Positions 1-64,000 of a stretch of 64,000 bases of DNA are shown here, piece after piece. A model generated the notes under the pieces. The model searched no databases, was not told the DNA's origin, and saw nothing but the letters and a program-made list of their open reading frames with translations. Both the position numbers and the translations under genes were made by a program. This stretch comes from Halobacteriovoraceae bacterium. Its GTDB lineage: Bacteria; Bdellovibrionota; Bacteriovoracia; Bacteriovoracales; Bacteriovoracaceae. The DNA is taken from NCBI GenBank assembly GCA_002711995.1, contig PASN01000010.1, forward strand, positions 70,485 through 134,484, read 5' to 3'. Within the stretch, counting starts at the first letter, position 1. Each line of letters starts with the position of its first letter.

Positions 1-1
1 C

Positions 2-505
2 AATAAATTGAAAAACTCTCAACTCATGTGGATGGTGTATGAGCATTTTGCCAAAAAGAAAGGCTCACTAGATCCCAATAAGAACCTCCCAGTTCTAACT
101 AAAAACATTAAGGAGTTCCCAAAGGAAAAGCTCATATACTGGGAGCAACAATGCTTAGATGGCTTTATCACTTTTCCGTCTTGGTTTTTATACAGAGATC
201 TTTTGAAGCAGCGTCAGATAATCCCCTCCACTCTTATAAAGGATCATCTTAAAGAAGAGGTTATTCTGTACGGGCAGACAGTAAGTGTAAAAGGTGTGCG
301 AACAAAGCATGAGCAAAGCATGGCGTTTATTACGTTCTCTGACGACGATGGAATGTATAACACCACCCTTTTCCCAAATCAATACGAGCAGTTTAGAGAC
401 TTGCTCCAGCTTGGTGGATCGTTTCTTATAAAAGGAAAAGTGGAAAAAGATTTTAATGACTGCCAAATAGTTGTCTCAGACATTAAAAGAGTTGGTGAAA
501 TATAA
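2..505 (+). CDS. DNA polymerase III alpha subunit (DnaE-type), C-terminal fragment
   Basis: This is the 3' end of a gene that begins before the window: the reading frame is open to base 2 with no stop, and no ribosome site precedes the TTG at base 8. The visible 165 residues resemble the C-terminal region of DnaE-type replicative or error-prone polymerases. A helical linker comes first. It is followed, from about residue 85, by an OB-fold pattern of beta strands (VILYGQTVSVKGVRTK, then MAFITFSDDDG, then GSFLIKGKVEKDF). In this family the OB domain binds single-stranded template near the tau/clamp-binding end. The polymerase palm and PHP domains would lie upstream, so it cannot be decided here whether this is the main DnaE or a DnaE2-like translesion enzyme. 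Confidence 0.75.
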   Translation, partial: NKLKNSQLMWMVYEHFAKKKGSLDPNKNLPVLTKNIKEFPKEKLIYWEQQCLDGFITFPSWFLYRDLLKQRQIIPSTLIKDHLKEEVILYGQTVSVKGVRTKHEQSMAFITFSDDDGMYNTTLFPNQYEQFRDLLQLGGSFLIKGKVEKDFNDCQIVVSDIKRVGEI

Positions 506-545
506 AGGAACAAGTTTTGCACCTTCTAACACTAGAGGAGCACTT

Positions 546-1550
546 ATGAATTTCTTTAAAGTTTTTACCGGACTAGGCCTGGCCATTTTAGCAAAGAACT
601 TTGCAACGACCACATTCAACAGAAGGTACTTTGATTCAAAGGTGGTGTTAATAACTGGTGGATCTAAAGGGCTGGGTTTTGTGATGGCGCGGGAGCTGTT
701 AAAGGAGGGAGCAAGAGTGGCCATTTGCGCTCGCGAAAGGGATGAGTTGGAAAGGGCAAAAAGGAAGCTTTTACAGTATGGAGAAGAGGTTTTGACCTTG
801 GTTTGTGATGTCACAGATGAGGCCCAAGTTCACGATATGGTCATGGATACGGTGGAATACTTTGGCAGACTGGATATTTTGCTCAACAATGCTGGCATCA
901 TTCAGGTTGGGCCTATGCAGGCCTTTTCAAAGAAAGAATATGAAAAAGCAATGAATGTCATGTACTGGGGCATAGCAAACACAACTCTGGAAGTCATACC
1001 CCACTTTAAGGAGCAGGGTGGCGGACAAATAGTAAACATTACCTCTGTGGGTGGAAAGGTAAGCATGCCTCACCTGCTTCCATACGACGCCTCTAAATTT
1101 GCGGCCATAGGCTTCTCCGAAGGAAGCGCGGCAGAACTTAGAAAAGATGGCATATATGTAACGGCCATTATTCCAGGACTAATGAGAACAGGCTCTTTTG
1201 TGAACGCTGACTTTCAAAAAGGAAATGAGAAAGAGTTTAATCTATTTCGAATCCTTGCAAACCTTCCAATGGCCACAATGAGCGCCGAAAAAGCGGCACA
1301 TAAGATTCTAAATGCCATAAAGACAAAGGATGCCGTAAAGGTAATAGGTCCCCAAGCACGAATGCTTATAGAGCTTCACCACTTTTTTCCAAACTTAATG
1401 GTTAAGCTTTTCTCTTTAATAAACAAGCAAATTCCAACTTCTGGAGAGAAGAATATTGTTAAGGGAGAAAATTTTGAAGATGCTAGCTCCAGAGGAGCTC
1501 GTTTAGAGTCAATGGGTCAAAAAGAGAAAGAGCAATTCCAGCGTTTTTGA
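546..1550 (+). CDS. Short-chain dehydrogenase/reductase (SDR)
   Basis: Predicted NAD(P)-dependent oxidoreductase of 334 residues. The Rossmann cofactor motif TGGSKGLG, the NNAG motif and the active-site YDASK (Tyr-x-x-x-Lys) preceded by an ITS serine are all present, so the classical SDR core is intact. A hydrophobic stretch at the N-terminus before the Rossmann fold suggests membrane association. About 80 residues follow the usual end of the domain. I chose the ATG at 546 because GAGGAG lies 5 bases upstream. A TTG at 471 in the same frame would overlap the polymerase gene and has no ribosome site. The substrate cannot be read from the sequence. Confidence 0.88.
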   Translation: MNFFKVFTGLGLAILAKNFATTTFNRRYFDSKVVLITGGSKGLGFVMARELLKEGARVAICARERDELERAKRKLLQYGEEVLTLVCDVTDEAQVHDMVMDTVEYFGRLDILLNNAGIIQVGPMQAFSKKEYEKAMNVMYWGIANTTLEVIPHFKEQGGGQIVNITSVGGKVSMPHLLPYDASKFAAIGFSEGSAAELRKDGIYVTAIIPGLMRTGSFVNADFQKGNEKEFNLFRILANLPMATMSAEKAAHKILNAIKTKDAVKVIGPQARMLIELHHFFPNLMVKLFSLINKQIPTSGEKNIVKGENFEDASSRGARLESMGQKEKEQFQRF

Positions 1551-1554
1551 AGAC

Positions 1555-1577
1555 TTGGATGGAAGCTTCCCATCCAA
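1555..1577. terminator. Hairpin between convergent genes
   Basis: A perfect 8-bp stem TTGGATGG / CCATCCAA closes a 7-base loop directly after the SDR stop and before the end of the convergent gene at 1593. There is no T-run on either side, so it would be a weak or Rho-assisted bidirectional terminator. Confidence 0.5.
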
Positions 1578-1592
1578 AATTAGCGACTTTCC

Positions 1593-2099
1593 CTAAGGGT
1601 GCTGCTGGGGTCTTTGCACCTGTGCTGCTTGAGCTCCTCGCGCAACAGGCACTCTTTGTTGAGCTTGTTGTTGCTGTTGTTTTTGTCTGTTGTAAACTGT
1701 AACAATCCCCTCTCTAGCGTTAAAGTCACAACCAGTTGGCAGTTTAACAATAATTTCTTTCTCGTCATGCAATCTTTCCTGATTGCAGGCGGAAACACGT
1801 AAATACTCAACATGAACCATCATTACATTTTTGTTGCATGATACAACTTCGGTTTTTATCTTAGGAAAGATTTCTCTGAACTTAAAATTGCCACAAGAGG
1901 CAACTCTTCCATCCAACTTAAAAGACACACCCTTAAAAAACTTTTTGCTTCGGGGGCCATTTGTTTTAATAATCGTTTTATTTTCAACTTCATGGCCGGC
2001 GGCTCCGTTGTAAGAGAAGTTGTCATAATAAGGTGTGAAGCTGCTCGCATTGGCGGAAAAAGCACCGATGAGTAAAAATAAGTTTATTAGTTTTTTCAC
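1593..2099 (-). CDS. Small exported protein with Gln-rich C-terminal tail
   Basis: A 168-residue protein of unknown function. The N-terminus is a typical Sec signal peptide (MKKLINLFLLIGAFSANAS) with likely cleavage after ANA. The mature part has a small globular region with four cysteines, which may form disulphides in the periplasm. It ends in a low-complexity tail of about 35 residues rich in Gln, Ala and Arg (a run of five Gln, then further QQ pairs). Translation starts with GTG at 2099 and an AGAGG ribosome site lies in a hairpin just upstream (2105-2135). I do not recognise a family. Confidence 0.7.
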   Translation of the reverse strand: MKKLINLFLLIGAFSANASSFTPYYDNFSYNGAAGHEVENKTIIKTNGPRSKKFFKGVSFKLDGRVASCGNFKFREIFPKIKTEVVSCNKNVMMVHVEYLRVSACNQERLHDEKEIIVKLPTGCDFNAREGIVTVYNRQKQQQQQAQQRVPVARGAQAAQVQRPQQHP

Positions 2100-2104
2100 G
2101 ATAG

Positions 2105-2135
2105 TGACCTCTTAAGTGTGAATTTTACGAGGTCA
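2105..2135 (-). promoter_or_regulatory. Inverted repeat covering the ribosome site of the 1593-2099 gene
   Basis: A 7-bp perfect inverted repeat (TGACCTC / GAGGTCA) is separated by 17 bases. On the minus strand the 3' arm contains the GAGG that would serve as ribosome site for the GTG start at 2099. The pairing could therefore hide the site in the mRNA, or the repeat could be an operator in DNA. Confidence 0.35.
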
Positions 2136-2204
2136 TTCTTACACGTTAAGATAATTTAACTCAACTCAATGCAGAACAGATGATAATTTTTTCAGGGAAA
2201 GAAT

Positions 2205-2226
2205 TGGCGGAAATGAAGTTCCGCCA
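2205..2226 (-). terminator. Hairpin downstream of the 2253-2615 gene
   Basis: A perfect 8-bp GC-rich stem TGGCGGAA / TTCCGCCA with a 6-base loop. On the minus strand it is followed by ATTCTTTCCC, a poor T-tract. It lies where a terminator for the gene starting at 2615 is expected. Confidence 0.5.
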
Positions 2227-2252
2227 GATCGGTAGTTAATTTAGAGGAGAGA

Positions 2253-2615
2253 TTAAAGCAGGCCCATATCCCTGCCCTTCTTCATGAGCTCTTCTCGCTC
2301 CTCATCAGACATATTCATGATGGTCTCTTGAACCTTCTGAAGCTCAGCTGGATCCATGTTGGCCATCATTTCCTGGGCCTTTTGAAACATATCCTCATTA
2401 AATTGTTGATTATCTTGTTTAGAAAATACTATTTTTTCGGACTCAACAATTGACTCAATATTGTGATCGGCCTTCATTGTCTCCATGACTTTATTAAAAC
2501 TTAACCCTCTATTGTCGGCCGCCTCATACATTTTCTCAGTGGGCAGAGAAACCTTCTTACCCGGAAAGCCGTTTGTTTCCAGTGTTTTGATAATTTTATC
2601 TATAAATTCGTTCAT
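2253..2615 (-). CDS. Conserved small acidic protein of unknown function
   Basis: A 120-residue soluble protein with no signal peptide or membrane segment. The C-terminal half is predicted helical and rich in Met, Glu and Gln (FQKAQEMMANMDPAELQKV, then MSDEEREELMKKGRD), resembling a helical oligomerisation or protein-binding region. The N-terminal half (about 1-75) has mixed strand/helix character. It lies 48 bases downstream of the beta-barrel gene on the same strand and may be cotranscribed. No family recognised. Confidence 0.65.
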   Translation of the reverse strand: MNEFIDKIIKTLETNGFPGKKVSLPTEKMYEAADNRGLSFNKVMETMKADHNIESIVESEKIVFSKQDNQQFNEDMFQKAQEMMANMDPAELQKVQETIMNMSDEEREELMKKGRDMGLL

Positions 2616-2662
2616 AATTCCATCCTTTGGCCTTAAGTACCAGCTCTCATTCGTTTTGAAAA

Positions 2663-3286
2663 TTAAAACCGAGCTCCAATTTGTAATTTTAACAGTGTAA
2701 TTCTAGGAAAGGTTCGCACGAAGCTTAAGACGTCCCTCACTGTTTCTCGGTCGTCCTGGCCTTCGGCATACTCAAAGAAATCTGACTCTTGCTTAAGCTT
2801 AATCCATGGTTGGGACCAGGCAATCCAATCAATCCCAAATAGAAAGGAATCCCCAATTCTCCAACGATTGCCTAAAGAAAGGTAGGTTCCCAAAGACTGG
2901 GTTTCAACGACATCGGAGGATGGACTGGCTCCACTGCTTAAAGTATCCAAGAACCTATCCCCTATAAATACATTAAAATCAAAATAGCTAATTCCATAGC
3001 CAAAATTAAAGCTTTCAAACCAAATATTCTTTCTCTTAATTAGAGTGATCCGCGTGTCTGACATTGAGCCAATATCATCCATAATTAAAGGCACTCCTAG
3101 AGTGGACTTAAGATATTCAACTTCCCATAGTCCATAGTCTTCAAATTTTTTTCCAACGCTGAATCCCCACTTTCCAGGAATAATTAAATCAAGGTATGAG
3201 TAGTTGAAAAGGAGATGAGTATCCTCATGCCAAGCTGACCTCGCTGGCGCGATAGTTATGAACAAAAGGGCAACAAGTATTTTCAT
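2663..3286 (-). CDS. Outer-membrane beta-barrel-like protein
   Basis: A 207-residue exported protein of unknown role. The start at 3286 gives a clean signal peptide (MKILVALLFITIAPARSA). A longer in-frame start at 3361 would bury the signal and overlap the upstream gene by more than 60 bases, so I reject it. The mature protein consists of alternating aromatic/polar strands with glycines and ends in ...LKLQIGARF, a C-terminal Phe with alternating residues as expected for the beta-signal recognised by the Bam machinery. It sits immediately downstream of the debranching-like gene; the start overlaps that gene's end by about 15 bases, suggesting translational coupling. Confidence 0.7.
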   Translation of the reverse strand: MKILVALLFITIAPARSAWHEDTHLLFNYSYLDLIIPGKWGFSVGKKFEDYGLWEVEYLKSTLGVPLIMDDIGSMSDTRITLIKRKNIWFESFNFGYGISYFDFNVFIGDRFLDTLSSGASPSSDVVETQSLGTYLSLGNRWRIGDSFLFGIDWIAWSQPWIKLKQESDFFEYAEGQDDRETVRDVLSFVRTFPRITLLKLQIGARF

Positions 3287-3299
3287 ATTGGGATATGCC

Positions 3300-5444
3300 T
3301 TATTTATTGATTGAAACTTTCCAGCCGCGGGCCCTTTTAAGGACTTCAACAGTGGACTCAAAATTTGAAATTCGTTTAATTATAAATGAAAAAGCTCCTT
3401 CTTCAACTCTCAGTTCGTCAATTCGTAAATAAACTAAAAACTCTGGAAGGGTTGGATTATTGAATGTTACTTTTTTCTCCAGGCCATTAACACTCAGGCC
3501 TAGCATAGAGTGAACAAGCAAAAATACAACGCCTGCCGCCCAGGCCTGAGGAGCGCAAGACACAGGGTACAGCGTTGGAGACTCGCTCTCCTCCCTTTCA
3601 AAACCACAAAAGAGCTCTGGGAGCCTAGAGAGATTAACTTCTTGAGAAAGTTCAAAAAGTGATGTGGTCAAAATGTTGAATTTTTCAATCTCCCCATAAC
3701 GCTTTAGTCCATAAGCTATCATTGAATTGTCATGAGGCCAGATAGACCCATTGTGATAGGACATTGGGTTGAAACGCGCTTCTGAAGCGCTTAGTGTTCT
3801 GATTCCCCAACCGGAGAACATATCAGGCGAGAATAGCTTTTCAACGACTTTTTTAGCTTTATTCTTTTCAACAACACCAGTGGCAAGTATATGGCCACCG
3901 TTTGAGGAAATGACCCTACACTTCTTCTTATGAGAGTCGAGAGCAAGACAGAAAAACTCCTCCTCTTCCATCCAAAACACCTCATTGACCTTTTGTTTTA
4001 GAGTTTTCGCCTTTTTATCATAAAGCTTTGCTCTTTCTTCATCTGATTTTAACCTAAACAAATAGGAGGCCGCCAACATCGCTTTATATGCATAGGCCTG
4101 CACTTCAACTACGGCAATAGGGGCCATGGCTAGCTCTCCATCAATATGAGAAATACTGTCAAAACTATCTTTCCAGCATTGATTGTCCAGGCCTTGAGGA
4201 TTTTCCTTTTTATACTCATAAAACCCATCACCATCTTGGTCAGCATATTTATCAATCCACTCCAGGCATTTTTGGAATGGTCCCCACACTTCATCTAAAA
4301 ATTCGATATCGCCGCTTCGCTTGCAGTATAGTCCCAACAACCAGATGAATAAAAATGTCGAATCCGCAGCACCGTAATACTTCTTAAAAGGTAGGGCACC
4401 TATATTGGCAAGCTCCCCCTTTCTCATTTCGTGCATTATTTTCCCAGGGTGAGAGTCACTATGTTGTTCGTGGCCAGTCGCCTGGTTCGCGGCCAAATAC
4501 TTCAAAACGCTTTTAGAGATTTGTGGAATAAAAGAGAGGCATTGAAAGGCGGTGATGATCCCATCTCTCCCAAATGGAGTGTTGTACCACGGCACTCCTG
4601 CCATAGGGTACAACACGTCGTCATACTTTGCCATCAGTGCCATAAGATCCACACTAGAGCGTTTAATCCAGTGATCAAAGTGACTGTTATTTGATTTAAA
4701 TTTTGGCAGTTCATGCTGACCAAGTCGTTGACTTTGATTTTCTTCTTTAGGTTTTTGACCTTTTGTTTTTTGTTCAAATATCGTGCTTATCGAAAGTTCA
4801 GTATGTTCGTTTTCTGATATCTTCAGCTCCACAGTTATTGTGTCTTCAGTTAACCTGCTCTGAGCGTTCTTACATCTAGTTGTCGTTCTCCTAAGAACAT
4901 CATCTCTACCGATTGCTTCTAAACGAAGGTAATCGCCTGTGGATCTATTACTTATTGGACAGCTCTTCTTGTCGCATACAAACCCTCTAAGTTCAAACAC
5001 GTCTCTAAAATCGGATTCAACGGTGAGGGAACATATAACCTTAATTGAAAACCTATTATAATTGTAAAATCTTAGCTTTTCGAGCATTTGGTTGTTTTGG
5101 ATTCTTTTGCTTCTTTTTACATAGATGGTGCCATAAGGGATTTTTATCCCATCTAAAAAGAATTCTTCATTCGTTAAATCGCTTATAAGCACATCATTAT
5201 CTTCTCTTACCGTAGAGCTCAAAAGCAACAAGTCCTTCCCATTGACCTTAAACTCATATTTAGATAGATGGCGAGCACCTTCAAAGAAGACTCCTTGCAA
5301 ACTCTCTTCACAGTTGGTCACATTTCCATGTCGATCAAATATTCCAAAGGTCTCGCCATGATTAAGCGTCAAGCTAAACGGTCCAAGAGTCTTTGAACTG
5401 TTAGAGGAATTGTCTGATGAACAATCAAGCTGCTCTTTCATCAT
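3300..5444 (-). CDS. Amylo-alpha-1,6-glucosidase / glycogen-debranching-like protein
   Basis: A 714-residue cytoplasmic enzyme resembling bacterial amylo-alpha-1,6-glucosidases. The N-terminal 230 residues form a beta-rich debranching N-terminal domain (GDE_N type). The rest looks like a six-hairpin (alpha/alpha)6 catalytic domain. Family-typical signatures include YPMAGVPWYNTPFGRDG, the SYHNGSIWPHDN region and the CAPQAWAAG segment near the C-terminus. Expected role: removing glucose branches from glycogen-like or other alpha-glucan/trehalose-related polymers. Start codons ATGATG overlap the stop of the glycosyltransferase gene (ATGA), and a GAGGG site lies immediately upstream. Enzyme and GT4 partner are often found together in bacteria; the exact substrate is not known from sequence. 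Confidence 0.85.
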   Translation of the reverse strand: MMKEQLDCSSDNSSNSSKTLGPFSLTLNHGETFGIFDRHGNVTNCEESLQGVFFEGARHLSKYEFKVNGKDLLLLSSTVREDNDVLISDLTNEEFFLDGIKIPYGTIYVKRSKRIQNNQMLEKLRFYNYNRFSIKVICSLTVESDFRDVFELRGFVCDKKSCPISNRSTGDYLRLEAIGRDDVLRRTTTRCKNAQSRLTEDTITVELKISENEHTELSISTIFEQKTKGQKPKEENQSQRLGQHELPKFKSNNSHFDHWIKRSSVDLMALMAKYDDVLYPMAGVPWYNTPFGRDGIITAFQCLSFIPQISKSVLKYLAANQATGHEQHSDSHPGKIMHEMRKGELANIGALPFKKYYGAADSTFLFIWLLGLYCKRSGDIEFLDEVWGPFQKCLEWIDKYADQDGDGFYEYKKENPQGLDNQCWKDSFDSISHIDGELAMAPIAVVEVQAYAYKAMLAASYLFRLKSDEERAKLYDKKAKTLKQKVNEVFWMEEEEFFCLALDSHKKKCRVISSNGGHILATGVVEKNKAKKVVEKLFSPDMFSGWGIRTLSASEARFNPMSYHNGSIWPHDNSMIAYGLKRYGEIEKFNILTTSLFELSQEVNLSRLPELFCGFEREESESPTLYPVSCAPQAWAAGVVFLLVHSMLGLSVNGLEKKVTFNNPTLPEFLVYLRIDELRVEEGAFSFIIKRISNFESTVEVLKRARGWKVSINK

Positions 5445-6508
5445 CCCTCGTATAGTTGATCAATTGAAGTTTCAGGCGTTAGAACATCCCGATAAATCCT
5501 CTCGTAATTTAAGGCCATTATGTTTTGCTCAAACCTTTCTTCAAATCGCCTCCGCACAAGCTTTCGATCTATCAATTCAAGATGTTTCATTTTATCCACG
5601 GCCTCCTCAATACTTTGAACCACAATGCCAGTGACTCCTTCGTCAATGATTTCGGGAACACTTCCTTCATTAAACGCGATGACGGGAGTTCCACACGCCA
5701 TTGCCTCGATTAAGACCATCCCAAAAGGTTCCGGCCATTTAATCGGAAACACCAATGCAAGAGAGTTTCTTAGTAATTCTATTTTTTTTGCCTCACCGAC
5801 CTCTCCTATAAATTCGACCAGTGGATGGTTTAACAATGGCATAATTTTGTTTTCATAATAGGGCCTATCTTCGGGATCGATCTTAGCAGCGATTTTTATA
5901 GGTAGATTTGTCTTTATTGCAAGCTGTATTGCTTCCTCAGGGTTCTTATCAGGACTCATCCTGCCTAGAAAGGTTAAGTGCCTACCCCCGTCATAGCTAG
6001 GTGCAAAGGAGTTTCCATCAAGTCCGTGATAAACATTTCCGACCCAATTATTGCCTGAAAGAGCTCCTCTTTGAGCGTGACTTATCGATACAAAATTTGT
6101 TTTCGGAAAGCGAGAGTACAGTTGAACAAGTTCTGGAAGATCCAACCTAGAGTGGATTGTTGTAATATTAGGTGTTCTAAGCTTTCCAGAAAGTGGCAAG
6201 TGAAGATAGTCTAGATGGAAATGAATTAAATCAAATTCAGATTCAATCTCACATAGCATTTGCAACATTGTAATGTGTGGCACTATCTTGTCTCTAACGC
6301 CCCAATCCAATCGCAAACTTGAAGGGCAGGGATCTATCAGTTTTGAGGTTGTGACAGAATCCCCCGAAGCAAACAGGGTAATTTCGTGTCCCAAGTTACT
6401 TAGGCCCTCCACTAAGTTTTTTACAACCCTCTCGGTTCCACCATAAGTTTGTGGAGGAACCGACTCATAGAGAGGAGCGACTTGAGCAATTTTCAGGCCT
6501 GCTTTCAT
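5441..6508 (-). CDS. Glycosyltransferase family 4
   Basis: A 355-residue GT-B fold retaining glycosyltransferase. The N-terminal half carries the acceptor-side glycine motif (PPQTYGGTERVV). The C-terminal half carries the nucleotide-sugar site, with FLGRMSPDKNP and the EPFGMVLIEAMACGTP motif (the E-x7-E of the GT4 clan). No membrane segment, so it is cytoplasmic or peripheral. It is the first gene of a two-gene unit with the debranching-like enzyme (4-base overlap), so the two probably work on the same glucan. Likely donor UDP- or ADP-glucose, but this is inference. Confidence 0.9.
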   Translation of the reverse strand: MKAGLKIAQVAPLYESVPPQTYGGTERVVKNLVEGLSNLGHEITLFASGDSVTTSKLIDPCPSSLRLDWGVRDKIVPHITMLQMLCEIESEFDLIHFHLDYLHLPLSGKLRTPNITTIHSRLDLPELVQLYSRFPKTNFVSISHAQRGALSGNNWVGNVYHGLDGNSFAPSYDGGRHLTFLGRMSPDKNPEEAIQLAIKTNLPIKIAAKIDPEDRPYYENKIMPLLNHPLVEFIGEVGEAKKIELLRNSLALVFPIKWPEPFGMVLIEAMACGTPVIAFNEGSVPEIIDEGVTGIVVQSIEEAVDKMKHLELIDRKLVRRRFEERFEQNIMALNYERIYRDVLTPETSIDQLYEG

Positions 6509-6631
6509 ACTTTAATCCCCCATTGAATTACAACATTAAATTTTCAACTAGACACTTTGCCGTAATTAGATATAGGCCCTACCAGGCCTTGGCACATTTC
6601 TTGTACATTTATAAACATTCAAGGAGGACTT

Positions 6632-7063
6632 ATGAAAAACTATGAAGACAAATTAAATGAAGTAGTCAGAGGAGAACGCTCTGCAGTTGAAACTTACAAC
6701 CAAATACTGGAAAAATTTAGAGGTGAAACAGAAGTTGACTCAATCAGCACCATGAAAAATGACCACCACACCGCGGTGACAAATCTTGAGTCAAAGCTTC
6801 GCGCGACAGGCACTGAACCTTCACAAGACTCAGGCGCTTGGGGTGGCGTGGCCAAAACGGTTATGGGCACTGCGAAGTTGTTCGGTGATAAATCCGCGTT
6901 AAAAGCACTTAAGGAGGGCGAGGAGCACGGTAAAAAGCTCTATAATGAGTTATTGGAATGTGATGGTCTACCAAATGACATTGAGGAGCTTGTTAAAGGC
7001 CAGTTATTGCCAAATCAGCAGCAGCATATTCAAAAGATAGACCAGTTGATGAACAGAGCCTAA
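6632..7063 (+). CDS. DUF2383 (PA2169-type) four-helix-bundle protein
   Basis: A 143-residue soluble protein. The pattern of Glu, His and Tyr across the helices (VVRGERSAVETY near residues 11-22, KNDHHTAV near 43-50, EGEEHGKKLYNELL near 96-109) matches the DUF2383/PA2169 family, a ferritin-like four-helix bundle often seen in stress regulons. Metal binding is suggested by the family fold but is not proven. Start is secure: AAGGAGG at 6621-6627 precedes ATG 6632. Its TAA shares bases with the TAG of the convergent kinase gene. Confidence 0.8.
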   Translation: MKNYEDKLNEVVRGERSAVETYNQILEKFRGETEVDSISTMKNDHHTAVTNLESKLRATGTEPSQDSGAWGGVAKTVMGTAKLFGDKSALKALKEGEEHGKKLYNELLECDGLPNDIEELVKGQLLPNQQQHIQKIDQLMNRA

Positions 7064-9012
7064 TGCAAGGGGGCGTCGAGAGACGCTTTCCCATTAGTTA
7101 GTTTCTTGTTTTCTTTACATTCCTCTATCACCCGGTAGAGCTCTGAAGGGTCAATGGGTTTCGTTATGAAGCTGCAAAACCCAGCGGCAAGTGCCTTCTC
7201 TCGCTCCTTCTTCATTGCATTGGCAGTCAAGGCGATGATGGGGGTGACAACACCTGAGCTTTTCATTGCATCAATTACCTGATAGCCACTCATTTTGGGC
7301 ATTTTTACATCAAGTAAAATAACGTCATAGGTGTTTTCCCTTACCAACCAAAGGGCCTCACGTCCGCTACTAGCAAGGTGAGTTACCGCACCTGTGGCCT
7401 TAAGATACTCTTCCACCAAAATAAGGTTGTCTTTCATATCATCGACGACCAAAATTTTAGTATCCTCAAATTTCACATTATCTTTCTTTTCCTGCTTTTC
7501 AGGAGCTTTAACATCCTTACAAACCGGAGCAAACACTTTGGCCTCAAAGCAAGATCCTTTGCCAACCCTGCTACTCACCAAATTAAACTCGCCCCCCAAG
7601 GCCTCGCATATTTGTCGTGTTAATGAAAGTCCTAGCCCTGTGCCGCCATATTTTTGATGTGTGGAAGCTTCTGCCTGAGTGAAAGGTTCAAAAACATATT
7701 CTTGTTTATTTTTAGGGATTCCTATGCCTGTATCGTCAACTTGAATAGTAAGATAATTATCTATGTAGCCTAATTTTAAAGTAACTTCACCATGTTCAGT
7801 AAATTTGAGAGCGTTTCCAACCATATTAACTATAACTTGTTTTAGTCTGCCATGATCGGAGTAAATAAAACTAGGTACGACTTGGTCAACTTTTGGTCTA
7901 AAGGTTATTCCTTTTTCTTTAGCTGCTCCTTTAAAGAGGTCACAGGCCTCTTTAATTAGGTTTGAGGTGTCCACTCTTTCTTTTTTAATAGACATCATTC
8001 CCGACTGAACTTTAGTCAAATCAAGAACATCCTCCATAATTCTCAACAAATGGTTTCCATTTCTATGAATAACACAGAGAAACTCTTTTTGTGTTTCAGC
8101 ATCAACATCCCCTCTAAGCATTAACTCTACAAAGCCCATGATAGCGCTTAAAGGGGTTCTCATCTCATGACTCATACTTGCCAAAAACCTTGATTTGGTT
8201 TCATTGGCCTTTTCTGCGATTATTTTGGCATTGTGAAGTCTCGAAACCGCATTATGCTCTGCCGTCACATCGGTCATTGCACCTATCATACGACACGGAA
8301 TGCCATCCTCATCCAATAAAATTCGACCTCTTTCCAGTATATGTGCATAGTTTCCATCGCCCTTCTTAAACCGATAAGACATCGTCCACTCTTCGTGCTT
8401 ATTTTTTATGGCGTTTAAAAGATTTTTGGTGACCCTTCTGCGCTCATAAGGATGAACTCGATCTCTCCACCACTTTATTCTAGTTTTTTCTGGGTAGTTC
8501 TTGTGCAACAACTTGCTTTGCAAGGCTTCGTTCCACTCGATTACATTAGTCCTTAGGTTCCAATCATAAATAATGTCTTGGGTGCCCTGTAAAGCGGATC
8601 TATATCTTGTGTCGCTATTTTTAAGCTCCTCCTCCACTTCTTTGAGGTGAGTGATGTCGACATTGGTGCCAACCCACATCAAAACTTCATCGCCGCCATT
8701 GTAGATTGGTGTCGCATCGACCATAAAACAGCTTCGCTGGCCGTGTTGACCTTTTAAATAGAAAGTTTGCTCCCATGCTTTATTGGAGGATATACAATTT
8801 CTATAATCTTCCAATAGATTGTACTGATCATCATCTTCTGTAACTTTTCTCCAACCGCCATCATTAATTTCTTCAGGGGACATCCCTAGAAAGTTAGATA
8901 AGTTTTTGCTAAACCAACGCATTTTGCCTTCGGGATCGGCAAGCCAAAACATCTGTGGAAGGTTTTCAGCCACCTCTATAAAGGACATTTTTTCACTTTC
9001 GAACGCTGGCAC
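7060..9012 (-). CDS. Hybrid sensor histidine kinase (PAS-PAS-HisKA-HATPase-REC)
   Basis: A 650-residue cytoplasmic hybrid kinase. PAS1 covers about residues 10-125 and PAS2 about 133-255, each followed by a PAC-like strand (WVGTNVDIT, MIGAMTDVT). HisKA has His282 in FLASMSHEMRTPL. The HATPase domain has N box VNMVGNALKF (396-405), G1 DDTGIGIP (426-433) and G2 GGTGLGLSL (456-464). A C-terminal receiver carries the phospho-acceptor Asp568 in VILLDVKMP and Lys618 in TKPI. No transmembrane segment, so it senses an internal signal or light/redox via the PAS domains. No cognate regulator is adjacent. The stop overlaps the DUF2383 stop by 4 bases in convergent orientation. Confidence 0.93.
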   Translation of the reverse strand: MPAFESEKMSFIEVAENLPQMFWLADPEGKMRWFSKNLSNFLGMSPEEINDGGWRKVTEDDDQYNLLEDYRNCISSNKAWEQTFYLKGQHGQRSCFMVDATPIYNGGDEVLMWVGTNVDITHLKEVEEELKNSDTRYRSALQGTQDIIYDWNLRTNVIEWNEALQSKLLHKNYPEKTRIKWWRDRVHPYERRRVTKNLLNAIKNKHEEWTMSYRFKKGDGNYAHILERGRILLDEDGIPCRMIGAMTDVTAEHNAVSRLHNAKIIAEKANETKSRFLASMSHEMRTPLSAIMGFVELMLRGDVDAETQKEFLCVIHRNGNHLLRIMEDVLDLTKVQSGMMSIKKERVDTSNLIKEACDLFKGAAKEKGITFRPKVDQVVPSFIYSDHGRLKQVIVNMVGNALKFTEHGEVTLKLGYIDNYLTIQVDDTGIGIPKNKQEYVFEPFTQAEASTHQKYGGTGLGLSLTRQICEALGGEFNLVSSRVGKGSCFEAKVFAPVCKDVKAPEKQEKKDNVKFEDTKILVVDDMKDNLILVEEYLKATGAVTHLASSGREALWLVRENTYDVILLDVKMPKMSGYQVIDAMKSSGVVTPIIALTANAMKKEREKALAAGFCSFITKPIDPSELYRVIEECKENKKLTNGKASLDAPLH

Positions 9013-9069
9013 TACTGCTCCATTGTTAAATATTAACAGTTATTTTATTGGTCAGGCCTGCACCTAAGC

Positions 9070-9106
9070 AAAAAAATGGCCTAGACTCTTAATGAGAAAA
9101 GGCCAT
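9070..9106 (-). terminator. Rho-independent terminator of proBAC
   Basis: On the minus strand a 7-bp stem ATGGCCT / AGGCCAT, with a small inner CTC/GAG pairing in the loop, is followed by seven T. It lies 35 bases after the proC stop and before the kinase gene. Confidence 0.85.
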
Positions 9107-9140
9107 ATTGATTCTTAAAATAAATTTAGATGTGATGCTT

Positions 9141-9947
9141 TTACAAACTACCGAGTTCTTTGGTCATGACTTCCGATCTTGAATATGCAGCGTCAAGCGC
9201 TTTGGAAGTCATCTTATCAATCCCTTCTGCTCGGTACACTTTGACGGCCTCAATGGTAACACCGCCCTTTGAGGTAACTTGATTGATAAGCTCATCCAAA
9301 GTGATATCATTATTTAATTCCATTAGCTTGGTCGAGCCTTTGAAGAGCTGAGTTACAATTTCCCTAGCTTGCTTTTGCTCAACTCCCCATGTCTCAAGCT
9401 TGTCTACCATGCTTTTAGCGAACTGGAACACATAAGCTGGACCTGAGCCACTCACAGTGGTTACCTGATCAAAAGATTGTTCATTATCAAGCATATGAAC
9501 TTTGCCGCAAGCACTGAACCACTTTAGAACATTGGTTTCTTCACGCTCAGTTGTCCCTGAATTTAGGACTAGACTGATTCCTTCATTATAAAGCATTGGA
9601 GTGTTTGGCATAACCCTTGTTACTTTAGTTGTGCCAAGCTTCTTCTTTATAGTTTCAACAGGCATAGCGGCCATAATAGACACAATGTGCTTGTCCTTTA
9701 GATCCATAGACTTTGTAAGCTGGCCTGCAAGTTCGTCAAATTGTTGAGGCTTGCACCCAATCATTAAGGTGTCAGCTTCCATCATACCTTTGAGTTCATC
9801 CACTTGTTTCCCATTCACACTCTCCGCGAGCTCCAGGGCCCTTGTTTTGCTGGGAGTGTAAGTAAGAAACTTTTCATCTTTATAGATAGCGTGGATACCT
9901 TTAACGATGGCGCTTGCCATATTTCCGCAGCCAATAACTCCAATCAT
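9141..9947 (-). CDS. proC: Pyrroline-5-carboxylate reductase
   Basis: A 268-residue enzyme of normal length catalysing the last step of proline synthesis, NAD(P)H-dependent reduction of pyrroline-5-carboxylate. The N-terminal Rossmann motif is IGVIGCGNMASAIVKG. The C-terminal helical dimerisation domain has the family signature TVSGSGPAYVFQF and TSKGGVTIEAV. It is the last gene of the proB-proA-proC operon, 2 bases after proA, with a strong terminator beyond it. Confidence 0.96.
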   Translation of the reverse strand: MIGVIGCGNMASAIVKGIHAIYKDEKFLTYTPSKTRALELAESVNGKQVDELKGMMEADTLMIGCKPQQFDELAGQLTKSMDLKDKHIVSIMAAMPVETIKKKLGTTKVTRVMPNTPMLYNEGISLVLNSGTTEREETNVLKWFSACGKVHMLDNEQSFDQVTTVSGSGPAYVFQFAKSMVDKLETWGVEQKQAREIVTQLFKGSTKLMELNNDITLDELINQVTSKGGVTIEAVKVYRAEGIDKMTSKALDAAYSRSEVMTKELGSL

Positions 9948-9949
9948 AC

Positions 9950-11188
9950 TTACTCTCTTACCTGTCCATTGCCGACTACCACAAATCTAGTGGTTGTCAT
10001 TTGCTCAGCGCCCATAGGCCCGTAAGCGTGAATTTTAGTTGTTGATATTCCAAGTTCTGCTCCTAGACCTAACTGTCCACCGTCATTAAAACGAGTTGAA
10101 GCGTTGACTACAATGCAACTTGCATCCACGGAACTTAAAAACTTGTCCTGAGCGGCCTTGTCTTCAGATACAATACACTCTGTATGGTGACTTCCATATT
10201 GGTCAATATGATCAATTGCCTCTTCAATATCTTTAACAGTTTTTATAGATAGAATATTTTCTAAGTATTCGGTGGCCCAATCTTCAGAGGTTGCGGCCTT
10301 AAGTTCTGCGTTTGCGGCCTTCATAAATTCAGAGTCGACTCTGAGTTCTGTGCCTTTCTCCTGAAGCTTGGCGGTCAGTTCCTCAGCAACCTTAGGAAGC
10401 AGGTTCTTATGCACAATTAAACTTTCGATTGCGTTGCACACACCAGTTCTTTGAGTTTTAGCATTCACTACCAAATTTATTGCTTTTTCAACGTCTGCGT
10501 TTTCATCCAAATACATGTGGCATAGGCCTTGGAAGTGAGCAATAACAGGCATTTTTGCGTGCTTATAAACGTGATTGATAAGGCGCTCGCCACCTCTTGG
10601 GATAACAACATCGACATACTCATCCATATTTAAAAGCTCATCAATAACTTCTCTATTGTCTGAGGCCAACACTTGAACAGATTCTTTAGGAATATGTTTT
10701 TGGATTGTCTCTTGAATGATCTCTCCAAGCTTTTCATTGGAATGTTTCGCTTCCTTACCGCCTTTTAAAACTATTGCGTTTGAAGACTTAATAGCAAGGG
10801 CAGCGCAGTCCACAACAACATTTGGTCTAGATTCGAAAATCATCAAAATCACGCCAAGAGGGGTTCTCTGTCTTTTAATTTGAAGTCCATTGTCTTGGGT
10901 AAACTCTTTGTAAAAAGAGCCTACAACCTCTTCCTGTTCAGCAATTGATTTAACTCCATCGACCATTCCTTGAATGCCCTTATCATCAAGTTTAAGTCTA
11001 TCGGTCATTGCCGCGTTTAAATCTATTTCCTTGGCGTAGGCCAAATCTTTTTGATTCGCTTCAATGATTTCATCTTTTCTCTCTATTAATTTGTCTGCCA
11101 ATTCATTAAGAACAGTTTTTCTAGTAGCGTGATCAAGCGCTCTTAATTTTTTAGAGGCAATCTTTGCGTTTTTAGCTAACTCTTTCAT
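9950..11188 (-). CDS. proA: Gamma-glutamyl phosphate reductase (glutamate-5-semialdehyde dehydrogenase)
   Basis: A 412-residue NADPH-dependent aldehyde-dehydrogenase-superfamily enzyme that reduces gamma-glutamyl phosphate to glutamate semialdehyde. Signatures seen are GVILMIFESRPNV near residue 115, VLKGGKEAKHSN, VIPRGGERLI and the catalytic cysteine region AKTQRTGVCNAIE. Length is typical. The start overlaps the end of proB by 17 bases, so translation is probably coupled, channelling the unstable glutamyl phosphate. Confidence 0.96.
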   Translation of the reverse strand: MKELAKNAKIASKKLRALDHATRKTVLNELADKLIERKDEIIEANQKDLAYAKEIDLNAAMTDRLKLDDKGIQGMVDGVKSIAEQEEVVGSFYKEFTQDNGLQIKRQRTPLGVILMIFESRPNVVVDCAALAIKSSNAIVLKGGKEAKHSNEKLGEIIQETIQKHIPKESVQVLASDNREVIDELLNMDEYVDVVIPRGGERLINHVYKHAKMPVIAHFQGLCHMYLDENADVEKAINLVVNAKTQRTGVCNAIESLIVHKNLLPKVAEELTAKLQEKGTELRVDSEFMKAANAELKAATSEDWATEYLENILSIKTVKDIEEAIDHIDQYGSHHTECIVSEDKAAQDKFLSSVDASCIVVNASTRFNDGGQLGLGAELGISTTKIHAYGPMGAEQMTTTRFVVVGNGQVRE

Positions 11189-12314
11189 CTAATTTTTCCT
11201 TGTTAAGTACCAGGTTTATAGTATTTATTACTTCGTCAGACACTTTATGGCCTAAAGTGTCTTCAATTTCGTTGCTGTGTTTTCTTTTAATTTTTTCAAC
11301 TTCCGTCATGTCATACTCTGAGATTCCCACAGCAAAAATCTCTCCGTTATATGAAATGTCTATACAGTCACCTTTATAGTATTCTCCAGAAGTTTCCACT
11401 ATGCCTTTAGGGAATAGCGACTTGCCTTCAAGGAGCGCTTCGTATGCCCCCTTATCCACCTCAATGTGGCAATTAAGCTTTTTCGTGGAAATAAGCCACG
11501 CTTTCCTGAGCTCTGGATCGTAAGAGCTTTTTGGGCCAAACAAAGTTCCAGTGTCTTGGGTCAGAGGATCAAGAACAATTCTATTATTGTCCTTGGAAGC
11601 AATTAGCGCCTTAATACCAAGTGGGGTCACTTTGTTAACCGCCTGAATCTTAGACTCCATACCGCCCCTTCCACAGGTTGTCTTTGTAGTCATATCGACG
11701 TGGTTGAGACACTCGTCGAAACTTACCTTTTTAATAAGTTTTGCTCCCTCTTCCTCTGGGTCTTTATCATACAACCCCTGAGCGCTTGTAACGATAAGCA
11801 ATGCGTCAGCATTTACCATTTGAGCTGCGGACGCGGCCAAGTGGTCATTGTCCCCTACGGTGATCTCAGTGTATGAAATTGAGTCGTTCTCATTAAGGAT
11901 TGGAGTAATCTTATTTTTTAATAGAACTTCAATTGTTTGCTTTGCGTTTAAGAACCTTTTTCTCTTTCTGAAGTCATCATGAGTTAAAAGGATTTGAGAA
12001 CAGATTGAGTGCTGTTCCTCAAAAAGGCTTGAATATTTATTAATTAACTTAGGTTGGCCGATGGCGCTTGCCGATTGCTGAAGGTCGATTTTGCCTTCTC
12101 TAGGCAGGTGCTTTTTCAAAAAGAATTTTCCGACGTTAACAGCGCCGGAACTGACTAAAACAACCTCAATGCCATTTTCTTGCAGCTCACAAATATCTTC
12201 CACGATAATGCGCATTTTACGAATATCGCATCTTCCGTTTTTCTTTGTGACCACATTGCTTCCTACTTTCACGACTAAACGCTTAATGCCTGCAAGCTCT
12301 TTGCGTAAATTCAT
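11172..12314 (-). CDS. proB: Glutamate 5-kinase
   Basis: A 380-residue enzyme phosphorylating glutamate, the committed step of proline synthesis. The amino-acid-kinase domain (1-260) shows VVKVGSNVV, LVSSGAV, PILNENDSI and GTLFGPK. The region after about 280 corresponds to the PUA domain found in many ProB proteins and linked to proline feedback. First gene of proBAC. The 246-base divergent gap to the flavoprotein gene at 12562 must contain its promoter; no clear operator is visible. Confidence 0.96.
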   Translation of the reverse strand: MNLRKELAGIKRLVVKVGSNVVTKKNGRCDIRKMRIIVEDICELQENGIEVVLVSSGAVNVGKFFLKKHLPREGKIDLQQSASAIGQPKLINKYSSLFEEQHSICSQILLTHDDFRKRKRFLNAKQTIEVLLKNKITPILNENDSISYTEITVGDNDHLAASAAQMVNADALLIVTSAQGLYDKDPEEEGAKLIKKVSFDECLNHVDMTTKTTCGRGGMESKIQAVNKVTPLGIKALIASKDNNRIVLDPLTQDTGTLFGPKSSYDPELRKAWLISTKKLNCHIEVDKGAYEALLEGKSLFPKGIVETSGEYYKGDCIDISYNGEIFAVGISEYDMTEVEKIKRKHSNEIEDTLGHKVSDEVINTINLVLNKEKLDERVS

Positions 12315-12561
12315 GGGACTCCTTATATCTTCTCTCGATTTACTGTGATTTTTTCAGATACTATTATAAATTCCCCACTTTACGCTTAAACTATTTCCAA
12401 ACTTCGGTTTTTCCTAACCAAACAAGATTAGTTCAAATTCCAATTGTCAAATCATCATTTATTTTCAATAACTTGCAGAACAAGCGTCCAATTTTTCTTA
12501 ATGGTACAGTTTTATACATTATCGTGGTATTTAAATTGCCAACACTTTAAAATCAGGAATT

Positions 12562-13809
12562 ATGAGCAAGATAATAGCGATTATAGGCGGTGGGGCATCC
12601 GGTTTTTTTGCCGCCATTCAAGCTGCCCAAGAGGTGGCCCAAAGAAATATTGACGCCAAGGTTCACCTTTATGAAAGTTCACCAAACTTTCTATCGAAGG
12701 TAAGGATCTCTGGAGGTGGCCGGTGCAACGTCACCCACCACCAGTATGAACCAAAACTGTTTTGTCAGAATTACCCGCGTGGGGCCCGTGAGCTACGCTC
12801 TCCTTTCACCAAGTTTCAGGCGCTAAACACAGTCGAATGGTTTAAGGCACGTGGGGTCACATTGGTTGCCGAAAGTGATGGCAGAATGTTTCCTTCAACC
12901 AACACTTCTGAAACAATTATTGAATGCTTTATAAAGGAATCCCAGCGACTGGGAGTTGTTCTTCATTCTAGGCAAGGCATACTCTCTATAAATCAATTGG
13001 AGGATGGCATTGAGATTCAGCCAAAGGACTCCCGGCCAATAAAGGCAGACCAAGTCTTGGTTGCCACCGGCAGTTCAAAAAGAGGCTATGAATTGGCCAA
13101 AAGTTTAGGACACACCATTACAGAGCTTGCCCCTTCACTTTTTAGTTTTAAGATTAAAAGTCCCTTTCTAAGGGAGTTGTCTGGAGTCAGCTTTGAAAAC
13201 GCATCGTTGACGCTCAAAACTTCCAAAAAGAAATTTCAACAGAATGGGCCTCTACTTATAACCCATCACGGCCTAAGCGGACCTGCAGTTTTAAAGCTAT
13301 CTGCCTGGGCGGCAAGAGAAATGAAGAAAGACCAGTACAAGGCCACTTTACTTGTTAATTGGTCTGGGCTTGAAAGTATGAATGAAATTGAACAGTTCTA
13401 TCTAAAGCTTAAAACTCAAAGCTCCAGCGCGCTTATTAAAAACACAGCACCTAGCTTTTTCACCAAACGCTTTTGGGCAAACTTTATAGAATGTCTAAAT
13501 ATACCACTAGATAAAAAGTGGTCTGAACTATCCAAGAAAGATCTTAATAGAGTCATCGAACACACTAAGGGAACTCCCCTTGAGATCCAAGGGCAAAATC
13601 GGTTTAAAGAAGAATTTGTTGAGTGCGGCGGTGTTAAAACAAGCGAGGTGGATTTTAAGACAATGCAAAGCAAGATTGTCCCTGGCCTTCATTTTTCCGG
13701 AGAAATACTTGATATTGACGGCATCACAGGTGGATTCAACTTCCAAAACGCTTGGACAACAGGTTATTTGGCCGGCACATCCATGGCCATGGGAGTCGAC
13801 AGGCAATAG
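12562..13809 (+). CDS. FAD-dependent oxidoreductase, HI0933/YhiN (BaiN) family
   Basis: A 415-residue flavoprotein. The N-terminal dinucleotide-binding motif is IIGGGASGFFAA. The family hallmark SGGGRCNVT occurs near residue 52 and a second nucleotide-proximal motif VLVATGSSKRG near 170. The C-terminal segment GEILDIDGITGGFNFQNAWTTG is highly characteristic of this family. Physiological substrate is unknown for most members. An AGGA lies just before the ATG. Spacing to cardiolipin synthase downstream is 27 bases, so the two may be cotranscribed. Confidence 0.92.
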   Translation: MSKIIAIIGGGASGFFAAIQAAQEVAQRNIDAKVHLYESSPNFLSKVRISGGGRCNVTHHQYEPKLFCQNYPRGARELRSPFTKFQALNTVEWFKARGVTLVAESDGRMFPSTNTSETIIECFIKESQRLGVVLHSRQGILSINQLEDGIEIQPKDSRPIKADQVLVATGSSKRGYELAKSLGHTITELAPSLFSFKIKSPFLRELSGVSFENASLTLKTSKKKFQQNGPLLITHHGLSGPAVLKLSAWAAREMKKDQYKATLLVNWSGLESMNEIEQFYLKLKTQSSSALIKNTAPSFFTKRFWANFIECLNIPLDKKWSELSKKDLNRVIEHTKGTPLEIQGQNRFKEEFVECGGVKTSEVDFKTMQSKIVPGLHFSGEILDIDGITGGFNFQNAWTTGYLAGTSMAMGVDRQ

Positions 13810-13836
13810 ACTAGAGGCACTAAACACAGGCCTCAT

Positions 13837-15264
13837 ATGGACGACACTGCATTATCAATAATTACAGAATATGCCATAACCAGCTTCACCTTCCTCATCT
13901 ATCCAGTGCTAGCAATTTATGCTGCCATTCACGCTGTACTCTATAAAAGGGATGCTCAGGCCGCAGCTGCATGGGTTGGCCTTATTCTTTTGGCGCCCTT
14001 TGCTGGAGTATTGCTCTATTGGCTACTGGGGATCAATAGGGCGCGCTCAAGGGCCTTAAAGGTTTTCAACCAAAATATTAAAGCGCGTTCCCGGCCATCG
14101 GAAAGCGAGCAGGACACCTCCCCTCTTTTAAGGCTTATTGGAAAAGTTTCCTTCACTTATCCAATTAGAGAGGGAAATGAAATCACCCCCCTCATAAATG
14201 GAGAACAGGCCTACCCAGAAATGTTGAAAGCAATTAGAAACGCCAAATCAACATTGGTTCTATGCACATATATTTTTGATAATGACAGCACAGGAAAGAA
14301 ATTTGCCAAAGCGATTAAAGATGCGGCGAGCAGAGGTGTGCAATGTAAAATAATAATTGACGCTGTTGGAGCAAGATACTCCTTCCCTACAATTCTAGGT
14401 TCTTTGAAGGTAAAGAATGTGGACGCTCGAAAATTTCACAGTGTCCTTAGGCCTTGGGGCTTTCGCTACGCTCAGCTGAGAAATCACAGAAAGCTAATGG
14501 TGGTCGATGGTGAAACTGGGTTCTTTGGAGGAATGAACATAAGGCATTCCCACCTTGTTAAGGAAGCAAATTCAAGAGAGCTTACACAAGATATTCATTT
14601 TAAAGCAACGGGGCCAATATTAAAGGATCTCATGAATGTTTTCGAATCAGATTGGCACTTCACGACCAAGGAAGTGCTGGGTGAAGCGTGGAGGCCTAAG
14701 ACGTTGCCAACTGGAAAGATGGCCGCGCGTGTGCTTCCAAATGGTCCCGATGAAAAGTTTGACCAGCTCCGATGGATTCTATTGGGCGCGGTTGGCTCCG
14801 CTGAAAAGTCCATTGCAGTGCACTCTCCCTATTTTGTGCCTGACGACACCCTTATTTCAGCATTGAGTGTGGCCGCTCTAAAGGGTGTTCTTGTGGATAT
14901 AATCATACCAAGACACAACAATCATAAGCTTGTGCAGTGGGCCTCTTTGGCATGCATGCCTCAGCTTCTACGGACAGGTTGCAGAGTTTGGCTTGGGGGG
15001 TCCACTTTTGATCATTCAAAAATTTTAATAATTGATGGGCGTTGGTGCATGATTGGCTCCTCCAACTGGGATGCTAGAAGTTTTCGATTAAACTTTGAAA
15101 TAAATGTGGATTCAACCGATAAGGATTTGTGCGATGAACTTAAAACAATCTTTGACGAAAAGTTGGCCAGTGCCACCAGATTGTCAAAGGAGTGTCTAAA
15201 GAAGCAAGGCCAGCTTATAAGACTTAGAAACTCTTGCGCTAGGCTGTTAGGCCCTTATCTTTAA
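13837..15264 (+). CDS. cls: Cardiolipin synthase (phospholipase D superfamily)
   Basis: A 475-residue inner-membrane enzyme making cardiolipin from phosphatidylglycerol. Two N-terminal hydrophobic segments (about 10-32 and 42-64) form the PLDc_N membrane anchor. Two HKD active-site motifs are intact: NHRKLMVVDGETGFFGG and FDHSKILIIDGRWCMIGSSNWD-like, each with H-x-K-x4-D. Length matches ClsA-type enzymes. The gene name is by family; ClsA versus other Cls cannot be separated here. A bulged hairpin overlaps its stop codon. Confidence 0.94.
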   Translation: MDDTALSIITEYAITSFTFLIYPVLAIYAAIHAVLYKRDAQAAAAWVGLILLAPFAGVLLYWLLGINRARSRALKVFNQNIKARSRPSESEQDTSPLLRLIGKVSFTYPIREGNEITPLINGEQAYPEMLKAIRNAKSTLVLCTYIFDNDSTGKKFAKAIKDAASRGVQCKIIIDAVGARYSFPTILGSLKVKNVDARKFHSVLRPWGFRYAQLRNHRKLMVVDGETGFFGGMNIRHSHLVKEANSRELTQDIHFKATGPILKDLMNVFESDWHFTTKEVLGEAWRPKTLPTGKMAARVLPNGPDEKFDQLRWILLGAVGSAEKSIAVHSPYFVPDDTLISALSVAALKGVLVDIIIPRHNNHKLVQWASLACMPQLLRTGCRVWLGGSTFDHSKILIIDGRWCMIGSSNWDARSFRLNFEINVDSTDKDLCDELKTIFDEKLASATRLSKECLKKQGQLIRLRNSCARLLGPYL

Positions 15265-15273
15265 GGGGCCTTT
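15249..15273 (+). terminator. Hairpin at the end of cls
   Basis: AGGCCC-TTA pairs with TAA-G-GGGCCT around a TCTT loop with one bulged base, followed by TTT. The stem includes the stop codon. The short T-run makes it a modest terminator between cls and ilvE. Confidence 0.5.
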
Positions 15274-15321
15274 GACAAGTGAAGCTACGGCCATATTATT
15301 AGGCACTAAAGTGAGGAATGA

Positions 15322-16383
15322 ATGAGCAAGTTGAAACCCAATAAAGACATACTAGATTTAGTTAATAATTTTACATACGGAGAGGACTTGGGCTTTGGCA
15401 AAACCATGGCCCCTGTGATGATCGAAATGAAGTATAAAGATGGCAAGTGGTCATCCCCAGAGTATCTGCCATATGGACCCCTATCCATTGATCCTGCCGC
15501 TAAAGTTCTTCACTATGCCCAAGAAATTTTTGAGGGTATGAAGGCCTATAAAAATGATAAGGGAGAGGTATATATCTTTCGACCTGAGGCCAATGCCAAA
15601 AGATTCAATCTTTCGGCCATAAGAATGGCCATGCCTGAAGTTCCTGAGGAAGATTTCCTAGATACTGTTAAAAGCTTTTCATCCCTCATGGCCAAACATG
15701 TACCCGTTGGAGTTAACAAGTCTCTATATCTAAGGCCATTTATGATTGCCACAGAACCGACCTTAGGAGTTAAGGCCTCTAGCGAATATTCCTACTACTT
15801 AATCGGGTGTCTGGTTGAGAGATACTTTTCAAGACCTAGTGTTAAAGTTATGGTCGAGCTAGACAATTGCAGGGCCGCTCCAGGTGGAATTGGATACGCA
15901 AAAACTGGCGGAAACTATGGCGCAAGCTTGGCGGCCTATAAAAAAACTCAAGACCATAAATGCGATCAAACCCTCTGGTTGGATGCTCTAAATAAGAAGT
16001 ATGTGGAAGAGCTTTCTGGCATGAATTTTTTTGCGGTGATTGGGAATGATCTTGTAACACCAGAGCTTACAGACACAATCCTTGCAGGAATCACAAGAGA
16101 CGCCATCTTAAAAGTGGCCCAAAGGTTCAACCTAACCCCTGTGGAGAAAAAGTTGGAGATCACCACTCTCCTCGATAGTATCAGCTCTGGCGAGTGTAAA
16201 GAGGCCTTCGCCTGTGGGACGGCCTCAGTTCTTACCCCTATTGAGAGCCTCGAGTATAAAGATAAAACCTACAAGCTCTCGATACCTGATGGCGACAAAA
16301 GCAAGCAAATAAAGGACTACATTTTAGGGATTCAAAGAGGCCTTGAAAAAGATCCCCACAACTGGGCGGTTAAGGTTAACTAA
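15322..16383 (+). CDS. ilvE: Branched-chain amino-acid aminotransferase
   Basis: A 353-residue PLP fold-type IV aminotransferase, length of the long BCAT form. Seen signatures are LHYAQEIFEGMKAYK, YLRPFMIATEP, the PLP-lysine region AAPGGIGYAKTGGNY, and EELSGMNFFAV, with FACGTASVLTPI near the C-terminus. It transfers amino groups between Val/Leu/Ile and 2-oxoglutarate. It stands alone, with no ilv or leu genes nearby. The ATG has GAGG about 8 bases upstream. Confidence 0.95.
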   Translation: MSKLKPNKDILDLVNNFTYGEDLGFGKTMAPVMIEMKYKDGKWSSPEYLPYGPLSIDPAAKVLHYAQEIFEGMKAYKNDKGEVYIFRPEANAKRFNLSAIRMAMPEVPEEDFLDTVKSFSSLMAKHVPVGVNKSLYLRPFMIATEPTLGVKASSEYSYYLIGCLVERYFSRPSVKVMVELDNCRAAPGGIGYAKTGGNYGASLAAYKKTQDHKCDQTLWLDALNKKYVEELSGMNFFAVIGNDLVTPELTDTILAGITRDAILKVAQRFNLTPVEKKLEITTLLDSISSGECKEAFACGTASVLTPIESLEYKDKTYKLSIPDGDKSKQIKDYILGIQRGLEKDPHNWAVKVN

Positions 16384-16481
16384 CTTAAATACTTCTAAAT
16401 AAAAGATTTTTAGAAAACAAAAGTTTTACCAGGGCCTAAGTAAGCATTAATCTATAGTAAAGTGTAAAAAAGGAGTATCAA

Positions 16482-16988
16482 ATGAAATATCTAATATTAC
16501 TTTCAACGGTGTTTATTTTTAACGTTCACGCAGTCGACATCAAACCTGGCCTTTGGGAAATGACCACAGATATGAAGGTTGATGGCAAAAGCTTCAATCC
16601 TATGGAAAAGCTTCAACAAACTATGGGCAGCCTCTCTCCAGAAAAAAGAAAGCAAATGATGCAGGCCATGGAAAAGTCTGGAATAAACTTAGGTCAAAAG
16701 GGAATCAAAACCTGTATGACTGAGGAGATGATCCAAGAGGCAAAACTGAATATTTCCAAAGAGGGTGACTGCACAACTAAAGTGACAAAGAGAACTCCAA
16801 AGAAGATTGTCTCTAAATACACGTGCAAGGACGGCTCCTCTGGCACTTCAACTGTGAATATTAAAAATCCAAAATCCTACACAGGTGAAATGAAGATGAA
16901 AAATGCGAAAGGCAAAGTTAGCGAGATGTCTTTTAGAGGAAAGTTCATCAAGTCCGATTGTGGAAATATTAAACCAGCGAACGTCTAA
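16482..16988 (+). CDS. DUF3617 family exported protein
   Basis: A 168-residue periplasmic protein with a clear signal peptide (cut near VHA). The mature start DIKPGLWEMTTDMKVDG and the paired cysteines (KTCMTEEM, GDCTTKV, YTCKDG, SDCGN) follow the DUF3617 pattern. Function of the family is unknown. AAGGAG precedes the ATG, and a strong hairpin (16998-17018) follows the gene, so it is probably monocistronic. Confidence 0.85.
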   Translation: MKYLILLSTVFIFNVHAVDIKPGLWEMTTDMKVDGKSFNPMEKLQQTMGSLSPEKRKQMMQAMEKSGINLGQKGIKTCMTEEMIQEAKLNISKEGDCTTKVTKRTPKKIVSKYTCKDGSSGTSTVNIKNPKSYTGEMKMKNAKGKVSEMSFRGKFIKSDCGNIKPANV

Positions 16989-16997
16989 TTCATAAAT

Positions 16998-17018
16998 CCA
17001 TGGGCCTTGCGCCCATGG
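16998..17018 (+). terminator. Hairpin terminator after the DUF3617 gene
   Basis: Perfect 8-bp stem CCATGGGC / GCCCATGG with a 5-base loop, followed by GAATCTTTT. It ends the DUF3617 transcript before the metallophosphoesterase gene. Confidence 0.65.
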
Positions 17019-17075
17019 GAATCTTTTATCATATTGAAATTTCAATAACCTGCACATGGTGCTATAATAAAAAGC

Positions 17076-18470
17076 ATGAGCAGCTTCAAATACAACACGG
17101 CCATAATTGGCGATCTTCACCTATCCGACGCAGAGCCAGTACACCCCAAAAAACCTTATTGGAAGAACTTCAAGCAAGCTCGCCACTTCATAGATGATTC
17201 TTTTGCAAAATTCTTAAAACACCTTGAAGAGCAATCCGAGCTTCCCGTAGAGTTAATCTTAAATGGTGACATTTTTGACTATGACTCCGTAATGTCACTT
17301 CCTGAGGGTGATATGTACGAAGAGCTCACCCATATGGAAAAGAAGATTGGTGTGGACGCTCACGAGGATAAATCTTTATTTAAAACCAAGGTAATTTTAG
17401 ACCAACACTATATTTTTGTTCAGGCCCTTAGAGACTTCATTTCAAACGGAAACAAAGTTGTATTCATTATTGGAAATCATGACATTGAGCTTTACTGGCC
17501 ATCAACCCAGAGTGAGATACGAAAAAGGTTGCTGGACTCCGGCCAAAACTCCGAAAACCTGGTATTTTGCGAATGGTATTACCTAAGCGAAAAAGACACA
17601 CTCATTGAGCATGGCCACCAATATGATCCATACTGTCTTTGTTTGGATCCAGTAAACCCTCTCATTAGAAAAAAGAAGGAATACAAAATTCGCCTTCCTT
17701 TTGGAAACCTTGCCAACCGCTTTATCATGAATAGGTTTGGACTCAAGAACCCACACCATGATGAATCCTTTGTTAAAACAGGAATTGAATTTGTGAAATT
17801 CTTCCTAAAGTATGAAATTAAAATTCAGCCCTTCCTGGTTTTTGATTGGCTTTTTGGAGCTTTAAGAACCCTGCGAAGATCTCTTGAAGAAGGGTTTACA
17901 CCTGCTTCAAAAGACCCACTTACACATCAAAAGAAGATTGAGGAAATAGCTGAAAAAGCAAATAGCAAACCGGCGGCAGCAATAAGCTTGCTGGAGCTGC
18001 ACGCCCACCCGGCGGTTCACAATCCATTCAAGATCATAAGAGAGCTATGGCTTGATCGGTTCTTTTTTATGGTTATGCTTATGTGGATGAGCTGGCAGAT
18101 CTTCACCACTCACAGCTTGTTTGCCTCTGTGTCCTTGTGGTGGTTTACCGTCCCACTATTTTTGTCTTTAATCATTCTTGGCTATTATGCGCAAGGGATT
18201 AAGTCTGAAGTTCACCAAAACTTAAACGCTGGTCAACAAAAGGTTCCTATAGCCGCAAAACTTGTGAACGTGAACCGAGTGGTGCATGGACACACTCACA
18301 TCCCTATTGATAAAACTATCGAAGGTGTTCACTTTTTGAATCCAGGTTCGTGGTCGCCGTATTTTGACGACATCAAGTGCACCCAAAATAGACAGAGTAA
18401 ACGCTATATTTGGATTGAGGACGAGGGTGGAAAACGTAACGCTCAGATAGAAATGTGGGAAAAAGCTTGA
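17076..18470 (+). CDS. Membrane-anchored calcineurin-like metallophosphoesterase
   Basis: A 464-residue protein with all metal-binding blocks of the calcineurin-like superfamily: IIGDLHLSD, LNGDIFDYD, IIGNHDIEL, EHGHQYD and VVHGHTHIP. Two strongly hydrophobic segments (about residues 325-345 and 350-372) lie between the fourth and last blocks, so the catalytic domain is interrupted by a membrane hairpin. The block pattern recalls LpxH-type UDP-diacylglucosamine hydrolases, but the protein is almost twice as long, so lipid-phosphate substrates are only a guess. It is followed with a TTGA overlap by a Gre-like gene. Confidence 0.85.
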   Translation: MSSFKYNTAIIGDLHLSDAEPVHPKKPYWKNFKQARHFIDDSFAKFLKHLEEQSELPVELILNGDIFDYDSVMSLPEGDMYEELTHMEKKIGVDAHEDKSLFKTKVILDQHYIFVQALRDFISNGNKVVFIIGNHDIELYWPSTQSEIRKRLLDSGQNSENLVFCEWYYLSEKDTLIEHGHQYDPYCLCLDPVNPLIRKKKEYKIRLPFGNLANRFIMNRFGLKNPHHDESFVKTGIEFVKFFLKYEIKIQPFLVFDWLFGALRTLRRSLEEGFTPASKDPLTHQKKIEEIAEKANSKPAAAISLLELHAHPAVHNPFKIIRELWLDRFFFMVMLMWMSWQIFTTHSLFASVSLWWFTVPLFLSLIILGYYAQGIKSEVHQNLNAGQQKVPIAAKLVNVNRVVHGHTHIPIDKTIEGVHFLNPGSWSPYFDDIKCTQNRQSKRYIWIEDEGGKRNAQIEMWEKA

Positions 18471-18934
18471 AAGATCAAATTTTAAAACAACTTTTAGATA
18501 TAACTTCAAAGCAACTCGAGCAGGCCAAGGCCTCTTACGAGTCTGCCCTTGCACACTCCCGCTCTGATGATATGAAGTCAGAGGGAAAGTACGACACAAG
18601 GGCCATCGAGGCCGGCTATCTTACTTCGGCAAAAAAACAGCGGATGGAACAACTGGAGCGGGAACTTTTAAGCTTGTCCAAACTTTCTTCGTCTAAATGT
18701 GAAAAGGCTATTTTGGGGGCCCTGATTTTACTTGAGTGTGAGGATAAGAAGAGTTGGTATTATTTAAGTTGCGCTTGTGGTGGAGAAACTCTGACTATCG
18801 ATTCTGAGAAGATTCATGTAATCACCACAACCTCACCGATTGGCAAAGAAGTTTTAGGCCTTGAGGAAGGCGACAGTTTTGAGCTTGAAAACTCTCAGGG
18901 TGTGAGAGAGTTTGAACTGATCGAATGCAGGTAG
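18467..18934 (+). CDS. GreA/GreB-like transcription factor
   Basis: A protein of about 155 residues with a short N-terminal helical region followed by a domain matching the C-terminal, RNA-polymerase-binding part of GreA/GreB (TSPIGKEVLGLEEGDSFEL). The N-terminal coiled coil (QILKQLLD to about residue 80, including KKQRMEQLERELLSLS) is present but lacks the usual DxE acidic tip arrangement that rescues backtracked polymerase. I chose TTG 18467 (TTGA overlap with the previous stop, GTGGGA upstream). GTG 18455 is the alternative. It may bind the secondary channel without cleavage activity. Confidence 0.7.
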   Translation: MKDQILKQLLDITSKQLEQAKASYESALAHSRSDDMKSEGKYDTRAIEAGYLTSAKKQRMEQLERELLSLSKLSSSKCEKAILGALILLECEDKKSWYYLSCACGGETLTIDSEKIHVITTTSPIGKEVLGLEEGDSFELENSQGVREFELIECR

Positions 18935-18937
18935 TTT

Positions 18938-19645
18938 TTAATCCGTTTTCACAACTTCAGAAAAAGAATATCCCGTATATCTCTCAATACCTTTAGAGAG
19001 ATACCATAGGATAAGCCCCATGGATAAAATACTTGGGATAAGCATCACAACATAACCTTGCCAAGTCATTTCAGCAATCTGCTGGTTAAGCAGTTCGGCC
19101 TTGGCGGCCTCGGTTAAATGAGCTGGTATTTTCTTAAAGATGTTGATGGCAAGCTTGTAGTTAACCAAAGAGCTCACAAAAAAGGATAAAGATAACAAAA
19201 ATGTGGTTTTCTTTAAGAGCTTTTGAAAAAGTTGTTCGTTTTGCTTCTCAACCAAGGCAGCTTTAATCTTTTCAGTTTGCATAACCGCTTTGTTGTATAT
19301 GAGCATCTGAACGAGTGGCTTTTTGCTAAAGGCGCTTATCAAGGTGATAAGTCCAATAATCAAGGGAACTCCGGCCTCTTTAACGGCAAACCAGATACCT
19401 TCCAGTTTCAATAGGCCTAGGCCACCCGTAAGTATAAGACTTACAAAACCAATAACGGCAATGATATTTTTATGGCCATTTTTAGTAAGGTCCCACGCCG
19501 CGTACCCAAGAGGAATGGCGAGAGCTATAATAAGGGCCTTTACAGCTCCATGCTCACCAAGATACTTTCCCATGTTATTGAGAATGAGTGTTGGCAGAAC
19601 GATATTAATGACCAGGTCTTTTAGTCCGTTATTTTCTTTTTTCAT
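18938..19645 (-). CDS. Integral membrane protein, VC0807-like
   Basis: A 235-residue protein with about six hydrophobic segments (around 10-30, 33-50, 58-78, 85-105, 145-165, 195-215). The opening LKDLVINIVLPTLILNNMG resembles the VC0807 family of inner-membrane proteins of unknown function. Its start overlaps the stop of the ABC-F gene by 4 bases (ATGA type), so it is translationally coupled to it. Confidence 0.6.
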   Translation of the reverse strand: MKKENNGLKDLVINIVLPTLILNNMGKYLGEHGAVKALIIALAIPLGYAAWDLTKNGHKNIIAVIGFVSLILTGGLGLLKLEGIWFAVKEAGVPLIIGLITLISAFSKKPLVQMLIYNKAVMQTEKIKAALVEKQNEQLFQKLLKKTTFLLSLSFFVSSLVNYKLAINIFKKIPAHLTEAAKAELLNQQIAEMTWQGYVVMLIPSILSMGLILWYLSKGIERYTGYSFSEVVKTD

Positions 19646-21477
19646 TTTTCCAGCTTTTCCAGTTCGTTTTCATAGAATGTGGCATGGGACAGGATTTGCT
19701 CCTCAATTTCTTCCATGCGTGTAAAATTATTTTGCACTTTGTTTTCCAATTCGCCAACCTTTTGTGAGCTTTCCAGCACTTTATCAGACTCCTGGGCCTC
19801 GGTGGCCAGCTCAAGTTTAGTCTGCCAATCGCTCAGTTCCTCCTCGAAGCTCATAATTTCTTCTTCAAGACGTTCCTTCTCGTCCTCTAAAGGCCGACAG
19901 ATTTTGGCCCTTTCTTTAATAATGACCTGCCTTCTAGCATGCAACTCTTTCTTATTGAGCTTTGGTTTTACACTTGCTTCTTTGGTATCAACTTCCTCTT
20001 CCCAGCCGATCTTTTCAAGGAATTCGTCATAGCCACCTTGAAACAACTGGGCCCCGTCTTTGTTAAATACTATGAGTCTGTTGACGGTTTTTCTTAGAAG
20101 CTCTTCGCTGTGGGTCACAAGTGCCACCGCTCCTGGGTAGTTTGCGACCTCTTCAGTGAGGATTTCTATAGACTCCATATCCAGGTGATTGGTGGGCTCA
20201 TCTAAAAGCAAAAGGTTAGAGGCGTTGGCGACTATAGTTCCAAGAAGAACTCTGTTTTTCTCTCCCCCAGAAAGCACCTTAATTTTCTTATCTGCACTCT
20301 CCCCTTCAAACATCAGGGAGCCACAAATAGATCTTACCTGAGTTGGTGATAAGTCATTGTTTGCAAGTCCAACTTCTTCGGCGACGGTGTTTTCCGGGGA
20401 TAGTTTGATTACATTAGTTTGTCCAAAGTGCCCCACCGCCAGAGACGGATGTTCTTTCATCACTCCAGAAACAGGGTTCAACTCTTTGGCCAAAACATTT
20501 AAAAGAGTTGATTTTCCTTTTCCATTTTTTCCAATAATGCCAATTCGGTCTTGAGCGCCGATGGTGAAGTTTAAATTTTTAAATAGGAGTTCTCCACCAG
20601 GGTATCCAAATGAAAGATCGGAGATGCGAACCAGCTCTTTTCCAGGGCATGGCCTATAGTTAAACCTAAGCCCCATTGAGGCCTGGCCTTCAAGTTTGTC
20701 CAATGTCTCCATTTTCTCTAACTGCTTAACCTTACTTTGAGCTTGAGAAGCTTTTGAGGCCTTGGCCCCAAAGCGCTCTATAAATGATTCCAGGTGTTCT
20801 TTCTTCTTTTCTTGATTGAGTCTGGTCTTTTCATGGATTTCCTCTTCCATTTCCATTTGTTCATAGAACTTTGAGGTAGCGCCTTTGATCTTTTTCAGCC
20901 TCTTGCGATAGATCCCCATTGTGTGAGTTGTCACGCTGTCCATAAATTCTCTGTCGTGAGTGATAATTACCACTTCTCCAGGAAATGACTTTAAAAAGGA
21001 TCTTAGCCACCTTAAAGAAAGAATATCTAGATAGTTAGTAGGCTCGTCCAAAAGCAAAAGATTTGGGTTGGAAAGCAAGGCCTTGCATAAATTTATTCTT
21101 ATTTGCCAACCGCCTGAGAAACTTTCTGGCCTCTTTGAAAAGTCTTCTTCTTCAAACCCAAGCCCTGAAAGGATTTTTTCGGCCTTGTGGAAGTCATACT
21201 TCTCCTCTTCGCCAAGGGCCAGACAGCATTCTTTAAGAACAGTGGGCTCAGAGAACTTGATATGCTGTTCGAGTTGTCCGATCCTGTAGCCTTTGGGTAT
21301 TTGAACTTCACCTTCATCGGGTGTCTGCTTCCCAAGAATAAGGGAGAAAAGAGTGGATTTACCGCTTCCATTTCTTCCCACAAGCCCAACTCTTTCTCCT
21401 GGCCCAATATTAAAAGACAGATCCTTAAAAAGAACCTGTCCTGCAAATTGCTTTGATATTTTAGAAACTTGAATCAT
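19642..21477 (-). CDS. ABC-F family ATPase (Uup/EttA type)
   Basis: A 611-residue soluble protein with two ABC nucleotide-binding domains and no membrane segment. Walker A sites are GRNGSGKST (near 36) and GKNGKGKST (near 325). ABC signatures are SFSGGWQIR and LSGGEKNR. Walker B/LLDEPTN motifs occur in both halves (YLD and HLDMES contexts). The linker between the domains (about 200-265) is charged and helical as in the tRNA-interaction motif of ABC-F factors, and a coiled-coil C-terminal tail follows residue 530. These proteins act on stalled ribosomes. Which subfamily this is cannot be fixed by eye. Confidence 0.93.
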   Translation of the reverse strand: MIQVSKISKQFAGQVLFKDLSFNIGPGERVGLVGRNGSGKSTLFSLILGKQTPDEGEVQIPKGYRIGQLEQHIKFSEPTVLKECCLALGEEEKYDFHKAEKILSGLGFEEEDFSKRPESFSGGWQIRINLCKALLSNPNLLLLDEPTNYLDILSLRWLRSFLKSFPGEVVIITHDREFMDSVTTHTMGIYRKRLKKIKGATSKFYEQMEMEEEIHEKTRLNQEKKKEHLESFIERFGAKASKASQAQSKVKQLEKMETLDKLEGQASMGLRFNYRPCPGKELVRISDLSFGYPGGELLFKNLNFTIGAQDRIGIIGKNGKGKSTLLNVLAKELNPVSGVMKEHPSLAVGHFGQTNVIKLSPENTVAEEVGLANNDLSPTQVRSICGSLMFEGESADKKIKVLSGGEKNRVLLGTIVANASNLLLLDEPTNHLDMESIEILTEEVANYPGAVALVTHSEELLRKTVNRLIVFNKDGAQLFQGGYDEFLEKIGWEEEVDTKEASVKPKLNKKELHARRQVIIKERAKICRPLEDEKERLEEEIMSFEEELSDWQTKLELATEAQESDKVLESSQKVGELENKVQNNFTRMEEIEEQILSHATFYENELEKLEK

Positions 21478-21525
21478 GCAAACATCTTAAGCAGACTTGC
21501 TTCATCTGTCAGCCAATCATTAAAC

Positions 21526-22167
21526 TTAAAGCTGAATTCCTCCCCCATAGCCTCTCTTTCGTTTCTTGCTGAAATAGCCAATCATCCAGCCAAGAAGCAG
21601 TATGCCTGCTCCAGTAAGAAACCAGGTAAAGTAATAAAGCGAGAGTTTTTCCTGCAGCATCTCTACTCTAGTGTTAAGTGAAGACAAAGATAACTTGGCC
21701 TGATCGTATTTTTCTTTTAAGGCCAGGTACTCACTTGATCCATCCTTTAATTCTTTAAAAGAATTGGCGGTGCTTTCAAGATTTTCTTGGGTAGAGGCAA
21801 GTTCCCTTTTAGTGTTGGAAAACTCTTTATTGAGATTGCTATTTTGCTCCTTAACTTGCGCGAGCTCTTCCTTTAGCTTCTTATGCTGTCCTAGTAGCCA
21901 CTTAAAGCGTAGATTGTAAGGAACTTCTTTAGTAAGAAAGCGAGTCATCACATAGCCTTCCTTACCTTTTTTATTGGAAACCTTGCTCCACTCTTCGCCT
22001 CTTTCAATGACCCGGACTCCCTCATTGCTTTCAAGCATTGAGATAATTTTATTGCCAGTCCCTGGACCAACCCTAAAGGTAACTTTTTGCAATCCGGTTA
22101 TATATTCTTTTGCCCATAGATTGGATCCAATCATCAATGACAATGCGATAATGATAAACTTTTTCAT
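21526..22167 (-). CDS. SH3-domain, coiled-coil membrane protein (TIGR04211 type)
   Basis: A 213-residue exported protein. A signal peptide (cut near LWA) is followed by a bacterial SH3 domain (about 24-80; KVTFRVGPGTGNKII, GKEGYVMTRFL), a coiled coil (about 95-180) and a C-terminal transmembrane helix (about 184-205) with a Lys/Arg-rich tail. This order matches the TIGR04211/YgiM family. The SH3 domain should face the periplasm and bind cell-wall peptides. Confidence 0.85.
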   Translation of the reverse strand: MKKFIIIALSLMIGSNLWAKEYITGLQKVTFRVGPGTGNKIISMLESNEGVRVIERGEEWSKVSNKKGKEGYVMTRFLTKEVPYNLRFKWLLGQHKKLKEELAQVKEQNSNLNKEFSNTKRELASTQENLESTANSFKELKDGSSEYLALKEKYDQAKLSLSSLNTRVEMLQEKLSLYYFTWFLTGAGILLLGWMIGYFSKKRKRGYGGGIQL

Positions 22168-22338
22168 TTAACGAACCTCCTAATTACGCTCTGCGCATTC
22201 TATCCACCTCAGACACACCGAGTCAAACCCACTACTAAAACCCAACTGCAATTGTTAAGAATGCCTAATGTAATTTCGGCCATGAAAAAGGCCAAAGCGC
22301 TCTAACTGAGGGATAATTAAAACAACAAGGAGGAACAC

Positions 22339-22602
22339 ATGGGTATATTATGGATGATTATTATCGGTTTTCTAGCAGGATTGGTGGCAAGGCTACTTAA
22401 ACCTGGCAAAGATGACATGGGCTTTATTATGACTACTCTATTGGGCATCGCAGGTGCTTTCATAGGTGGAATGCTTGGTAGGGCCACAGGTATCTATGAA
22501 GCTACCGAACCAGCTGGATTTATCGCAGCGGTCGTTGGAGCTATCTTGCTCCTATTTATAGTGCAAATGGTCAGAGGAAGAAGCATTGGCCACTCGCACT
22601 AA
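22339..22602 (+). CDS. GlsB/YeaQ/YmgE family stress membrane protein
   Basis: An 87-residue inner-membrane protein with three hydrophobic helices. The motif GFLAGLVARLLKPGKDDMGFIMTTLLGIAGAFIGG-like pattern (residues 10-45) is diagnostic for the transglycosylase-associated/GlsB family, which is induced by general stress in other bacteria. Strong ribosome site AAGGAGG at 22328-22334 before ATG 22339 implies good expression. Confidence 0.9.
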   Translation: MGILWMIIIGFLAGLVARLLKPGKDDMGFIMTTLLGIAGAFIGGMLGRATGIYEATEPAGFIAAVVGAILLLFIVQMVRGRSIGHSH

Positions 22603-22658
22603 TGTGAAAATAAAATAGTAAACATTGAAAATTTGCGAGCAAGAACTTAAATACAGGT

Positions 22659-23510
22659 ATGAAGTTCTTGCTCGCATTCTTTTTCTTTACTTTAAACTCT
22701 CAAGCTCAAGACTTGTTTGGCCTTGAACATTCGAGTTTTCACACTGTAAGGCGGACATTAATTCATCAAATTGAAGATCCAGACTTGGACCTGGAGTGGG
22801 AATTGGGAGTTCTCACAAGCGAAGATCAAATCGACAGCGCCTTAATTAGTTTTACTGACGCTTCAGGGGCCTTTTGGACACTCCAAATTTTTCAGAACGC
22901 CCTTCTTCCCACAGGACCTACTTTTTTCGTTCCACATGACAATGAAAACGACGCTTTCTTAACCGGCCTTTCGGCCATAAAGACCTATGGTGGCCATCTT
23001 ATCAGCCTGGATTGCGCAGAACAAAGAATTTGTGCGGGCGGCATTGATCCCAACAGACACTTTCTGCCGAATTACCCACTATTCAGCGAAACAATCATGG
23101 CCTTTTATTTTGCTAAAGACTATCCAGTCATAACTCTGCACAACAACCATGACTCCCATTGGAGTCTTGGCGGCAGTGGAGCAATCTACGCAGATTTAAA
23201 AACACCCTACAGAGGTGGAGAGGGTTATTATCACGCAGGTGATCCTGATGATCTTATTATTTACTCCGATACGATCCCTTCTAGCGAAAGCCCTCTCTTT
23301 GAGCATTTCTCAATGTTTTTTGAAAAGCTGGATATAAATTCAATCTTTGAATACGTCATGCCGGGTGGGGAGCTTGGAGGACATATGTCCACCTATGTAG
23401 TCTTAAACACAGACTACGAATATTTTAATATAGAGGCCCAGCACGGGCACCTGGAAGAGCAAATTGATCTAACTGAGGTGTTATTGGAAGTCTTAGCTAG
23501 AGAACTTTGA
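22659..23510 (+). CDS. Exported protein with M14 carboxypeptidase-like residue set
   Basis: A 283-residue protein of no firm family with a signal peptide (cut after NSQAQ). In order it contains His93-x-x-Glu96 (FVPHDNEND), Asp130-Pro-Asn132-Arg133 (GGIDPNRHF), His161 (ITLHNNHD) and a late acidic strand with Glu259 (FNIEAQHGH). In M14 zinc carboxypeptidases the same order serves as HxxE zinc ligands, Asn-Arg substrate clamp, third zinc His and catalytic Glu. I therefore suggest a periplasmic zinc peptidase or amidase, perhaps acting on peptidoglycan peptides. This rests on residue order, not on recognised homology. It overlaps the convergent lipoprotein gene by 18 bases. Confidence 0.65.
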   Translation: MKFLLAFFFFTLNSQAQDLFGLEHSSFHTVRRTLIHQIEDPDLDLEWELGVLTSEDQIDSALISFTDASGAFWTLQIFQNALLPTGPTFFVPHDNENDAFLTGLSAIKTYGGHLISLDCAEQRICAGGIDPNRHFLPNYPLFSETIMAFYFAKDYPVITLHNNHDSHWSLGGSGAIYADLKTPYRGGEGYYHAGDPDDLIIYSDTIPSSESPLFEHFSMFFEKLDINSIFEYVMPGGELGGHMSTYVVLNTDYEYFNIEAQHGHLEEQIDLTEVLLEVLAREL

Positions 23511-24239
23511 TTCATTGTACTTTCTAAGTTCGAAGAAAAACTCATCATAGCTTTGCCCGATAGATTGTTCGAAGGCCTTTTGATACTTTGACCAAGTCGG
23601 ATCTTGTCTTACCCTAAGAATACCTTCAATCTCACTTTGATCCATATCTTCAATAGCTAAGTATGTTAAAACAAACATGCTTTGGCGATACAGGAGCTCT
23701 TCAACCTTTGATCCATTTCCCATTTTATTAAAAAGAATCTTTAGCACATTAAAGTTCATTGAGTGGCGAGAGATTTTCTCCGCCAATATGGCCTTTTCCA
23801 TATCAAGCGTCATCTTTTCTTCATCAAGATCTTTCATGGCCTTGACAACTTTGCTGTATCCCTCATTTTTGTAAAGCTCAATTAGCTTCTCACTAAATTC
23901 CCTGTAGCTGTCCTCATTTAGTTTCTTCGCAATTGAGACAGTGTCTTCCCTGCTAATGGTCTGTAAGGCCCTTGCGTGCACTCTCTTGTAGGCCTTAAGT
24001 GGGCTAAACGCTTTTTTAGAAATTAAAATTAATTTTTGTGTGTCTTCAACGCTCAGATTATGAGAGGCACTTTTTAAGGTGTCTTGCTTGATACTGCCTA
24101 TTGCATTTTGAATAGCAGGTCCCACAAGAGCAATGCTTAAAACAAAATGATTAAGTTCGCTTTGAGAGTGCTCTTCAACCCTCTTGGTAGCACATCCAAT
24201 GATTGCAAAACTAACGATAAAAACTAAAAGATTCTTCAT
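23493..24239 (-). CDS. Lipoprotein of unknown function
   Basis: A 248-residue protein with a lipoprotein signal and lipobox AIIGC (Cys16). The mature chain is predicted all-helical and charged, with no recognised motif. It ends inside the 3' end of the M14-like gene (18-base convergent overlap). Probably anchored to the periplasmic face of the outer or inner membrane; the residues after Cys (ATKR) carry no Asp retention signal, so outer membrane is more likely. Confidence 0.65.
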   Translation of the reverse strand: MKNLLVFIVSFAIIGCATKRVEEHSQSELNHFVLSIALVGPAIQNAIGSIKQDTLKSASHNLSVEDTQKLILISKKAFSPLKAYKRVHARALQTISREDTVSIAKKLNEDSYREFSEKLIELYKNEGYSKVVKAMKDLDEEKMTLDMEKAILAEKISRHSMNFNVLKILFNKMGNGSKVEELLYRQSMFVLTYLAIEDMDQSEIEGILRVRQDPTWSKYQKAFEQSIGQSYDEFFFELRKYNESKFSS

Positions 24240-24374
24240 ATACTTATCCTCTCTCGTTTAAACCTAAATTAGAAGAGGCACTGCACAAGAGCCGTAGAAC
24301 CTTTTTTCACCTGCACACATTGCTTTTGATTTTTAATTCGGCCATAGAAATCAAAAATTAAAAAAGGAACAGAC

Positions 24375-25727
24375 ATGTCCAAATCCGAAATTCTAGACCG
24401 AGTAAAAGCACACCCCGCACAGAAGGTTAAATATGCCGTTGCCGACATTGACGGGGTATTAAGGGGAAAGGTTGTCCACGTAAATAAATTCCTAAGCTCT
24501 GTCGAAAGCGGCGCAGGTTTTTGCGATGTGGTTTTTGGGTGGGATTCAAGTGACTCCCTATATGATGAAGGCCATGTGACTGGCTGGCACACAGGCTTTC
24601 CTGATGGGCAGACTCGCGTTGATTTAGACACTTTCAGACAAATCCCATGGGAGGATGATGTTCCCTTTTTCTTAGGAGACTTCACAAACTCAAAAGGTGA
24701 GGCCCTACCTATATGTCCAAGAAACCTTTTAAGAAAGATAAACAAAGAAACAAACGAGCTGGGTTACGAGTCCATATTTGCTCAAGAGTTTGAATGGTTT
24801 AACTTTCAAGAAACATCTGACTCCCTTCATGAGAGAGGTTTTCACAAACCCTGTCCTATAACACAAGGCATGTTTGGATACTCTGTTTTGCGATCCTCCC
24901 AAAATAATGGATTTTTCTCAGACTTGTTCGATCTGCTTTTAAAGTTTGATGTTCCACTTGAAGGACTTCACACAGAGACAGGTCCTGGTGTTTATGAAGC
25001 GGCCATTATCTTTACCGATGTTTTAGAGGCGGCGGATAGGGCCACCTTGTTCAAAACGGCGGTCAAAGAGATTGCTCACAAGCATGGAATAATGCCAACC
25101 TTTATGGCCAAGTGGAGTGATGACTACCCAGGTTGTGGTGGACACCTTCACCAGAGTCTTTGGAAGGATGCTAAAAACGTTTTCCATGACCCTGATGATG
25201 AAAATGGTATGAGTGAAACAATGAAGTCTTACATAGCTGGAATGCTTCATTGCCTGCCAGAAATACTACCGATGTACGCTCCAACCACCAATAGCTTTAA
25301 AAGACTTGTGGAGGGTGCATGGGCCCCAACCACACTTACTTGGGGAATCGACAACAGGACTGTGGCCATAAGGGCCTTGCCTGGAGGAAAGAAATCCACT
25401 CGAATTGAGATGCGAGTGCCTGCAAGTGACGTAAACCCATACCTTGCGATGTCAGCATCTTTGGCATCCGGCATGTATGGCGTAAAGAACAACTTAAAAC
25501 TTAACTCCCCTGCCACCAGTGGCAACGGTTATGAGAATAAAGACAATGGCAGCCTTCCTACAAGTCTTAAAGAGGCCACAGAGAAAATGAGAAGAAGTGA
25601 AACGGCCAGAGAGCTCTTTGGCGATGATTTTGTGGACCACTTTACTATGACTAGGGAATGGGAGTGGAAACAGGCCGCAAAGTCAGTCACAGACTGGGAG
25701 CTAAAAAGGTATTTCGAGATAATCTGA
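24375..25727 (+). CDS. Glutamine-synthetase-like gamma-glutamyl-amine ligase
   Basis: A 450-residue member of the glutamine synthetase superfamily, of PuuA/GlnT-like type rather than the housekeeping enzyme. Visible landmarks are the N-terminal beta-grasp part (VADIDGVLRGKVV), EFEWFNFQ, the ATP/glutamate loop CGGHLHQSLW, and the C-terminal NSFKRLVEGAWAPT, WGIDNRTVAIR and RIEMRVPASDVNPYLAM. The adenylylation-loop Tyr of GlnA is not evident. As first gene of a coupled operon with alcohol dehydrogenase, PuuD-like amidase and aldehyde dehydrogenase, it probably joins glutamate to an amine (ATP-dependent), protecting the amino group during oxidation. Start ATG 24375 has AAAGGA upstream. Confidence 0.88.
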   Translation: MSKSEILDRVKAHPAQKVKYAVADIDGVLRGKVVHVNKFLSSVESGAGFCDVVFGWDSSDSLYDEGHVTGWHTGFPDGQTRVDLDTFRQIPWEDDVPFFLGDFTNSKGEALPICPRNLLRKINKETNELGYESIFAQEFEWFNFQETSDSLHERGFHKPCPITQGMFGYSVLRSSQNNGFFSDLFDLLLKFDVPLEGLHTETGPGVYEAAIIFTDVLEAADRATLFKTAVKEIAHKHGIMPTFMAKWSDDYPGCGGHLHQSLWKDAKNVFHDPDDENGMSETMKSYIAGMLHCLPEILPMYAPTTNSFKRLVEGAWAPTTLTWGIDNRTVAIRALPGGKKSTRIEMRVPASDVNPYLAMSASLASGMYGVKNNLKLNSPATSGNGYENKDNGSLPTSLKEATEKMRRSETARELFGDDFVDHFTMTREWEWKQAAKSVTDWELKRYFEII

Positions 25728-26863
25728 TGTGGAAAGATAAACACTCCTATAGTTTTCCCACTTCAATCAGATTTGGCCCTGGTGTGATAGACGAGCTGCC
25801 AACTTATCTTATAGAAAGTGGGCATAAACGCCCAATGATTGTTACAGACCCTCAGCTGGTAAAACTCCCCTTTTTCAATGAATTAATTGAAAAGTTAAAG
25901 AACAAAAATTTAAACCCATTGGTTTTTAACAGGCTGGACTCAAACCCTAAAAAGAAAAATGTATTAGATGGCAAAGTTCATTACTTAGAGAGTGCGAGTG
26001 ACAGTATCGTTGGTATCGGTGGTGGGGCCAGTATGGATGTCGCCAGGGCCATAGCGCTATGGGCGCACCATGATCGCGACCTGTTTGAATTTGACGATGC
26101 TATTGGTGGGGATAGACATGTTGTCGAAAGGATTCCTCTTCTAATTTGCGTTCCAACCACTAGTGGAACTGGAAGCGAGGTGGGAAGAAGCTGTGTGATA
26201 TCTGATGATGACACCCATGAAAAGAAGGTTTTGTTCTCACCTAGACTTATGGCCAAGCAAGTTTTTGCAGACCCAGAACTTACGCTTGCGCTCCCTCCAC
26301 ATATCACGGCTGCCACAGGGATGGATGCCTTAACTCACAACCTTGAGGCCTATGTGGCCAAAGGACTGCATCCAATATGCGACGCCATTGCTAAAGAAGG
26401 GCTTCTCCTTATTTCAAATTCACTGCACGGGGCCGTCAACTCCCCCACAATAGAAAACAGATCAAAAATGATGATGGCGTCTTTAATGGGGGCCACCGCT
26501 TTTCAGAAGGGACTTGGAGTCGTCCACTCACTCTCCCACGCTCTTTCCACAAAGTTTGATATTCACCATGGGCTTGCCAACGCCATCATGCTTGAGCATG
26601 GCATTGAATTCAACTGGGAAGTATCAAAAGAAAAATACAATAAGATTGCCAAACTTATTGGGGTTAATGATTTAAAGAAATGGATTAACGATTTAAATCT
26701 ATCAATTGGCATAACCCAGACCTTAACTGAGCTTGGAGTCCAATCTAGGGATTTACCAATACTTTCCCAGATAGCATTTAATGACAATTGTCATAGGCTA
26801 AATCCAAGAGTTTGCACAAAGACTGATTTTGAAAAAATTTTTCAAAGGGCGCTTGGATGTTAA
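25727..26863 (+). CDS. Iron-containing (group III) alcohol dehydrogenase
   Basis: A 378-residue NAD(P)-dependent dehydrogenase. The nucleotide motif GIGGGASMDVARA, PTTSGTGSEVGRSCVIS, MDALTHNLEAYV and the metal-ligand region HSLSHALSTKFDIHHGLANA fit the iron-ADH family. ATG 25727 overlaps the ligase stop by one base (TGATG); a longer upstream in-frame start lies inside the ligase gene and is unlikely. In this operon it takes the place that PuuB amine oxidase has in the E. coli putrescine pathway, which suggests that the glutamylated substrate carries a hydroxyl group. Confidence 0.9.
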   Translation: MWKDKHSYSFPTSIRFGPGVIDELPTYLIESGHKRPMIVTDPQLVKLPFFNELIEKLKNKNLNPLVFNRLDSNPKKKNVLDGKVHYLESASDSIVGIGGGASMDVARAIALWAHHDRDLFEFDDAIGGDRHVVERIPLLICVPTTSGTGSEVGRSCVISDDDTHEKKVLFSPRLMAKQVFADPELTLALPPHITAATGMDALTHNLEAYVAKGLHPICDAIAKEGLLLISNSLHGAVNSPTIENRSKMMMASLMGATAFQKGLGVVHSLSHALSTKFDIHHGLANAIMLEHGIEFNWEVSKEKYNKIAKLIGVNDLKKWINDLNLSIGITQTLTELGVQSRDLPILSQIAFNDNCHRLNPRVCTKTDFEKIFQRALGC

Positions 26864-27600
26864 AACTAGGCGTCAGTGCTTGCTTTATGTACCCAGATAT
26901 AAAGCGGAAGTTTTTTGGCCCAAAAACTCTAAGCTATATTGAAAACGATATGTTTGCCTATTTGTGCAAGCAAAACGTCATGCCAATCCTAATCCCCAAC
27001 ATAGAGAGCGATTGCCAGCAAATGTATCTCGAATCAATGGATGGATTTGTGCTTCAAGGCGGTTCAGACTTGTCACCCCTAACCTATAATGAATCTCACC
27101 TAGACAGGGAAAAATGGCCAGGTGACAAGACAAGGGACGAGTATGAAATGAATATTTTAAGATGGGCCGTAATCAACAAGCGCCCTGTGCTTGGAATTTG
27201 CAGAGGAGCTCAGTTGATAAACGCATACTTTGGTGGAACACTTTATCAAGACATCGAAACTCAAGTCCAAAACTCTCTTCAACACAGAGACCCTATAAAG
27301 TATGATCGCATTTGCCATGAAGTCAGACTCACACCAGGCGGAAAGCTATTTAATGCCTACCATGAAGAAAACATTTGGGTGAACAGCGTTCATCACCAAG
27401 GCATTAAAACTTTGGGCAAAGGCATGATAGCGGAAGCGGTGTCTCCTAAAGATGACATCATAGAGGCAATACGCCATGAAAAGCTTCCTATCCTTGGTGT
27501 CCATTGGCACCCAGAATTCCACCACACTTTAGAGGACAAAGTCAGTGATCCACAAAAATTACTTGAAATATTCTTCAGCGAGATAGAGGCCACAGCTTGA
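26857..27600 (+). CDS. Gamma-glutamyl-amide hydrolase, PuuD-like class I glutamine amidotransferase
   Basis: A 247-residue enzyme of the peptidase C26 family. Nucleophile elbow LGICRGAQLINAYFGG, the DGFVLQGGSDLSP glycine loop and the HWHPEF His-Glu pair complete a Cys-His-Glu triad. Expected reaction: hydrolysis of the gamma-glutamyl bond, freeing glutamate at the end of the pathway. It overlaps the alcohol dehydrogenase gene by 7 bases and the aldehyde dehydrogenase gene by 4. Confidence 0.9.
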   Translation: MLKLGVSACFMYPDIKRKFFGPKTLSYIENDMFAYLCKQNVMPILIPNIESDCQQMYLESMDGFVLQGGSDLSPLTYNESHLDREKWPGDKTRDEYEMNILRWAVINKRPVLGICRGAQLINAYFGGTLYQDIETQVQNSLQHRDPIKYDRICHEVRLTPGGKLFNAYHEENIWVNSVHHQGIKTLGKGMIAEAVSPKDDIIEAIRHEKLPILGVHWHPEFHHTLEDKVSDPQKLLEIFFSEIEATA

Positions 27601-28952
27601 AAACAACAGACATTGCAGAACAAACACATTTAAGATCCTCCTTAATACCTAATCCTAAAGGAATGGACGAAATATATAAACAGGCAAAGAAGGCCCAAGC
27701 ACACTGGTCAAAGGTCTCTTTAAAGAAACGAATTAAATGCATAGAGCGTTTTTCAGAACTTTTATTGGAAAATAAAGAGGAACTTGCAGGGCAACTCACT
27801 CAAGAGGTGGGCAAGCCAATATCACAGTCGCTGAGTGAATTAGAAGGCGCGAGCAAGAAGTGTGAGTTTTTCATAAATAACTCACAAGAACTTCTCAAAA
27901 GACAGAAGGTGAACCAAGACGGGGCAACAGAAGAAGTTATCGATTATGACCCTTTGGGAGTTGTAGGACATATCAGTGCATGGAACTATCCATACCTTGT
28001 TGGAGTAAACATTTTTGTTCCTGCATTAATCGCAGGAAACGCGGTTTTGTACAAGGCAAGCGAGTTCTGCCCTAAAGTTGGAGCTTCGATTGCGAGTCTA
28101 CTCTGGCAGGCAGGTGTGCCAAAGGATATTTTCACAAAGATGGACACCTCACCCGAAACAGGCAAAGCTTTGCTTGAGCTTCCGTTGAATGGATACTTTT
28201 TCACAGGCTCAAAAGATACAGGTGTGGAAATAGCCAGCAAAGTTTCCCACAAGTTAGTGCCAATGATCCTAGAACTTGGTGGAAAGGACCCTTTATATGT
28301 GACAAACGACATATCCAACTTGGAGAACGCTGTTGATCAGGCAGTTGATGGAACTTTCTACAACAACGGGCAAAGCTGTTGCAGTGTTGAAAGAATTTAT
28401 GTGCATGAGGATGTTTATGACGGGTTCCTATCAAAGTTCATTAAAAAAGTTGCAGATCTCAAAGTTGGAGACCCTAAAGACAGTGAAACATATATCGGCA
28501 AAATAACGAGGCCAGATCATATCCACGCGCTAAATAAGCAAGTCCAGGATGCTTTATCACGAGGAGCAGTTCTTGAATACGGGGGAAAAGCGATAGATGA
28601 AAACCAATATATTCCAACTGTTCTCACAAACGTAAACCACGATATGCTTGTCATGAAAGAAGAGACATTTGGCCCAATAATTGGCATTCAAAAAGTCAGC
28701 TCCGACGCAGAAGCAATTGCCCTTATGAACGATACTGACTATGGCCTTACAAGTTCGGTATTTTGTTCTGACAGGATTCGTGGAGAAAGAATATTAAAGG
28801 AAATCAACTCAGGAACTGGATACCTAAACTGCTGCGACAGGGTTTCTTCTCATCTCCCATGGGCAGGAAGGAAGAACTCAGGTCTTGGTTGCGCTTTATC
28901 CAAGCATGGCCTTTATGCCTTCTGCTCCCCTAAGGGATATCATATTAGATAA
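27597..28952 (+). CDS. Aldehyde dehydrogenase, operon partner of the gamma-glutamyl pathway
   Basis: A 451-residue NAD(P)-dependent aldehyde dehydrogenase. Seen are ISAWNYPYLVGVNIF, the catalytic Glu region LELGGKDPLYVT, catalytic Cys in NNGQSCCSVER, and KEETFGPIIG. It starts with TTG 27597 overlapping the amidase stop as TTGA, with GAGG upstream. The product would be the carboxylate of the glutamylated aldehyde, the substrate for the PuuD-like hydrolase. The 3' end overlaps the convergent 84-residue gene by 57 bases. Confidence 0.92.
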   Translation: MKTTDIAEQTHLRSSLIPNPKGMDEIYKQAKKAQAHWSKVSLKKRIKCIERFSELLLENKEELAGQLTQEVGKPISQSLSELEGASKKCEFFINNSQELLKRQKVNQDGATEEVIDYDPLGVVGHISAWNYPYLVGVNIFVPALIAGNAVLYKASEFCPKVGASIASLLWQAGVPKDIFTKMDTSPETGKALLELPLNGYFFTGSKDTGVEIASKVSHKLVPMILELGGKDPLYVTNDISNLENAVDQAVDGTFYNNGQSCCSVERIYVHEDVYDGFLSKFIKKVADLKVGDPKDSETYIGKITRPDHIHALNKQVQDALSRGAVLEYGGKAIDENQYIPTVLTNVNHDMLVMKEETFGPIIGIQKVSSDAEAIALMNDTDYGLTSSVFCSDRIRGERILKEINSGTGYLNCCDRVSSHLPWAGRKNSGLGCALSKHGLYAFCSPKGYHIR

Positions 28953-29150
28953 GTTACTTTTTTGTTGTTTTGAAAAGTGAGTTTTAAGAGCGGACTCTAC
29001 GGAGTTATTAAGCTCTGACTTAACTTTGTCTACGGCCTGGTGGTCCAAAAGGCCTTCCTGATAAAGAAGTTTATCAAGAGAGATCTCTTCTTTAGACTTT
29101 TGGATCTTACCACCGCGGGCCAAGAACTCTTCTACTGATTCAGTTGCCAT
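28896..29150 (-). CDS. Small charged protein of unknown function
   Basis: An 84-residue soluble protein that opens with ESVEEFLARGGKIQK, a motif I know from several short proteobacterial proteins of undefined role. Helical and Lys/Ser/Glu-rich. Its 3' end overlaps the aldehyde dehydrogenase by 57 bases in convergent orientation, an unusually long overlap. AAGGAG lies 5 bases before the ATG. It follows slyX by 10 bases on the same strand. Confidence 0.65.
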   Translation of the reverse strand: MATESVEEFLARGGKIQKSKEEISLDKLLYQEGLLDHQAVDKVKSELNNSVESALKTHFSKQQKSNLSNMISLRGAEGIKAMLG

Positions 29151-29160
29151 AAAATTCTCC

Positions 29161-29370
29161 TTAATAGTGTGGTGGTTTCTCGTTTGGAACTTCGCCTTGC
29201 CCAGATGTGGAGTTTAACTTCAGTTCCCTTATTTCATTGATGAGTTTATCAATTGTAAATTCATGCTTCGTTACAATTTTATTAAGTTGTTCAACCAAGT
29301 CCTCTTGGTGAGCATACTTAATCTCTAAATCAATAACTTGCTTCTGTAATGTTTCTAATTCTTTATTCAT
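29161..29370 (-). CDS. slyX: SlyX family protein
   Basis: A 69-residue coiled-coil protein matching SlyX in length and in layout. The N-terminal heptads LEIKYAHQEDLVEQLNKIV are followed by a short linker and the terminal PPHY that marks the family. Molecular function is unknown. It is first in a probable two-gene unit with the 84-residue gene. Confidence 0.88.
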   Translation of the reverse strand: MNKELETLQKQVIDLEIKYAHQEDLVEQLNKIVTKHEFTIDKLINEIRELKLNSTSGQGEVPNEKPPHY

Positions 29371-29414
29371 TCCATTTATATATGTTTAAAAGATCAAAAA
29401 GGCGAGCTTAATAG

Positions 29415-29440
29415 GTGCCCCTTGTAATATCAAGGGACAC
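29415..29440 (-). terminator. Hairpin after the HExxH protease gene
   Basis: GTG-C-CCCTTG pairs with CAAGGG-A-CAC around TAATAT (nine pairs with one C/A mismatch). It lies 15 bases beyond the protease stop on the minus strand. No T-run, so terminator strength is uncertain. Confidence 0.45.
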
Positions 29441-29454
29441 AATTAAAACTTTTA

Positions 29455-30303
29455 TTACTCACACTCCAGCATACTTATGATTCGAGTATGCCAGCTATAA
29501 TTCCCAACTTCGCTTTCAGTAGCGTAAGACTTCATATACGTTATTTCCTCCCAATGCATTTCCTTGATTCGAATGGCTCCCAAGGGTTTGATACCCATCC
29601 AGTTTTTAACTTCTTTCATTGGTAGTGTTTTCACATCCACCGCTCTTTCAAACCCTTTTAATTTGCAAATATCATCTGTATGTTCCAAACCTACATAATA
29701 GGCATATCTATTATTAGCATCTTCATCTACTAGATCCTTTAGGTAGAATGTTTTACTGCCAAACTTTCCTTTAGCAACCCGATCTTTGATTGTGTTTGCA
29801 AGCATATAGTGAGGATGGTCTTTATGTCCAACATAGTGATGACTAAACTCGTGAAAGATCATTCCCGTTAACTCGGCAATTGTTGTTTTATTCTCCAAAA
29901 TTTTAGGTATATCGAAATATATTGTGGAGTAAGGGACTTCACCAGTACATAAGTCCTCTTCCCCATTACAGCTTCCTTCTTCAAACCTTGTGTAGGTTAT
30001 GTTTTCTTGGAGTTTCACTTTTGTGCTATTAATCATACTATTCCACATCTTTGCGACTTTAGGATCTTTGATATCGCTCACCCATAGGGATTTGGTTATT
30101 GGAATTAAAAGTTTCTCTTTTAACTCTCGGCCATCTAGCTCTATAAGGTTGACCAGCTCCTCTTTTTTTAGGGGGTAGGAATCCAGTTTGGCCGCAGCAC
30201 GCATCTCCTCAATAAGGCCACCATTGCCACCACCAGTAGACCTTGCCATAGTTGTAGTTGCTCCAAGCATTAAAGTTGTTAATAAAATTGTTTTCGTAAG
30301 CAT
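29455..30303 (-). CDS. Exported HExxH zinc-metalloprotease-like protein
   Basis: A 282-residue protein with a signal peptide (cut near MAR) and a HEFSHH zinc motif at about residue 150 (MIFHEFSHHYVGHKDHPHY), with DEDANNRYAYYVG about 45 residues later that could supply a third Glu/Asp ligand. The N-terminal GGGNGG region is a loop seen in other exported Bdellovibrio-group proteins. Substrate unknown. It is 14 bases downstream of the TIGR02147 gene, so the two are almost surely cotranscribed. Confidence 0.75.
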   Translation of the reverse strand: MLTKTILLTTLMLGATTTMARSTGGGNGGLIEEMRAAAKLDSYPLKKEELVNLIELDGRELKEKLLIPITKSLWVSDIKDPKVAKMWNSMINSTKVKLQENITYTRFEEGSCNGEEDLCTGEVPYSTIYFDIPKILENKTTIAELTGMIFHEFSHHYVGHKDHPHYMLANTIKDRVAKGKFGSKTFYLKDLVDEDANNRYAYYVGLEHTDDICKLKGFERAVDVKTLPMKEVKNWMGIKPLGAIRIKEMHWEEITYMKSYATESEVGNYSWHTRIISMLECE

Positions 30304-30317
30304 AATAAGTCTCCTAG

Positions 30318-31148
30318 CTATTCTTTCGTTAATTTAAAAAATTGATTTGAAAATTGATATATCTCTTCGGCCTCGCCGTCAGAAGCTTCGTGCTCCTGAA
30401 TAATTTCTTCGATTAAGCTTCTTATATTTTGTTTAATTTTAGGCAGACTATATTTTTTAATTCCAAAAGCGACAGAATTAAACTCCCTCTCCATTACATC
30501 CTGTGTCTCCAAAGCATCAGCAGCATGGGCCAGAACACTCTTGTGATATTCCCTTAGGGCCTCACATTTAACATCGTTTCTGGAACGAATTTTGACATAT
30601 TGTCTCTTTAGATCGCCATATTCATCGAACTTTAAAAACCCTAAGTCACATAGCAATCTTAGTGCTTCTTTAATTTCATTAACGGTGGTTTTAATCACCA
30701 AGTGTTCTTTTATCCAGTTGGGATCTGCCTTAAAACCATGGAGGCTAGACATTTCGATAATGGCGCCATTAAGCGGGTTCTTTAAATACTGGAAGGTATC
30801 TACTTCGTGTGTAGTTACCTTCTCTCCAGGTGCTAACTCTTTAAGTCTTCTTAGAAAGTGCTCCTTTTCTTTCAAGCTTTTGGCTTTTTCATAATCTATT
30901 AAAGTTTCAAAATATAAAATTTCTTTAGCATCAAGCCCTAAACTTTCACCTAAGGCCATAGCGTATTTTTTTGGAAAAGGTCGCATGCCCTTAATTATTT
31001 GGTGGAGTGTTCCGTAACTACTAATACCCAATTGCTTGGCCCAAGCTCTTAAGGTAAAGCTCTTATTAAAGACACGCTTTCTCTCCCACACGCTTCTCAG
31101 GAAAAGGGAAGAGCTGTCGAACTCAAAAATGTTTACTTCACTCATCAT
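30318..31148 (-). CDS. TIGR02147 family protein, probable regulator
   Basis: A 276-residue protein matching TIGR02147, a family concentrated in Bdellovibrio and Fibrobacter. The N-terminal region (about 25-75) resembles a helix-turn-helix (RAWAKQLGISSYGTLHQIIKG, then AMALGESLGL). The rest is a conserved helical domain (KEHFLRRLKELA, WIKEHLVIKTTVNEIKEALRLL, FGIKKYSLPKIKQNI). The DNA-binding role is inferred from the motif. It heads an operon with an exported protease, and tandem direct repeats sit in the divergent gap upstream. Two tandem ATG codons (31148, 31145) are possible starts. Confidence 0.85.
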   Translation of the reverse strand: MMSEVNIFEFDSSSLFLRSVWERKRVFNKSFTLRAWAKQLGISSYGTLHQIIKGMRPFPKKYAMALGESLGLDAKEILYFETLIDYEKAKSLKEKEHFLRRLKELAPGEKVTTHEVDTFQYLKNPLNGAIIEMSSLHGFKADPNWIKEHLVIKTTVNEIKEALRLLCDLGFLKFDEYGDLKRQYVKIRSRNDVKCEALREYHKSVLAHAADALETQDVMEREFNSVAFGIKKYSLPKIKQNIRSLIEEIIQEHEASDGEAEEIYQFSNQFFKLTKE

Positions 31149-31264
31149 ACTGTTATCACTTGGACAATTGTTAATTATTGGGATCGGGCACTTGTTAAAT
31201 CAAATACAGTCACCATCATTTATGAAGGCAAGATAGCTGTATTCGATGTGCGACTCAACTATTT

Positions 31265-31300
31265 TGAATACAAACCGGATCACAAATGAATACAAATCGG
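31265..31300. promoter_or_regulatory. Tandem direct repeat, candidate operator
   Basis: Two copies of TGAATACAAAyCGG (31265-31278 and 31287-31300), differing at one base, are spaced 22 bases apart, about two helical turns. A reverse half-site TGTATTC lies at 31238-31244. They sit in the divergent gap between the TIGR02147 gene and the rhomboid gene. Confidence 0.45.
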
Positions 31301-31323
31301 TAATAATTACAGGGAATCAATGA

Positions 31324-32037
31324 ATGAGTGAAAATTTTACACCTAGTTACCTCAAAAAGCGCCATTATAACTGGGGAATTGCTGCAGTGGTGGCCGCACT
31401 TGGTACCTGCGCCATTGTAAGCATGTTCTACTGGGAACCTAATGGTGAACTCTCGGGGCTTATTGCTGCCAATCCAGAAAATGTATTCAAGGGTGGAGAC
31501 TACTGGAGACTAATAACTTCCACCTTTGCCCACGGAGATCTTGAACATCTTTTATCAAACTCACTAATGCTCGGGTTTCTGACCTATTTTGTGGCCTCAT
31601 TTTATGGCCTTGGAGTTCTGTTGTTTTCTTTTTTAATGGGCTCTGTCATCAATCTCGCAACCCTTGCGCACTATGACACTAACACCACTTTGGTTGGGGC
31701 TTCAGGTGTTGTTTATTTCCTTTGGGGCCTATGGCTAATGCTCTATGTATGTATTCAGAAGAATTTAAGTGTGGGTAAAAGGCTTATGAGAATGGGCGCC
31801 GTCTTTTTAGTGCTACTAGTCCCAACAACATATAGCCCCCAAACAAGTTACTTTGCCCACTACGTAGGTTTTCTGATGGGCATGGTATCTGGTGGCATTT
31901 ATTATGTTCTGAGTCCTAAAAAGGCATCCAAAGAAGAAATTCTAGCAGAGCTTAAGCAAGAAGAGCCTGAATCAGAAGAATGGGGAGACCCTGAATGGGA
32001 GGACAACCTTATCAGTGAGATTGAGAGTAAAGACTAA
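31324..32037 (+). CDS. Rhomboid family intramembrane serine protease
   Basis: A 237-residue inner-membrane protein with six hydrophobic segments. The catalytic dyad is present: Ser127 in LVGASGVV and His179 in YFAHYVGFLMG. The family TM2 pattern AHGDLEHLLSN (His70, His75, Asn79) is also intact. A 35-residue acidic C-terminal tail (EEPESEEWGDPEWED) extends into the cytoplasm. Substrates unknown; rhomboids cut type I membrane proteins. Stop codon shares bases with the convergent antiporter stop. Confidence 0.9.
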   Translation: MSENFTPSYLKKRHYNWGIAAVVAALGTCAIVSMFYWEPNGELSGLIAANPENVFKGGDYWRLITSTFAHGDLEHLLSNSLMLGFLTYFVASFYGLGVLLFSFLMGSVINLATLAHYDTNTTLVGASGVVYFLWGLWLMLYVCIQKNLSVGKRLMRMGAVFLVLLVPTTYSPQTSYFAHYVGFLMGMVSGGIYYVLSPKKASKEEILAELKQEEPESEEWGDPEWEDNLISEIESKD

Positions 32038-33002
32038 CCTACTGTCTGAACCAGGTGATAAGTGTAGCCACCATATATGGCCATAAGGATTAGTCCTTCT
32101 ATTCTTGTGATCTTCCCATGTTTTTGTCTAAACCCATAGCCAAGTAAGAATAAGGAAAGAGTAAGGCCTATCATCACAACTGAGTCTCTGGAAAAGACTT
32201 CAGGTGAAATACTTATTGGATGTATAGATCCCGCAAGTCCTATAACTGCAAGAGTGTTAAAGAGGTTTGAGCCAATCACGTTACCAAGGGCAATGTCATC
32301 TTCGCCTTTTTTCGCTGCCGCAACTGAAGACGCAAGCTCAGGCAGTGAGGTGCCAATTGCCACAACGGTCAGGCCAATGACAAGTTCACTCACATTAAAA
32401 AAGGATGCTATTTCCACAGCTGCCCACACTAATAGCCTGGAACTTCCAATTAGGACAACTAGACCTAAAACAAGCCAAAAGAAGGCCTTAGGAACAGTCA
32501 TTTTCTTTTCTTTCAACTCTTCCTCAACTTCCTCACTTAGGGCGTCTTTTGGATGGGACATCCCTTCATAGACAGTCCAAAGAAGAAAGCCAGCGAACAG
32601 TACAAGCAGTACTATACCGTCTAGCCTAGAAAGCTCACCGTCATAAACTTGATAGCCAGCAATAATGCTTATTATAGAAAGCAGTGGAAGCTCTTTTTTA
32701 AGAACTTTGGAATGAACTGTAATTGGCAAAACTAAGGCCGTGAATCCTAAGATAAGAGCGATATTTGCAATATTTGACCCAATGGCATTGCCAAGAGCAA
32801 GATTAGACTTTCCTTCAAACGAGGAAAGAGTTGAAATAACAATTTCAGGAGCTGATGTGCCAAAGCCAAGTATCAGCATTCCAATCAAGAGCGGAGACAT
32901 TCCAAAATGACCTGCCGCATTTGCAGCGCCCTCTACAAAACGATCTGCACTCCAAACTAATAGAATAAGTCCAACTACAACTCCAGCGATTGCTAGTGAC
33001 AT
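32034..33002 (-). CDS. Calcium/sodium antiporter, YrbG-like (CaCA family)
   Basis: A 322-residue protein with about ten membrane helices in two inverted halves. The two alpha-repeats, each with the ion-binding acidic residue, are visible: GFGTSAPEIVISTL and AIGTSLPELASSV, with ALGNAIGSNIANI and ALGNVIGSNLFNTL as second half-motifs. A charged cytoplasmic loop (EEVEEELKEKK) separates them. Exports Ca2+ in exchange for Na+ or H+. Confidence 0.93.
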   Translation of the reverse strand: MSLAIAGVVVGLILLVWSADRFVEGAANAAGHFGMSPLLIGMLILGFGTSAPEIVISTLSSFEGKSNLALGNAIGSNIANIALILGFTALVLPITVHSKVLKKELPLLSIISIIAGYQVYDGELSRLDGIVLLVLFAGFLLWTVYEGMSHPKDALSEEVEEELKEKKMTVPKAFFWLVLGLVVLIGSSRLLVWAAVEIASFFNVSELVIGLTVVAIGTSLPELASSVAAAKKGEDDIALGNVIGSNLFNTLAVIGLAGSIHPISISPEVFSRDSVVMIGLTLSLFLLGYGFRQKHGKITRIEGLILMAIYGGYTYHLVQTVG

Positions 33003-33150
33003 AAATTGTTTCTCCCTTTCCTATACTTTATGATACTGATCACGTTTTTTACATGAAAATCATACAAACCCTTCTAATTACAGAGCAGGCATAGGCAAGA
33101 TCCAAATTTTGATTGACTTAAGGGCCTTGTGAAACTAATACTTTATCACC

Positions 33151-34032
33151 ATGACTGACTTAAATCTTGATCAATTCTACGACAGGGACTCGTACTTCGG
33201 CGAACAGCTTGACGCAGTAAATAAAAACTTTCTGACTAATGGCAAAAAACTTCGCGCTTACTTCCTTAACTCTATTGGACTTTCACTAGATATCCACGAA
33301 GATTCTACTTACGTAATGGCACGCTGCACGGAGATGATCCACAATGCGACTCTTTGCCATGATGACGTGATTGATAACGCTACGATGAGAAGAGAAACTC
33401 CTTCCATTAACCAGCAGATAGACAACAAAAAGAGTGTCCTAGTTGGAGACTTTCTGCTTGCGAGGGCCATCCAAGAGCTATGCGAGCTAAAGTCACTTGA
33501 TCTTTTAAGAGAAATTTCTAAAACCCTCGAGCTTCTTTCTCAGGGTGAGTTTATACAGGACGATTACAGCAAAGACTCTCACAGCTGGAGTTACGAAAAA
33601 TTTGCGGAAGTGGCACTTCATAAAACAGGTTCTCTATTTGCTTGGACATTCAAGGCCCCTTACCTATTTGTAAATACCGAAGACGCTCTTGTTGCTAAGA
33701 TCAGCAAACTTGGTGAAGACTTTGGTGAACTCTTCCAAATGAGAGACGACCTTTTGGACTTTGCCAAAGAGACTGACAAGACTAAGATGATTGATATCGA
33801 GAATCAAAACATCAACTTCGTCTTGTGTATGCTGGATAATGAGCAGAGACAAGAAGTTCTTAAAAGTAAAACTATTACCCAAGAGCAAATTGCTCTTGCT
33901 TTAGAGTTCTACAATAGAAAGACTGAAGAGTTTGAGAAAAACCTAGAGGACTTTCCTTCCAAAGGTCAATGGACACTGGAGATCGCCACAATTCTGGCAA
34001 CCCACTTCAAGGGTCTCGAAGACAACTTTTAA
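33151..34032 (+). CDS. Polyprenyl diphosphate synthase
   Basis: A 293-residue all-helical prenyl chain elongation enzyme. First aspartate-rich motif CHDDVIDNA (followed by TMRR) and second MRDDLLDF are both intact, as is the substrate-binding NGKKLRA. The segment after the second motif (ETDKTKMIDIENQNINFVL) departs from the usual GKxxGxDLxEGKxTLP pattern, losing the glycines. It probably makes the octaprenyl-type side chain for menaquinone; the men operon is 20 kb away. The stop overlaps the convergent receiver gene by 4 bases. Confidence 0.88.
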   Translation: MTDLNLDQFYDRDSYFGEQLDAVNKNFLTNGKKLRAYFLNSIGLSLDIHEDSTYVMARCTEMIHNATLCHDDVIDNATMRRETPSINQQIDNKKSVLVGDFLLARAIQELCELKSLDLLREISKTLELLSQGEFIQDDYSKDSHSWSYEKFAEVALHKTGSLFAWTFKAPYLFVNTEDALVAKISKLGEDFGELFQMRDDLLDFAKETDKTKMIDIENQNINFVLCMLDNEQRQEVLKSKTITQEQIALALEFYNRKTEEFEKNLEDFPSKGQWTLEIATILATHFKGLEDNF

Positions 34033-34394
34033 GACACCATTTTATTTACACTGGCAAACAACTCCTGAAGTTCGAATGGCTTTCCAATAAATGCCTCCGC
34101 TCCTATTTCGGTTGCTCTTGCTTCAGAGTCTTGCGCCGCTGTCATTACAATTATGGGTGCTGCGCTTTTTGGAAATCTACTTTTATAAATTCTTGAAAAC
34201 TCCCAACCATCCATAACTGGCATCTTCATATCAAGCAATATGAGATCAGGCATTCCGCTGGTTTCTATATACTTTAACGCCTCTTCTCCATTTGAGGCAC
34301 AGACAACAGTATACCCAACCTTTGTAAGAGCGAGTTTAGTCAGCATAGAAAGGTCAGAGTTGTCTTCCACAATCAAAATTCTTTTATCTTTCAT
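34029..34394 (-). CDS. Single-domain response regulator
   Basis: A 121-residue receiver domain with no output domain. The acidic pocket is near residues 10-11 (VEDN), phospho-acceptor Asp55 in LILLDMKMP, Thr85 in VMTAAQ, and Lys105 in IGKPF. It overlaps the stop of the kinase gene by 4 bases, so it is the obvious partner of that kinase. With no DNA-binding domain, it must act by protein contact or as a phosphate relay. Confidence 0.92.
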   Translation of the reverse strand: MKDKRILIVEDNSDLSMLTKLALTKVGYTVVCASNGEEALKYIETSGMPDLILLDMKMPVMDGWEFSRIYKSRFPKSAAPIIVMTAAQDSEARATEIGAEAFIGKPFELQELFASVNKMVS

Positions 34395-35791
34395 AGTCCT
34401 TCCTTTCTAGACAGAGGCAAGGTGAAGTAGAAAGTTGTTCCCTTTCCCTCAACGCTATTAAAACCTATTTCACCGCCGTGCTTGTTAATGAATTGCTTCG
34501 AGAGGAAAAGCCCCACCCCCATGCTTGTCACTTGTTCATACGAGGTTCCCTCATGCGCTCTGTAAAAGCGCTCAAATATTTTGTCTTGGCGCTCCTTAGG
34601 TATGCCAATACCCTGATCCTTTACACTGACTTGAAGAGAGTCGTCTTTAACAGATGACTTCACTTCAACTTCCCCTCCACCGGGTGAATACTTGATTGAG
34701 TTGTCCAAAAGATTGACTAAGACTTCCTCTATTCTTGTTCTGTCAGCAAAGACCGTAACGGCCTTGTTTTCAAGAACGACTATTTTGTGCCTTTCACTGA
34801 CTTTATCCATATCAAAAGTGACATCTTCCACAAGTTTACTCATCTCAAAGTCTGTTTTTCGAAGCTCTGTTTGCTCTAGCTCAAGTCTGGATACTTCCAA
34901 AACATCCACAACGAGTTTATTCAATTGATTGCACTGTCTATTTATTGTCTTTAAAGCATAAGGAAGAAAATTAACTACCTCTTTCTCATCCATCCCCTCC
35001 ATCAACTGACTTGTGGTTTTTAAAACTGTGATTGGCGTTTTTAGCTCGTGCGCGGCCGTGGATAGGAATTCTTCTTTTGATGTTGTCAAAACTTTAAGAT
35101 CATTGCGCATTTTGTTAATGGCCATGCCCAGGGAGCCAAGCTCATCTTTCTCAGCGAAGGGCACTTCCCTATCAAAGTTGCCTTTGCCGATATCAGTAAC
35201 GCATGCTTCTAGTTCAATAATTGGATTAACAAAATATCTATTTAAAAAGAAATACTCCAAAATCATTATGACTAGAACTAAAAAGAAGAAGGAAAGGACA
35301 TACTGAAGTGCGCGATTATTAAACACCTGGAGATCTTCCTGCATAACACTCAAGAGGATGTGGCCAACCATAATCATGTCATGGGTTTTCAAGTTTACTT
35401 GAGAGATTAAAAATTTCCTCTGCTCAGCTGTTAATGTGGTTACATCAGCGGTGTCCATCCCAAGAAAAAGTCTTCTAATCAAATCGTTTGTTTCGTTTAA
35501 TGTTTCATAGTAACGGGCCTCTACACCAGTGTCTTCCAACTCGTCTATGTAGGTTTCGATTTGATTTGAAATCGCGATCCACTGATTTTTTGCCCGCTTA
35601 ACATCTCTAAGCCTTATATCCACCATGGCATTGTTAAGAAGTGTCAGTTCATGAACAAGCGAGTAGATGTTTCTTGTGACTTTTAAACTTTGAGGCACCT
35701 CCACATAGGACTTAACCAATACAGAACCAGGGATTAGCGCTGCTAAAAACATCAGGATATTTGCGATAAAAAGCTTGGCCTTTATACTCAT
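34391..35791 (-). CDS. Transmembrane sensor histidine kinase
   Basis: A 466-residue inner-membrane kinase. TM1 about 7-27, a helical periplasmic domain (28-165), TM2 about 166-188, HAMP (about 190-242), HisKA with His in STAAHELKTPITVL, and a HATPase domain with DNSIKYSPGG, DQGIGIP and MGVGLFLSK. Its periplasmic domain is helical and would fit contact with another protein, here the neighbouring membrane-anchored substrate-binding-like protein encoded 2 bases upstream. Confidence 0.92.
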   Translation of the reverse strand: MSIKAKLFIANILMFLAALIPGSVLVKSYVEVPQSLKVTRNIYSLVHELTLLNNAMVDIRLRDVKRAKNQWIAISNQIETYIDELEDTGVEARYYETLNETNDLIRRLFLGMDTADVTTLTAEQRKFLISQVNLKTHDMIMVGHILLSVMQEDLQVFNNRALQYVLSFFFLVLVIMILEYFFLNRYFVNPIIELEACVTDIGKGNFDREVPFAEKDELGSLGMAINKMRNDLKVLTTSKEEFLSTAAHELKTPITVLKTTSQLMEGMDEKEVVNFLPYALKTINRQCNQLNKLVVDVLEVSRLELEQTELRKTDFEMSKLVEDVTFDMDKVSERHKIVVLENKAVTVFADRTRIEEVLVNLLDNSIKYSPGGGEVEVKSSVKDDSLQVSVKDQGIGIPKERQDKIFERFYRAHEGTSYEQVTSMGVGLFLSKQFINKHGGEIGFNSVEGKGTTFYFTLPLSRKEGL

Positions 35792-35793
35792 TA

Positions 35794-36783
35794 TTATTGC
35801 CTAATCGTAACCCCGTAGGGTTTTTCCTTTCTTAAAATTTCAGTGTCAATCAAAGGCAGAAAGCGCACACTTTTCTCTTCCTTTGCCTCCTCTTTATAAA
35901 GACGCTGTGCGGATTCCAAGGCCAATAAAAGACTTTCTCCAAGCGAGATTATGTACCTGTAACTCTCCCATTCCTTGGCGATTGATTCCTTCCTACCAAC
36001 CCCGAAATACTCAAAGATAACTTTCTTGCTCCGTACAGGGTTTCTATAAATAAATTTTTCAGCTTCAACCAAGGCCTTGACAAACCTTTGCAATGCCTCT
36101 TTTTTTTGGGTAACAGATTCTTTTTTAGAGGCCAGTATGCCGTATAAACGAAAGAAATCAGGAGTAAACACATCTAGGTCTTGCTCGGTCTCTCGCGCCA
36201 TCTCCTCATATTTTTCGGCCCTTATTGCAATGGCATCCACCTCACCCTTTTCGAACTTAGCCACAAGTTCGTCTTCATCATAGTACTCCACCTTTACATT
36301 GGGGATATTATGGATTTTTATGAAGATTCTTAAAAAGATAGAAACCGCTGAGTCGTTGACTGTCCCGACTATTTGTCCTTCCAGATCAGAGGGCATTGAT
36401 CGCTCGTCGGCCTTCTTTACCAATACTACATGTGCTTTGTCAGTAAAGCCTGTCCCGGCCAACAACCTCAAGTCATCGTGCTCGAAGCTTTCGATCACAA
36501 AGGGAATTGTGGAAGAAAAAGCAACCTGAACCTCGTTATCGATAAGTGCTTTTAGAGAACTCTCGTCGCTTTCGAAAACTTTAAAATTAGCACGCAGTCC
36601 ATGCTTGGCAAATAAACCCCGCTGCTTTGCTATAATGGCCAAGGCAGAGTTAACGCTGTCTTGAACCCCAAGCTCTATTGTGACACTTACCTTTTTCTCA
36701 GGCGGCCTTAGTTCGTCATTTACAATCATTATGCAAAAAACTGCTATGAGAACCCCTATAAATATTTTGAAATACTTTGACAC
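35794..36783 (-). CDS. Membrane-anchored NMT1/SsuA-like periplasmic binding protein, likely sensor component
   Basis: A 329-residue protein with a hydrophobic N-terminal helix (KIFIGVLIAVFCIMIV) and a periplasmic binding-protein fold of the NMT1/ABC sulfonate-taurine type: VSVTIELGVQDSVNSALAIIAKQRGLF, LIDNEVQVAFSS, GTVNDSAVSIFLRIF, FEKGEVDAIAIR. The start GTG 36783 follows GGAG by 8 bases; upstream in-frame sequence to 36948 has no ribosome site and is not signal-like. There is no ABC permease or ATPase nearby, and the next genes are a kinase and a receiver, so it is more likely a ligand sensor than a transporter part. Confidence 0.8.
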   Translation of the reverse strand: MSKYFKIFIGVLIAVFCIMIVNDELRPPEKKVSVTIELGVQDSVNSALAIIAKQRGLFAKHGLRANFKVFESDESSLKALIDNEVQVAFSSTIPFVIESFEHDDLRLLAGTGFTDKAHVVLVKKADERSMPSDLEGQIVGTVNDSAVSIFLRIFIKIHNIPNVKVEYYDEDELVAKFEKGEVDAIAIRAEKYEEMARETEQDLDVFTPDFFRLYGILASKKESVTQKKEALQRFVKALVEAEKFIYRNPVRSKKVIFEYFGVGRKESIAKEWESYRYIISLGESLLLALESAQRLYKEEAKEEKSVRFLPLIDTEILRKEKPYGVTIRQ

Positions 36784-36892
36784 CAATATGACTCCTTCAC
36801 CGTCACGGTCTTCCTTTAAGAGCAATTGGAATGCCAAACAACAAGAATGGCATAATGTTTGCAATTTTCTAAGGTTAATATAGGAGTAATTT

Positions 36893-37135
36893 ATGTTGAA
36901 ACTGTTTTGGATTGTATTGCTGGCCGCTTCCTGCTCTACCCCTGACAAGATTCAGGATGTGTATACGGAAGAAAGCAACTATTTTGACTATGAGTACTAC
37001 TCTGAAGATCTAAGTAACTTGGACACTCTTGATGACAATTACGACTACTTCTATTACGAGGAGGACACCCCTCCTGTGTATTTGGAAGAGACAGAGACCA
37101 AAGATTGGGATGATTGGTTCTTTGAGGACTATTAG
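36893..37135 (+). CDS. Small acidic Tyr-rich lipoprotein
   Basis: An 80-residue protein with a lipobox LAASC (Cys14). The mature 67 residues are dominated by Asp, Glu and Tyr (FDYEYYSEDL, DDNYDYFYYEED, DDWFFEDY) with almost no basic residues. No family recognised. Such a chain could bind cations or sit as a charged layer on the membrane. AGGAG precedes the ATG at the right distance, which supports a real gene. Confidence 0.7.
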   Translation: MLKLFWIVLLAASCSTPDKIQDVYTEESNYFDYEYYSEDLSNLDTLDDNYDYFYYEEDTPPVYLEETETKDWDDWFFEDY

Positions 37136-37162
37136 ATGCTTATATGTTAGACTTCTCTTAGA

Positions 37163-37534
37163 ATGAGAAAGAGAATTTTAAACTACTATAAATCAAACCA
37201 CTTCAAACTTAGGCAAAAAGAAAGAATACTTAGTGATCAAGAGATCAAGAACGCCATTGCAAAAGGCGAAATAAGCACGAGAGATGAGAGGACAGTCTTT
37301 ATTTACAAAAACATTGAAATTATTGCAGATTTTGATTCAGATGTGCTCATTACCATTGTAAAAAAGCCATTGCCTCCACCGCCTCCCAAGCTATTAAATG
37401 CCGAGCTTGCAAAGAACCTAAAGAAGAAACTTGAAGCGCCAGAGATCGCGGATGAAATTAAAAGCAGTACTCCCCGGGAAAATGAAGAGTACGAGATTAA
37501 ACTCGAGGAGTACCTAAATCAAACTAAGAAGTAG
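37163..37534 (+). CDS. DUF4258-like small protein
   Basis: A 123-residue protein. The first 60 residues (HFKLRQKERILSDQEIKNAIAKGE, then VFIYKNIEIIADFDSD) resemble DUF4258, a small alpha/beta fold related to toxin-like nuclease scaffolds. A proline run (LPPPPPK) and a charged helical tail follow. No antitoxin-like partner is obvious. It overlaps the convergent 77-residue gene by 16 bases. Confidence 0.6.
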   Translation: MRKRILNYYKSNHFKLRQKERILSDQEIKNAIAKGEISTRDERTVFIYKNIEIIADFDSDVLITIVKKPLPPPPPKLLNAELAKNLKKKLEAPEIADEIKSSTPRENEEYEIKLEEYLNQTKK

Positions 37535-37752
37535 CGCGCATTCTCTTCCCAGGCCTGCTGCTCTTTATCCCTAGAGTTAGACAAGAAATCTTCAAGTTCT
37601 TCCAGCGAGGTTAGAGAGTTTCGACATAGCCTACTCGTTTCCTCATCATTAAAATATTTAATCTCTACTTGAAAACATTCTTTTAGGATAGCAACTTGCT
37701 TTCTTAGAACGTTAAGCCTTGCTTTGCTCTCATCATGGTTAAAGTCTTCCAT
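37519..37752 (-). CDS. Hypothetical 77-residue protein
   Basis: A short soluble helical protein (NHDESKARLNVLRKQVAILKECFQ) without signal or known motif. It follows the 90-residue gene by 14 bases on the same strand and has an AAAGAGG-type sequence before its ATG (rc of 37753-37765). Overlaps the DUF4258-like gene at its 3' end. Confidence 0.55.
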   Translation of the reverse strand: MEDFNHDESKARLNVLRKQVAILKECFQVEIKYFNDEETSRLCRNSLTSLEELEDFLSNSRDKEQQAWEENARYFLV

Positions 37753-37766
37753 ACGGCCTCTTTTTA

Positions 37767-38039
37767 CTATTGCAGTAAGGTGTCATTGGCCTCGCCATTC
37801 CACTTTAATTCGATTTCAAATTCATTTTCACCGTGCTTAGACTCAACCTCGACATTGATCCAGCCTTCTTTCATTGCCTTGGATGGTATTCTGCGTTTTT
37901 CTCCCTCAACCTGAATTTCGAAGTCCTCATTGTTCTCAATCGCGTTGAGCCATCTTTGAAGGATCCCCTTTAGTTGATTGGTCTCCATTTTTTCTTTAAC
38001 TTTAATTTTCTCATTTTGTTGATTAGTTGTGTTTTCCAT
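37767..38039 (-). CDS. Hypothetical 90-residue protein
   Basis: A small acidic protein. An N-terminal polar stretch is followed by a compact region (LKGILQRWLNAIENNEDFEIQVEGEKRRIP) that looks like a helix plus beta strands, and a C-terminal beta segment (EIELKW). This arrangement recalls small amphipathic domains that bind charged molecules, but I do not recognise the family. Probably cotranscribed with the 77-residue gene. Confidence 0.55.
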   Translation of the reverse strand: MENTTNQQNEKIKVKEKMETNQLKGILQRWLNAIENNEDFEIQVEGEKRRIPSKAMKEGWINVEVESKHGENEFEIELKWNGEANDTLLQ

Positions 38040-38118
38040 AAAAGCTCCCAGTTGATTTGCTAAGACAAACTATTTGCAGTTTTACTGCCATATCAACTCT
38101 AGGAAAACTGATTAAACC

Positions 38119-39312
38119 TTAGATCAAAAAATTATGAAGCGGAGGGACCCAAGGTGGAACGCTCTCTGGACATGCCTCATCCATTTGATCAAACCTAATT
38201 GTGGAGAAGTTCTCTTCTTGTTCGCCACGCTGAAATCTTCCATCCCACGCTTTGGTTTCTTTAAGAATAGGAACCCGGGCAAACCTTGTCCAAGCGTTAA
38301 AAAAACAATTTTCCCTAAACATTGATCTAATTTTAGAAATGTTGGTTTCATCAATGCTATAAATCTTGTGTCGTTCAAAACTACTTTTAACAGGTGACAT
38401 TTCCAGAAAGGCCTTTGGACAATCGTTGATTTCTCCAAGGGAAAAAATGCCTCTGGTGGTAATGATTTGATCCTTACTTTTGCCAACACTTGAGAACTGC
38501 CAGCAATTTAACTGTGTTGGTGTGGGGTTAAGAGCGATTGTAATGTGTTCGATGTTATCAGGTTTAATATTTGAAAGATAAAACTCTTTCGCGTTATTCT
38601 TATTTAGGTTCAGGAAAAATAAGAATACGCCAAGCATGACAAATGAGCCACAAAGCCCAGCAACTTTTGTCTTCCTTTGCACAAGATACAGTAGACTCCC
38701 CATACACAAAAGGAAAAGAACTGAGCTTGTCGGTAAAAAGTTTTTTACGGAAAGAGCTATTGGCGACAACACTATAAATAGTCCTAGAATCCATTTAAAC
38801 TTTTTCTTTAAGAAGGTAGCGATAAGAGGCGCGCCAAACGCAATCCAAAAGAAAGGCTCAACGATGAACACCAGGTCTCCGTAGAGCCATTCATTATTGA
38901 ATGGGAAAAAAGGATGAATTCCGTAGGAGTTAAGCGAGTCTAGTGTTATGTGAAGCATAAAGTTGAATAAAACACATAGAGTCACTCCCAGGCCTGTTAC
39001 ACCACCGCTTAAAAATAACTTTCTAAATTTTTTTGAGAGCAATGCAAATAAAGACAACACAATTAGCGCTTGTGGAATTAGATAGACTAATGTGTGGGTA
39101 TGTCCCCTATGATGCAACAAATAGCCAAGAGGTTCAGGAAGCGTATTAATAAGCAAAATATCAAGATCAGGAAAGCTTGCGCAGACAATTGAAATAAACA
39201 AAAGAATTTTGCGCCTAAACTCTTGTCTCTCTTGATCTCTTTCCGCAGGTAAAATCCGATGAACAAGCTCACCCACTGAAAGGCCCACTACGCTGTGGCT
39301 AATATTTTCCAT
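38119..39312 (-). CDS. Membrane-bound metal-dependent hydrolase, YbcI/YdjM (DUF457) family
   Basis: A 397-residue inner-membrane protein. The N-terminal HSVVGLSVGE, SFPDLDILL and HHRGHTHTL motifs, with a Met-Leu-His-x-x-x-Asp (LHITLDSLNSYG) element later, give the metal-binding residues of this hydrolase family, related to phospholipase C-like membrane enzymes. About six membrane helices fill residues 35-250. The last 140 residues form an extra soluble domain absent from the short YdjM proteins. Substrate unknown. Confidence 0.8.
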   Translation of the reverse strand: MENISHSVVGLSVGELVHRILPAERDQERQEFRRKILLFISIVCASFPDLDILLINTLPEPLGYLLHHRGHTHTLVYLIPQALIVLSLFALLSKKFRKLFLSGGVTGLGVTLCVLFNFMLHITLDSLNSYGIHPFFPFNNEWLYGDLVFIVEPFFWIAFGAPLIATFLKKKFKWILGLFIVLSPIALSVKNFLPTSSVLFLLCMGSLLYLVQRKTKVAGLCGSFVMLGVFLFFLNLNKNNAKEFYLSNIKPDNIEHITIALNPTPTQLNCWQFSSVGKSKDQIITTRGIFSLGEINDCPKAFLEMSPVKSSFERHKIYSIDETNISKIRSMFRENCFFNAWTRFARVPILKETKAWDGRFQRGEQEENFSTIRFDQMDEACPESVPPWVPPLHNFLI

Positions 39313-39341
39313 TTAATATCTCCCAGCGCAGGGAAGGAACT

Positions 39342-39611
39342 TTAATGATTTCTAATTTCTTCTATCAGCTCATTCTTATTCATATTAGATCGGCCTTCGA
39401 TTCCAATATCCCGAGCGCGCTCTTTTAAATCTTCAAGTTTCCAATCTTCATCCCTAGAGTGAGACCCGCCTTTTTTACCAATTTTGGATCGCCCTTCTTT
39501 GGCCGCCGCATTGGCCACCCTTGCAGCTTTCTCTTTACTTGCGCCGCTTTCTTTAACTTTTTCATAAACCTCTTTATCTTTAACCTGAGGTCCTGGTTTC
39601 TTTCCTGGCAT
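39342..39611 (-). CDS. Rho-N/SAP-like small stress protein (DUF7218 type)
   Basis: An 89-residue basic protein. The opening MPGKKPGPQVKDKEVYEKVKESGASKEKA resembles conserved small proteins with a C-terminal Rho N-terminal/SAP-like domain (WKLEDLKERARDIGIEGRSNMNKNELIEEI, about 52-85), which could bind nucleic acid. The start at 39611 is set by AGGAGG 6 bases upstream; a longer frame to 39635 has no such site. Confidence 0.7.
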   Translation of the reverse strand: MPGKKPGPQVKDKEVYEKVKESGASKEKAARVANAAAKEGRSKIGKKGGSHSRDEDWKLEDLKERARDIGIEGRSNMNKNELIEEIRNH

Positions 39612-39693
39612 AACCCCCTCCTTTTTTTGCAACAAAATGCAAATCTCACTCCGATTGGAAGGGTTCAGTTATTAGTTTTACAAATCTTTTACA

Positions 39694-40014
39694 TCATTTG
39701 AATAATTTTTTAATTCGGGACCAAAATGATTGCTTTGGATAAACTCTTACCCATTGTTTTTGTCCATCATTGAAGGTTTGTTTAATCAATTTCTCTTTAC
39801 CCAGCTCCTTTAAAATGACTACAAGGTCCTCAACCACAAAGTCAGGTCTCGACACAAGAAACTCTTGATCAAAATCAAGATAGATTTTTTCCAAAGACAT
39901 TGGCTCAAAAAATGATAACGTTTTTAAAACCTCGTCTCGAAGTTCTTGTTTAGTGTTCATTTCCATGGGGTTCATTGTACCAAAGCTTTGGCCGTGCTGG
40001 ACAAATAAATTCAT
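39694..40014 (-). CDS. Hypothetical 106-residue winged-helix-like protein
   Basis: A soluble protein whose layout of helices and strands (LRDEVLKTLSFFEPMSLEKIYLDFD, FVVEDLVVILKELGKEKLIKQT, QKQWVRVYP) resembles a winged helix, the last pair of strands being the wing. This is a structural impression only. Several ATG codons in the first 17 residues could be the start and none has a clear ribosome site. Confidence 0.5.
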   Translation of the reverse strand: MNLFVQHGQSFGTMNPMEMNTKQELRDEVLKTLSFFEPMSLEKIYLDFDQEFLVSRPDFVVEDLVVILKELGKEKLIKQTFNDGQKQWVRVYPKQSFWSRIKKLFK

Positions 40015-40032
40015 TTGTTCTCTAATAAATGA

Positions 40033-41076
40033 ATGAAGTGGATGATATACGGGGCCTACGGCTACACCGGAAAATTAATGGTAAAAGAATCGCTTAAGGC
40101 CAAAATGTCCCCGGTACTTGCTGGCAGGGACTCTAAAAAAGTTCTTTCGCTAGCAAATGAGCATGGGCTAGAACCAAGAGTATTTGATTTAAAGGACGCC
40201 TCCAAGTTTCTAGAAGACATTGAAGTTGTGGTTAACTGCGCAGGCCCCTTCTCAAAAACTTTCTCTCCCATGGTAGAGGCGTGCATCTCTACTAAAACAC
40301 ATTATATTGATATTACAGGGGAAGTTTCAGTTTTTGAAAAAGCGCGAAACTTAGATAAGGCCGCCAAGGATGCGAAAATAATTATTTGTCCAGGTGGTGG
40401 CTTTGATGTTGTCCCCACGGACTGCTTGGCCTTAAAACTAAAGCATCAGATGCCTGACGCAGTTGAGTTGGAGCTTGGATTTGACGGCTTTAAAACGCCA
40501 AGCGCTGGCACGGCCAAGACTGTATTGGAAAACATTGCATCAGGCTCGCTGATAAGAAAAGATGGAGAATTGATAACGATCCCCTCAGGCTCAGACACCA
40601 AAGAGATCGATTTTGGCAAAGGCGATCGACTGGCGATGGCCATACCTTGGGGAGACTTATCAACAGCTTACACCACCACTTCAATTCCTAATATCAAGGT
40701 CTTTACTTCGACTTCCAGGTCTCAATTAAAACAATTGAGAAACTTATCCAAGGTATCTGGGCTACTCTCCACTCCTTGGGTTCAGAGAATAATGCAAAAG
40801 CTTATTCAATGGAAGGTCAAAGGCCCAGACGCAGACGCCAGAGAGAAAGAAAAAGGCCTTATTTGGGGAATGGTTAAGAACAAAGCAGGGGAAACCGTCG
40901 TTGGCAGAGTGCAAACAAATAATGGTTATATCATTGCTGCTGTTGCTCCAATCCTCATGACTCAAAAGCTTCTTAGCAGCTCTAAGCTAAATTATGGCCA
41001 CACCACACCCGCCCTGCTTATGGGAGAGGACTTTATTACACAGTTGGATGGATCAAGCGACTGGCAGCTTAGTTAG
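40033..41076 (+). CDS. Saccharopine dehydrogenase-like / trans-acting enoyl reductase family protein
   Basis: A 347-residue NAD(P)-binding oxidoreductase. The N-terminal Rossmann motif is YGAYGYTGKLMV, followed by LAGRDSKKV and VVNCAGPFS, a pattern typical of the saccharopine dehydrogenase-like family that includes trans-acting enoyl reductases. The C-terminal part holds a small-molecule-binding domain. Reaction unknown. A second in-frame ATG lies three codons later at 40042. Confidence 0.85.
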   Translation: MKWMIYGAYGYTGKLMVKESLKAKMSPVLAGRDSKKVLSLANEHGLEPRVFDLKDASKFLEDIEVVVNCAGPFSKTFSPMVEACISTKTHYIDITGEVSVFEKARNLDKAAKDAKIIICPGGGFDVVPTDCLALKLKHQMPDAVELELGFDGFKTPSAGTAKTVLENIASGSLIRKDGELITIPSGSDTKEIDFGKGDRLAMAIPWGDLSTAYTTTSIPNIKVFTSTSRSQLKQLRNLSKVSGLLSTPWVQRIMQKLIQWKVKGPDADAREKEKGLIWGMVKNKAGETVVGRVQTNNGYIIAAVAPILMTQKLLSSSKLNYGHTTPALLMGEDFITQLDGSSDWQLS

Positions 41077-41139
41077 CCAATTCTAAAGTTTTATTTAAAT
41101 TTTCCTAATCTTATACGCTAAAGTAGCCGATCATTACTT

Positions 41140-42219
41140 ATGCGATTCTATCTACTATTTTTGGAAATTTTCACCTTCTTCAACGCGAGCACAGCTCTCT
41201 CCTATCTTTGTGACCTTGAGTTTGCCCCTATTCATAGGCTGGAAGGTTCAAGAAACATTGAGGATTTGGCCAAAACTAATATCGGCACTTTCAATGTCCT
41301 AAACCTTGAGTTCTCACCAGGTAAATATTTAAACAATCCTGGCACTGGAAAACGAGAGTTTGTAACTGGAACAATTAAAAAGCAACAGGCCCACGTTCAA
41401 GAGATCGCAGATATTATAAAAAGCGAAAAACTTGATATATTGATCATGCAAGAGGTTGAGGGAATTGAACCCCTGTTGAGGTTCAACTCTAAATATCTCA
41501 ATGACGAATATCAAGTAATTATGCAAAAAGGCAATGACACTAGAGGTATTGAGATAGGCTTCTTAGTAAAAAAAGATCTCCCTTTTGATATCCGGCTTCA
41601 CTCCCATGCGCACAAATCTGAAGTTACAGAATCCGGAAAACAACAAAGAATATTTTCAAGAGATCTTCCTTCTTTGCACATAAGATTTAAAACAACATCC
41701 ATGAACGATCCACCGGATCTTATCGTATCTGGAACCCACTACAAGTCTCAAAGGGATCGCAAGGGAGACCCTAACTCAGCACAGCTTAGGACTAGGCAAG
41801 CTCAAGAGACAAGAACAATCTTAGAAGAATACAAAAATGTTTACCCCGAAACTCCAATTCTTATAGGTGGAGACTTTAACGCCGACGTACATACAGGACA
41901 AGAGTTCAAGAGCCTTTTTGAAGGAGGGTTTCTTACCGATAGTTTTGATGTTTTAGCTCAACCACTTAGTAAGGAACAAAGAATCACTCAAACCTTTCAC
42001 CCATTTGAGGGCGAGACCAAATATAGTCAACTTGACGCCATCCTTGTTGATAGCAATGCGGCACCTTTAGTTAACGACGCTAAGGTTTTTAGGTATAAAA
42101 ATGCTGATGGGAAAGAAAAACCAATTCCTAAGACATATGAAGAAAGAAAGAAAAATCCTTCTGATCACTTTATGGTTTTGATAGAAACGGATCTTAAAAG
42201 GCTTGCGACTTCACGTTGA
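41140..42219 (+). CDS. Exported endonuclease/exonuclease/phosphatase family protein
   Basis: A 359-residue exported protein. A signal-like N-terminus (FLEIFTFFNASTALSYL) precedes an EEP fold: IGTFNVLNLEF (Asn), DILIMQEVEGIE (Glu), SGTHYKSQ (His), IGGDFNADV (Asp/Asn) and SDHFMVL (Asp-His). All catalytic blocks for a Mg-dependent phosphodiesterase are present. Candidates are an extracellular DNase or a lipid phosphodiesterase; for a predatory lineage a role in digesting prey DNA is possible but unproven. Confidence 0.85.
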   Translation: MRFYLLFLEIFTFFNASTALSYLCDLEFAPIHRLEGSRNIEDLAKTNIGTFNVLNLEFSPGKYLNNPGTGKREFVTGTIKKQQAHVQEIADIIKSEKLDILIMQEVEGIEPLLRFNSKYLNDEYQVIMQKGNDTRGIEIGFLVKKDLPFDIRLHSHAHKSEVTESGKQQRIFSRDLPSLHIRFKTTSMNDPPDLIVSGTHYKSQRDRKGDPNSAQLRTRQAQETRTILEEYKNVYPETPILIGGDFNADVHTGQEFKSLFEGGFLTDSFDVLAQPLSKEQRITQTFHPFEGETKYSQLDAILVDSNAAPLVNDAKVFRYKNADGKEKPIPKTYEERKKNPSDHFMVLIETDLKRLATSR

Positions 42220-42426
42220 TGGCCTATTAAGGGACTCCCACAGTTTTGACCGAGACTCCTCATCCTCAGGCAATCTTATGGGAGGTGTCTCAAAATCTTC
42301 TGGCTCATTTGGCATATCATCAACATCATATTTGTTTGCCAAAGCATGGCCATATTCGTCTCTTTTGAAGTCATCTATCTTCCTGCTATGCCTATTGGCC
42401 CACTTAATTTTCAACCATTGGAACAT
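42211..42426 (-). CDS. Hypothetical 71-residue protein
   Basis: A short charged protein, basic at the N-terminus (FQWLKIKWANRHSRK) and acidic at the C-terminus (MPNEPEDFETPPIRLPEDEESR). No signal peptide or known family. AGGAGG precedes the ATG (rc of 42430-42435), which supports translation. It overlaps the convergent endonuclease-like gene by 9 bases. Confidence 0.55.
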   Translation of the reverse strand: MFQWLKIKWANRHSRKIDDFKRDEYGHALANKYDVDDMPNEPEDFETPPIRLPEDEESRSKLWESLNRPST

Positions 42427-42567
42427 TAGAACCTCCTAGACCTAATATTAAGCAATTAACATGCCATTTCTGCTGATAGTCTCAATCTATCGACACATTG
42501 ATTTTTAAAATTTCAATTCAACCCCCTTCTTTGCGATCATGTATTCAACAATTAAAAAGGAGTATCG

Positions 42568-42879
42568 ATGGAAGAGTTAACCAATGACAATTTAGAAGAA
42601 ATTATTAAAAACCATGACAAAGTATTTGTTCAATATGGAGCTTCATGGTGCGGTGCTTGTCGAATGATAAAGCCACAAGTTGTGAACTTGGCCGGGGAAA
42701 ATGAAAGTGTTAAGTTTCTCTATGTGGATGCTGAAAACTTTCCTAATTCCAGGCAGCTTGCAAGAGTAGAAAACCTTCCCACATTTGCCGGATTTGTTAA
42801 CGGTGAATTGGTTAAGCAGGCAATGGGCACTAAGATAGAATCGGTTAAAGGAGTTCTTAATGAAGTTGCCGGTGATTAA
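42568..42879 (+). CDS. Thioredoxin family protein
   Basis: A 103-residue cytoplasmic thioredoxin with active site WCGAC (Cys28, Cys31) and cis-proline in NLPTF. Sequence details (KVFVQYGASWCGACRMIKP, DAENFPNSRQLARVENLPT) look closer to Bacteroidetes peroxiredoxin-linked thioredoxins than to proteobacterial TrxA. AAGGAG lies before the ATG. It overlaps the DUF6952-like gene by 20 bases. Confidence 0.9.
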   Translation: MEELTNDNLEEIIKNHDKVFVQYGASWCGACRMIKPQVVNLAGENESVKFLYVDAENFPNSRQLARVENLPTFAGFVNGELVKQAMGTKIESVKGVLNEVAGD

Positions 42880-43117
42880 AAGCTTAGTTGGCTTTATTGA
42901 AGAAAACGATGAAGACTATATCCATGAAACTTTAGAAGTACTGGAGCACATTGGACAGGCAAAGGGACTAAAAGACGAGGAATTGGAAGTCATTTACGAA
43001 CTCCTGTCCAATATGAGCGGCTCTTTGGAAGTGCAAAAACTTATTAAGGGCGGTATGTCTCAAAAAGATGCCCTAAACACTTTTATGCAAAGAGTAATGG
43101 GAAGTATAGATAAATAA
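42860..43117 (+). CDS. DUF6952-like small protein, thioredoxin partner
   Basis: An 85-residue helical acidic protein (MKLPVIKSLVGFIEENDEDY, LKDEELEVIYELLSNMSGSLEV, GMSQKDALNTFMQRVMGSIDK). From memory this matches DUF6952, a family found next to thioredoxin in Flavobacteria and relatives. Function unknown; constant pairing with a thioredoxin suggests an electron-transfer or peroxiredoxin-linked role. Translation is coupled to the thioredoxin gene. Confidence 0.75.
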   Translation: MKLPVIKSLVGFIEENDEDYIHETLEVLEHIGQAKGLKDEELEVIYELLSNMSGSLEVQKLIKGGMSQKDALNTFMQRVMGSIDK

Positions 43118-43146
43118 CAAGGCCTATTAAAGGCCTTGTTCCTTTC
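43116..43146 (+). terminator. Terminator after the thioredoxin operon
   Basis: Perfect 10-bp stem AACAAGGCCT / AGGCCTTGTT with loop ATTAA, starting inside the stop codon and followed by CCTTTC. Confidence 0.75.
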
Positions 43147-43177
43147 ATTAAATCTATAAGTTTTGTAAAATGATTGG

Positions 43178-44455
43178 ATGAAAAAAATAAAGTCTATAAA
43201 AAATGGTTTATTCTCCCGAAACGTGGGCCTAGCGAAAATGGCCTTTGGAGCTGGCAGGGACTTTCTATCTAAAAAGGAAGGAGACTTCGCTCAGAATCTA
43301 ATTGAGACGCTTGAGAGCAAATCAGGGGTTATTACCCATGAGCTGGGACTCATGAAAGGAAGTGTGATGAAGGCCGGTCAGGCCCTCTCCACTTACATGG
43401 GTGACTTTTTCCCGGAGAACGTAAAAAAGCTTCTTGCAACATTAGAAAACCAATCTTATTTCCTAGATTGGGAGACACTTAAAAAACAGGTTCCCAAGCA
43501 ATGGTTTGAAAGTTTAAATTTCGAGGAAGAGCCTCTTGCAGCGGCTTCCATAGGCCAGGTTCACTTGGCCGAAGATAAAGAAACTAAAGATGTTTATGCT
43601 GTGAAGATCCAGTACCCTGGCATCCGAAGGGCCATAAACAGAGACGTTTTTACAATCAAGCTTCTATTCAACTCTTTAAAAATAGCTCCTGGGAAACTTG
43701 ATATATCTGATATCTACACAGAGATAAAAGAAATGCTTTATCAAGAGATGAACTACGAGCATGAGCTTGCCACAATCCTGGAGTTTAAAAGATTAATTGG
43801 AGAAGACCCTTTAATTAAAGTGCTGGAACCCATTGAGCAGTTTTGCACAAAAGATATTTTGACCACTAAGCTTAGCAAAGGTCACAATCTTCGTTCAAAG
43901 GAGGTAAGCTCCCTTTCACAGGATAAAAGAAACGAGCTTGGAGCGGCGTTTTTGGAATTGTTTTGCCGTGAACTCTATGAGTGGTCCCTGGTTCAAACGG
44001 ACGGTCACTTTGGAAACTACTTAATTGAAATAAATGAAGGAAAGGCAAACTGGTTTCTTCTAGATTTTGGGGCTACCAAAAGACTGGAAGGTGAATTTCT
44101 AAACAACTACCGCAATATGATCAGCGCAGTTATCCTCCAAGATAAAGAGTTATTCTTCAACAGCTTCAAAAATCTAGGACGTATCGACAATGCTGATAGC
44201 TTTGACCAGGATCTGCTATGGGAATACCTTGAAGTCATGGGATCCCCTTTTCAAAAAGATTCCTATGACTGGGGTTCAAGCCAAATTCCTGATCAAGCTA
44301 TGGCCTACCTGCCAAAGCTGATGAAGAACATTCCAGAGGGCAAGGCGCCAAAAGACACAATATTTGTGGATCGAAAAATAGCAAGTGTATTCTATGTTTT
44401 AAAGCAACTTAATTGCGATTTTAACGCTAGAGAGATTTTTCTAAAATATATTTAG
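43178..44455 (+). CDS. AarF/ABC1/UbiB-family kinase-like protein
   Basis: A 425-residue protein of the ABC1 atypical kinase family. The family KxGQ motif is present as MKAGQALSTYMGD, the Ala-rich loop as AAASIGQVHLA, with YAVKIQYPG (Lys), and the catalytic/metal motifs VQTDGHFGNYLIE and LLDFGATKRL. In quinone-making bacteria these proteins support ubiquinone or menaquinone-related lipid metabolism, but the exact role is unsettled. Soluble, no membrane helix at the C-terminus. Confidence 0.9.
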   Translation: MKKIKSIKNGLFSRNVGLAKMAFGAGRDFLSKKEGDFAQNLIETLESKSGVITHELGLMKGSVMKAGQALSTYMGDFFPENVKKLLATLENQSYFLDWETLKKQVPKQWFESLNFEEEPLAAASIGQVHLAEDKETKDVYAVKIQYPGIRRAINRDVFTIKLLFNSLKIAPGKLDISDIYTEIKEMLYQEMNYEHELATILEFKRLIGEDPLIKVLEPIEQFCTKDILTTKLSKGHNLRSKEVSSLSQDKRNELGAAFLELFCRELYEWSLVQTDGHFGNYLIEINEGKANWFLLDFGATKRLEGEFLNNYRNMISAVILQDKELFFNSFKNLGRIDNADSFDQDLLWEYLEVMGSPFQKDSYDWGSSQIPDQAMAYLPKLMKNIPEGKAPKDTIFVDRKIASVFYVLKQLNCDFNAREIFLKYI

Positions 44456-45229
44456 AATTGTTGCCTTTACACTAAATCGTTCATTTCCAAATACTTTAGA
44501 GTACTCTCCTCCCAATTTGTACGAACCCAGCTTATAGTTCACGCCCAACTTAAAGTGCTCTGAGCTTTGACTTACAGGAACCGAAGAAGTTCCACTCACT
44601 CCGATATCAAAAATCGTTTTGCTGCCTGTAGTGCTCATTTCACCATCAAGCGTTGATACACCATATCCTAAATATAACTCAAACTCATTATATACTCTGG
44701 AGTAGTTAAACACATAACCGCTCACTTGGTCTTTAATCTCGACATCAACAGGACTGGAGTCTACTAACTGTTCATACTTCACCTCCGAATTTCCGGTAAA
44801 GCCGTTGAGGGAGAAGTAATTGTCATTGTAGCGAAAGAGTAGGAGCTCAACCGCTCCAGAGAAGTTTCTTACATTATACTCCCCCACATCAATCTCAGGG
44901 AGCATTGCCAGTTCTACACCCAAAATTCCTCCTGCGTGAAAACGAGCTAACATGGCCGCGGTTGGTAGATAATTATAAGAGTCATCGCCACCAGAGTCGG
45001 CAACAAACTGATTAATACTGGGAGTTTGCGCGTAGGTGCCACCGATACCGAATTCAAAAGTATGTTCCTCTTCAGAAATTGGCTTAGCCCCGGAGACACT
45101 TGTGTGTTGTGTAAGTGTTCCAATATCTTGAAGAATCTTTTGAACGTCCCTCTTTTCGAGATTCTCAAAACGAAACTGTCCATGTACTTGAAAGCTAAAT
45201 ATAAGCACTGCCGTGATGATTTTGAACAT
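44441..45229 (-). CDS. Outer-membrane beta-barrel-like protein
   Basis: A 262-residue exported protein. ATG 45229 follows GGGGGTTGG and gives a normal signal peptide (MFKIITAVLIFSFQVHGQ). The mature protein alternates polar and hydrophobic residues with many Tyr/Gly turns (FGIGGTYAQTPS, YELYLGYGVS-type strands), and the end SVKATILNIF has the C-terminal Phe of a beta-signal. It overlaps the UbiB-like gene by 15 bases, convergent. Function unknown. Confidence 0.7.
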   Translation of the reverse strand: MFKIITAVLIFSFQVHGQFRFENLEKRDVQKILQDIGTLTQHTSVSGAKPISEEEHTFEFGIGGTYAQTPSINQFVADSGGDDSYNYLPTAAMLARFHAGGILGVELAMLPEIDVGEYNVRNFSGAVELLLFRYNDNYFSLNGFTGNSEVKYEQLVDSSPVDVEIKDQVSGYVFNYSRVYNEFELYLGYGVSTLDGEMSTTGSKTIFDIGVSGTSSVPVSQSSEHFKLGVNYKLGSYKLGGEYSKVFGNERFSVKATILNIF

Positions 45230-45270
45230 CCAACCCCCATGCAGGGAATTATACAATTAAGCTGGCAATG

Positions 45271-45666
45271 CTAAAACTTCTGCCTGCGACTTTTCTTCTT
45301 CTCGGAGTGCTGTTTCTTTTTTTCTAATCTTTTTCTAACTGATGATCGAGTTGGCCTGGTTGCTTTTCTTTTCTTTGGCTCTTTAGCGGCGGCGATCAGC
45401 ATAGAGCGTAGTTTCATATTTGCATCATCAATGTTTCGCTTTTGACTTCTGTGCCTTTGCGACTTAATGACAACTTCGCCTCTATCGTTAATAAAGCCTT
45501 TAAATAGCTTCTGGAATCGTGCTTTTATGCCATTGGAAATTGATTTTGAATCGACCATACTCCATATGAGGGTTACATGGGTGTAAAGCTTGTTAACATT
45601 TTGACCTCCAGAGCCAGAGCTTTTAGAGAAGGTGTACTTGATTTCAGCAGGGTCGACTTTTAACAT
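45271..45666 (-). CDS. arfB: Alternative ribosome-rescue factor, peptidyl-tRNA hydrolase ArfB
   Basis: A 131-residue protein with the GGQ peptidyl-hydrolysis motif (SGSGGQNVNK, Gly20-Gly21-Gln22), the release-factor-like core (KARFQKLFKGFINDRGEVVIKSQRHRSQKRN pattern) and a strongly basic tail (KKRKATRPTRSSVRKRLEKKK) that in ArfB enters the empty mRNA channel of stalled ribosomes. Length is typical. It frees nascent chains when mRNA lacks a stop codon. Confidence 0.93.
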   Translation of the reverse strand: MLKVDPAEIKYTFSKSSGSGGQNVNKLYTHVTLIWSMVDSKSISNGIKARFQKLFKGFINDRGEVVIKSQRHRSQKRNIDDANMKLRSMLIAAAKEPKKRKATRPTRSSVRKRLEKKKQHSEKKKSRRQKF

Positions 45667-45704
45667 GAATCTATATTAGCATGAGAGAAACAAAAGGAGA
45701 ATTT

Positions 45705-46160
45705 ATGCGTTATTTACATACAATGGTGAGGGTTGAAAACCTGGATCAATCTTTGGACTTTTATTGCAATAAGCTCGGACTTGTCGAGGTGAGCAGAAAG
45801 GACAGTGAAAAAGGAAAGTTCACATTGGTGTTCTTGTGCGCTCCGGATGATGAGGAGAATGCCAAGGTCAATAAAGCACCGATGGTAGAATTGACCTACA
45901 ATTGGCCAGACGACAATGGCAACGAGGAGAGCTACACTGGAGGCAGAAACTTTGGACATCTTGCCTATTTAGTTGATGATATCTACCAAACCTGTCAGTC
46001 CCTTAAGGACAATGGCGTAGTGATAAACAGGCCGCCAAGAGACGGCCATATGGCATTCATTAAGAGTCCCGATGGAATATCTATAGAACTTTTGCAAAAG
46101 GGAGACCCACTTCCTCCAAAGTCCCCTTGGAGTGACATGGAGAATGTGGGCACCTGGTGA
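45705..46160 (+). CDS. gloA: Lactoylglutathione lyase (glyoxalase I)
   Basis: A 151-residue VOC-fold enzyme converting the methylglyoxal-glutathione adduct to S-lactoylglutathione. Metal-ligand blocks MRYLHTMVRV (His5), EVSRKDSEKGKF, VELTYNW (Glu), FGHLAYLVDD (His) and SIELLQKG (Glu) are all present. ATG 45705 follows AAAAGGAG; the in-frame ATG at 45681 has no ribosome site. No other glyoxalase gene is adjacent. Confidence 0.93.
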   Translation: MRYLHTMVRVENLDQSLDFYCNKLGLVEVSRKDSEKGKFTLVFLCAPDDEENAKVNKAPMVELTYNWPDDNGNEESYTGGRNFGHLAYLVDDIYQTCQSLKDNGVVINRPPRDGHMAFIKSPDGISIELLQKGDPLPPKSPWSDMENVGTW

Positions 46161-46167
46161 ATAGAAC

Positions 46168-47097
46168 CTACTTCTTTACGAAGTAAACTATTGGACTATA
46201 CGTTTTATTAAAGAGGTTGCAATAGGAATAAATGGGAGTGTTGCCTTGACTCGCAATGACATTTTCAGATCTTTCCAATTGCGCCTCGCACTCCATAACG
46301 TCGGAGTAAACACTTCCCACAAACTTTTTAATCCAAGGCCCTTTAAACTTCTTAATGTAAATCAAAAGTTCAAACTCTGAGTTTCCTTTTTTCGAGCAAC
46401 CAGCGTGAATTAAGTCAACATTTACGTCCTTAAACTTTGTCTTATAGCTTTCTTCGCTTACTTTACACTGGCCTTCCGCCACGCGCTTGCCAGTGATGGT
46501 TTTAACTTGCAATTCATAGCTGGCCGCAATGTGCATTACCGGAGTATAAACATGCTTAAATGGCCTTACAGGGACTTTGCGACAAGTGTTAATAAGCGTA
46601 TGCACACTTTGCGCGGAAAACTTATCAGACATCTTGTTAACGAATTTCCTGCAATCGGTTTCCTCGCTAAACTGTACAGGAAGGTGTGGAGCGCTAAACA
46701 CAGTGAAGTCCTCATCAATATAGTCAACATTCAATGTTGTTCCAATGCAGAAACTTGCAATGGTGGAGATGTCCATATTTTCAAAGTTGTGTTTTACAAC
46801 TCTTGAAAAGTAGTCACACGTCTTATGGTCAGGAAGTCTTTTATAGAATCGTTCTATTCTCCGCGTAAACGGGTGGGCATAGCTAAATTTTAACTGAACA
46901 ATGTTTCTTCCAACCTGTCCACAACTGCCCTCCACAAATTGAAATGAGTCTAAGGCCGCCATTACGTTTTTGGCCTCTTCAAGATCTTGTTCACATACAT
47001 CGGCCTTATCCAAAGGATAGGTTGGGCCGTCATAACGAGTGATATCTGCGCCAAAGGCGCTTCCAAAGATGAGTGTAAATAAAATAATTAAACGCAC
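46168..47097 (-). CDS. Exported Cys-containing protein of unknown function
   Basis: A 309-residue protein with a signal peptide (cut near FGA). Cysteines occur in spaced positions (ADVCEQDL, GSCGQ, KTCDYF, SFCIG, TDCRK, NTCRK, GQCKV, AGCSKKG, MECEAQL, SYCNLF), suggesting disulphide-linked repeats: two or three copies of a unit with CE/DCxxK near helix starts. Starts with GTG 47097 behind AGGAGG. I do not know the family. Confidence 0.65.
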   Translation of the reverse strand: MRLIILFTLIFGSAFGADITRYDGPTYPLDKADVCEQDLEEAKNVMAALDSFQFVEGSCGQVGRNIVQLKFSYAHPFTRRIERFYKRLPDHKTCDYFSRVVKHNFENMDISTIASFCIGTTLNVDYIDEDFTVFSAPHLPVQFSEETDCRKFVNKMSDKFSAQSVHTLINTCRKVPVRPFKHVYTPVMHIAASYELQVKTITGKRVAEGQCKVSEESYKTKFKDVNVDLIHAGCSKKGNSEFELLIYIKKFKGPWIKKFVGSVYSDVMECEAQLERSENVIASQGNTPIYSYCNLFNKTYSPIVYFVKK

Positions 47098-47182
47098 AAT
47101 TCCTCCTAGGTAGTTTTATGTGGAACTGTTCTATTTAACTTCCCCCCAGTCAAGGCCGGGAGATGAAAATTGCTTATACGGA

Positions 47183-49132
47183 CTAATAGGCAAGAATTCG
47201 CTCAAGCATGACACCGTAATCGGTACTTAAATCGCTCTCTATCTCATCCTTCTCTCGCGCCGAGGTGTCGATATACCAGCCTCCGCCCAATGAATAGCGA
47301 ACTCCAACAGAGCTAACACCACCAGCGCCACCACTTACGTTTAGGGAACTTTTTCGAGTGAGCCCTATTTGTGCGCCAACTTCATTACTGTCAGGGTCGT
47401 ACACTACCGCTTCGATCGGAGATCCGGCAAAAAAGTAAAGGACGCTTAAAGAGAGTATTCCTTGAGAGATGAGTTCATTTGTGCGAGCGACGGCCTCTTG
47501 ATCTCCAGTTCCAACACCTTCAAGTGGACGTCCAAAAAGCAACACTGATATAATGTCCCCCTGCGCCAGGGCCGGAGTGCTGGAGAAGGCATATCTTGGC
47601 TCTGACATGGGACCTTCAAGTTTTAGAAAAACGTTATATTCTGGAAGTATAAACTCCACGACAGCATCCAACAATGCAGTCTCCCCTTCTTGGTAAATCT
47701 CTAGTTTATTAAGTCTAATTTCACGTTTAAAAATTTCAGTCTCAAGGGGAAGCACCTTTACAAATGCGTTCTGTAGCTCGGAGTTCTCAACCTTTATGTT
47801 CATATTAATCCTGATGGGTGAATCTAAAAGATTGGTTCTTATATTAAGCGCGTTTTCTCCTTCAGCGACTATATTTAAATTAAGTGGAATTGCAGCTTCC
47901 TCATCTTCTTCCTGTCTCTGGGCCAGAGTGTTCTCAAACTTAATTTCCTCGTAGAAAATCCTGCTATCCGGCCTCATTTGTGGTGGAAGGGACTTTTTTG
48001 GCAGACGAGGTAAATACAAGGCAACTTGCTTAACATTTAGAAATGCATCGACAAGTTCCACTTCATTGGCGCCTAGATTTATCTTAACGAAACTATCAAG
48101 TTTAAAATCAAGCTTTTGCTGTTCAGAGCTAAAGTCCACAATTAGCTCAGTATTAATGCCTGCTGATTTTGAGGCCAGATCCTTTCCGTCCAATTTGAGT
48201 GTAAGTCTTCCCTGCATTTCATTGATTGGAGCTGGAAGTTTGTTGTAAGGAGCTTTTAAAAGAGCTTTCAGGGTACTCTCCACATCACTGACTTGAATTT
48301 TCCCATGAAGATTGACCAGAGCTTGCTCGGGTATTTTACTTGGATACACTTCAGATTCAAAAGATGATTGGGCATTGATATTTATCCCAGATGAATCTGC
48401 ATCCATATATACACTTACTTCTTCCTCCTTGATATCGGCCAGGACCTTGGCGTTTCCCACTCTAATATTTCGAAGAAACTCAGGGAGTACTTTCGATATT
48501 GAAAAATTGGGCTCAAGGGAAATCTCTAAACCCTTTCGATCGGCACTAAGCTTTAGCTCATTTAAGGAAACAGTTGCATTCTCATTGGTTCTTTTAAATT
48601 TAAAATCCAATATGTGATCGCTTTGATTCATTGAAAGGTTAATGGAATTCAGTTCAATAAATATTTTGGGAATAAAAGGACTCCAGCCCAATTGGTAAAG
48701 CTCGTATAGATCAATCTTTTCTTCTGGATCTTCTTTAGGACTTTCTTTGCTTTCAAGAAGCCTGACATTAGATTCGTCTGAAGTGGCGCTAAAAAAAGAT
48801 TTTTTACTAACCTGGACTCCCTCACCTAGTCCATATGAGATAACCAAGTCATAGCGAATTGATTCAAAGCATGTATCTACTATGGCCATGTCTGTGGTTG
48901 CGTCCACGCAAAAGTTATCGATGTGGCCTTTAAATCTTCGCTTATTCCAAGATAGGTACTCTTGATTGAATTCAAACTCGCTCCATGAATAATCCTCAAT
49001 CATTGGAGCTTTATCAAGGGCGAGGCCTGCGAGTTTTTCATTTATAACAATGTCCGGCCTAAAAAATAGAACGCCTGCAAAAAGAAGAATGACCAAAACC
49101 ACAAAGGAAAAAGCCTTGAGTAGAATTTTCAA
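47183..49132 (-). CDS. tamB: TamB-like translocation/assembly protein (DUF490)
   Basis: A 649-residue protein, about half the usual TamB length. N-terminal membrane anchor (about 4-27), then a long beta-rich region of repeated strand units typical of AsmA/TamB-type proteins, and a C-terminal domain with PALAQGDIISVLLFGRPL-like motif (FSSTPALAQ) and GVRYSLGGGWYIDTS near the end, the signature of the TamB C-terminal domain. In complex with TamA it would span the periplasm and assist lipid transport or outer-membrane protein assembly. It overlaps tamA by 4 bases. Confidence 0.85.
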   Translation of the reverse strand: MKILLKAFSFVVLVILLFAGVLFFRPDIVINEKLAGLALDKAPMIEDYSWSEFEFNQEYLSWNKRRFKGHIDNFCVDATTDMAIVDTCFESIRYDLVISYGLGEGVQVSKKSFFSATSDESNVRLLESKESPKEDPEEKIDLYELYQLGWSPFIPKIFIELNSINLSMNQSDHILDFKFKRTNENATVSLNELKLSADRKGLEISLEPNFSISKVLPEFLRNIRVGNAKVLADIKEEEVSVYMDADSSGININAQSSFESEVYPSKIPEQALVNLHGKIQVSDVESTLKALLKAPYNKLPAPINEMQGRLTLKLDGKDLASKSAGINTELIVDFSSEQQKLDFKLDSFVKINLGANEVELVDAFLNVKQVALYLPRLPKKSLPPQMRPDSRIFYEEIKFENTLAQRQEEDEEAAIPLNLNIVAEGENALNIRTNLLDSPIRINMNIKVENSELQNAFVKVLPLETEIFKREIRLNKLEIYQEGETALLDAVVEFILPEYNVFLKLEGPMSEPRYAFSSTPALAQGDIISVLLFGRPLEGVGTGDQEAVARTNELISQGILSLSVLYFFAGSPIEAVVYDPDSNEVGAQIGLTRKSSLNVSGGAGGVSSVGVRYSLGGGWYIDTSAREKDEIESDLSTDYGVMLERILAY

Positions 49133-50859
49133 AACTCACCTCCAAGTCCAGCGTACACAAGTTCGTCTTTTTCTTCGCTTGGAGAAGTTGTTATTGCTTG
49201 TGCGTAATAAATCTGAGCGAGACCTATAGGAGACATCCACCTAACACCGACGCCAGGTGAATGAAAAGTCTGATTCGATAGCTGAGTCGATCTTTCCCCA
49301 AACCTTGCAACATCATAGAATAGCACTCCCTCAAGTGATGGTATAAAGAAATGGGTTCTTCTAAGCTCCGTTTTCATCAAAAGCTTTGTAAGCGCGCCCA
49401 GCCCGTTATTTTTTGGTCTGCTCTTAAGCTGGAAACCTCTAAGGTCATTGCTCCCACCACCATAATACTTAACAGAAGGCGGAAGTTTTTCAAGTTCAAC
49501 GGTGTTATCCACCAGGCCTGTCTGTCCTAAAAGCCTCATAGCTCCAATAATCCTCCCCCTGCCTGAGCTTGTTAGGTTTTCAATAAAAGTACCACCAGCT
49601 CCAATTCGTGTTAGCGTATTGTCAAAACCAAACTCTTTAGGACGGTGTTCTATTCTAGAAAAAAACGAATTTCCCTCTTGTGGATGAAAGTCAAAAATCT
49701 CAAAGTCATGGGACATACTTTGAATACCGGCTTCTAAGGAAAATGCCTCATAACTTCTGCTTGTTTCCTCAAAGTCCGAGTTGTAAAAACCTTGAGTAAA
49801 GACTGGTCCGGCCGACCAGCTCCAATACCTACTTAGGGAATCGCGGCTCCACTTTAAACTGGATGAGACTGCAAGGTTCACTTCCTCAAAGTCATTTTGG
49901 CTTTCCCTAGAAACCTCCAACTCCGAATTAATTGAGCGCCTTGGATGTTCTGGCCAGTGATAGAAATCGGATTCAAGCTCAAGACTTTGTTCCCTAAAAG
50001 AAGCTTGAAGTTTTGCTGAAAGGTTGGATGCCATTTCTTTATACCTGTTATTGGCCCAACTGATTCTAAGCATTGGCCCCACTTCAGTACTTGCTCCAAC
50101 TCCAAAACGAAGAACTCTTGGTGGCCCCCAAATAAAGCCTTGGGAGATATCAAGTGCGTTGTCACTACAATCTTCAATAAAAAAGGTTGCCTGCGCTACC
50201 CCCGAGCGAACGATTCTTTTCTCTGTAAGTTTTAAAAGTCTGGAGTCGAATGCCTGTTCAGATTCAAATGGGTAAAACCTCTCCATGGCATTTGAAAGAA
50301 TTTCTGTTTCGGCCAGATCAAGATCAATCTCTCCAAACTTATACCTTTGAAGATTTGAAGCTTGGACAACCACTTCTGAACTATTGGATAGAACTAGCGA
50401 CTTGGCCTCAGCACAAGCGTAAGCATTCTGTCTAAGCCTTGTTATCACTGAGTTTTGTGTTTGATCCAAAAGCTTCGGTGTTATCGCCAGGCCTTGGTAA
50501 ACTGGAGTTATTTGATTTTCGATCTTATCTTCTTCAATTAACTCTTCAGGTAAAAGGTTTATTTTTTTCAACTTTTGGATTGGGCCTGGGGTCACATAAA
50601 GAGTTTCATCTTTAATACTAAAGTGAGGCGAAAGATATCCCCTGCTCTGTAGAAAGGACCGCATGAAGAACTGTGCTTGATAGGCCGGTATTTTTTCCCA
50701 CGCCCCAAGCTTTTGATCTCCGCACAGAAGTCTTTTTTCGGTGTCAGTAAATTCTATTTCATTCAACCGATCAACCTCCACTCCTTTGCAGAGTTTCGCG
50801 GCCCACAACTCTGCACTACAAAACAGGTAGAATATTGCCATCAAGAGCTTTAATCTCAT
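49129..50859 (-). CDS. tamA: TamA-like Omp85 outer-membrane protein
   Basis: A 576-residue exported protein with a signal peptide (cut near LWA). A POTRA-containing periplasmic part (about 25-240) precedes a 16-strand-type Omp85 barrel (about 250-576). Seen are the GGGSNDLRGFQ lid-loop motif and the final strand LVYAGLGGEF with a C-terminal Phe. Pairing with a TamB-like gene immediately downstream marks it as TamA rather than BamA. Cysteines in the POTRA region are not typical of the family. Confidence 0.88.
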   Translation of the reverse strand: MRLKLLMAIFYLFCSAELWAAKLCKGVEVDRLNEIEFTDTEKRLLCGDQKLGAWEKIPAYQAQFFMRSFLQSRGYLSPHFSIKDETLYVTPGPIQKLKKINLLPEELIEEDKIENQITPVYQGLAITPKLLDQTQNSVITRLRQNAYACAEAKSLVLSNSSEVVVQASNLQRYKFGEIDLDLAETEILSNAMERFYPFESEQAFDSRLLKLTEKRIVRSGVAQATFFIEDCSDNALDISQGFIWGPPRVLRFGVGASTEVGPMLRISWANNRYKEMASNLSAKLQASFREQSLELESDFYHWPEHPRRSINSELEVSRESQNDFEEVNLAVSSSLKWSRDSLSRYWSWSAGPVFTQGFYNSDFEETSRSYEAFSLEAGIQSMSHDFEIFDFHPQEGNSFFSRIEHRPKEFGFDNTLTRIGAGGTFIENLTSSGRGRIIGAMRLLGQTGLVDNTVELEKLPPSVKYYGGGSNDLRGFQLKSRPKNNGLGALTKLLMKTELRRTHFFIPSLEGVLFYDVARFGERSTQLSNQTFHSPGVGVRWMSPIGLAQIYYAQAITTSPSEEKDELVYAGLGGEF

Positions 50860-50975
50860 GGGTTATTTATACCTTACTTGAGCGTTTTTAACTTGGCCGT
50901 ATAGGCCATGTAGAGGTTCCAAAAACAATGCATTGGAACCGGGTTTGCTTATATTTATACAGGAGGGCCTAAGCC

Positions 50976-51653
50976 ATGCCGGTAACAAAAGAACAAATGA
51001 TAGAACATCACATAATAAAAAGAGGCATCAAAGACAATGCTGTGATTAAGGCCATAAGAGAGGTGGACAGAAAAGACTTCCTATCTGAGTCTCTGGCGAA
51101 ATACGCATATGAAGACGGACCCTTGCCAATTGGTAAGGGTCAAACCATAAGCCAACCATACATTGTGGCCTTTATGGCCGAAGCACTGAGTTTAAATAAG
51201 AACTCCAGAGTCTTAGAGGTGGGAACAGGTTGTGGCTACAATGCGGCGGTTTTATCAAAGCTTGCCAACCATGTGTACACGGTTGAAATCATAGATTGGC
51301 TTGCTGAAAGAGCGCAAAAAACTCTCGACGCCCTTAATTACGAAAATATCTTTATCAAGTACGGAGATGGCTACAAGGGATGGCCTGACAAAGGTCCTTT
51401 TGACGCAATTATAATCACTGCAGCTCCTCCCGCCATTCCTGAGCCTTTAAAGGAACAATTAAAAGTTGGGGGCAAGCTTCTCGCCCCAGTTGGCACCATA
51501 AGACAAGAGCTCATAATGCTCGAAAAAATCGAAGAACGAAAGTATAGACAACGAAACTTGATGCCAGTGCGTTTTGTTCCAATGACAGGCCAAGCTCAAA
51601 AAACAGACTTTGATATTCCTAAGGATGCGAACGATGCAGCAGATACTTACTGA
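50976..51653 (+). CDS. pcm: Protein-L-isoaspartate O-methyltransferase
   Basis: A 225-residue SAM-dependent repair enzyme for damaged Asp/Asn residues. Family blocks include PLPIGKGQTISQPYIVAFM, the SAM motif VLEVGTGCGYNAAVL, YTVEI, DGYKGWP, IIITAAPPAIPEPL and the post-motif KVGGKLLAPVG. AGGAGGG lies upstream of ATG 50976. Overlaps the next gene by 20 bases. Confidence 0.94.
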   Translation: MPVTKEQMIEHHIIKRGIKDNAVIKAIREVDRKDFLSESLAKYAYEDGPLPIGKGQTISQPYIVAFMAEALSLNKNSRVLEVGTGCGYNAAVLSKLANHVYTVEIIDWLAERAQKTLDALNYENIFIKYGDGYKGWPDKGPFDAIIITAAPPAIPEPLKEQLKVGGKLLAPVGTIRQELIMLEKIEERKYRQRNLMPVRFVPMTGQAQKTDFDIPKDANDAADTY

Positions 51654-52698
51654 GCCAAATCAAAGACTCACGAAGGCCAAAGAGTTGATGCAGAATTTCT
51701 TGTTGGCAACAGGTGTGGTTGGAAAGCGTCCTTCACGAAGGTATCTTTGGACTGATGCTCTGGCCGTTGAGAACTTAATTCTTCTGGAGTTAAAAACTGG
51801 GGACCAGAAATTTACTCATTGCGCCCTAGAGTTGGTCGACTTGGTGCACTCAAAACTTGGCAAGTTCGATAAGAAAGATAAAAGGAAGGGATGGATTAGT
51901 GCTCTTCCGGATGAGGAAGGAAAAATGCGACCAACGTCCGGCGGCCTTCGAATTGGAAAGCCAAAACTTGAGCGCTCTAAAGAAATGCCTTTTTCAATGA
52001 ACGATGAGTGGGATAGAGACGGCCAGTATTTTCACTACCTAACCAGGTGGATTGACGCTCTCCTTCTTGTGGGTGAAGTAACGAATGACGGCAAGTACTA
52101 TTTTTGGGCGGCAGACCTCTGCGCTGTGACGATGAAGTCATTTATCAAGGAGACCAGAATCCCGTGGAAAATGAGTGTGGACCTAAAAAGAGTGCAAATT
52201 AACAGTCAAGGAGCAACTGATCCTTTAGATGGATTAATTACACTTAGAAAAGTGCTATCCGCAGTACCAGAGTTTAAAAAAGAACTTAAACCCCACGCAT
52301 CCATTCTTCGCCACCTTTGCAGAAATAAGTCGTGGAGCTCTCCAGATCCTTTAGGGACTGGCCGCTTGTTAATAAACGCCCATGATTTAAAACAGCTTTC
52401 CCTTCCTTCTGCCCAAGTCCTAAACTGGCAGGAATTACTTGCTCAGGCATGTGTGGGCATAGACCACTTATTAAATGGAAAAACCTTTAATAAACCAGTC
52501 GATTCTAGGTTGGCCTTCAGAGAGTGCGCTCTTTCACATGGCATTAGAGTTTGGCAAAAAGAAGGAAGCTATATGGAGGACTATATCCCTCTAGCTGAAG
52601 AGATAGAGTCTTTCTGGCTTAATGCAATATCGACGGATACTTGGAGGGATCATGAGGATATAAATGCTGTCACACTTTCGGCCTCTTTATTAAATTAG
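51634..52698 (+). CDS. Conserved protein of unknown function, alpha/alpha-toroid-like, coupled to pcm
   Basis: A 354-residue soluble protein. ATG 51634 is preceded by AAGGATG and lies inside the end of pcm. Repeated amphipathic helix pairs and motifs such as RRYLWTDALAVENLILL, DGQYFHYLTRWIDALL and AWRDHEDINAVTL-like elements suggest an (alpha/alpha)6 barrel, as in six-hairpin glycosidases and sugar epimerases. The DRDGQYFHYLTRW stretch is the sort of conserved acidic/aromatic surface seen in such active sites. I do not recognise a characterised family. Confidence 0.65.
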   Translation: MQQILTEPNQRLTKAKELMQNFLLATGVVGKRPSRRYLWTDALAVENLILLELKTGDQKFTHCALELVDLVHSKLGKFDKKDKRKGWISALPDEEGKMRPTSGGLRIGKPKLERSKEMPFSMNDEWDRDGQYFHYLTRWIDALLLVGEVTNDGKYYFWAADLCAVTMKSFIKETRIPWKMSVDLKRVQINSQGATDPLDGLITLRKVLSAVPEFKKELKPHASILRHLCRNKSWSSPDPLGTGRLLINAHDLKQLSLPSAQVLNWQELLAQACVGIDHLLNGKTFNKPVDSRLAFRECALSHGIRVWQKEGSYMEDYIPLAEEIESFWLNAISTDTWRDHEDINAVTLSASLLN

Positions 52699-53777
52699 TG
52701 CTTCTTTACTTTCCCCAATTCAGTACGCTGGATACTGCTCACAAATTCAATCTCTTTTATAACTGCCGGCGCCAAAAGATTTCGAAGCTCCACATTGAGA
52801 AACTCTTCTTTATTCATTAATTTTGAGTCCGCAAGAATTGAAAGCACCTGCCCTTCCCTTTCAGATGGAGCAAGCTTAACCGCAAGCTTGGAATACATGC
52901 CATTGTCCAATGCGAAGTTATCAAGAACCTCTCTAATATCGTTTAAATAAAAAAGACGCCCTTTGCACTTAAAGGCCTGATCTGCGCGGGACTTAGGATA
53001 TAGCTGGTTATTTTTAAGTTCGACCAAGTCATTGGTTTTGAAAAGGCCTTCTTGAAGGACGGCCTCTTTATAAGTGAAATCCTTATTTAATGAAAACATT
53101 CCAGTGAACATCGATTCACTTTTTACAAACAAGACCCCATGCTCATCCACTTTAACCTTGTGGTTTGCTAGCACCTCCAGCCTGGGAGAATTGGAAGGTT
53201 CTCTTTCAGTGGCCAATTGAGAGCATACTTCAGTCATTCCAAAGGTTCTAACAACAGGCCACCCAAGCTTCAAAAGTTTTTGGTGCAGATGGCCTGCGAG
53301 ATAATCTCCCCCGATTATGAGATAGCGCAGCCCCTTGGGGGCCTCAATTTTATTTGCGACAATATCAAACGCTTGAAGCGGAACAATTGAAGTAACAGAG
53401 ACATTTTCAAGCTTTTTCACCCAGCGACGCACGTCCCACTTGTCACTTGAGGTGTAAACTTTTGCTCCAGCAATTTGTGCTCTTATATAAACGGAGAGCC
53501 CACCAATATGCCATGGCGGCAAAGATAAATACCAACTGTCCCTTGCATTAAGATTAAGATGTTGATTCACGGCCTTTGCACTTTTTCTGAGAGCTTCTTT
53601 AGAAAGAGCATAACCCTTTATGCCGCCTGTGGAGGTCGTGCCTGAAGACAGTATAAAAACATGAGAATTGAGTCCTAGCTCTGAGAGTTTGCTTTTAAGC
53701 TCGACACGTGTGACCTGGTCAAGCTTTGGAGAAAATTGATAAATGTTATCTGAGGAGTTTAGGTCTATTTCAAACAC
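52695..53777 (-). CDS. menE: O-succinylbenzoate--CoA ligase (short form)
   Basis: A 360-residue AMP-forming ligase in menaquinone synthesis, about 100 residues shorter than typical MenE. P-loop SSGTTSTGGIKGY, the A5 motif RTFGMTEVCSQ, and a catalytic C-terminal lysine (TELGKVKKH) are kept, so the loss is in the N-terminal subdomain. GTG start 53777 has AGGAGG 9 bases upstream. It overlaps menC by 13 bases and is the last gene of the operon. Confidence 0.9.
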   Translation of the reverse strand: MFEIDLNSSDNIYQFSPKLDQVTRVELKSKLSELGLNSHVFILSSGTTSTGGIKGYALSKEALRKSAKAVNQHLNLNARDSWYLSLPPWHIGGLSVYIRAQIAGAKVYTSSDKWDVRRWVKKLENVSVTSIVPLQAFDIVANKIEAPKGLRYLIIGGDYLAGHLHQKLLKLGWPVVRTFGMTEVCSQLATEREPSNSPRLEVLANHKVKVDEHGVLFVKSESMFTGMFSLNKDFTYKEAVLQEGLFKTNDLVELKNNQLYPKSRADQAFKCKGRLFYLNDIREVLDNFALDNGMYSKLAVKLAPSEREGQVLSILADSKLMNKEEFLNVELRNLLAPAVIKEIEFVSSIQRTELGKVKKH

Positions 53778-54586
53778 GTCCAGCTCCTCCTATTTAAATT
53801 TGCATAGATCTCATCCACAGCGCTTTCATTAAGCGTACAGACCCCATCCTCGCAATTAAAAATCTCTAGCTGATCTTGGTACAGCCCTGGAGTGTTAATA
53901 CCATGTACAAGCTCAAGATCTCCTCTATCCATTAATTCCAGCCAACAGTGATAACGTCCCAAGTCACTTCCCATATAGGAGCTGAATATTGCTTTGCCAT
54001 TATTTTCGAGAAACCTTGCATTAGCTTTATGGATGACATAGTCAAATCCTTCTCTTTCGGTGAAGTCTTTTGCGGCCGGAACCATCAATTGGCCCCAGTC
54101 CCCAGCTCCTGGATCCTCAATATAGTCTATCTTGCCTAGCTCATCTGCTCCAAGCTCTTTTAGGAATGAATTCCATTGATCGACACTTATAGTGCCATTG
54201 GAGTCCAGTCTAACAGTTACGTCATTTTGCAAAAGCTTTCTAATTTTGGTGAAGTCCTGTTCCCCGAAAACTTTTACTTTCAAAACTCCTTCAGCTTTTC
54301 CATCTTTGTATAGGCTGTGATTTTTAAAGCTTCTGGCAGCGATTCTCTGCCTTAGTTCTTTTTCGTTGGTGGCAAACCAAAGTGCTTTCTCAAAGTAGAT
54401 GTCACGCTTGCCGCTGACAACATCTTCGACAGAAAGATCACCTAACTCAACGTGGGGAAAGTAGTCTGCATACCCAAACCCAGAATCGTTTTTGACTCTT
54501 AAATACATTCCTCTTTTCTTACCTTTTGAGCTTTTTGCATTTAGAGCTGAAAGAGGTTGTAATTCGTAGAGGGAGTATTCAATCAT
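53765..54586 (-). CDS. menC: o-Succinylbenzoate synthase
   Basis: A 273-residue enolase-superfamily enzyme, shorter than the usual 320. It converts SHCHC to o-succinylbenzoate. Visible metal and catalytic residues are VLKVKVFG (KxK), VRLDSNGTIS (Asp), YIEDPGAGDW (Glu) and YVIHKANA (Lys). The capping domain is reduced. ATG 54586 overlaps menA by 4 bases. Confidence 0.88.
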   Translation of the reverse strand: MIEYSLYELQPLSALNAKSSKGKKRGMYLRVKNDSGFGYADYFPHVELGDLSVEDVVSGKRDIYFEKALWFATNEKELRQRIAARSFKNHSLYKDGKAEGVLKVKVFGEQDFTKIRKLLQNDVTVRLDSNGTISVDQWNSFLKELGADELGKIDYIEDPGAGDWGQLMVPAAKDFTEREGFDYVIHKANARFLENNGKAIFSSYMGSDLGRYHCWLELMDRGDLELVHGINTPGLYQDQLEIFNCEDGVCTLNESAVDEIYANLNRRSWTCLK

Positions 54587-55431
54587 GAGATAAAACTTCC
54601 AAACAGAGCAAGTCCAAAAACTAGTAAATGAATGCCAGCAAATTTTAGGGCCTCGTTAAGTATCGCTCCATCTTTATTATTTTTAATAATATTCAGAACC
54701 TTCATTAAAAGAGGAAGCGCCAACAAAGGTGCCCACGCTTTTAAAATGTAAAGTCCAAGATAAGGCAGAATCAAGCTTGCATATAAAGAGTAAACATACA
54801 CTCTCACAGGCACTCTTGTGGCCATAGTGCGCTTGCCAACAACCTTGTCGGTCTTTCTGTCTCTAAGATTGTTAATCATAATTAAAGATGTGGATAAAAG
54901 CCCAATCTGGGATGCCACCAAAAAAACGATTGGAGGAAGCTCTAAAGAATATAAGTAAAAGGAGCCACAAACAGCGAAAAGGCCAAAGAACAAAAAGACA
55001 AAAAGCTCGCCCAGGCCTTTATAGGCCAGTGGTAAAGGCCCACCTGTATATCCATAGCTCAAATAAAGAGAAAGTACTCCCAGCACAAGGACAACAGGCC
55101 CTCCTCTTAAAAAAAGAAAAACTCCAATAATAGATGCCAGTGCGATGGATACGTGTCCCCACAACATGGTTGTCTTTATTGAGACATCTCCTGAGCTAGA
55201 CACTCTTCTAGGGCCAACCCTATCGGTATCTGCCCCTTTAATCGCGTCGACTGCATCATTGTAAAAATTTGTGGCCAACTGGATAAGCAGTGAAGCTCCT
55301 AGACACAGTGAAAGATATAGGTAGCTTGTTTTGTCATACAAGTTTATGAGAAGGCCATGCGCCACAATCGGAGGAATAATCGCAGCAACGAGTGTCTTTG
55401 GCCTCGAGGCCGCTAGAATATGTTTAATCAT
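54583..55431 (-). CDS. menA: 1,4-dihydroxy-2-naphthoate polyprenyltransferase
   Basis: A 282-residue inner-membrane UbiA-superfamily enzyme with eight or nine helices. First Asp-rich motif is NFYNDAVDAIKGADTDRVGP and the second NNLRDRKTDKVVGKRT. It attaches the polyprenyl tail (perhaps made by the synthase at 33151) to DHNA. Overlaps menH and menC by 4 bases each. Confidence 0.94.
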   Translation of the reverse strand: MIKHILAASRPKTLVAAIIPPIVAHGLLINLYDKTSYLYLSLCLGASLLIQLATNFYNDAVDAIKGADTDRVGPRRVSSSGDVSIKTTMLWGHVSIALASIIGVFLFLRGGPVVLVLGVLSLYLSYGYTGGPLPLAYKGLGELFVFLFFGLFAVCGSFYLYSLELPPIVFLVASQIGLLSTSLIMINNLRDRKTDKVVGKRTMATRVPVRVYVYSLYASLILPYLGLYILKAWAPLLALPLLMKVLNIIKNNKDGAILNEALKFAGIHLLVFGLALFGSFIS

Positions 55432-56078
55432 ATGTTTTTCACCTTGTTTTTAACGATGTCTAAAATTTCTGTTTCTTTTTGCAACAGGCGATGCCCAGCC
55501 TTCAAGTATACGCACTCAACTCCAAGAGGCGCGATCTCTTGTTCGCAATAATCGCTGTACTTCTTATCCTTGAGTCCATTGACCCAGACAATTTTATCCT
55601 TGTTTGCTTTTATGATCTCTTTATAGTTTTTTTGCTTTGAAAGTCCAAATTCTTCAAACATATTAATTAAAACTTCTTTGTTATAACTCTCCCCAGTAAT
55701 GGGTTCGTCATGTTTAAACAAATCCAAAGAGTTCCAATATTTTATAAAGTCATCTCTATCCAGATTCTTGAGCTTGCCCAAAAACAGCTCTTCCACTTTA
55801 GCTCGATCTTCAATTTGTTCAGGGTTAAGGCCTGCGTGGCCTCCAAGCGCGAAAAACAATTTAGGAGAAAATCTATCCAATAACTCCAAGGCAAATCGAG
55901 CACCAAATGAGTAGCCGATTACAACATCTTCATTTGAAATGCTGATGTTCGAATAGCCGGCTTCTTTACTTCCCCCGCACAGATCATACATGTTGTAGGA
56001 TATGACGTTAAAATGTGATTTAAGAAAATCGAATTGAGACTTATTTCCTAGGAATCCATGAAAGCAGTGAAGCTTCAA
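55428..56078 (-). CDS. menH: SHCHC synthase, MenH-like alpha/beta hydrolase
   Basis: A 216-residue alpha/beta hydrolase that should eliminate pyruvate from SEPHCHC. HGFLGNKSQF (oxyanion region), nucleophile GYSFGAR, an Asp in NGLKDKKY and His in AGHRLL form the triad set. Small size is usual for MenH. Assignment is strengthened by its place between menD and menA. Confidence 0.9.
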   Translation of the reverse strand: MKLHCFHGFLGNKSQFDFLKSHFNVISYNMYDLCGGSKEAGYSNISISNEDVVIGYSFGARFALELLDRFSPKLFFALGGHAGLNPEQIEDRAKVEELFLGKLKNLDRDDFIKYWNSLDLFKHDEPITGESYNKEVLINMFEEFGLSKQKNYKEIIKANKDKIVWVNGLKDKKYSDYCEQEIAPLGVECVYLKAGHRLLQKETEILDIVKNKVKNI

Positions 56079-57406
56079 GACATCAACTCCCTAAAGCACT
56101 CAAGAGTTTGTTCAGGGGAGATTTTCACAATATGAACTTGCTCGGGCACATTCATGTTGAGTTTTTTTCCCTCAAGCATTGTTTCATCATTGATCCCAAC
56201 CCTTTCAAATATTCTTCCACCATTATTATCGAGGATGAACACTTCAAGGTTTTCAGGAAGTTCCATGCAAGCTCCAATATCGTATAGAAAGGTTAAGTCA
56301 CCTAGAACACAGTACACTTTTTCAGTTAATGAATTGGCAAGACCTATCGCGCTGGAAAGCTGGCCATCTATGCCATTGGCGCCCCGGTTGCCGTAGGTTC
56401 TGAACTTTTTATTTTGAACGGCCTCGAAATCTCTTATAACGGAACTATTGCCAAGGTAGATAATGCTATCTTCGGGGATAGACTCTTGAAAACCTTTAAA
56501 CCAAGACCACTGAGAGTCAGGGTATTTAGTGAATATATCTTCATTAAAGCTTGATACATGAGAGCATTTTGCTGGTTCGAGTTGTGAAAGAGACACAAAG
56601 TCTAAATCTGAGCAAACCTGGCCATGAGACAATGCTGAAAGTCCTCTAGGATCCACGCTGAACACATCAATAGTCTCAGTGTCTATCACTCTCCATAGTT
56701 TGCTCAATGGCGTGTGTCCAATTCTAACAATAGAATCAAAACATCCTTCTTTATACAGCTTTAATAATTCAAACTCATTTGCGATTGGACCTAAGTCTTT
56801 GGCCCAAGATAAAGTTTCAGCGTAAACAAAATCTGTCTTTTTCTTTATGGTAAGAACCAGCTCACGAAGAGATTCTCTAGCGTGGGAAAACAGAAAAAGC
56901 GTTCTTTCGTGAGAGTTCACAAAGTCTTTAAGGTCATCTAGGTTGTTTTTTGTAACCGTATTAGGTCTATCTAGTTCTTTATCTACTAGAATATTTAAAT
57001 GAAGAGGAAACTTTGGATTGTTGATCTCAAGCTCCTCAGCGTCACAGCTCAGAATCTCAACTTGTTGGCCTGCAATGTTGGAGCTTGCTCCAAAGTGGTC
57101 TATGGTTTGAGCAGCACCAGTGCCGTGAAGTCTCTTTGGCCTATCACCGGAGATTAAAATAAGTGGTATGTCGGCATACTTGGCCTCTACCATGGCGGAA
57201 AGGCATTCTGAAACGGCCGTTCCACTTGTTACACATACGGCAGCAAGCTCGCCGGCCATGCATGATCCTAATGCTTTAAAGCTCGCTGAGCGCTCATCAA
57301 GCTCATAATGAAACTTTGCGTTTGGAAACAAAGTCTTTAATGTGTGATTTCTGGCCCCAGAACAAAAATAAAGTTTTTGAATATGGCCTAGTTTAAATGT
57401 TTTCAT
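56075..57406 (-). CDS. menD: SEPHCHC synthase, compact MenD
   Basis: A 443-residue thiamine-diphosphate enzyme, about 100 residues shorter than typical MenD. The catalytic Glu context DERSASFKALG, TSGTAVSEC, ISGDRP, and the C-terminal TPP site LGDLTFLYDIG...DNNGGRIFE are kept. The missing part is mainly in the central domain, which is not part of the TPP site in this enzyme class. It condenses 2-oxoglutarate with isochorismate. ATG overlaps menF by 14 bases. Confidence 0.9.
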   Translation of the reverse strand: MKTFKLGHIQKLYFCSGARNHTLKTLFPNAKFHYELDERSASFKALGSCMAGELAAVCVTSGTAVSECLSAMVEAKYADIPLILISGDRPKRLHGTGAAQTIDHFGASSNIAGQQVEILSCDAEELEINNPKFPLHLNILVDKELDRPNTVTKNNLDDLKDFVNSHERTLFLFSHARESLRELVLTIKKKTDFVYAETLSWAKDLGPIANEFELLKLYKEGCFDSIVRIGHTPLSKLWRVIDTETIDVFSVDPRGLSALSHGQVCSDLDFVSLSQLEPAKCSHVSSFNEDIFTKYPDSQWSWFKGFQESIPEDSIIYLGNSSVIRDFEAVQNKKFRTYGNRGANGIDGQLSSAIGLANSLTEKVYCVLGDLTFLYDIGACMELPENLEVFILDNNGGRIFERVGINDETMLEGKKLNMNVPEQVHIVKISPEQTLECFRELMS

Positions 57407-58424
57407 TAAAGAAAATATCCCTAATTACTTTTCTCTTTCTTTTAATTTCGGAGAGCTCGTTTTCAACGGTGGACTCTTTTACGACCCCGCCTCCGCTTTC
57501 TATCCAGTATGATTCTTTATCCCATTGGATATTCCGAATGGCCACAAGTGCAAACGCTTTTTTGCCGTGCTCCACTCCCACTACGCCGCCAAACTTGCGA
57601 TTTGGGTGCTTAGAATAATACTTGCTGTTTTTGATAAACTGTTTGGCCACACCTTGAGGATAGCCTCCCAACGCGGCCGTTGGTCCAAGTAGAGAAGCAA
57701 GCTCCTCAATTGATAGTTCGCTTTCAAAAGATATATCAGTTCTCAAGTGCGCAAGGTTTCCAAACTTCTCAATCTTGGAAGTGCCCACTTCAAGGTCCTT
57801 TTGTTCTTTAAGCTTGTTTTTAAGGTCTTTGACTACGAGGTGATGTTCGATCAGCTCTTTTTTGTCCTCTAGTAGCTCGTGGGCCTTATCAATAGGTCTA
57901 GTGGATGCCAAGGCCATGCTTTTAAACTTCATGCCATCTTTAGAGAACAAGATCTCAGGAGTTGATCCGAGAATACCTGAGTCTTCGTCCCAAAGGCCAT
58001 AATTTAGGCCTAGGCGAGCATTAAGAATGCCTTTAACTAGCTCTTTAAGCTCTGCGCTAGACTTGGAATAACTTTCTCTACTAATGAGGACTACTTTTTC
58101 GAAGTCTTCATTAAACTCACTTAGCGCCTTATTGATGTCTTCAAGATAGGTCTCATCGTCGTTGCCCTTCACCTCTGGCATGCCGGGTGAAGAATTTATA
58201 CTCTGAAGTGCATCGATATGCGCAAAACAAACGAATTCAGGAATGTACTCCCAAGTGTTTTCGTTAAAAAAGTCCCTTTGGAAGAACTTAACATCCCCTA
58301 CTTCCAAAGCATCGCCCATCCCAAAAACGAGTTGGTCTTTCTCAAAATACGCCATGAGGGCGCCTCTTTTACAGAAGAGCTCCCAATCCAGCTTTTCAAA
58401 TGGTATATGAACTTGTTTTTTCAT
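57393..58424 (-). CDS. menF: Isochorismate synthase
   Basis: A 343-residue chorismate-binding enzyme converting chorismate to isochorismate. Signatures are STRPIDKAHELL near the middle, LLGPTAALGGYPQ, GVVGVEHGKKAF and the ending IESGGGVVKESTVENE. The start is uncertain: ATG 58424 gives an N-terminus MKKQVHIPFEK; ATG 58457 is possible, and the longest frame (TTG 58502) is unlikely. No clear ribosome site is seen at any of them. First gene of menFDHACE. Confidence 0.9.
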   Translation of the reverse strand: MKKQVHIPFEKLDWELFCKRGALMAYFEKDQLVFGMGDALEVGDVKFFQRDFFNENTWEYIPEFVCFAHIDALQSINSSPGMPEVKGNDDETYLEDINKALSEFNEDFEKVVLISRESYSKSSAELKELVKGILNARLGLNYGLWDEDSGILGSTPEILFSKDGMKFKSMALASTRPIDKAHELLEDKKELIEHHLVVKDLKNKLKEQKDLEVGTSKIEKFGNLAHLRTDISFESELSIEELASLLGPTAALGGYPQGVAKQFIKNSKYYSKHPNRKFGGVVGVEHGKKAFALVAIRNIQWDKESYWIESGGGVVKESTVENELSEIKRKRKVIRDIFFNENI

Positions 58425-58676
58425 GTTAAATTGGCCAGCGCAACATAGCTTAAACATTCTTAAAGTTTCGCCTAATGTAGTGATGAGAGATTGATAAATC
58501 AATATCTATTACAGAAAAATAGTCGGTAAATAAGCATTTTCCTACTCAGTGCGCCAATTCCTTTAATTTGTACATAAATTGCCAGTTTTTTTCTGTTCAG
58601 ACTTGTCATTTTTGACGCAAAACAGTAATAAGCAAGGGTAAAACAAAATATCAACAAAAGAACCTGGTGCAATCCT
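58425..58676. promoter_or_regulatory. Divergent promoter region menF / ubiE
   Basis: A 252-base AT-rich gap between the two divergent halves of the menaquinone pathway. It must hold promoters for both. I see no clear inverted repeat or riboswitch; TTTGTACATAAATTG and TTGTCATTTTTGACGC are AT-rich stretches near the middle that could be promoter parts. Confidence 0.4.
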
Positions 58677-59345
58677 ATGCCTAAAGCTGCCTTTATCAAA
58701 ACAATGTTTGATGACATCTCAGACAAATACGACTTATTAAATGACATTCTTTCTTTGGGAATCCATCGTTTATGGAAGAAGAAGCTTGCCAACAAGATTA
58801 TGGCCACAAATCCTCAGAGCTTTTTAGATTGCGCCACAGGCACAGGCGATATTGCAAATCTTATTGACTCGAAAGGAGTGAAAACTCAAGGTATTGATTT
58901 TTCCCCAAACATGATCGAGCTAGCTAAAAAAAGAAACTCCCACATTCCTTTTCAAGTAGATGACTTAATGGGCTTGAGTTTTGAAGATAAAAGCTTTGAT
59001 GCCTCCAACGTGTCTTTCGGAATTAGAAATGTTGAAGAAGTATCTGTAGCTCTCTCGGAAATGGCGAGAGTGTCCAAGCAAAGCGTTTTTGTTATGGAGT
59101 TTGGCCAACCTGAGAACAAAATCTTTAAATCAATCTACTTCATGATTATGAGAGGTTTTATTCCTGCTATTGGAAAGATCTTTAATAGAGAAAGAGAATA
59201 TGAGTACTTAATCGAATCCTCCTCAACTTTCCCTTCTGGAGCGAAGTTTATTGAGATAATGAAAAGCTCTACAGGCTTTAAAACATTTAAGGCCACTCCT
59301 CTATTTGGAGGAGTTGTATATATTTACGAAGCACATAACAAATAA
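58677..59345 (+). CDS. ubiE: Demethylmenaquinone methyltransferase
   Basis: A 222-residue SAM-dependent C-methyltransferase (UbiE/MenG). Family blocks are AAFIKTMFDDISDKYDLLNDILSLG, SAM-site LDCATGTGDIANL, FGIRNVEE and the ending LFGGVVYIYEAHK. It makes the last step of menaquinone synthesis. Menaquinone is the only quinone whose genes are visible here. It is 14 bases ahead of menB. Confidence 0.95.
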   Translation: MPKAAFIKTMFDDISDKYDLLNDILSLGIHRLWKKKLANKIMATNPQSFLDCATGTGDIANLIDSKGVKTQGIDFSPNMIELAKKRNSHIPFQVDDLMGLSFEDKSFDASNVSFGIRNVEEVSVALSEMARVSKQSVFVMEFGQPENKIFKSIYFMIMRGFIPAIGKIFNREREYEYLIESSSTFPSGAKFIEIMKSSTGFKTFKATPLFGGVVYIYEAHNK

Positions 59346-59359
59346 AAAGGTAAACTCAC

Positions 59360-60256
59360 ATGGTTTCTGAAATTTTTGATTCCGAAAAGTGGAATGAAGT
59401 AGAAGGTTTTAATTTTACAGACATTACTTACCATAGAGCAAAAGACCAAGGCACGGTTAGAATTGCTTTCAATCGACCTGAGGTTAGAAATGCCTTTAGG
59501 CCTCATACGGTGGATGAGCTTTACAGAGCACTTGACCACGCAAGACAGACTAGCGATGTAGGCGTTGTCCTTATTACTGGAAACGGCCCTTCTCCTAAAG
59601 ATGCCGGCTGGGCTTTTTGCAGTGGTGGAGATCAAAGAATTAGAGGAAAGGACGGATACAAATATGAAACTGGCAACCCTCTGGAAAAAGATTTGGCCAG
59701 AGCGGGCAGACTTCATATCTTGGAAGTTCAACGACTCATAAGATTTATGCCTAAAATCGTAGTTGCCGTTGTGCCTGGCTGGGCCGTGGGTGGTGGCCAC
59801 TCTCTTCATGTGGTCTGTGACATGACAATAGCTTCTAAGGAACATGCGATATTCAAACAAACTGATCCAGATGTTGCGAGTTTTGACTCTGGATACGGAT
59901 CGGCCTACTTGGCAAAGCAAGTTGGTCAGAAAAGGGCCCGGGAAATTTTTTACTTGGGACTTAACTATAGCGCTCAGGAGGCCTTTGATATGGGAATGGT
60001 TAACTTAGTCGTTCCACATAAAGATTTAGAGTCAAAAGCTCTTGAGTGGGCAAAAATTATGAACTCCAAGTCACCTACGGCAATGAGAATGTTGAAGTTT
60101 GGATTTAATATGACTGATGATGGGATGGTTGGGCAACAACTTTTTGCAGGTGAGGCAACTCGCCTGGCCTATGGAACTGAAGAGGCCCAAGAAGGCAGAG
60201 ACGCATTTCTTGAAAAAAGAAATCAAGATTTCAGTTCGTTCCCTTGGCATTATTAA
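59360..60256 (+). CDS. menB: 1,4-dihydroxy-2-naphthoyl-CoA synthase
   Basis: A 298-residue crotonase-family enzyme closing the naphthoquinone ring. Highly conserved segments are ITGNGPSPKDAGWAFCSGGDQ, PGWAVGGGHSLHVVCD, VASFDSGYGSAYLA and the C-terminal RNQDFSSFPWHY. AAAAGGT precedes the ATG. A strong terminator lies about 50 bases after the stop. With menFDHACE and ubiE, all steps except a DHNA-CoA thioesterase are covered. Confidence 0.97.
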   Translation: MVSEIFDSEKWNEVEGFNFTDITYHRAKDQGTVRIAFNRPEVRNAFRPHTVDELYRALDHARQTSDVGVVLITGNGPSPKDAGWAFCSGGDQRIRGKDGYKYETGNPLEKDLARAGRLHILEVQRLIRFMPKIVVAVVPGWAVGGGHSLHVVCDMTIASKEHAIFKQTDPDVASFDSGYGSAYLAKQVGQKRAREIFYLGLNYSAQEAFDMGMVNLVVPHKDLESKALEWAKIMNSKSPTAMRMLKFGFNMTDDGMVGQQLFAGEATRLAYGTEEAQEGRDAFLEKRNQDFSSFPWHY

Positions 60257-60307
60257 TTAAATCCGAACATTAAATTAATAAATTTAATTCATAGCTAAAA
60301 CATATAG

Positions 60308-60339
60308 GGTGAGATTTAAAATATCTCGCCTTTTTTTTT
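60308..60339 (+). terminator. Rho-independent terminator of ubiE-menB
   Basis: Stem GGTGAGAT / ATCTCGCC (8 pairs, one T-G) with a 7-base AT loop followed by nine T. A textbook terminator after menB. Confidence 0.9.
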
Positions 60340-60515
60340 CACTAAAAAAACTCAAGTTTTCCCTATTTTTTACACCGCTTGTTATCTCAACATCTTAAGT
60401 GCAATGCCCAAATTTAATGATCAAATACAGCTCGCTAAAAAAAAGTGAAGTTCTCGGGACCAAATTTTATTGTTGGGTTGTGGCAAACCTATTGCACTAG
60501 CAACCACACCGTTAC

Positions 60516-60530
60516 AAGGCACCATGCCTT
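60516..60530 (+). promoter_or_regulatory. Small leader hairpin before the FAS1 lipoprotein
   Basis: AAGGCA-CCA-TGCCTT, followed by TTAAAT, 32 bases before the ATG. It could slow transcription or protect the mRNA 5' end. Its small size makes any function uncertain. Confidence 0.25.
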
Positions 60531-60561
60531 TTAAATCTTAAACCTGAGAACAGGAGGAAAC

Positions 60562-61578
60562 ATGAAATTATTAGTAGCACTTTTGGCCTGCGGAGTTGCA
60601 TTCACAGGCTGTAACCAATCAGACGGAAACAGCAGCAAGAAATCAAGCGTGGTAAATGAAACAAACGCAAGCAACTACATGGACGCCATGGAGTTTTTAA
60701 GAGCTAAAAAAGAGTACACCAAGCTTGTAGAAATCATCGAGGCCAACGGCCTTCAAGATGAATTCATGAAGGAAGAAGAGTCAACAGTATTTGCTCCAAC
60801 CAACAAAGGGTTTGAGTCCATGAGTGACGCTTCTTTTGATCAGCTTCTTAAGAACAAAGAAATTGCTGAAAAAATTATTCGTCATCACATCGTTAGCGGA
60901 AAGCTTTCAAATGCTGACCTAAAAGCTAAAGACGAAGTTGTTACAAAACTTGGTGAAACTGTGGCAGTTAAAAAGACAAACTTTGGAGGCCTTGCCGAGG
61001 CAGACGTGGTTAGTCCAAACAATGGCTACAAGTATGGTTACGTTCACGGAATCAACAGAGTACTAATGCCTCTTGGTGAAACTAAAGGCGAAACCAAAGG
61101 TGACGAGAAGTTCCCTGATGAAAAAGCACCTCAAGAGCAGCAACAAGAGCAAGGTAAAATTCCTGACGAGCAACAACAAGAGCAGCAGCAAGAGCAGGGC
61201 AAAGAGACAAAAGGTGATGAAAAATTCCCTGATGAAAAAGCGCCTCAAGAGCAGCAACAAGAGCAAGGTAAAATTCCTGACGAGCAACAACAAGAGCAGC
61301 AGCAAGAGCAAGGCAAAGAAACTAAAGGTGACGAGAAGTTCCCTGATGAAAAAGCGCCTCAAGAACAGCAACAAGAGCAAGGTAAAATACCTGACGAGCA
61401 ACAACAAGAGCAACAACAGGAACAAGGTAAAGAAACAAAAGGTCAAGAGACTAAAGGTGACGAGAAGTTCCCTGATGAAAAAGCTCCTCAAGAGCAACAG
61501 CAAGAACAAGGAAAAATTCCTGACGAGCAACAACAAGAACAGCAACAAGAACAAGGCCAAGAGCAACAACAAGGTTAA
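60562..61578 (+). CDS. FAS1-domain lipoprotein with Gln/Glu-rich tandem repeats
   Basis: A 338-residue lipoprotein with probable lipobox FTGC (Cys17). A fasciclin (FAS1) domain covers about 38-170, with the H1 block TVFAPTNKGF (76-85) and the H2-like VHGINRVLMP (161-170). Residues 172-338 are four copies of a 38-residue unit containing GDEKFPDEKAP, QEQQQEQGKIPDE and QQQEQQQEQGKETK. The copies are almost identical in peptide, with a 5-residue insert (GQETK) before the last. FAS1 domains act in adhesion; the tail probably projects from the surface. CAGGAGGAAAC before the ATG is a strong ribosome site. Confidence 0.85.
   Translation: MKLLVALLACGVAFTGCNQSDGNSSKKSSVVNETNASNYMDAMEFLRAKKEYTKLVEIIEANGLQDEFMKEEESTVFAPTNKGFESMSDASFDQLLKNKEIAEKIIRHHIVSGKLSNADLKAKDEVVTKLGETVAVKKTNFGGLAEADVVSPNNGYKYGYVHGINRVLMPLGETKGETKGDEKFPDEKAPQEQQQEQGKIPDEQQQEQQQEQGKETKGDEKFPDEKAPQEQQQEQGKIPDEQQQEQQQEQGKETKGDEKFPDEKAPQEQQQEQGKIPDEQQQEQQQEQGKETKGQETKGDEKFPDEKAPQEQQQEQGKIPDEQQQEQQQEQGQEQQQG
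61099..61566 (+). repeat. Four tandem 114-bp coding repeats in the FAS1 lipoprotein
   Basis: Units begin at about 61101, 61215, 61329 and 61458 (114, 114 and 129 bases apart; the last gap carries 15 extra bases). Copies differ only at synonymous positions in the stretches I compared (for example GAC/GAT, GAG/GAA, GCA/GCG, CAG/CAA), while the peptide stays the same. Confidence 0.85.
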
Positions 61579-61605
61579 TCCTACCCTTTAAAATGACTGT
61601 TCACA

Positions 61606-61632
61606 GGGGGGATCTTCGGGTCTCCCCTTTTT
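61606..61632 (+). terminator. Terminator with C(UUCG)G tetraloop after the FAS1 lipoprotein
   Basis: Stem GGGGGGATC / GGTCTCCCC (9 pairs with G-T wobbles) capped by TTCG and followed by five T. The C(UUCG)G tetraloop is exceptionally stable. Confidence 0.92.
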
Positions 61633-61785
61633 CATTTAACCTTTAACTTTATTGCCAATATTTAAAGTCGAACTCAAAAAGGGAATTTTTCCTAATTCTT
61701 AAGAAATTTCGTTTAACCGGTCAATTTAATTGCGTTATGAAATATAAGGTAATGGCCTTTGATAAAAAGCTCGATACTGTAGATT

Positions 61786-63213
61786 ATGAAAATCTTTTAC
61801 TTGTTTTAAGTGTGTTTTTACAATCTGCTTGTGGTGTGAAGGGAAAACTAGATTCTTTGGACTCAAAAGGAACCAGTTATCTTGTAGCGAAGTTTGAAGA
61901 CAGTTCTAAATCCTTTATGAGTGCTCAGGTTGATTGAGATAAAAAGCTTATCTATGCGGGTTCAGGTTTATCCAGTGAATGCGTTAACATAATATCCTTT
62001 GATGATATAAATAACATAAGAATAGTTGGCGAAGTAACAAGCACATCTATATGGACATTCCAGAAACGTAAAGCTTTATGATAATAATTCCAAACTGCTT
62101 GTCTCCACTAACAAATTTCCTAGGTGCCACTCCGGAAGACCCAACCAGTTGGAACCCAACATTCGCAAACTTTCTTGCTTCAGGGGGATCTTATGCTCGA
62201 GGCATACAACAGGCAGTTACCCACGGTGCCACCACTCAGATTTATTTTTCAACCCATACTGGTTGGTTCCATGTTGAAATCGATGAAAACAATAACACCT
62301 TTACGGAGCAAGCTAAAAACACAGCGCACACATACAACAATTCAAGCTTATTCTTATTGAATGACAATTTGGTCTTATCCCAAATGTACTCAAGTTCAAC
62401 CGAACACTTGAATGTATAGGAGCTTGGTGACGGAAGCACCTCCGCAACATTAAATGGCGTAATCCCTAAAGCTTATGGAGGCAATAACCTTGTCTGGACC
62501 ACATTCAGCTCCAGCGACGGAACAAAGCATGGTGTAATGTGGAACAACGTCGCCTTTATTGACACCTCTGGCCTCACACCTAAAGTAACATCAAGAAAGA
62601 TGATTCCGTCCGACATTTATAGAGCGTCAAAATACGTCCAACATAATGGTCGTGAATATGTTTATGTTGTTACAGGCAATCACTACCTTGATGTTTACGA
62701 TATAACCGACATTTCCTCCCCCCCACCCTTAAGTATAGAAATAAAATCGTGGAGCTTGGCGCGAATGAGTCCTACGGAGTGGATGTGAACATGGATCAAA
62801 ACCTGGTTGTAATTGGAACCAACAAGGTAGTTGTTGTTTTAATTGATATAAGAGGGCTTAGCGCTCCCACAGTCCAAAACGCTTATATTCCTGAAATTAG
62901 CGCTATTGATTCCACCAGTGGCAACAACGAAGCTGATGGTTCATTGGATGTAACAGTTTCTCTAGACAAGGCCTCAACCGCCCCAGTCTCAGTTGATTGG
63001 ACAACAGTGGATGGTACGGCCACTGCGCCTAGTGACTACACAACAAGTACTGGCAGCCTAACCTTCGCTCCGGGGGAGATATCCAAAACTATATCCATTT
63101 CAATTGTAAACGATGGGACAGGGGAAGGCCTTGAATCCTTTGACATAGCTCTTTCAAGTCCAGACCATGGAGTTATTGTGAAAGAAGTTGCGAATGTATC
63201 ATTCTCAAACTAG
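61786..63213 (+). pseudogene. Decayed LVIVD/Calx-beta surface lipoprotein gene
   Basis: Fragments in all three frames form one broken gene. After ATG 61786 the frame is lost at once; a one-base change (an extra A) would give MKNLLLVLSVFLQSACG, a lipoprotein signal. Then come LVIVD-like beta-propeller pieces (DKKLIYAGSGLSSECVN; REYVYVVTGNHYLDVYDITDIS), and at the end a Calx-beta domain (SVDWTTVDGTATAPSDYTT, ISISIVNDGTGEGLESFDIAL, about 62930-63200). In-frame stops occur at 61935 (TGA) and 62417 (TAG). Frames change near 62070-62125 twice and near a run of seven C (about 62717-62724). The number of faults is too high for sequencing error alone. Confidence 0.8.
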
Positions 63214-64000
63214 ACATCGTCAAGATCAACACTCTTTTCAATATTTCCCTTAAGCGGCTCTACCACCGCACTTTTTAAGAGAGTCTCAAATAGAGTCCAA
63301 AATTCCCATTTAATATCATCAACTTTTCCAGAGAAAGGAATTTTTCCAGCAACCTTGTCATCGTCGTCTTTTCTGTTAAACAGCCTAAGACCTAAGTCCA
63401 TCATATTCTCTTTAAGGTTTTTAAAAAATCCTTGACCCTCCTGCCATCCCTTTATCATCTCAGCGTCTTCAGTAACAAATTTCACATAGCCTTCCACTAT
63501 ATCACCTTTGACTGCAGACTCCAGGTATACACTAAGTTTTCCGCTAGTCGCATCAACTCCTCCAAATTCTTTCAAATAAGGATTTAGTTTAACGATTGAG
63601 ACATTCTCAACTTTAAGGTCGATATCAAGCACTTTTGGAATATGAAACGGATTCACATTCCCTTTAAGAGAAACCGTGCCGCCAAAAACCTCTCCTTTTG
63701 CGCTAACGCTCGCGTATTTCTTTTCATTTCTTCCAGAAGGAAAGACTTCCAGGTTTTCAATTAGAATATCTTTGACAATCAATGGAACGGCGAGCTCATT
63801 TTCCTTTCTAAGGTCTCGCAATAGCAGTTCCACTTTGGTAACGAAAAGCTCCTTTATAATATTGTCTATTGGAGGGTGAATATTATCTATCTTAATCTTC
63901 TGCTCTGGCTCCTTTCTTTTCTCCTCTCCAGTAGTATCAATGACAGCACCTACATTTTCCACTCTTATCGAGTAATAGGCGTTGTCTTTAGAGTGGTCAA
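63210..64000 (-). CDS. AsmA/DUF748-like protein, C-terminal part
   Basis: The visible C-terminal 260 or so residues of a gene whose 5' part is off the window (the frame stays open to base 64000; GTG 63962 is not a likely start). Beta-rich with repeated strand patterns (VSAKGEVFGGTVSLKGNVNPF, LDIDLKVENVSIVKLNPYLKEFGGVDATSGKLSV) typical of the DUF748/AsmA-like group that bridges inner and outer membranes. The C-terminal segment (IPFSGKVDDIKWEFWTLFETLLKSAVVEPLKGNI) matches the usual DUF748 ending. Its stop shares four bases with the end of the Calx-beta pseudogene. Confidence 0.7.
   Translation of the reverse strand, partial: DHSKDNAYYSIRVENVGAVIDTTGEEKRKEPEQKIKIDNIHPPIDNIIKELFVTKVELLLRDLRKENELAVPLIVKDILIENLEVFPSGRNEKKYASVSAKGEVFGGTVSLKGNVNPFHIPKVLDIDLKVENVSIVKLNPYLKEFGGVDATSGKLSVYLESAVKGDIVEGYVKFVTEDAEMIKGWQEGQGFFKNLKENMMDLGLRLFNRKDDDDKVAGKIPFSGKVDDIKWEFWTLFETLLKSAVVEPLKGNIEKSVDLDDV

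Follow-up and report, generated by a model that had tools for sequence, protein, structure and literature searches.

A four-gene operon of a Halobacteriovoraceae bacterium, located in a window of 64,000 nucleotides (contig PASN01000010.1, positions 70,485 to 134,484), very probably converts ethanolamine, a common lipid headgroup, to glycine via an intermediate tagged with glutamate. It is a well-conserved, ordinary metabolic operon of an already known pathway kind, for which the substrate prediction is good. The genes and their predicted products are as follows:

24375..25727, plus strand: glutamine synthetase (GS)-like gamma-glutamyl amine ligase, predicted gamma-glutamylethanolamide synthetase (450 aa; PF00120, 331 bits)
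25727..26863, plus strand: iron-containing alcohol dehydrogenase (Fe-ADH), predicted gamma-glutamylethanolamide dehydrogenase (378 aa; PF00465/PF25137)
26857..27600, plus strand: C26 (PuuD-like) amidohydrolase, predicted gamma-glutamylglycine hydrolase (247 aa; PF07722, 175 bits)
27597..28952, plus strand: aldehyde dehydrogenase (ALDH), predicted gamma-glutamylaminoacetaldehyde dehydrogenase (451 aa, TTG start; PF00171, 389 bits)

All four reading frames are intact. The sequence itself bears out the overlaps of 1, 7 and 4 bases (ligase/Fe-ADH, Fe-ADH/C26 and C26/ALDH junctions, respectively) described in an earlier, sequence-only reading of the window, and the Pfam families agree with the enzymes named there. 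The TTG start of the ALDH gene lies within the 4-base overlap with the C26 gene. Among the NCBIfam families shown (for the ALDH, the best 25 of 44 matches), curated cut-offs were reached by none of the four proteins. The flanking reading frames at 22659-23510 (plus strand), 23493-24239 and 29455-30303 (both minus strand) have no Pfam match. The same reading held that transporter and microcompartment genes are missing; neither an amine transporter nor microcompartment genes were seen among the operon neighbours checked, a subset of the window reading frames, but the absence of a transporter is only local, as most relatives carry a permease.

In the proposed route, the ligase would use ATP to couple ethanolamine to the gamma-carboxyl group of glutamate, and the Fe-ADH would oxidise the hydroxyl group of gamma-glutamylethanolamide to an aldehyde. 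The ALDH would then yield gamma-glutamylglycine, from which the C26 hydrolase would free glycine and regenerate glutamate. Glycine could then be used by serine hydroxymethyltransferase (SHMT) and by the glycine cleavage system. Candidates for SHMT (the match contains one stop codon), for GCV-P of the cleavage system and for one GDPD-family phosphodiesterase are present in the window genome. Enzyme families, active-site residues, gene order and the permease adjacent to the operon in relatives are read directly from sequence, and from these we infer the substrate and the individual reactions.

Alignment of the ligase to E. coli GlnA revealed that the metal, glutamate and ATP residues are conserved (E129, E131, E212, E220, H269, H271, R321, R339, R344, E357 and R359; position D50, where the alignment is unreliable, was left out). 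GlnA E327 is replaced by Trp316, and GlnA Y179 aligns to Phe167. The active site of these ligases lies at the subunit interface. A Trp residue occupies the E327 position in 104 of the 105 related ligases that were labelled by neighbourhood; the exception, a Ruegeria ligase of the ethanolamine type, features Phe, as does PDB 5dm3, which we take to be the C. salexigens enzyme. The equivalent residues are Trp296 in PauA7 and Phe331 in GlnA4 (PMC6529630). In the ligase tree, 5dm3 pairs with the Ruegeria L032 ligase (support 100/100), the gene of which adjoins N-formylglutamate amidohydrolase, ALDH and Fe-ADH genes. The window ligase falls in a separate 57-row clade (99/92) of this tree, in which some reference branches are long, and we know of no assayed enzyme from that clade.

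Two identities were rejected for the ligase: type I glutamine synthetase (TIGR00653, the best NCBIfam match, 244 bits against a cut-off of 429, with W316 replacing E327) and gamma-glutamylputrescine synthetase (226 bits against 650, together with residue 316). The only other PF00120 gene of the window genome sits in a 733-residue open frame and probably encodes a type III glutamine synthetase; hence, ammonia assimilation need not rest on the window ligase. Three ligases of alphaproteobacterial plasmids (L026, L033 and L034), about 45-47% identical to the window ligase, are flanked by aminotransferases, a GMC oxidoreductase and polyamine-type ABC transporters in place of the Fe-ADH. Substrates thus vary across the wider ligase family, and these neighbourhoods suggest that other substrates may be used within the clade of the window ligase.

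The Fe-ADH conserves the metal ligands D200 and H204 and the NAD-site Asp41. Its four top plasmid matches (286, 278, 274 and 267 bits) all lie within ligase clusters. Three of these (Marinovum, Rhodobacteraceae SC52 and Ruegeria B32) have a TRAP-ligase-ALDH-ADH organization resembling the Phaeobacter ethanolamine operon, and the fourth, from Legionella lytica, is organized as ligase-ALDH-ADH-amidotransferase. No ligase was found near three lower-scoring plasmid Fe-ADHs that were inspected (Acinetobacter, Agrobacterium larrymoorei and Pseudosulfitobacter). The tree strongly supports (100/99) a separation of all ligase-linked Fe-ADHs from FucO, EutG, YiaY, DhaT and a methanol dehydrogenase; that they form a group to the exclusion of two other plasmid Fe-ADHs has weak support (72/31). 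The Legionella Fe-ADH clusters with the ethanolamine-operon type (100/99), and its partner ligase falls in the wider clade of the window ligase. By pairing the two, Legionella links the two kinds of cluster.

In the C26 hydrolase, the catalytic residues C115, H218 and E220 are invariant across the alignment. The hydrolase slot differs in family between clusters, being filled by a C26 protein, and not by PF05013, in the window. The plasmid clusters of L. lytica and Burkholderia vietnamiensis (L030 and L027) encode a different glutamine-amidotransferase-type hydrolase, 18-20% identical to the window protein and poorly alignable with it; for this reason, no inference on the substrate was drawn from the hydrolase. 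Different families appear to have been repeatedly recruited to this slot. The ALDH features the catalytic cysteine motif GQSC from residue 258.

The gene order is widely conserved. In a panel of 79 genomes, the window's own included, 18 carry a ligase of at least about 46% identity with the Fe-ADH directly downstream. The genome search proposed in the sequence-only reading recovered the full order (ligase, Fe-ADH, C26, ALDH) in 13 of the 17 ligase-carrying relatives, two more being cut by contig ends. In one of the others (G060), the last two genes are swapped and the ALDH is PuuC-like; in another (G041), the ALDH is placed first and an unassigned 233-residue reading frame takes the place of the hydrolase. 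A genome of the same genus keeps both the order and the last two overlaps, again of 7 and 4 bases. A scan of GTDB contigs returned more than 560 relatives of the ligase, and neighbourhoods were read for the best 80. The four-gene order is present in 46 of these loci, mostly from Bacteroidota (Chitinophaga, Pedobacter, Parapedobacter and others). UBA7317 (Bacteriovoracaceae) is also among the GTDB loci, and its ligase is identical to that of G010, a relative of the same family. This recurrence, in both relatives and GTDB loci, indicates that the linkage of the genes is not due to chance.

The substrate is indicated by a permease gene. In 59 loci, such a gene precedes the ligase on the same strand, and in nearly all of them the two are immediately adjacent. 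Five representatives, three of which are from the window's phylum, all exceed the cut-off of NCBIfam TIGR00908, ethanolamine permease (424-461 bits against 381.75). The permease is found in 42 of the 49 GTDB loci having an Fe-ADH, and is absent from all 19 loci of a second ligase class, which has no Fe-ADH. Twelve of the 79 genomes encode an over-cut-off permease, ten of them together with the ligase cluster (Fisher p = 1.6e-6, uncorrected for relatedness). In the remaining two (G020 and G026), which have no ligase, the permease is 41-42% identical to the cluster permeases and maps immediately beside EutB and a reading frame in the EutC position. One permease type is thus found alongside two alternative ethanolamine routes, EutB and the ligase cluster. 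The permease adjoining the ligase in related loci, its pairing with EutB in ligase-less relatives and the kinship of the Fe-ADH with ethanolamine-type operons make ethanolamine a well supported, though unproven, substrate, as the sequence-only reading had guessed. The same three lines of evidence support the chain that it had proposed, from amino alcohol to gamma-glutamyl amide, aldehyde, acid and amino acid.

Similar routes are known. The operons of Chromohalobacter salexigens, Agrobacterium and Phaeobacter share with the window cluster a GS-family ligase, an ALDH, a related Fe-ADH (PF00465 in C. salexigens) and the same proposed chemistry to glycine. In contrast, they feature a TRAP transporter, a PF05013 hydrolase and a ligase of the 5dm3 clade, where the window cluster has a C26 hydrolase, a ligase of another clade and, in relatives only, an APC permease. 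The families of the C. salexigens route are PF00120, PF00465, PF00171 and PF05013 (PMC9397018 Table 2), and Phaeobacter responds to phosphorylethanolamine by inducing the proteins of its operon (PMC10132767). In S. coelicolor, GlnA4 has been shown to be a gamma-glutamylethanolamide synthetase, in line with the GlnA4-type precedent mentioned in the sequence-only reading, and later steps have been proposed (PMC6529630). The GlnA4 cluster is similar to the window cluster in having a ligase without E327, an ALDH and a glutamine-amidotransferase-type gene. It differs in that a regulator is present, GlnA4 has Phe in place of Trp, and a short-chain dehydrogenase, rather than an Fe-ADH, is named in the figure legend; a later review puts SCO1611 with Fe-dependent dehydrogenases. 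The sequence-only reading had held that a self-contained, translationally coupled version in this lineage would be new. This claim fails, because an Fe-ADH has already been placed in this role in C. salexigens (PMC9397018 Table 2; PMC10132767) and many Bacteroidota share the four-gene order.

Some observations do not sit easily with ethanolamine: the ligase lies outside the ethanolamine-type 5dm3 clade, the window genome has no over-cut-off permease, the hydrolase is not the PF05013 protein listed for C. salexigens, and the alphaproteobacterial ligase relatives occur in other gene contexts. The same chemistry might act on another amino alcohol (1-amino-2-propanol, 3-aminopropanol or alaninol), leading to a different amino acid. 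Substrates do differ within the ligase family, and Trp at the E327 position is shared with the ligase annotated as IpuC of the isopropylamine pathway on a Paenarthrobacter aurescens TC1 plasmid, which also has an amidotransferase and an ALDH nearby. However, that ligase is 38% identical, and its cluster includes P450, ferredoxin and short-chain dehydrogenase genes and no Fe-ADH match; P450 and ferredoxin genes are missing here. Given, in addition, that the permease adjacent in relatives exceeds the ethanolamine-permease cut-off and partners EutB in some of them, another amino alcohol is improbable.

A polyamine or diamine route similar to E. coli Puu (PuuA, PuuB, PuuC and PuuD), with the ADH unrelated or acting on an amino-derived substrate, would account for the Puu-type families of the ligase, hydrolase and ALDH, for the shared glutamylate-oxidise-oxidise-hydrolyse logic, and for the polyamine-type ABC transporters adjoining some distant ligase relatives. 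Yet the flavin oxidase PuuB is absent from the four genes and had no match in the relatives' loci searched, the permease of relatives is of the ethanolamine type, and the ligase, the C26 hydrolase (80 bits, cut-off 266) and the ALDH (209 bits, cut-off 850) all score far below the Puu equivalog cut-offs. We consider such a route very unlikely. That the ligase is an ordinary, ammonia-assimilating glutamine synthetase set beside dehydrogenases by chance is scarcely credible: it has the glutamine synthetase catalytic domain and GlnA is its best NCBIfam match, but its score falls short of the cut-off, Trp replaces E327, linkage to Fe-ADH, C26 and ALDH genes is conserved, and the genome holds another long PF00120 gene.

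If the ethanolamine assignment is correct, the B12-independent gamma-glutamyl ethanolamine route would extend to Bdellovibrionota and many Bacteroidota, for which no earlier report was found in the literature searched. It would be readable from a gene signature (TIGR00908 permease, ligase, Fe-ADH, C26, ALDH), and one class of 'glutamine synthetase' genes that recurs in these phyla probably does not serve ammonia assimilation. In the window genome, no permease exceeds the TIGR00908 cut-off (the best match, a generic APC protein, scores 119 bits) and no EutB was found; elsewhere in the phylum, too, there are clusters without a permease. Likewise, S. coelicolor reportedly lacks the permease carried by its relatives, and diffusion and intracellular recycling have been proposed (PMC6529630). 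Ethanolamine could reach the window enzymes by diffusion, through another carrier or from an intracellular origin. It is conceivable, although doubtful, that the permease was lost in this lineage and that the enzymes salvage ethanolamine that is freed intracellularly or derives from digested prey membranes, feeding glycine and serine metabolism without dedicated import. Among the papers listed on ethanolamine use in Bdellovibrio, titles and abstracts yielded nothing relevant.

The second ligase class is monophyletic and includes sequences from Mucilaginibacter, Spirosoma, Fodinibius and others (L063, L065, L069, L077, L080, L089, L090, L100, L104, L108, L112, L113, L118, L119, L121, L123, L127, L129 and L132). 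No Fe-ADH, ALDH or permease genes are present at these loci. The ligase occurs in a conserved order with a HAD-IIA phosphatase and an unnamed protein of 342-414 aa, which has no Pfam, NCBIfam or PDB sequence match and, on reading, may contain kinase-like motifs. In 13 of these loci, a type II glutamine synthetase-like gene, recognized by eye, is added.
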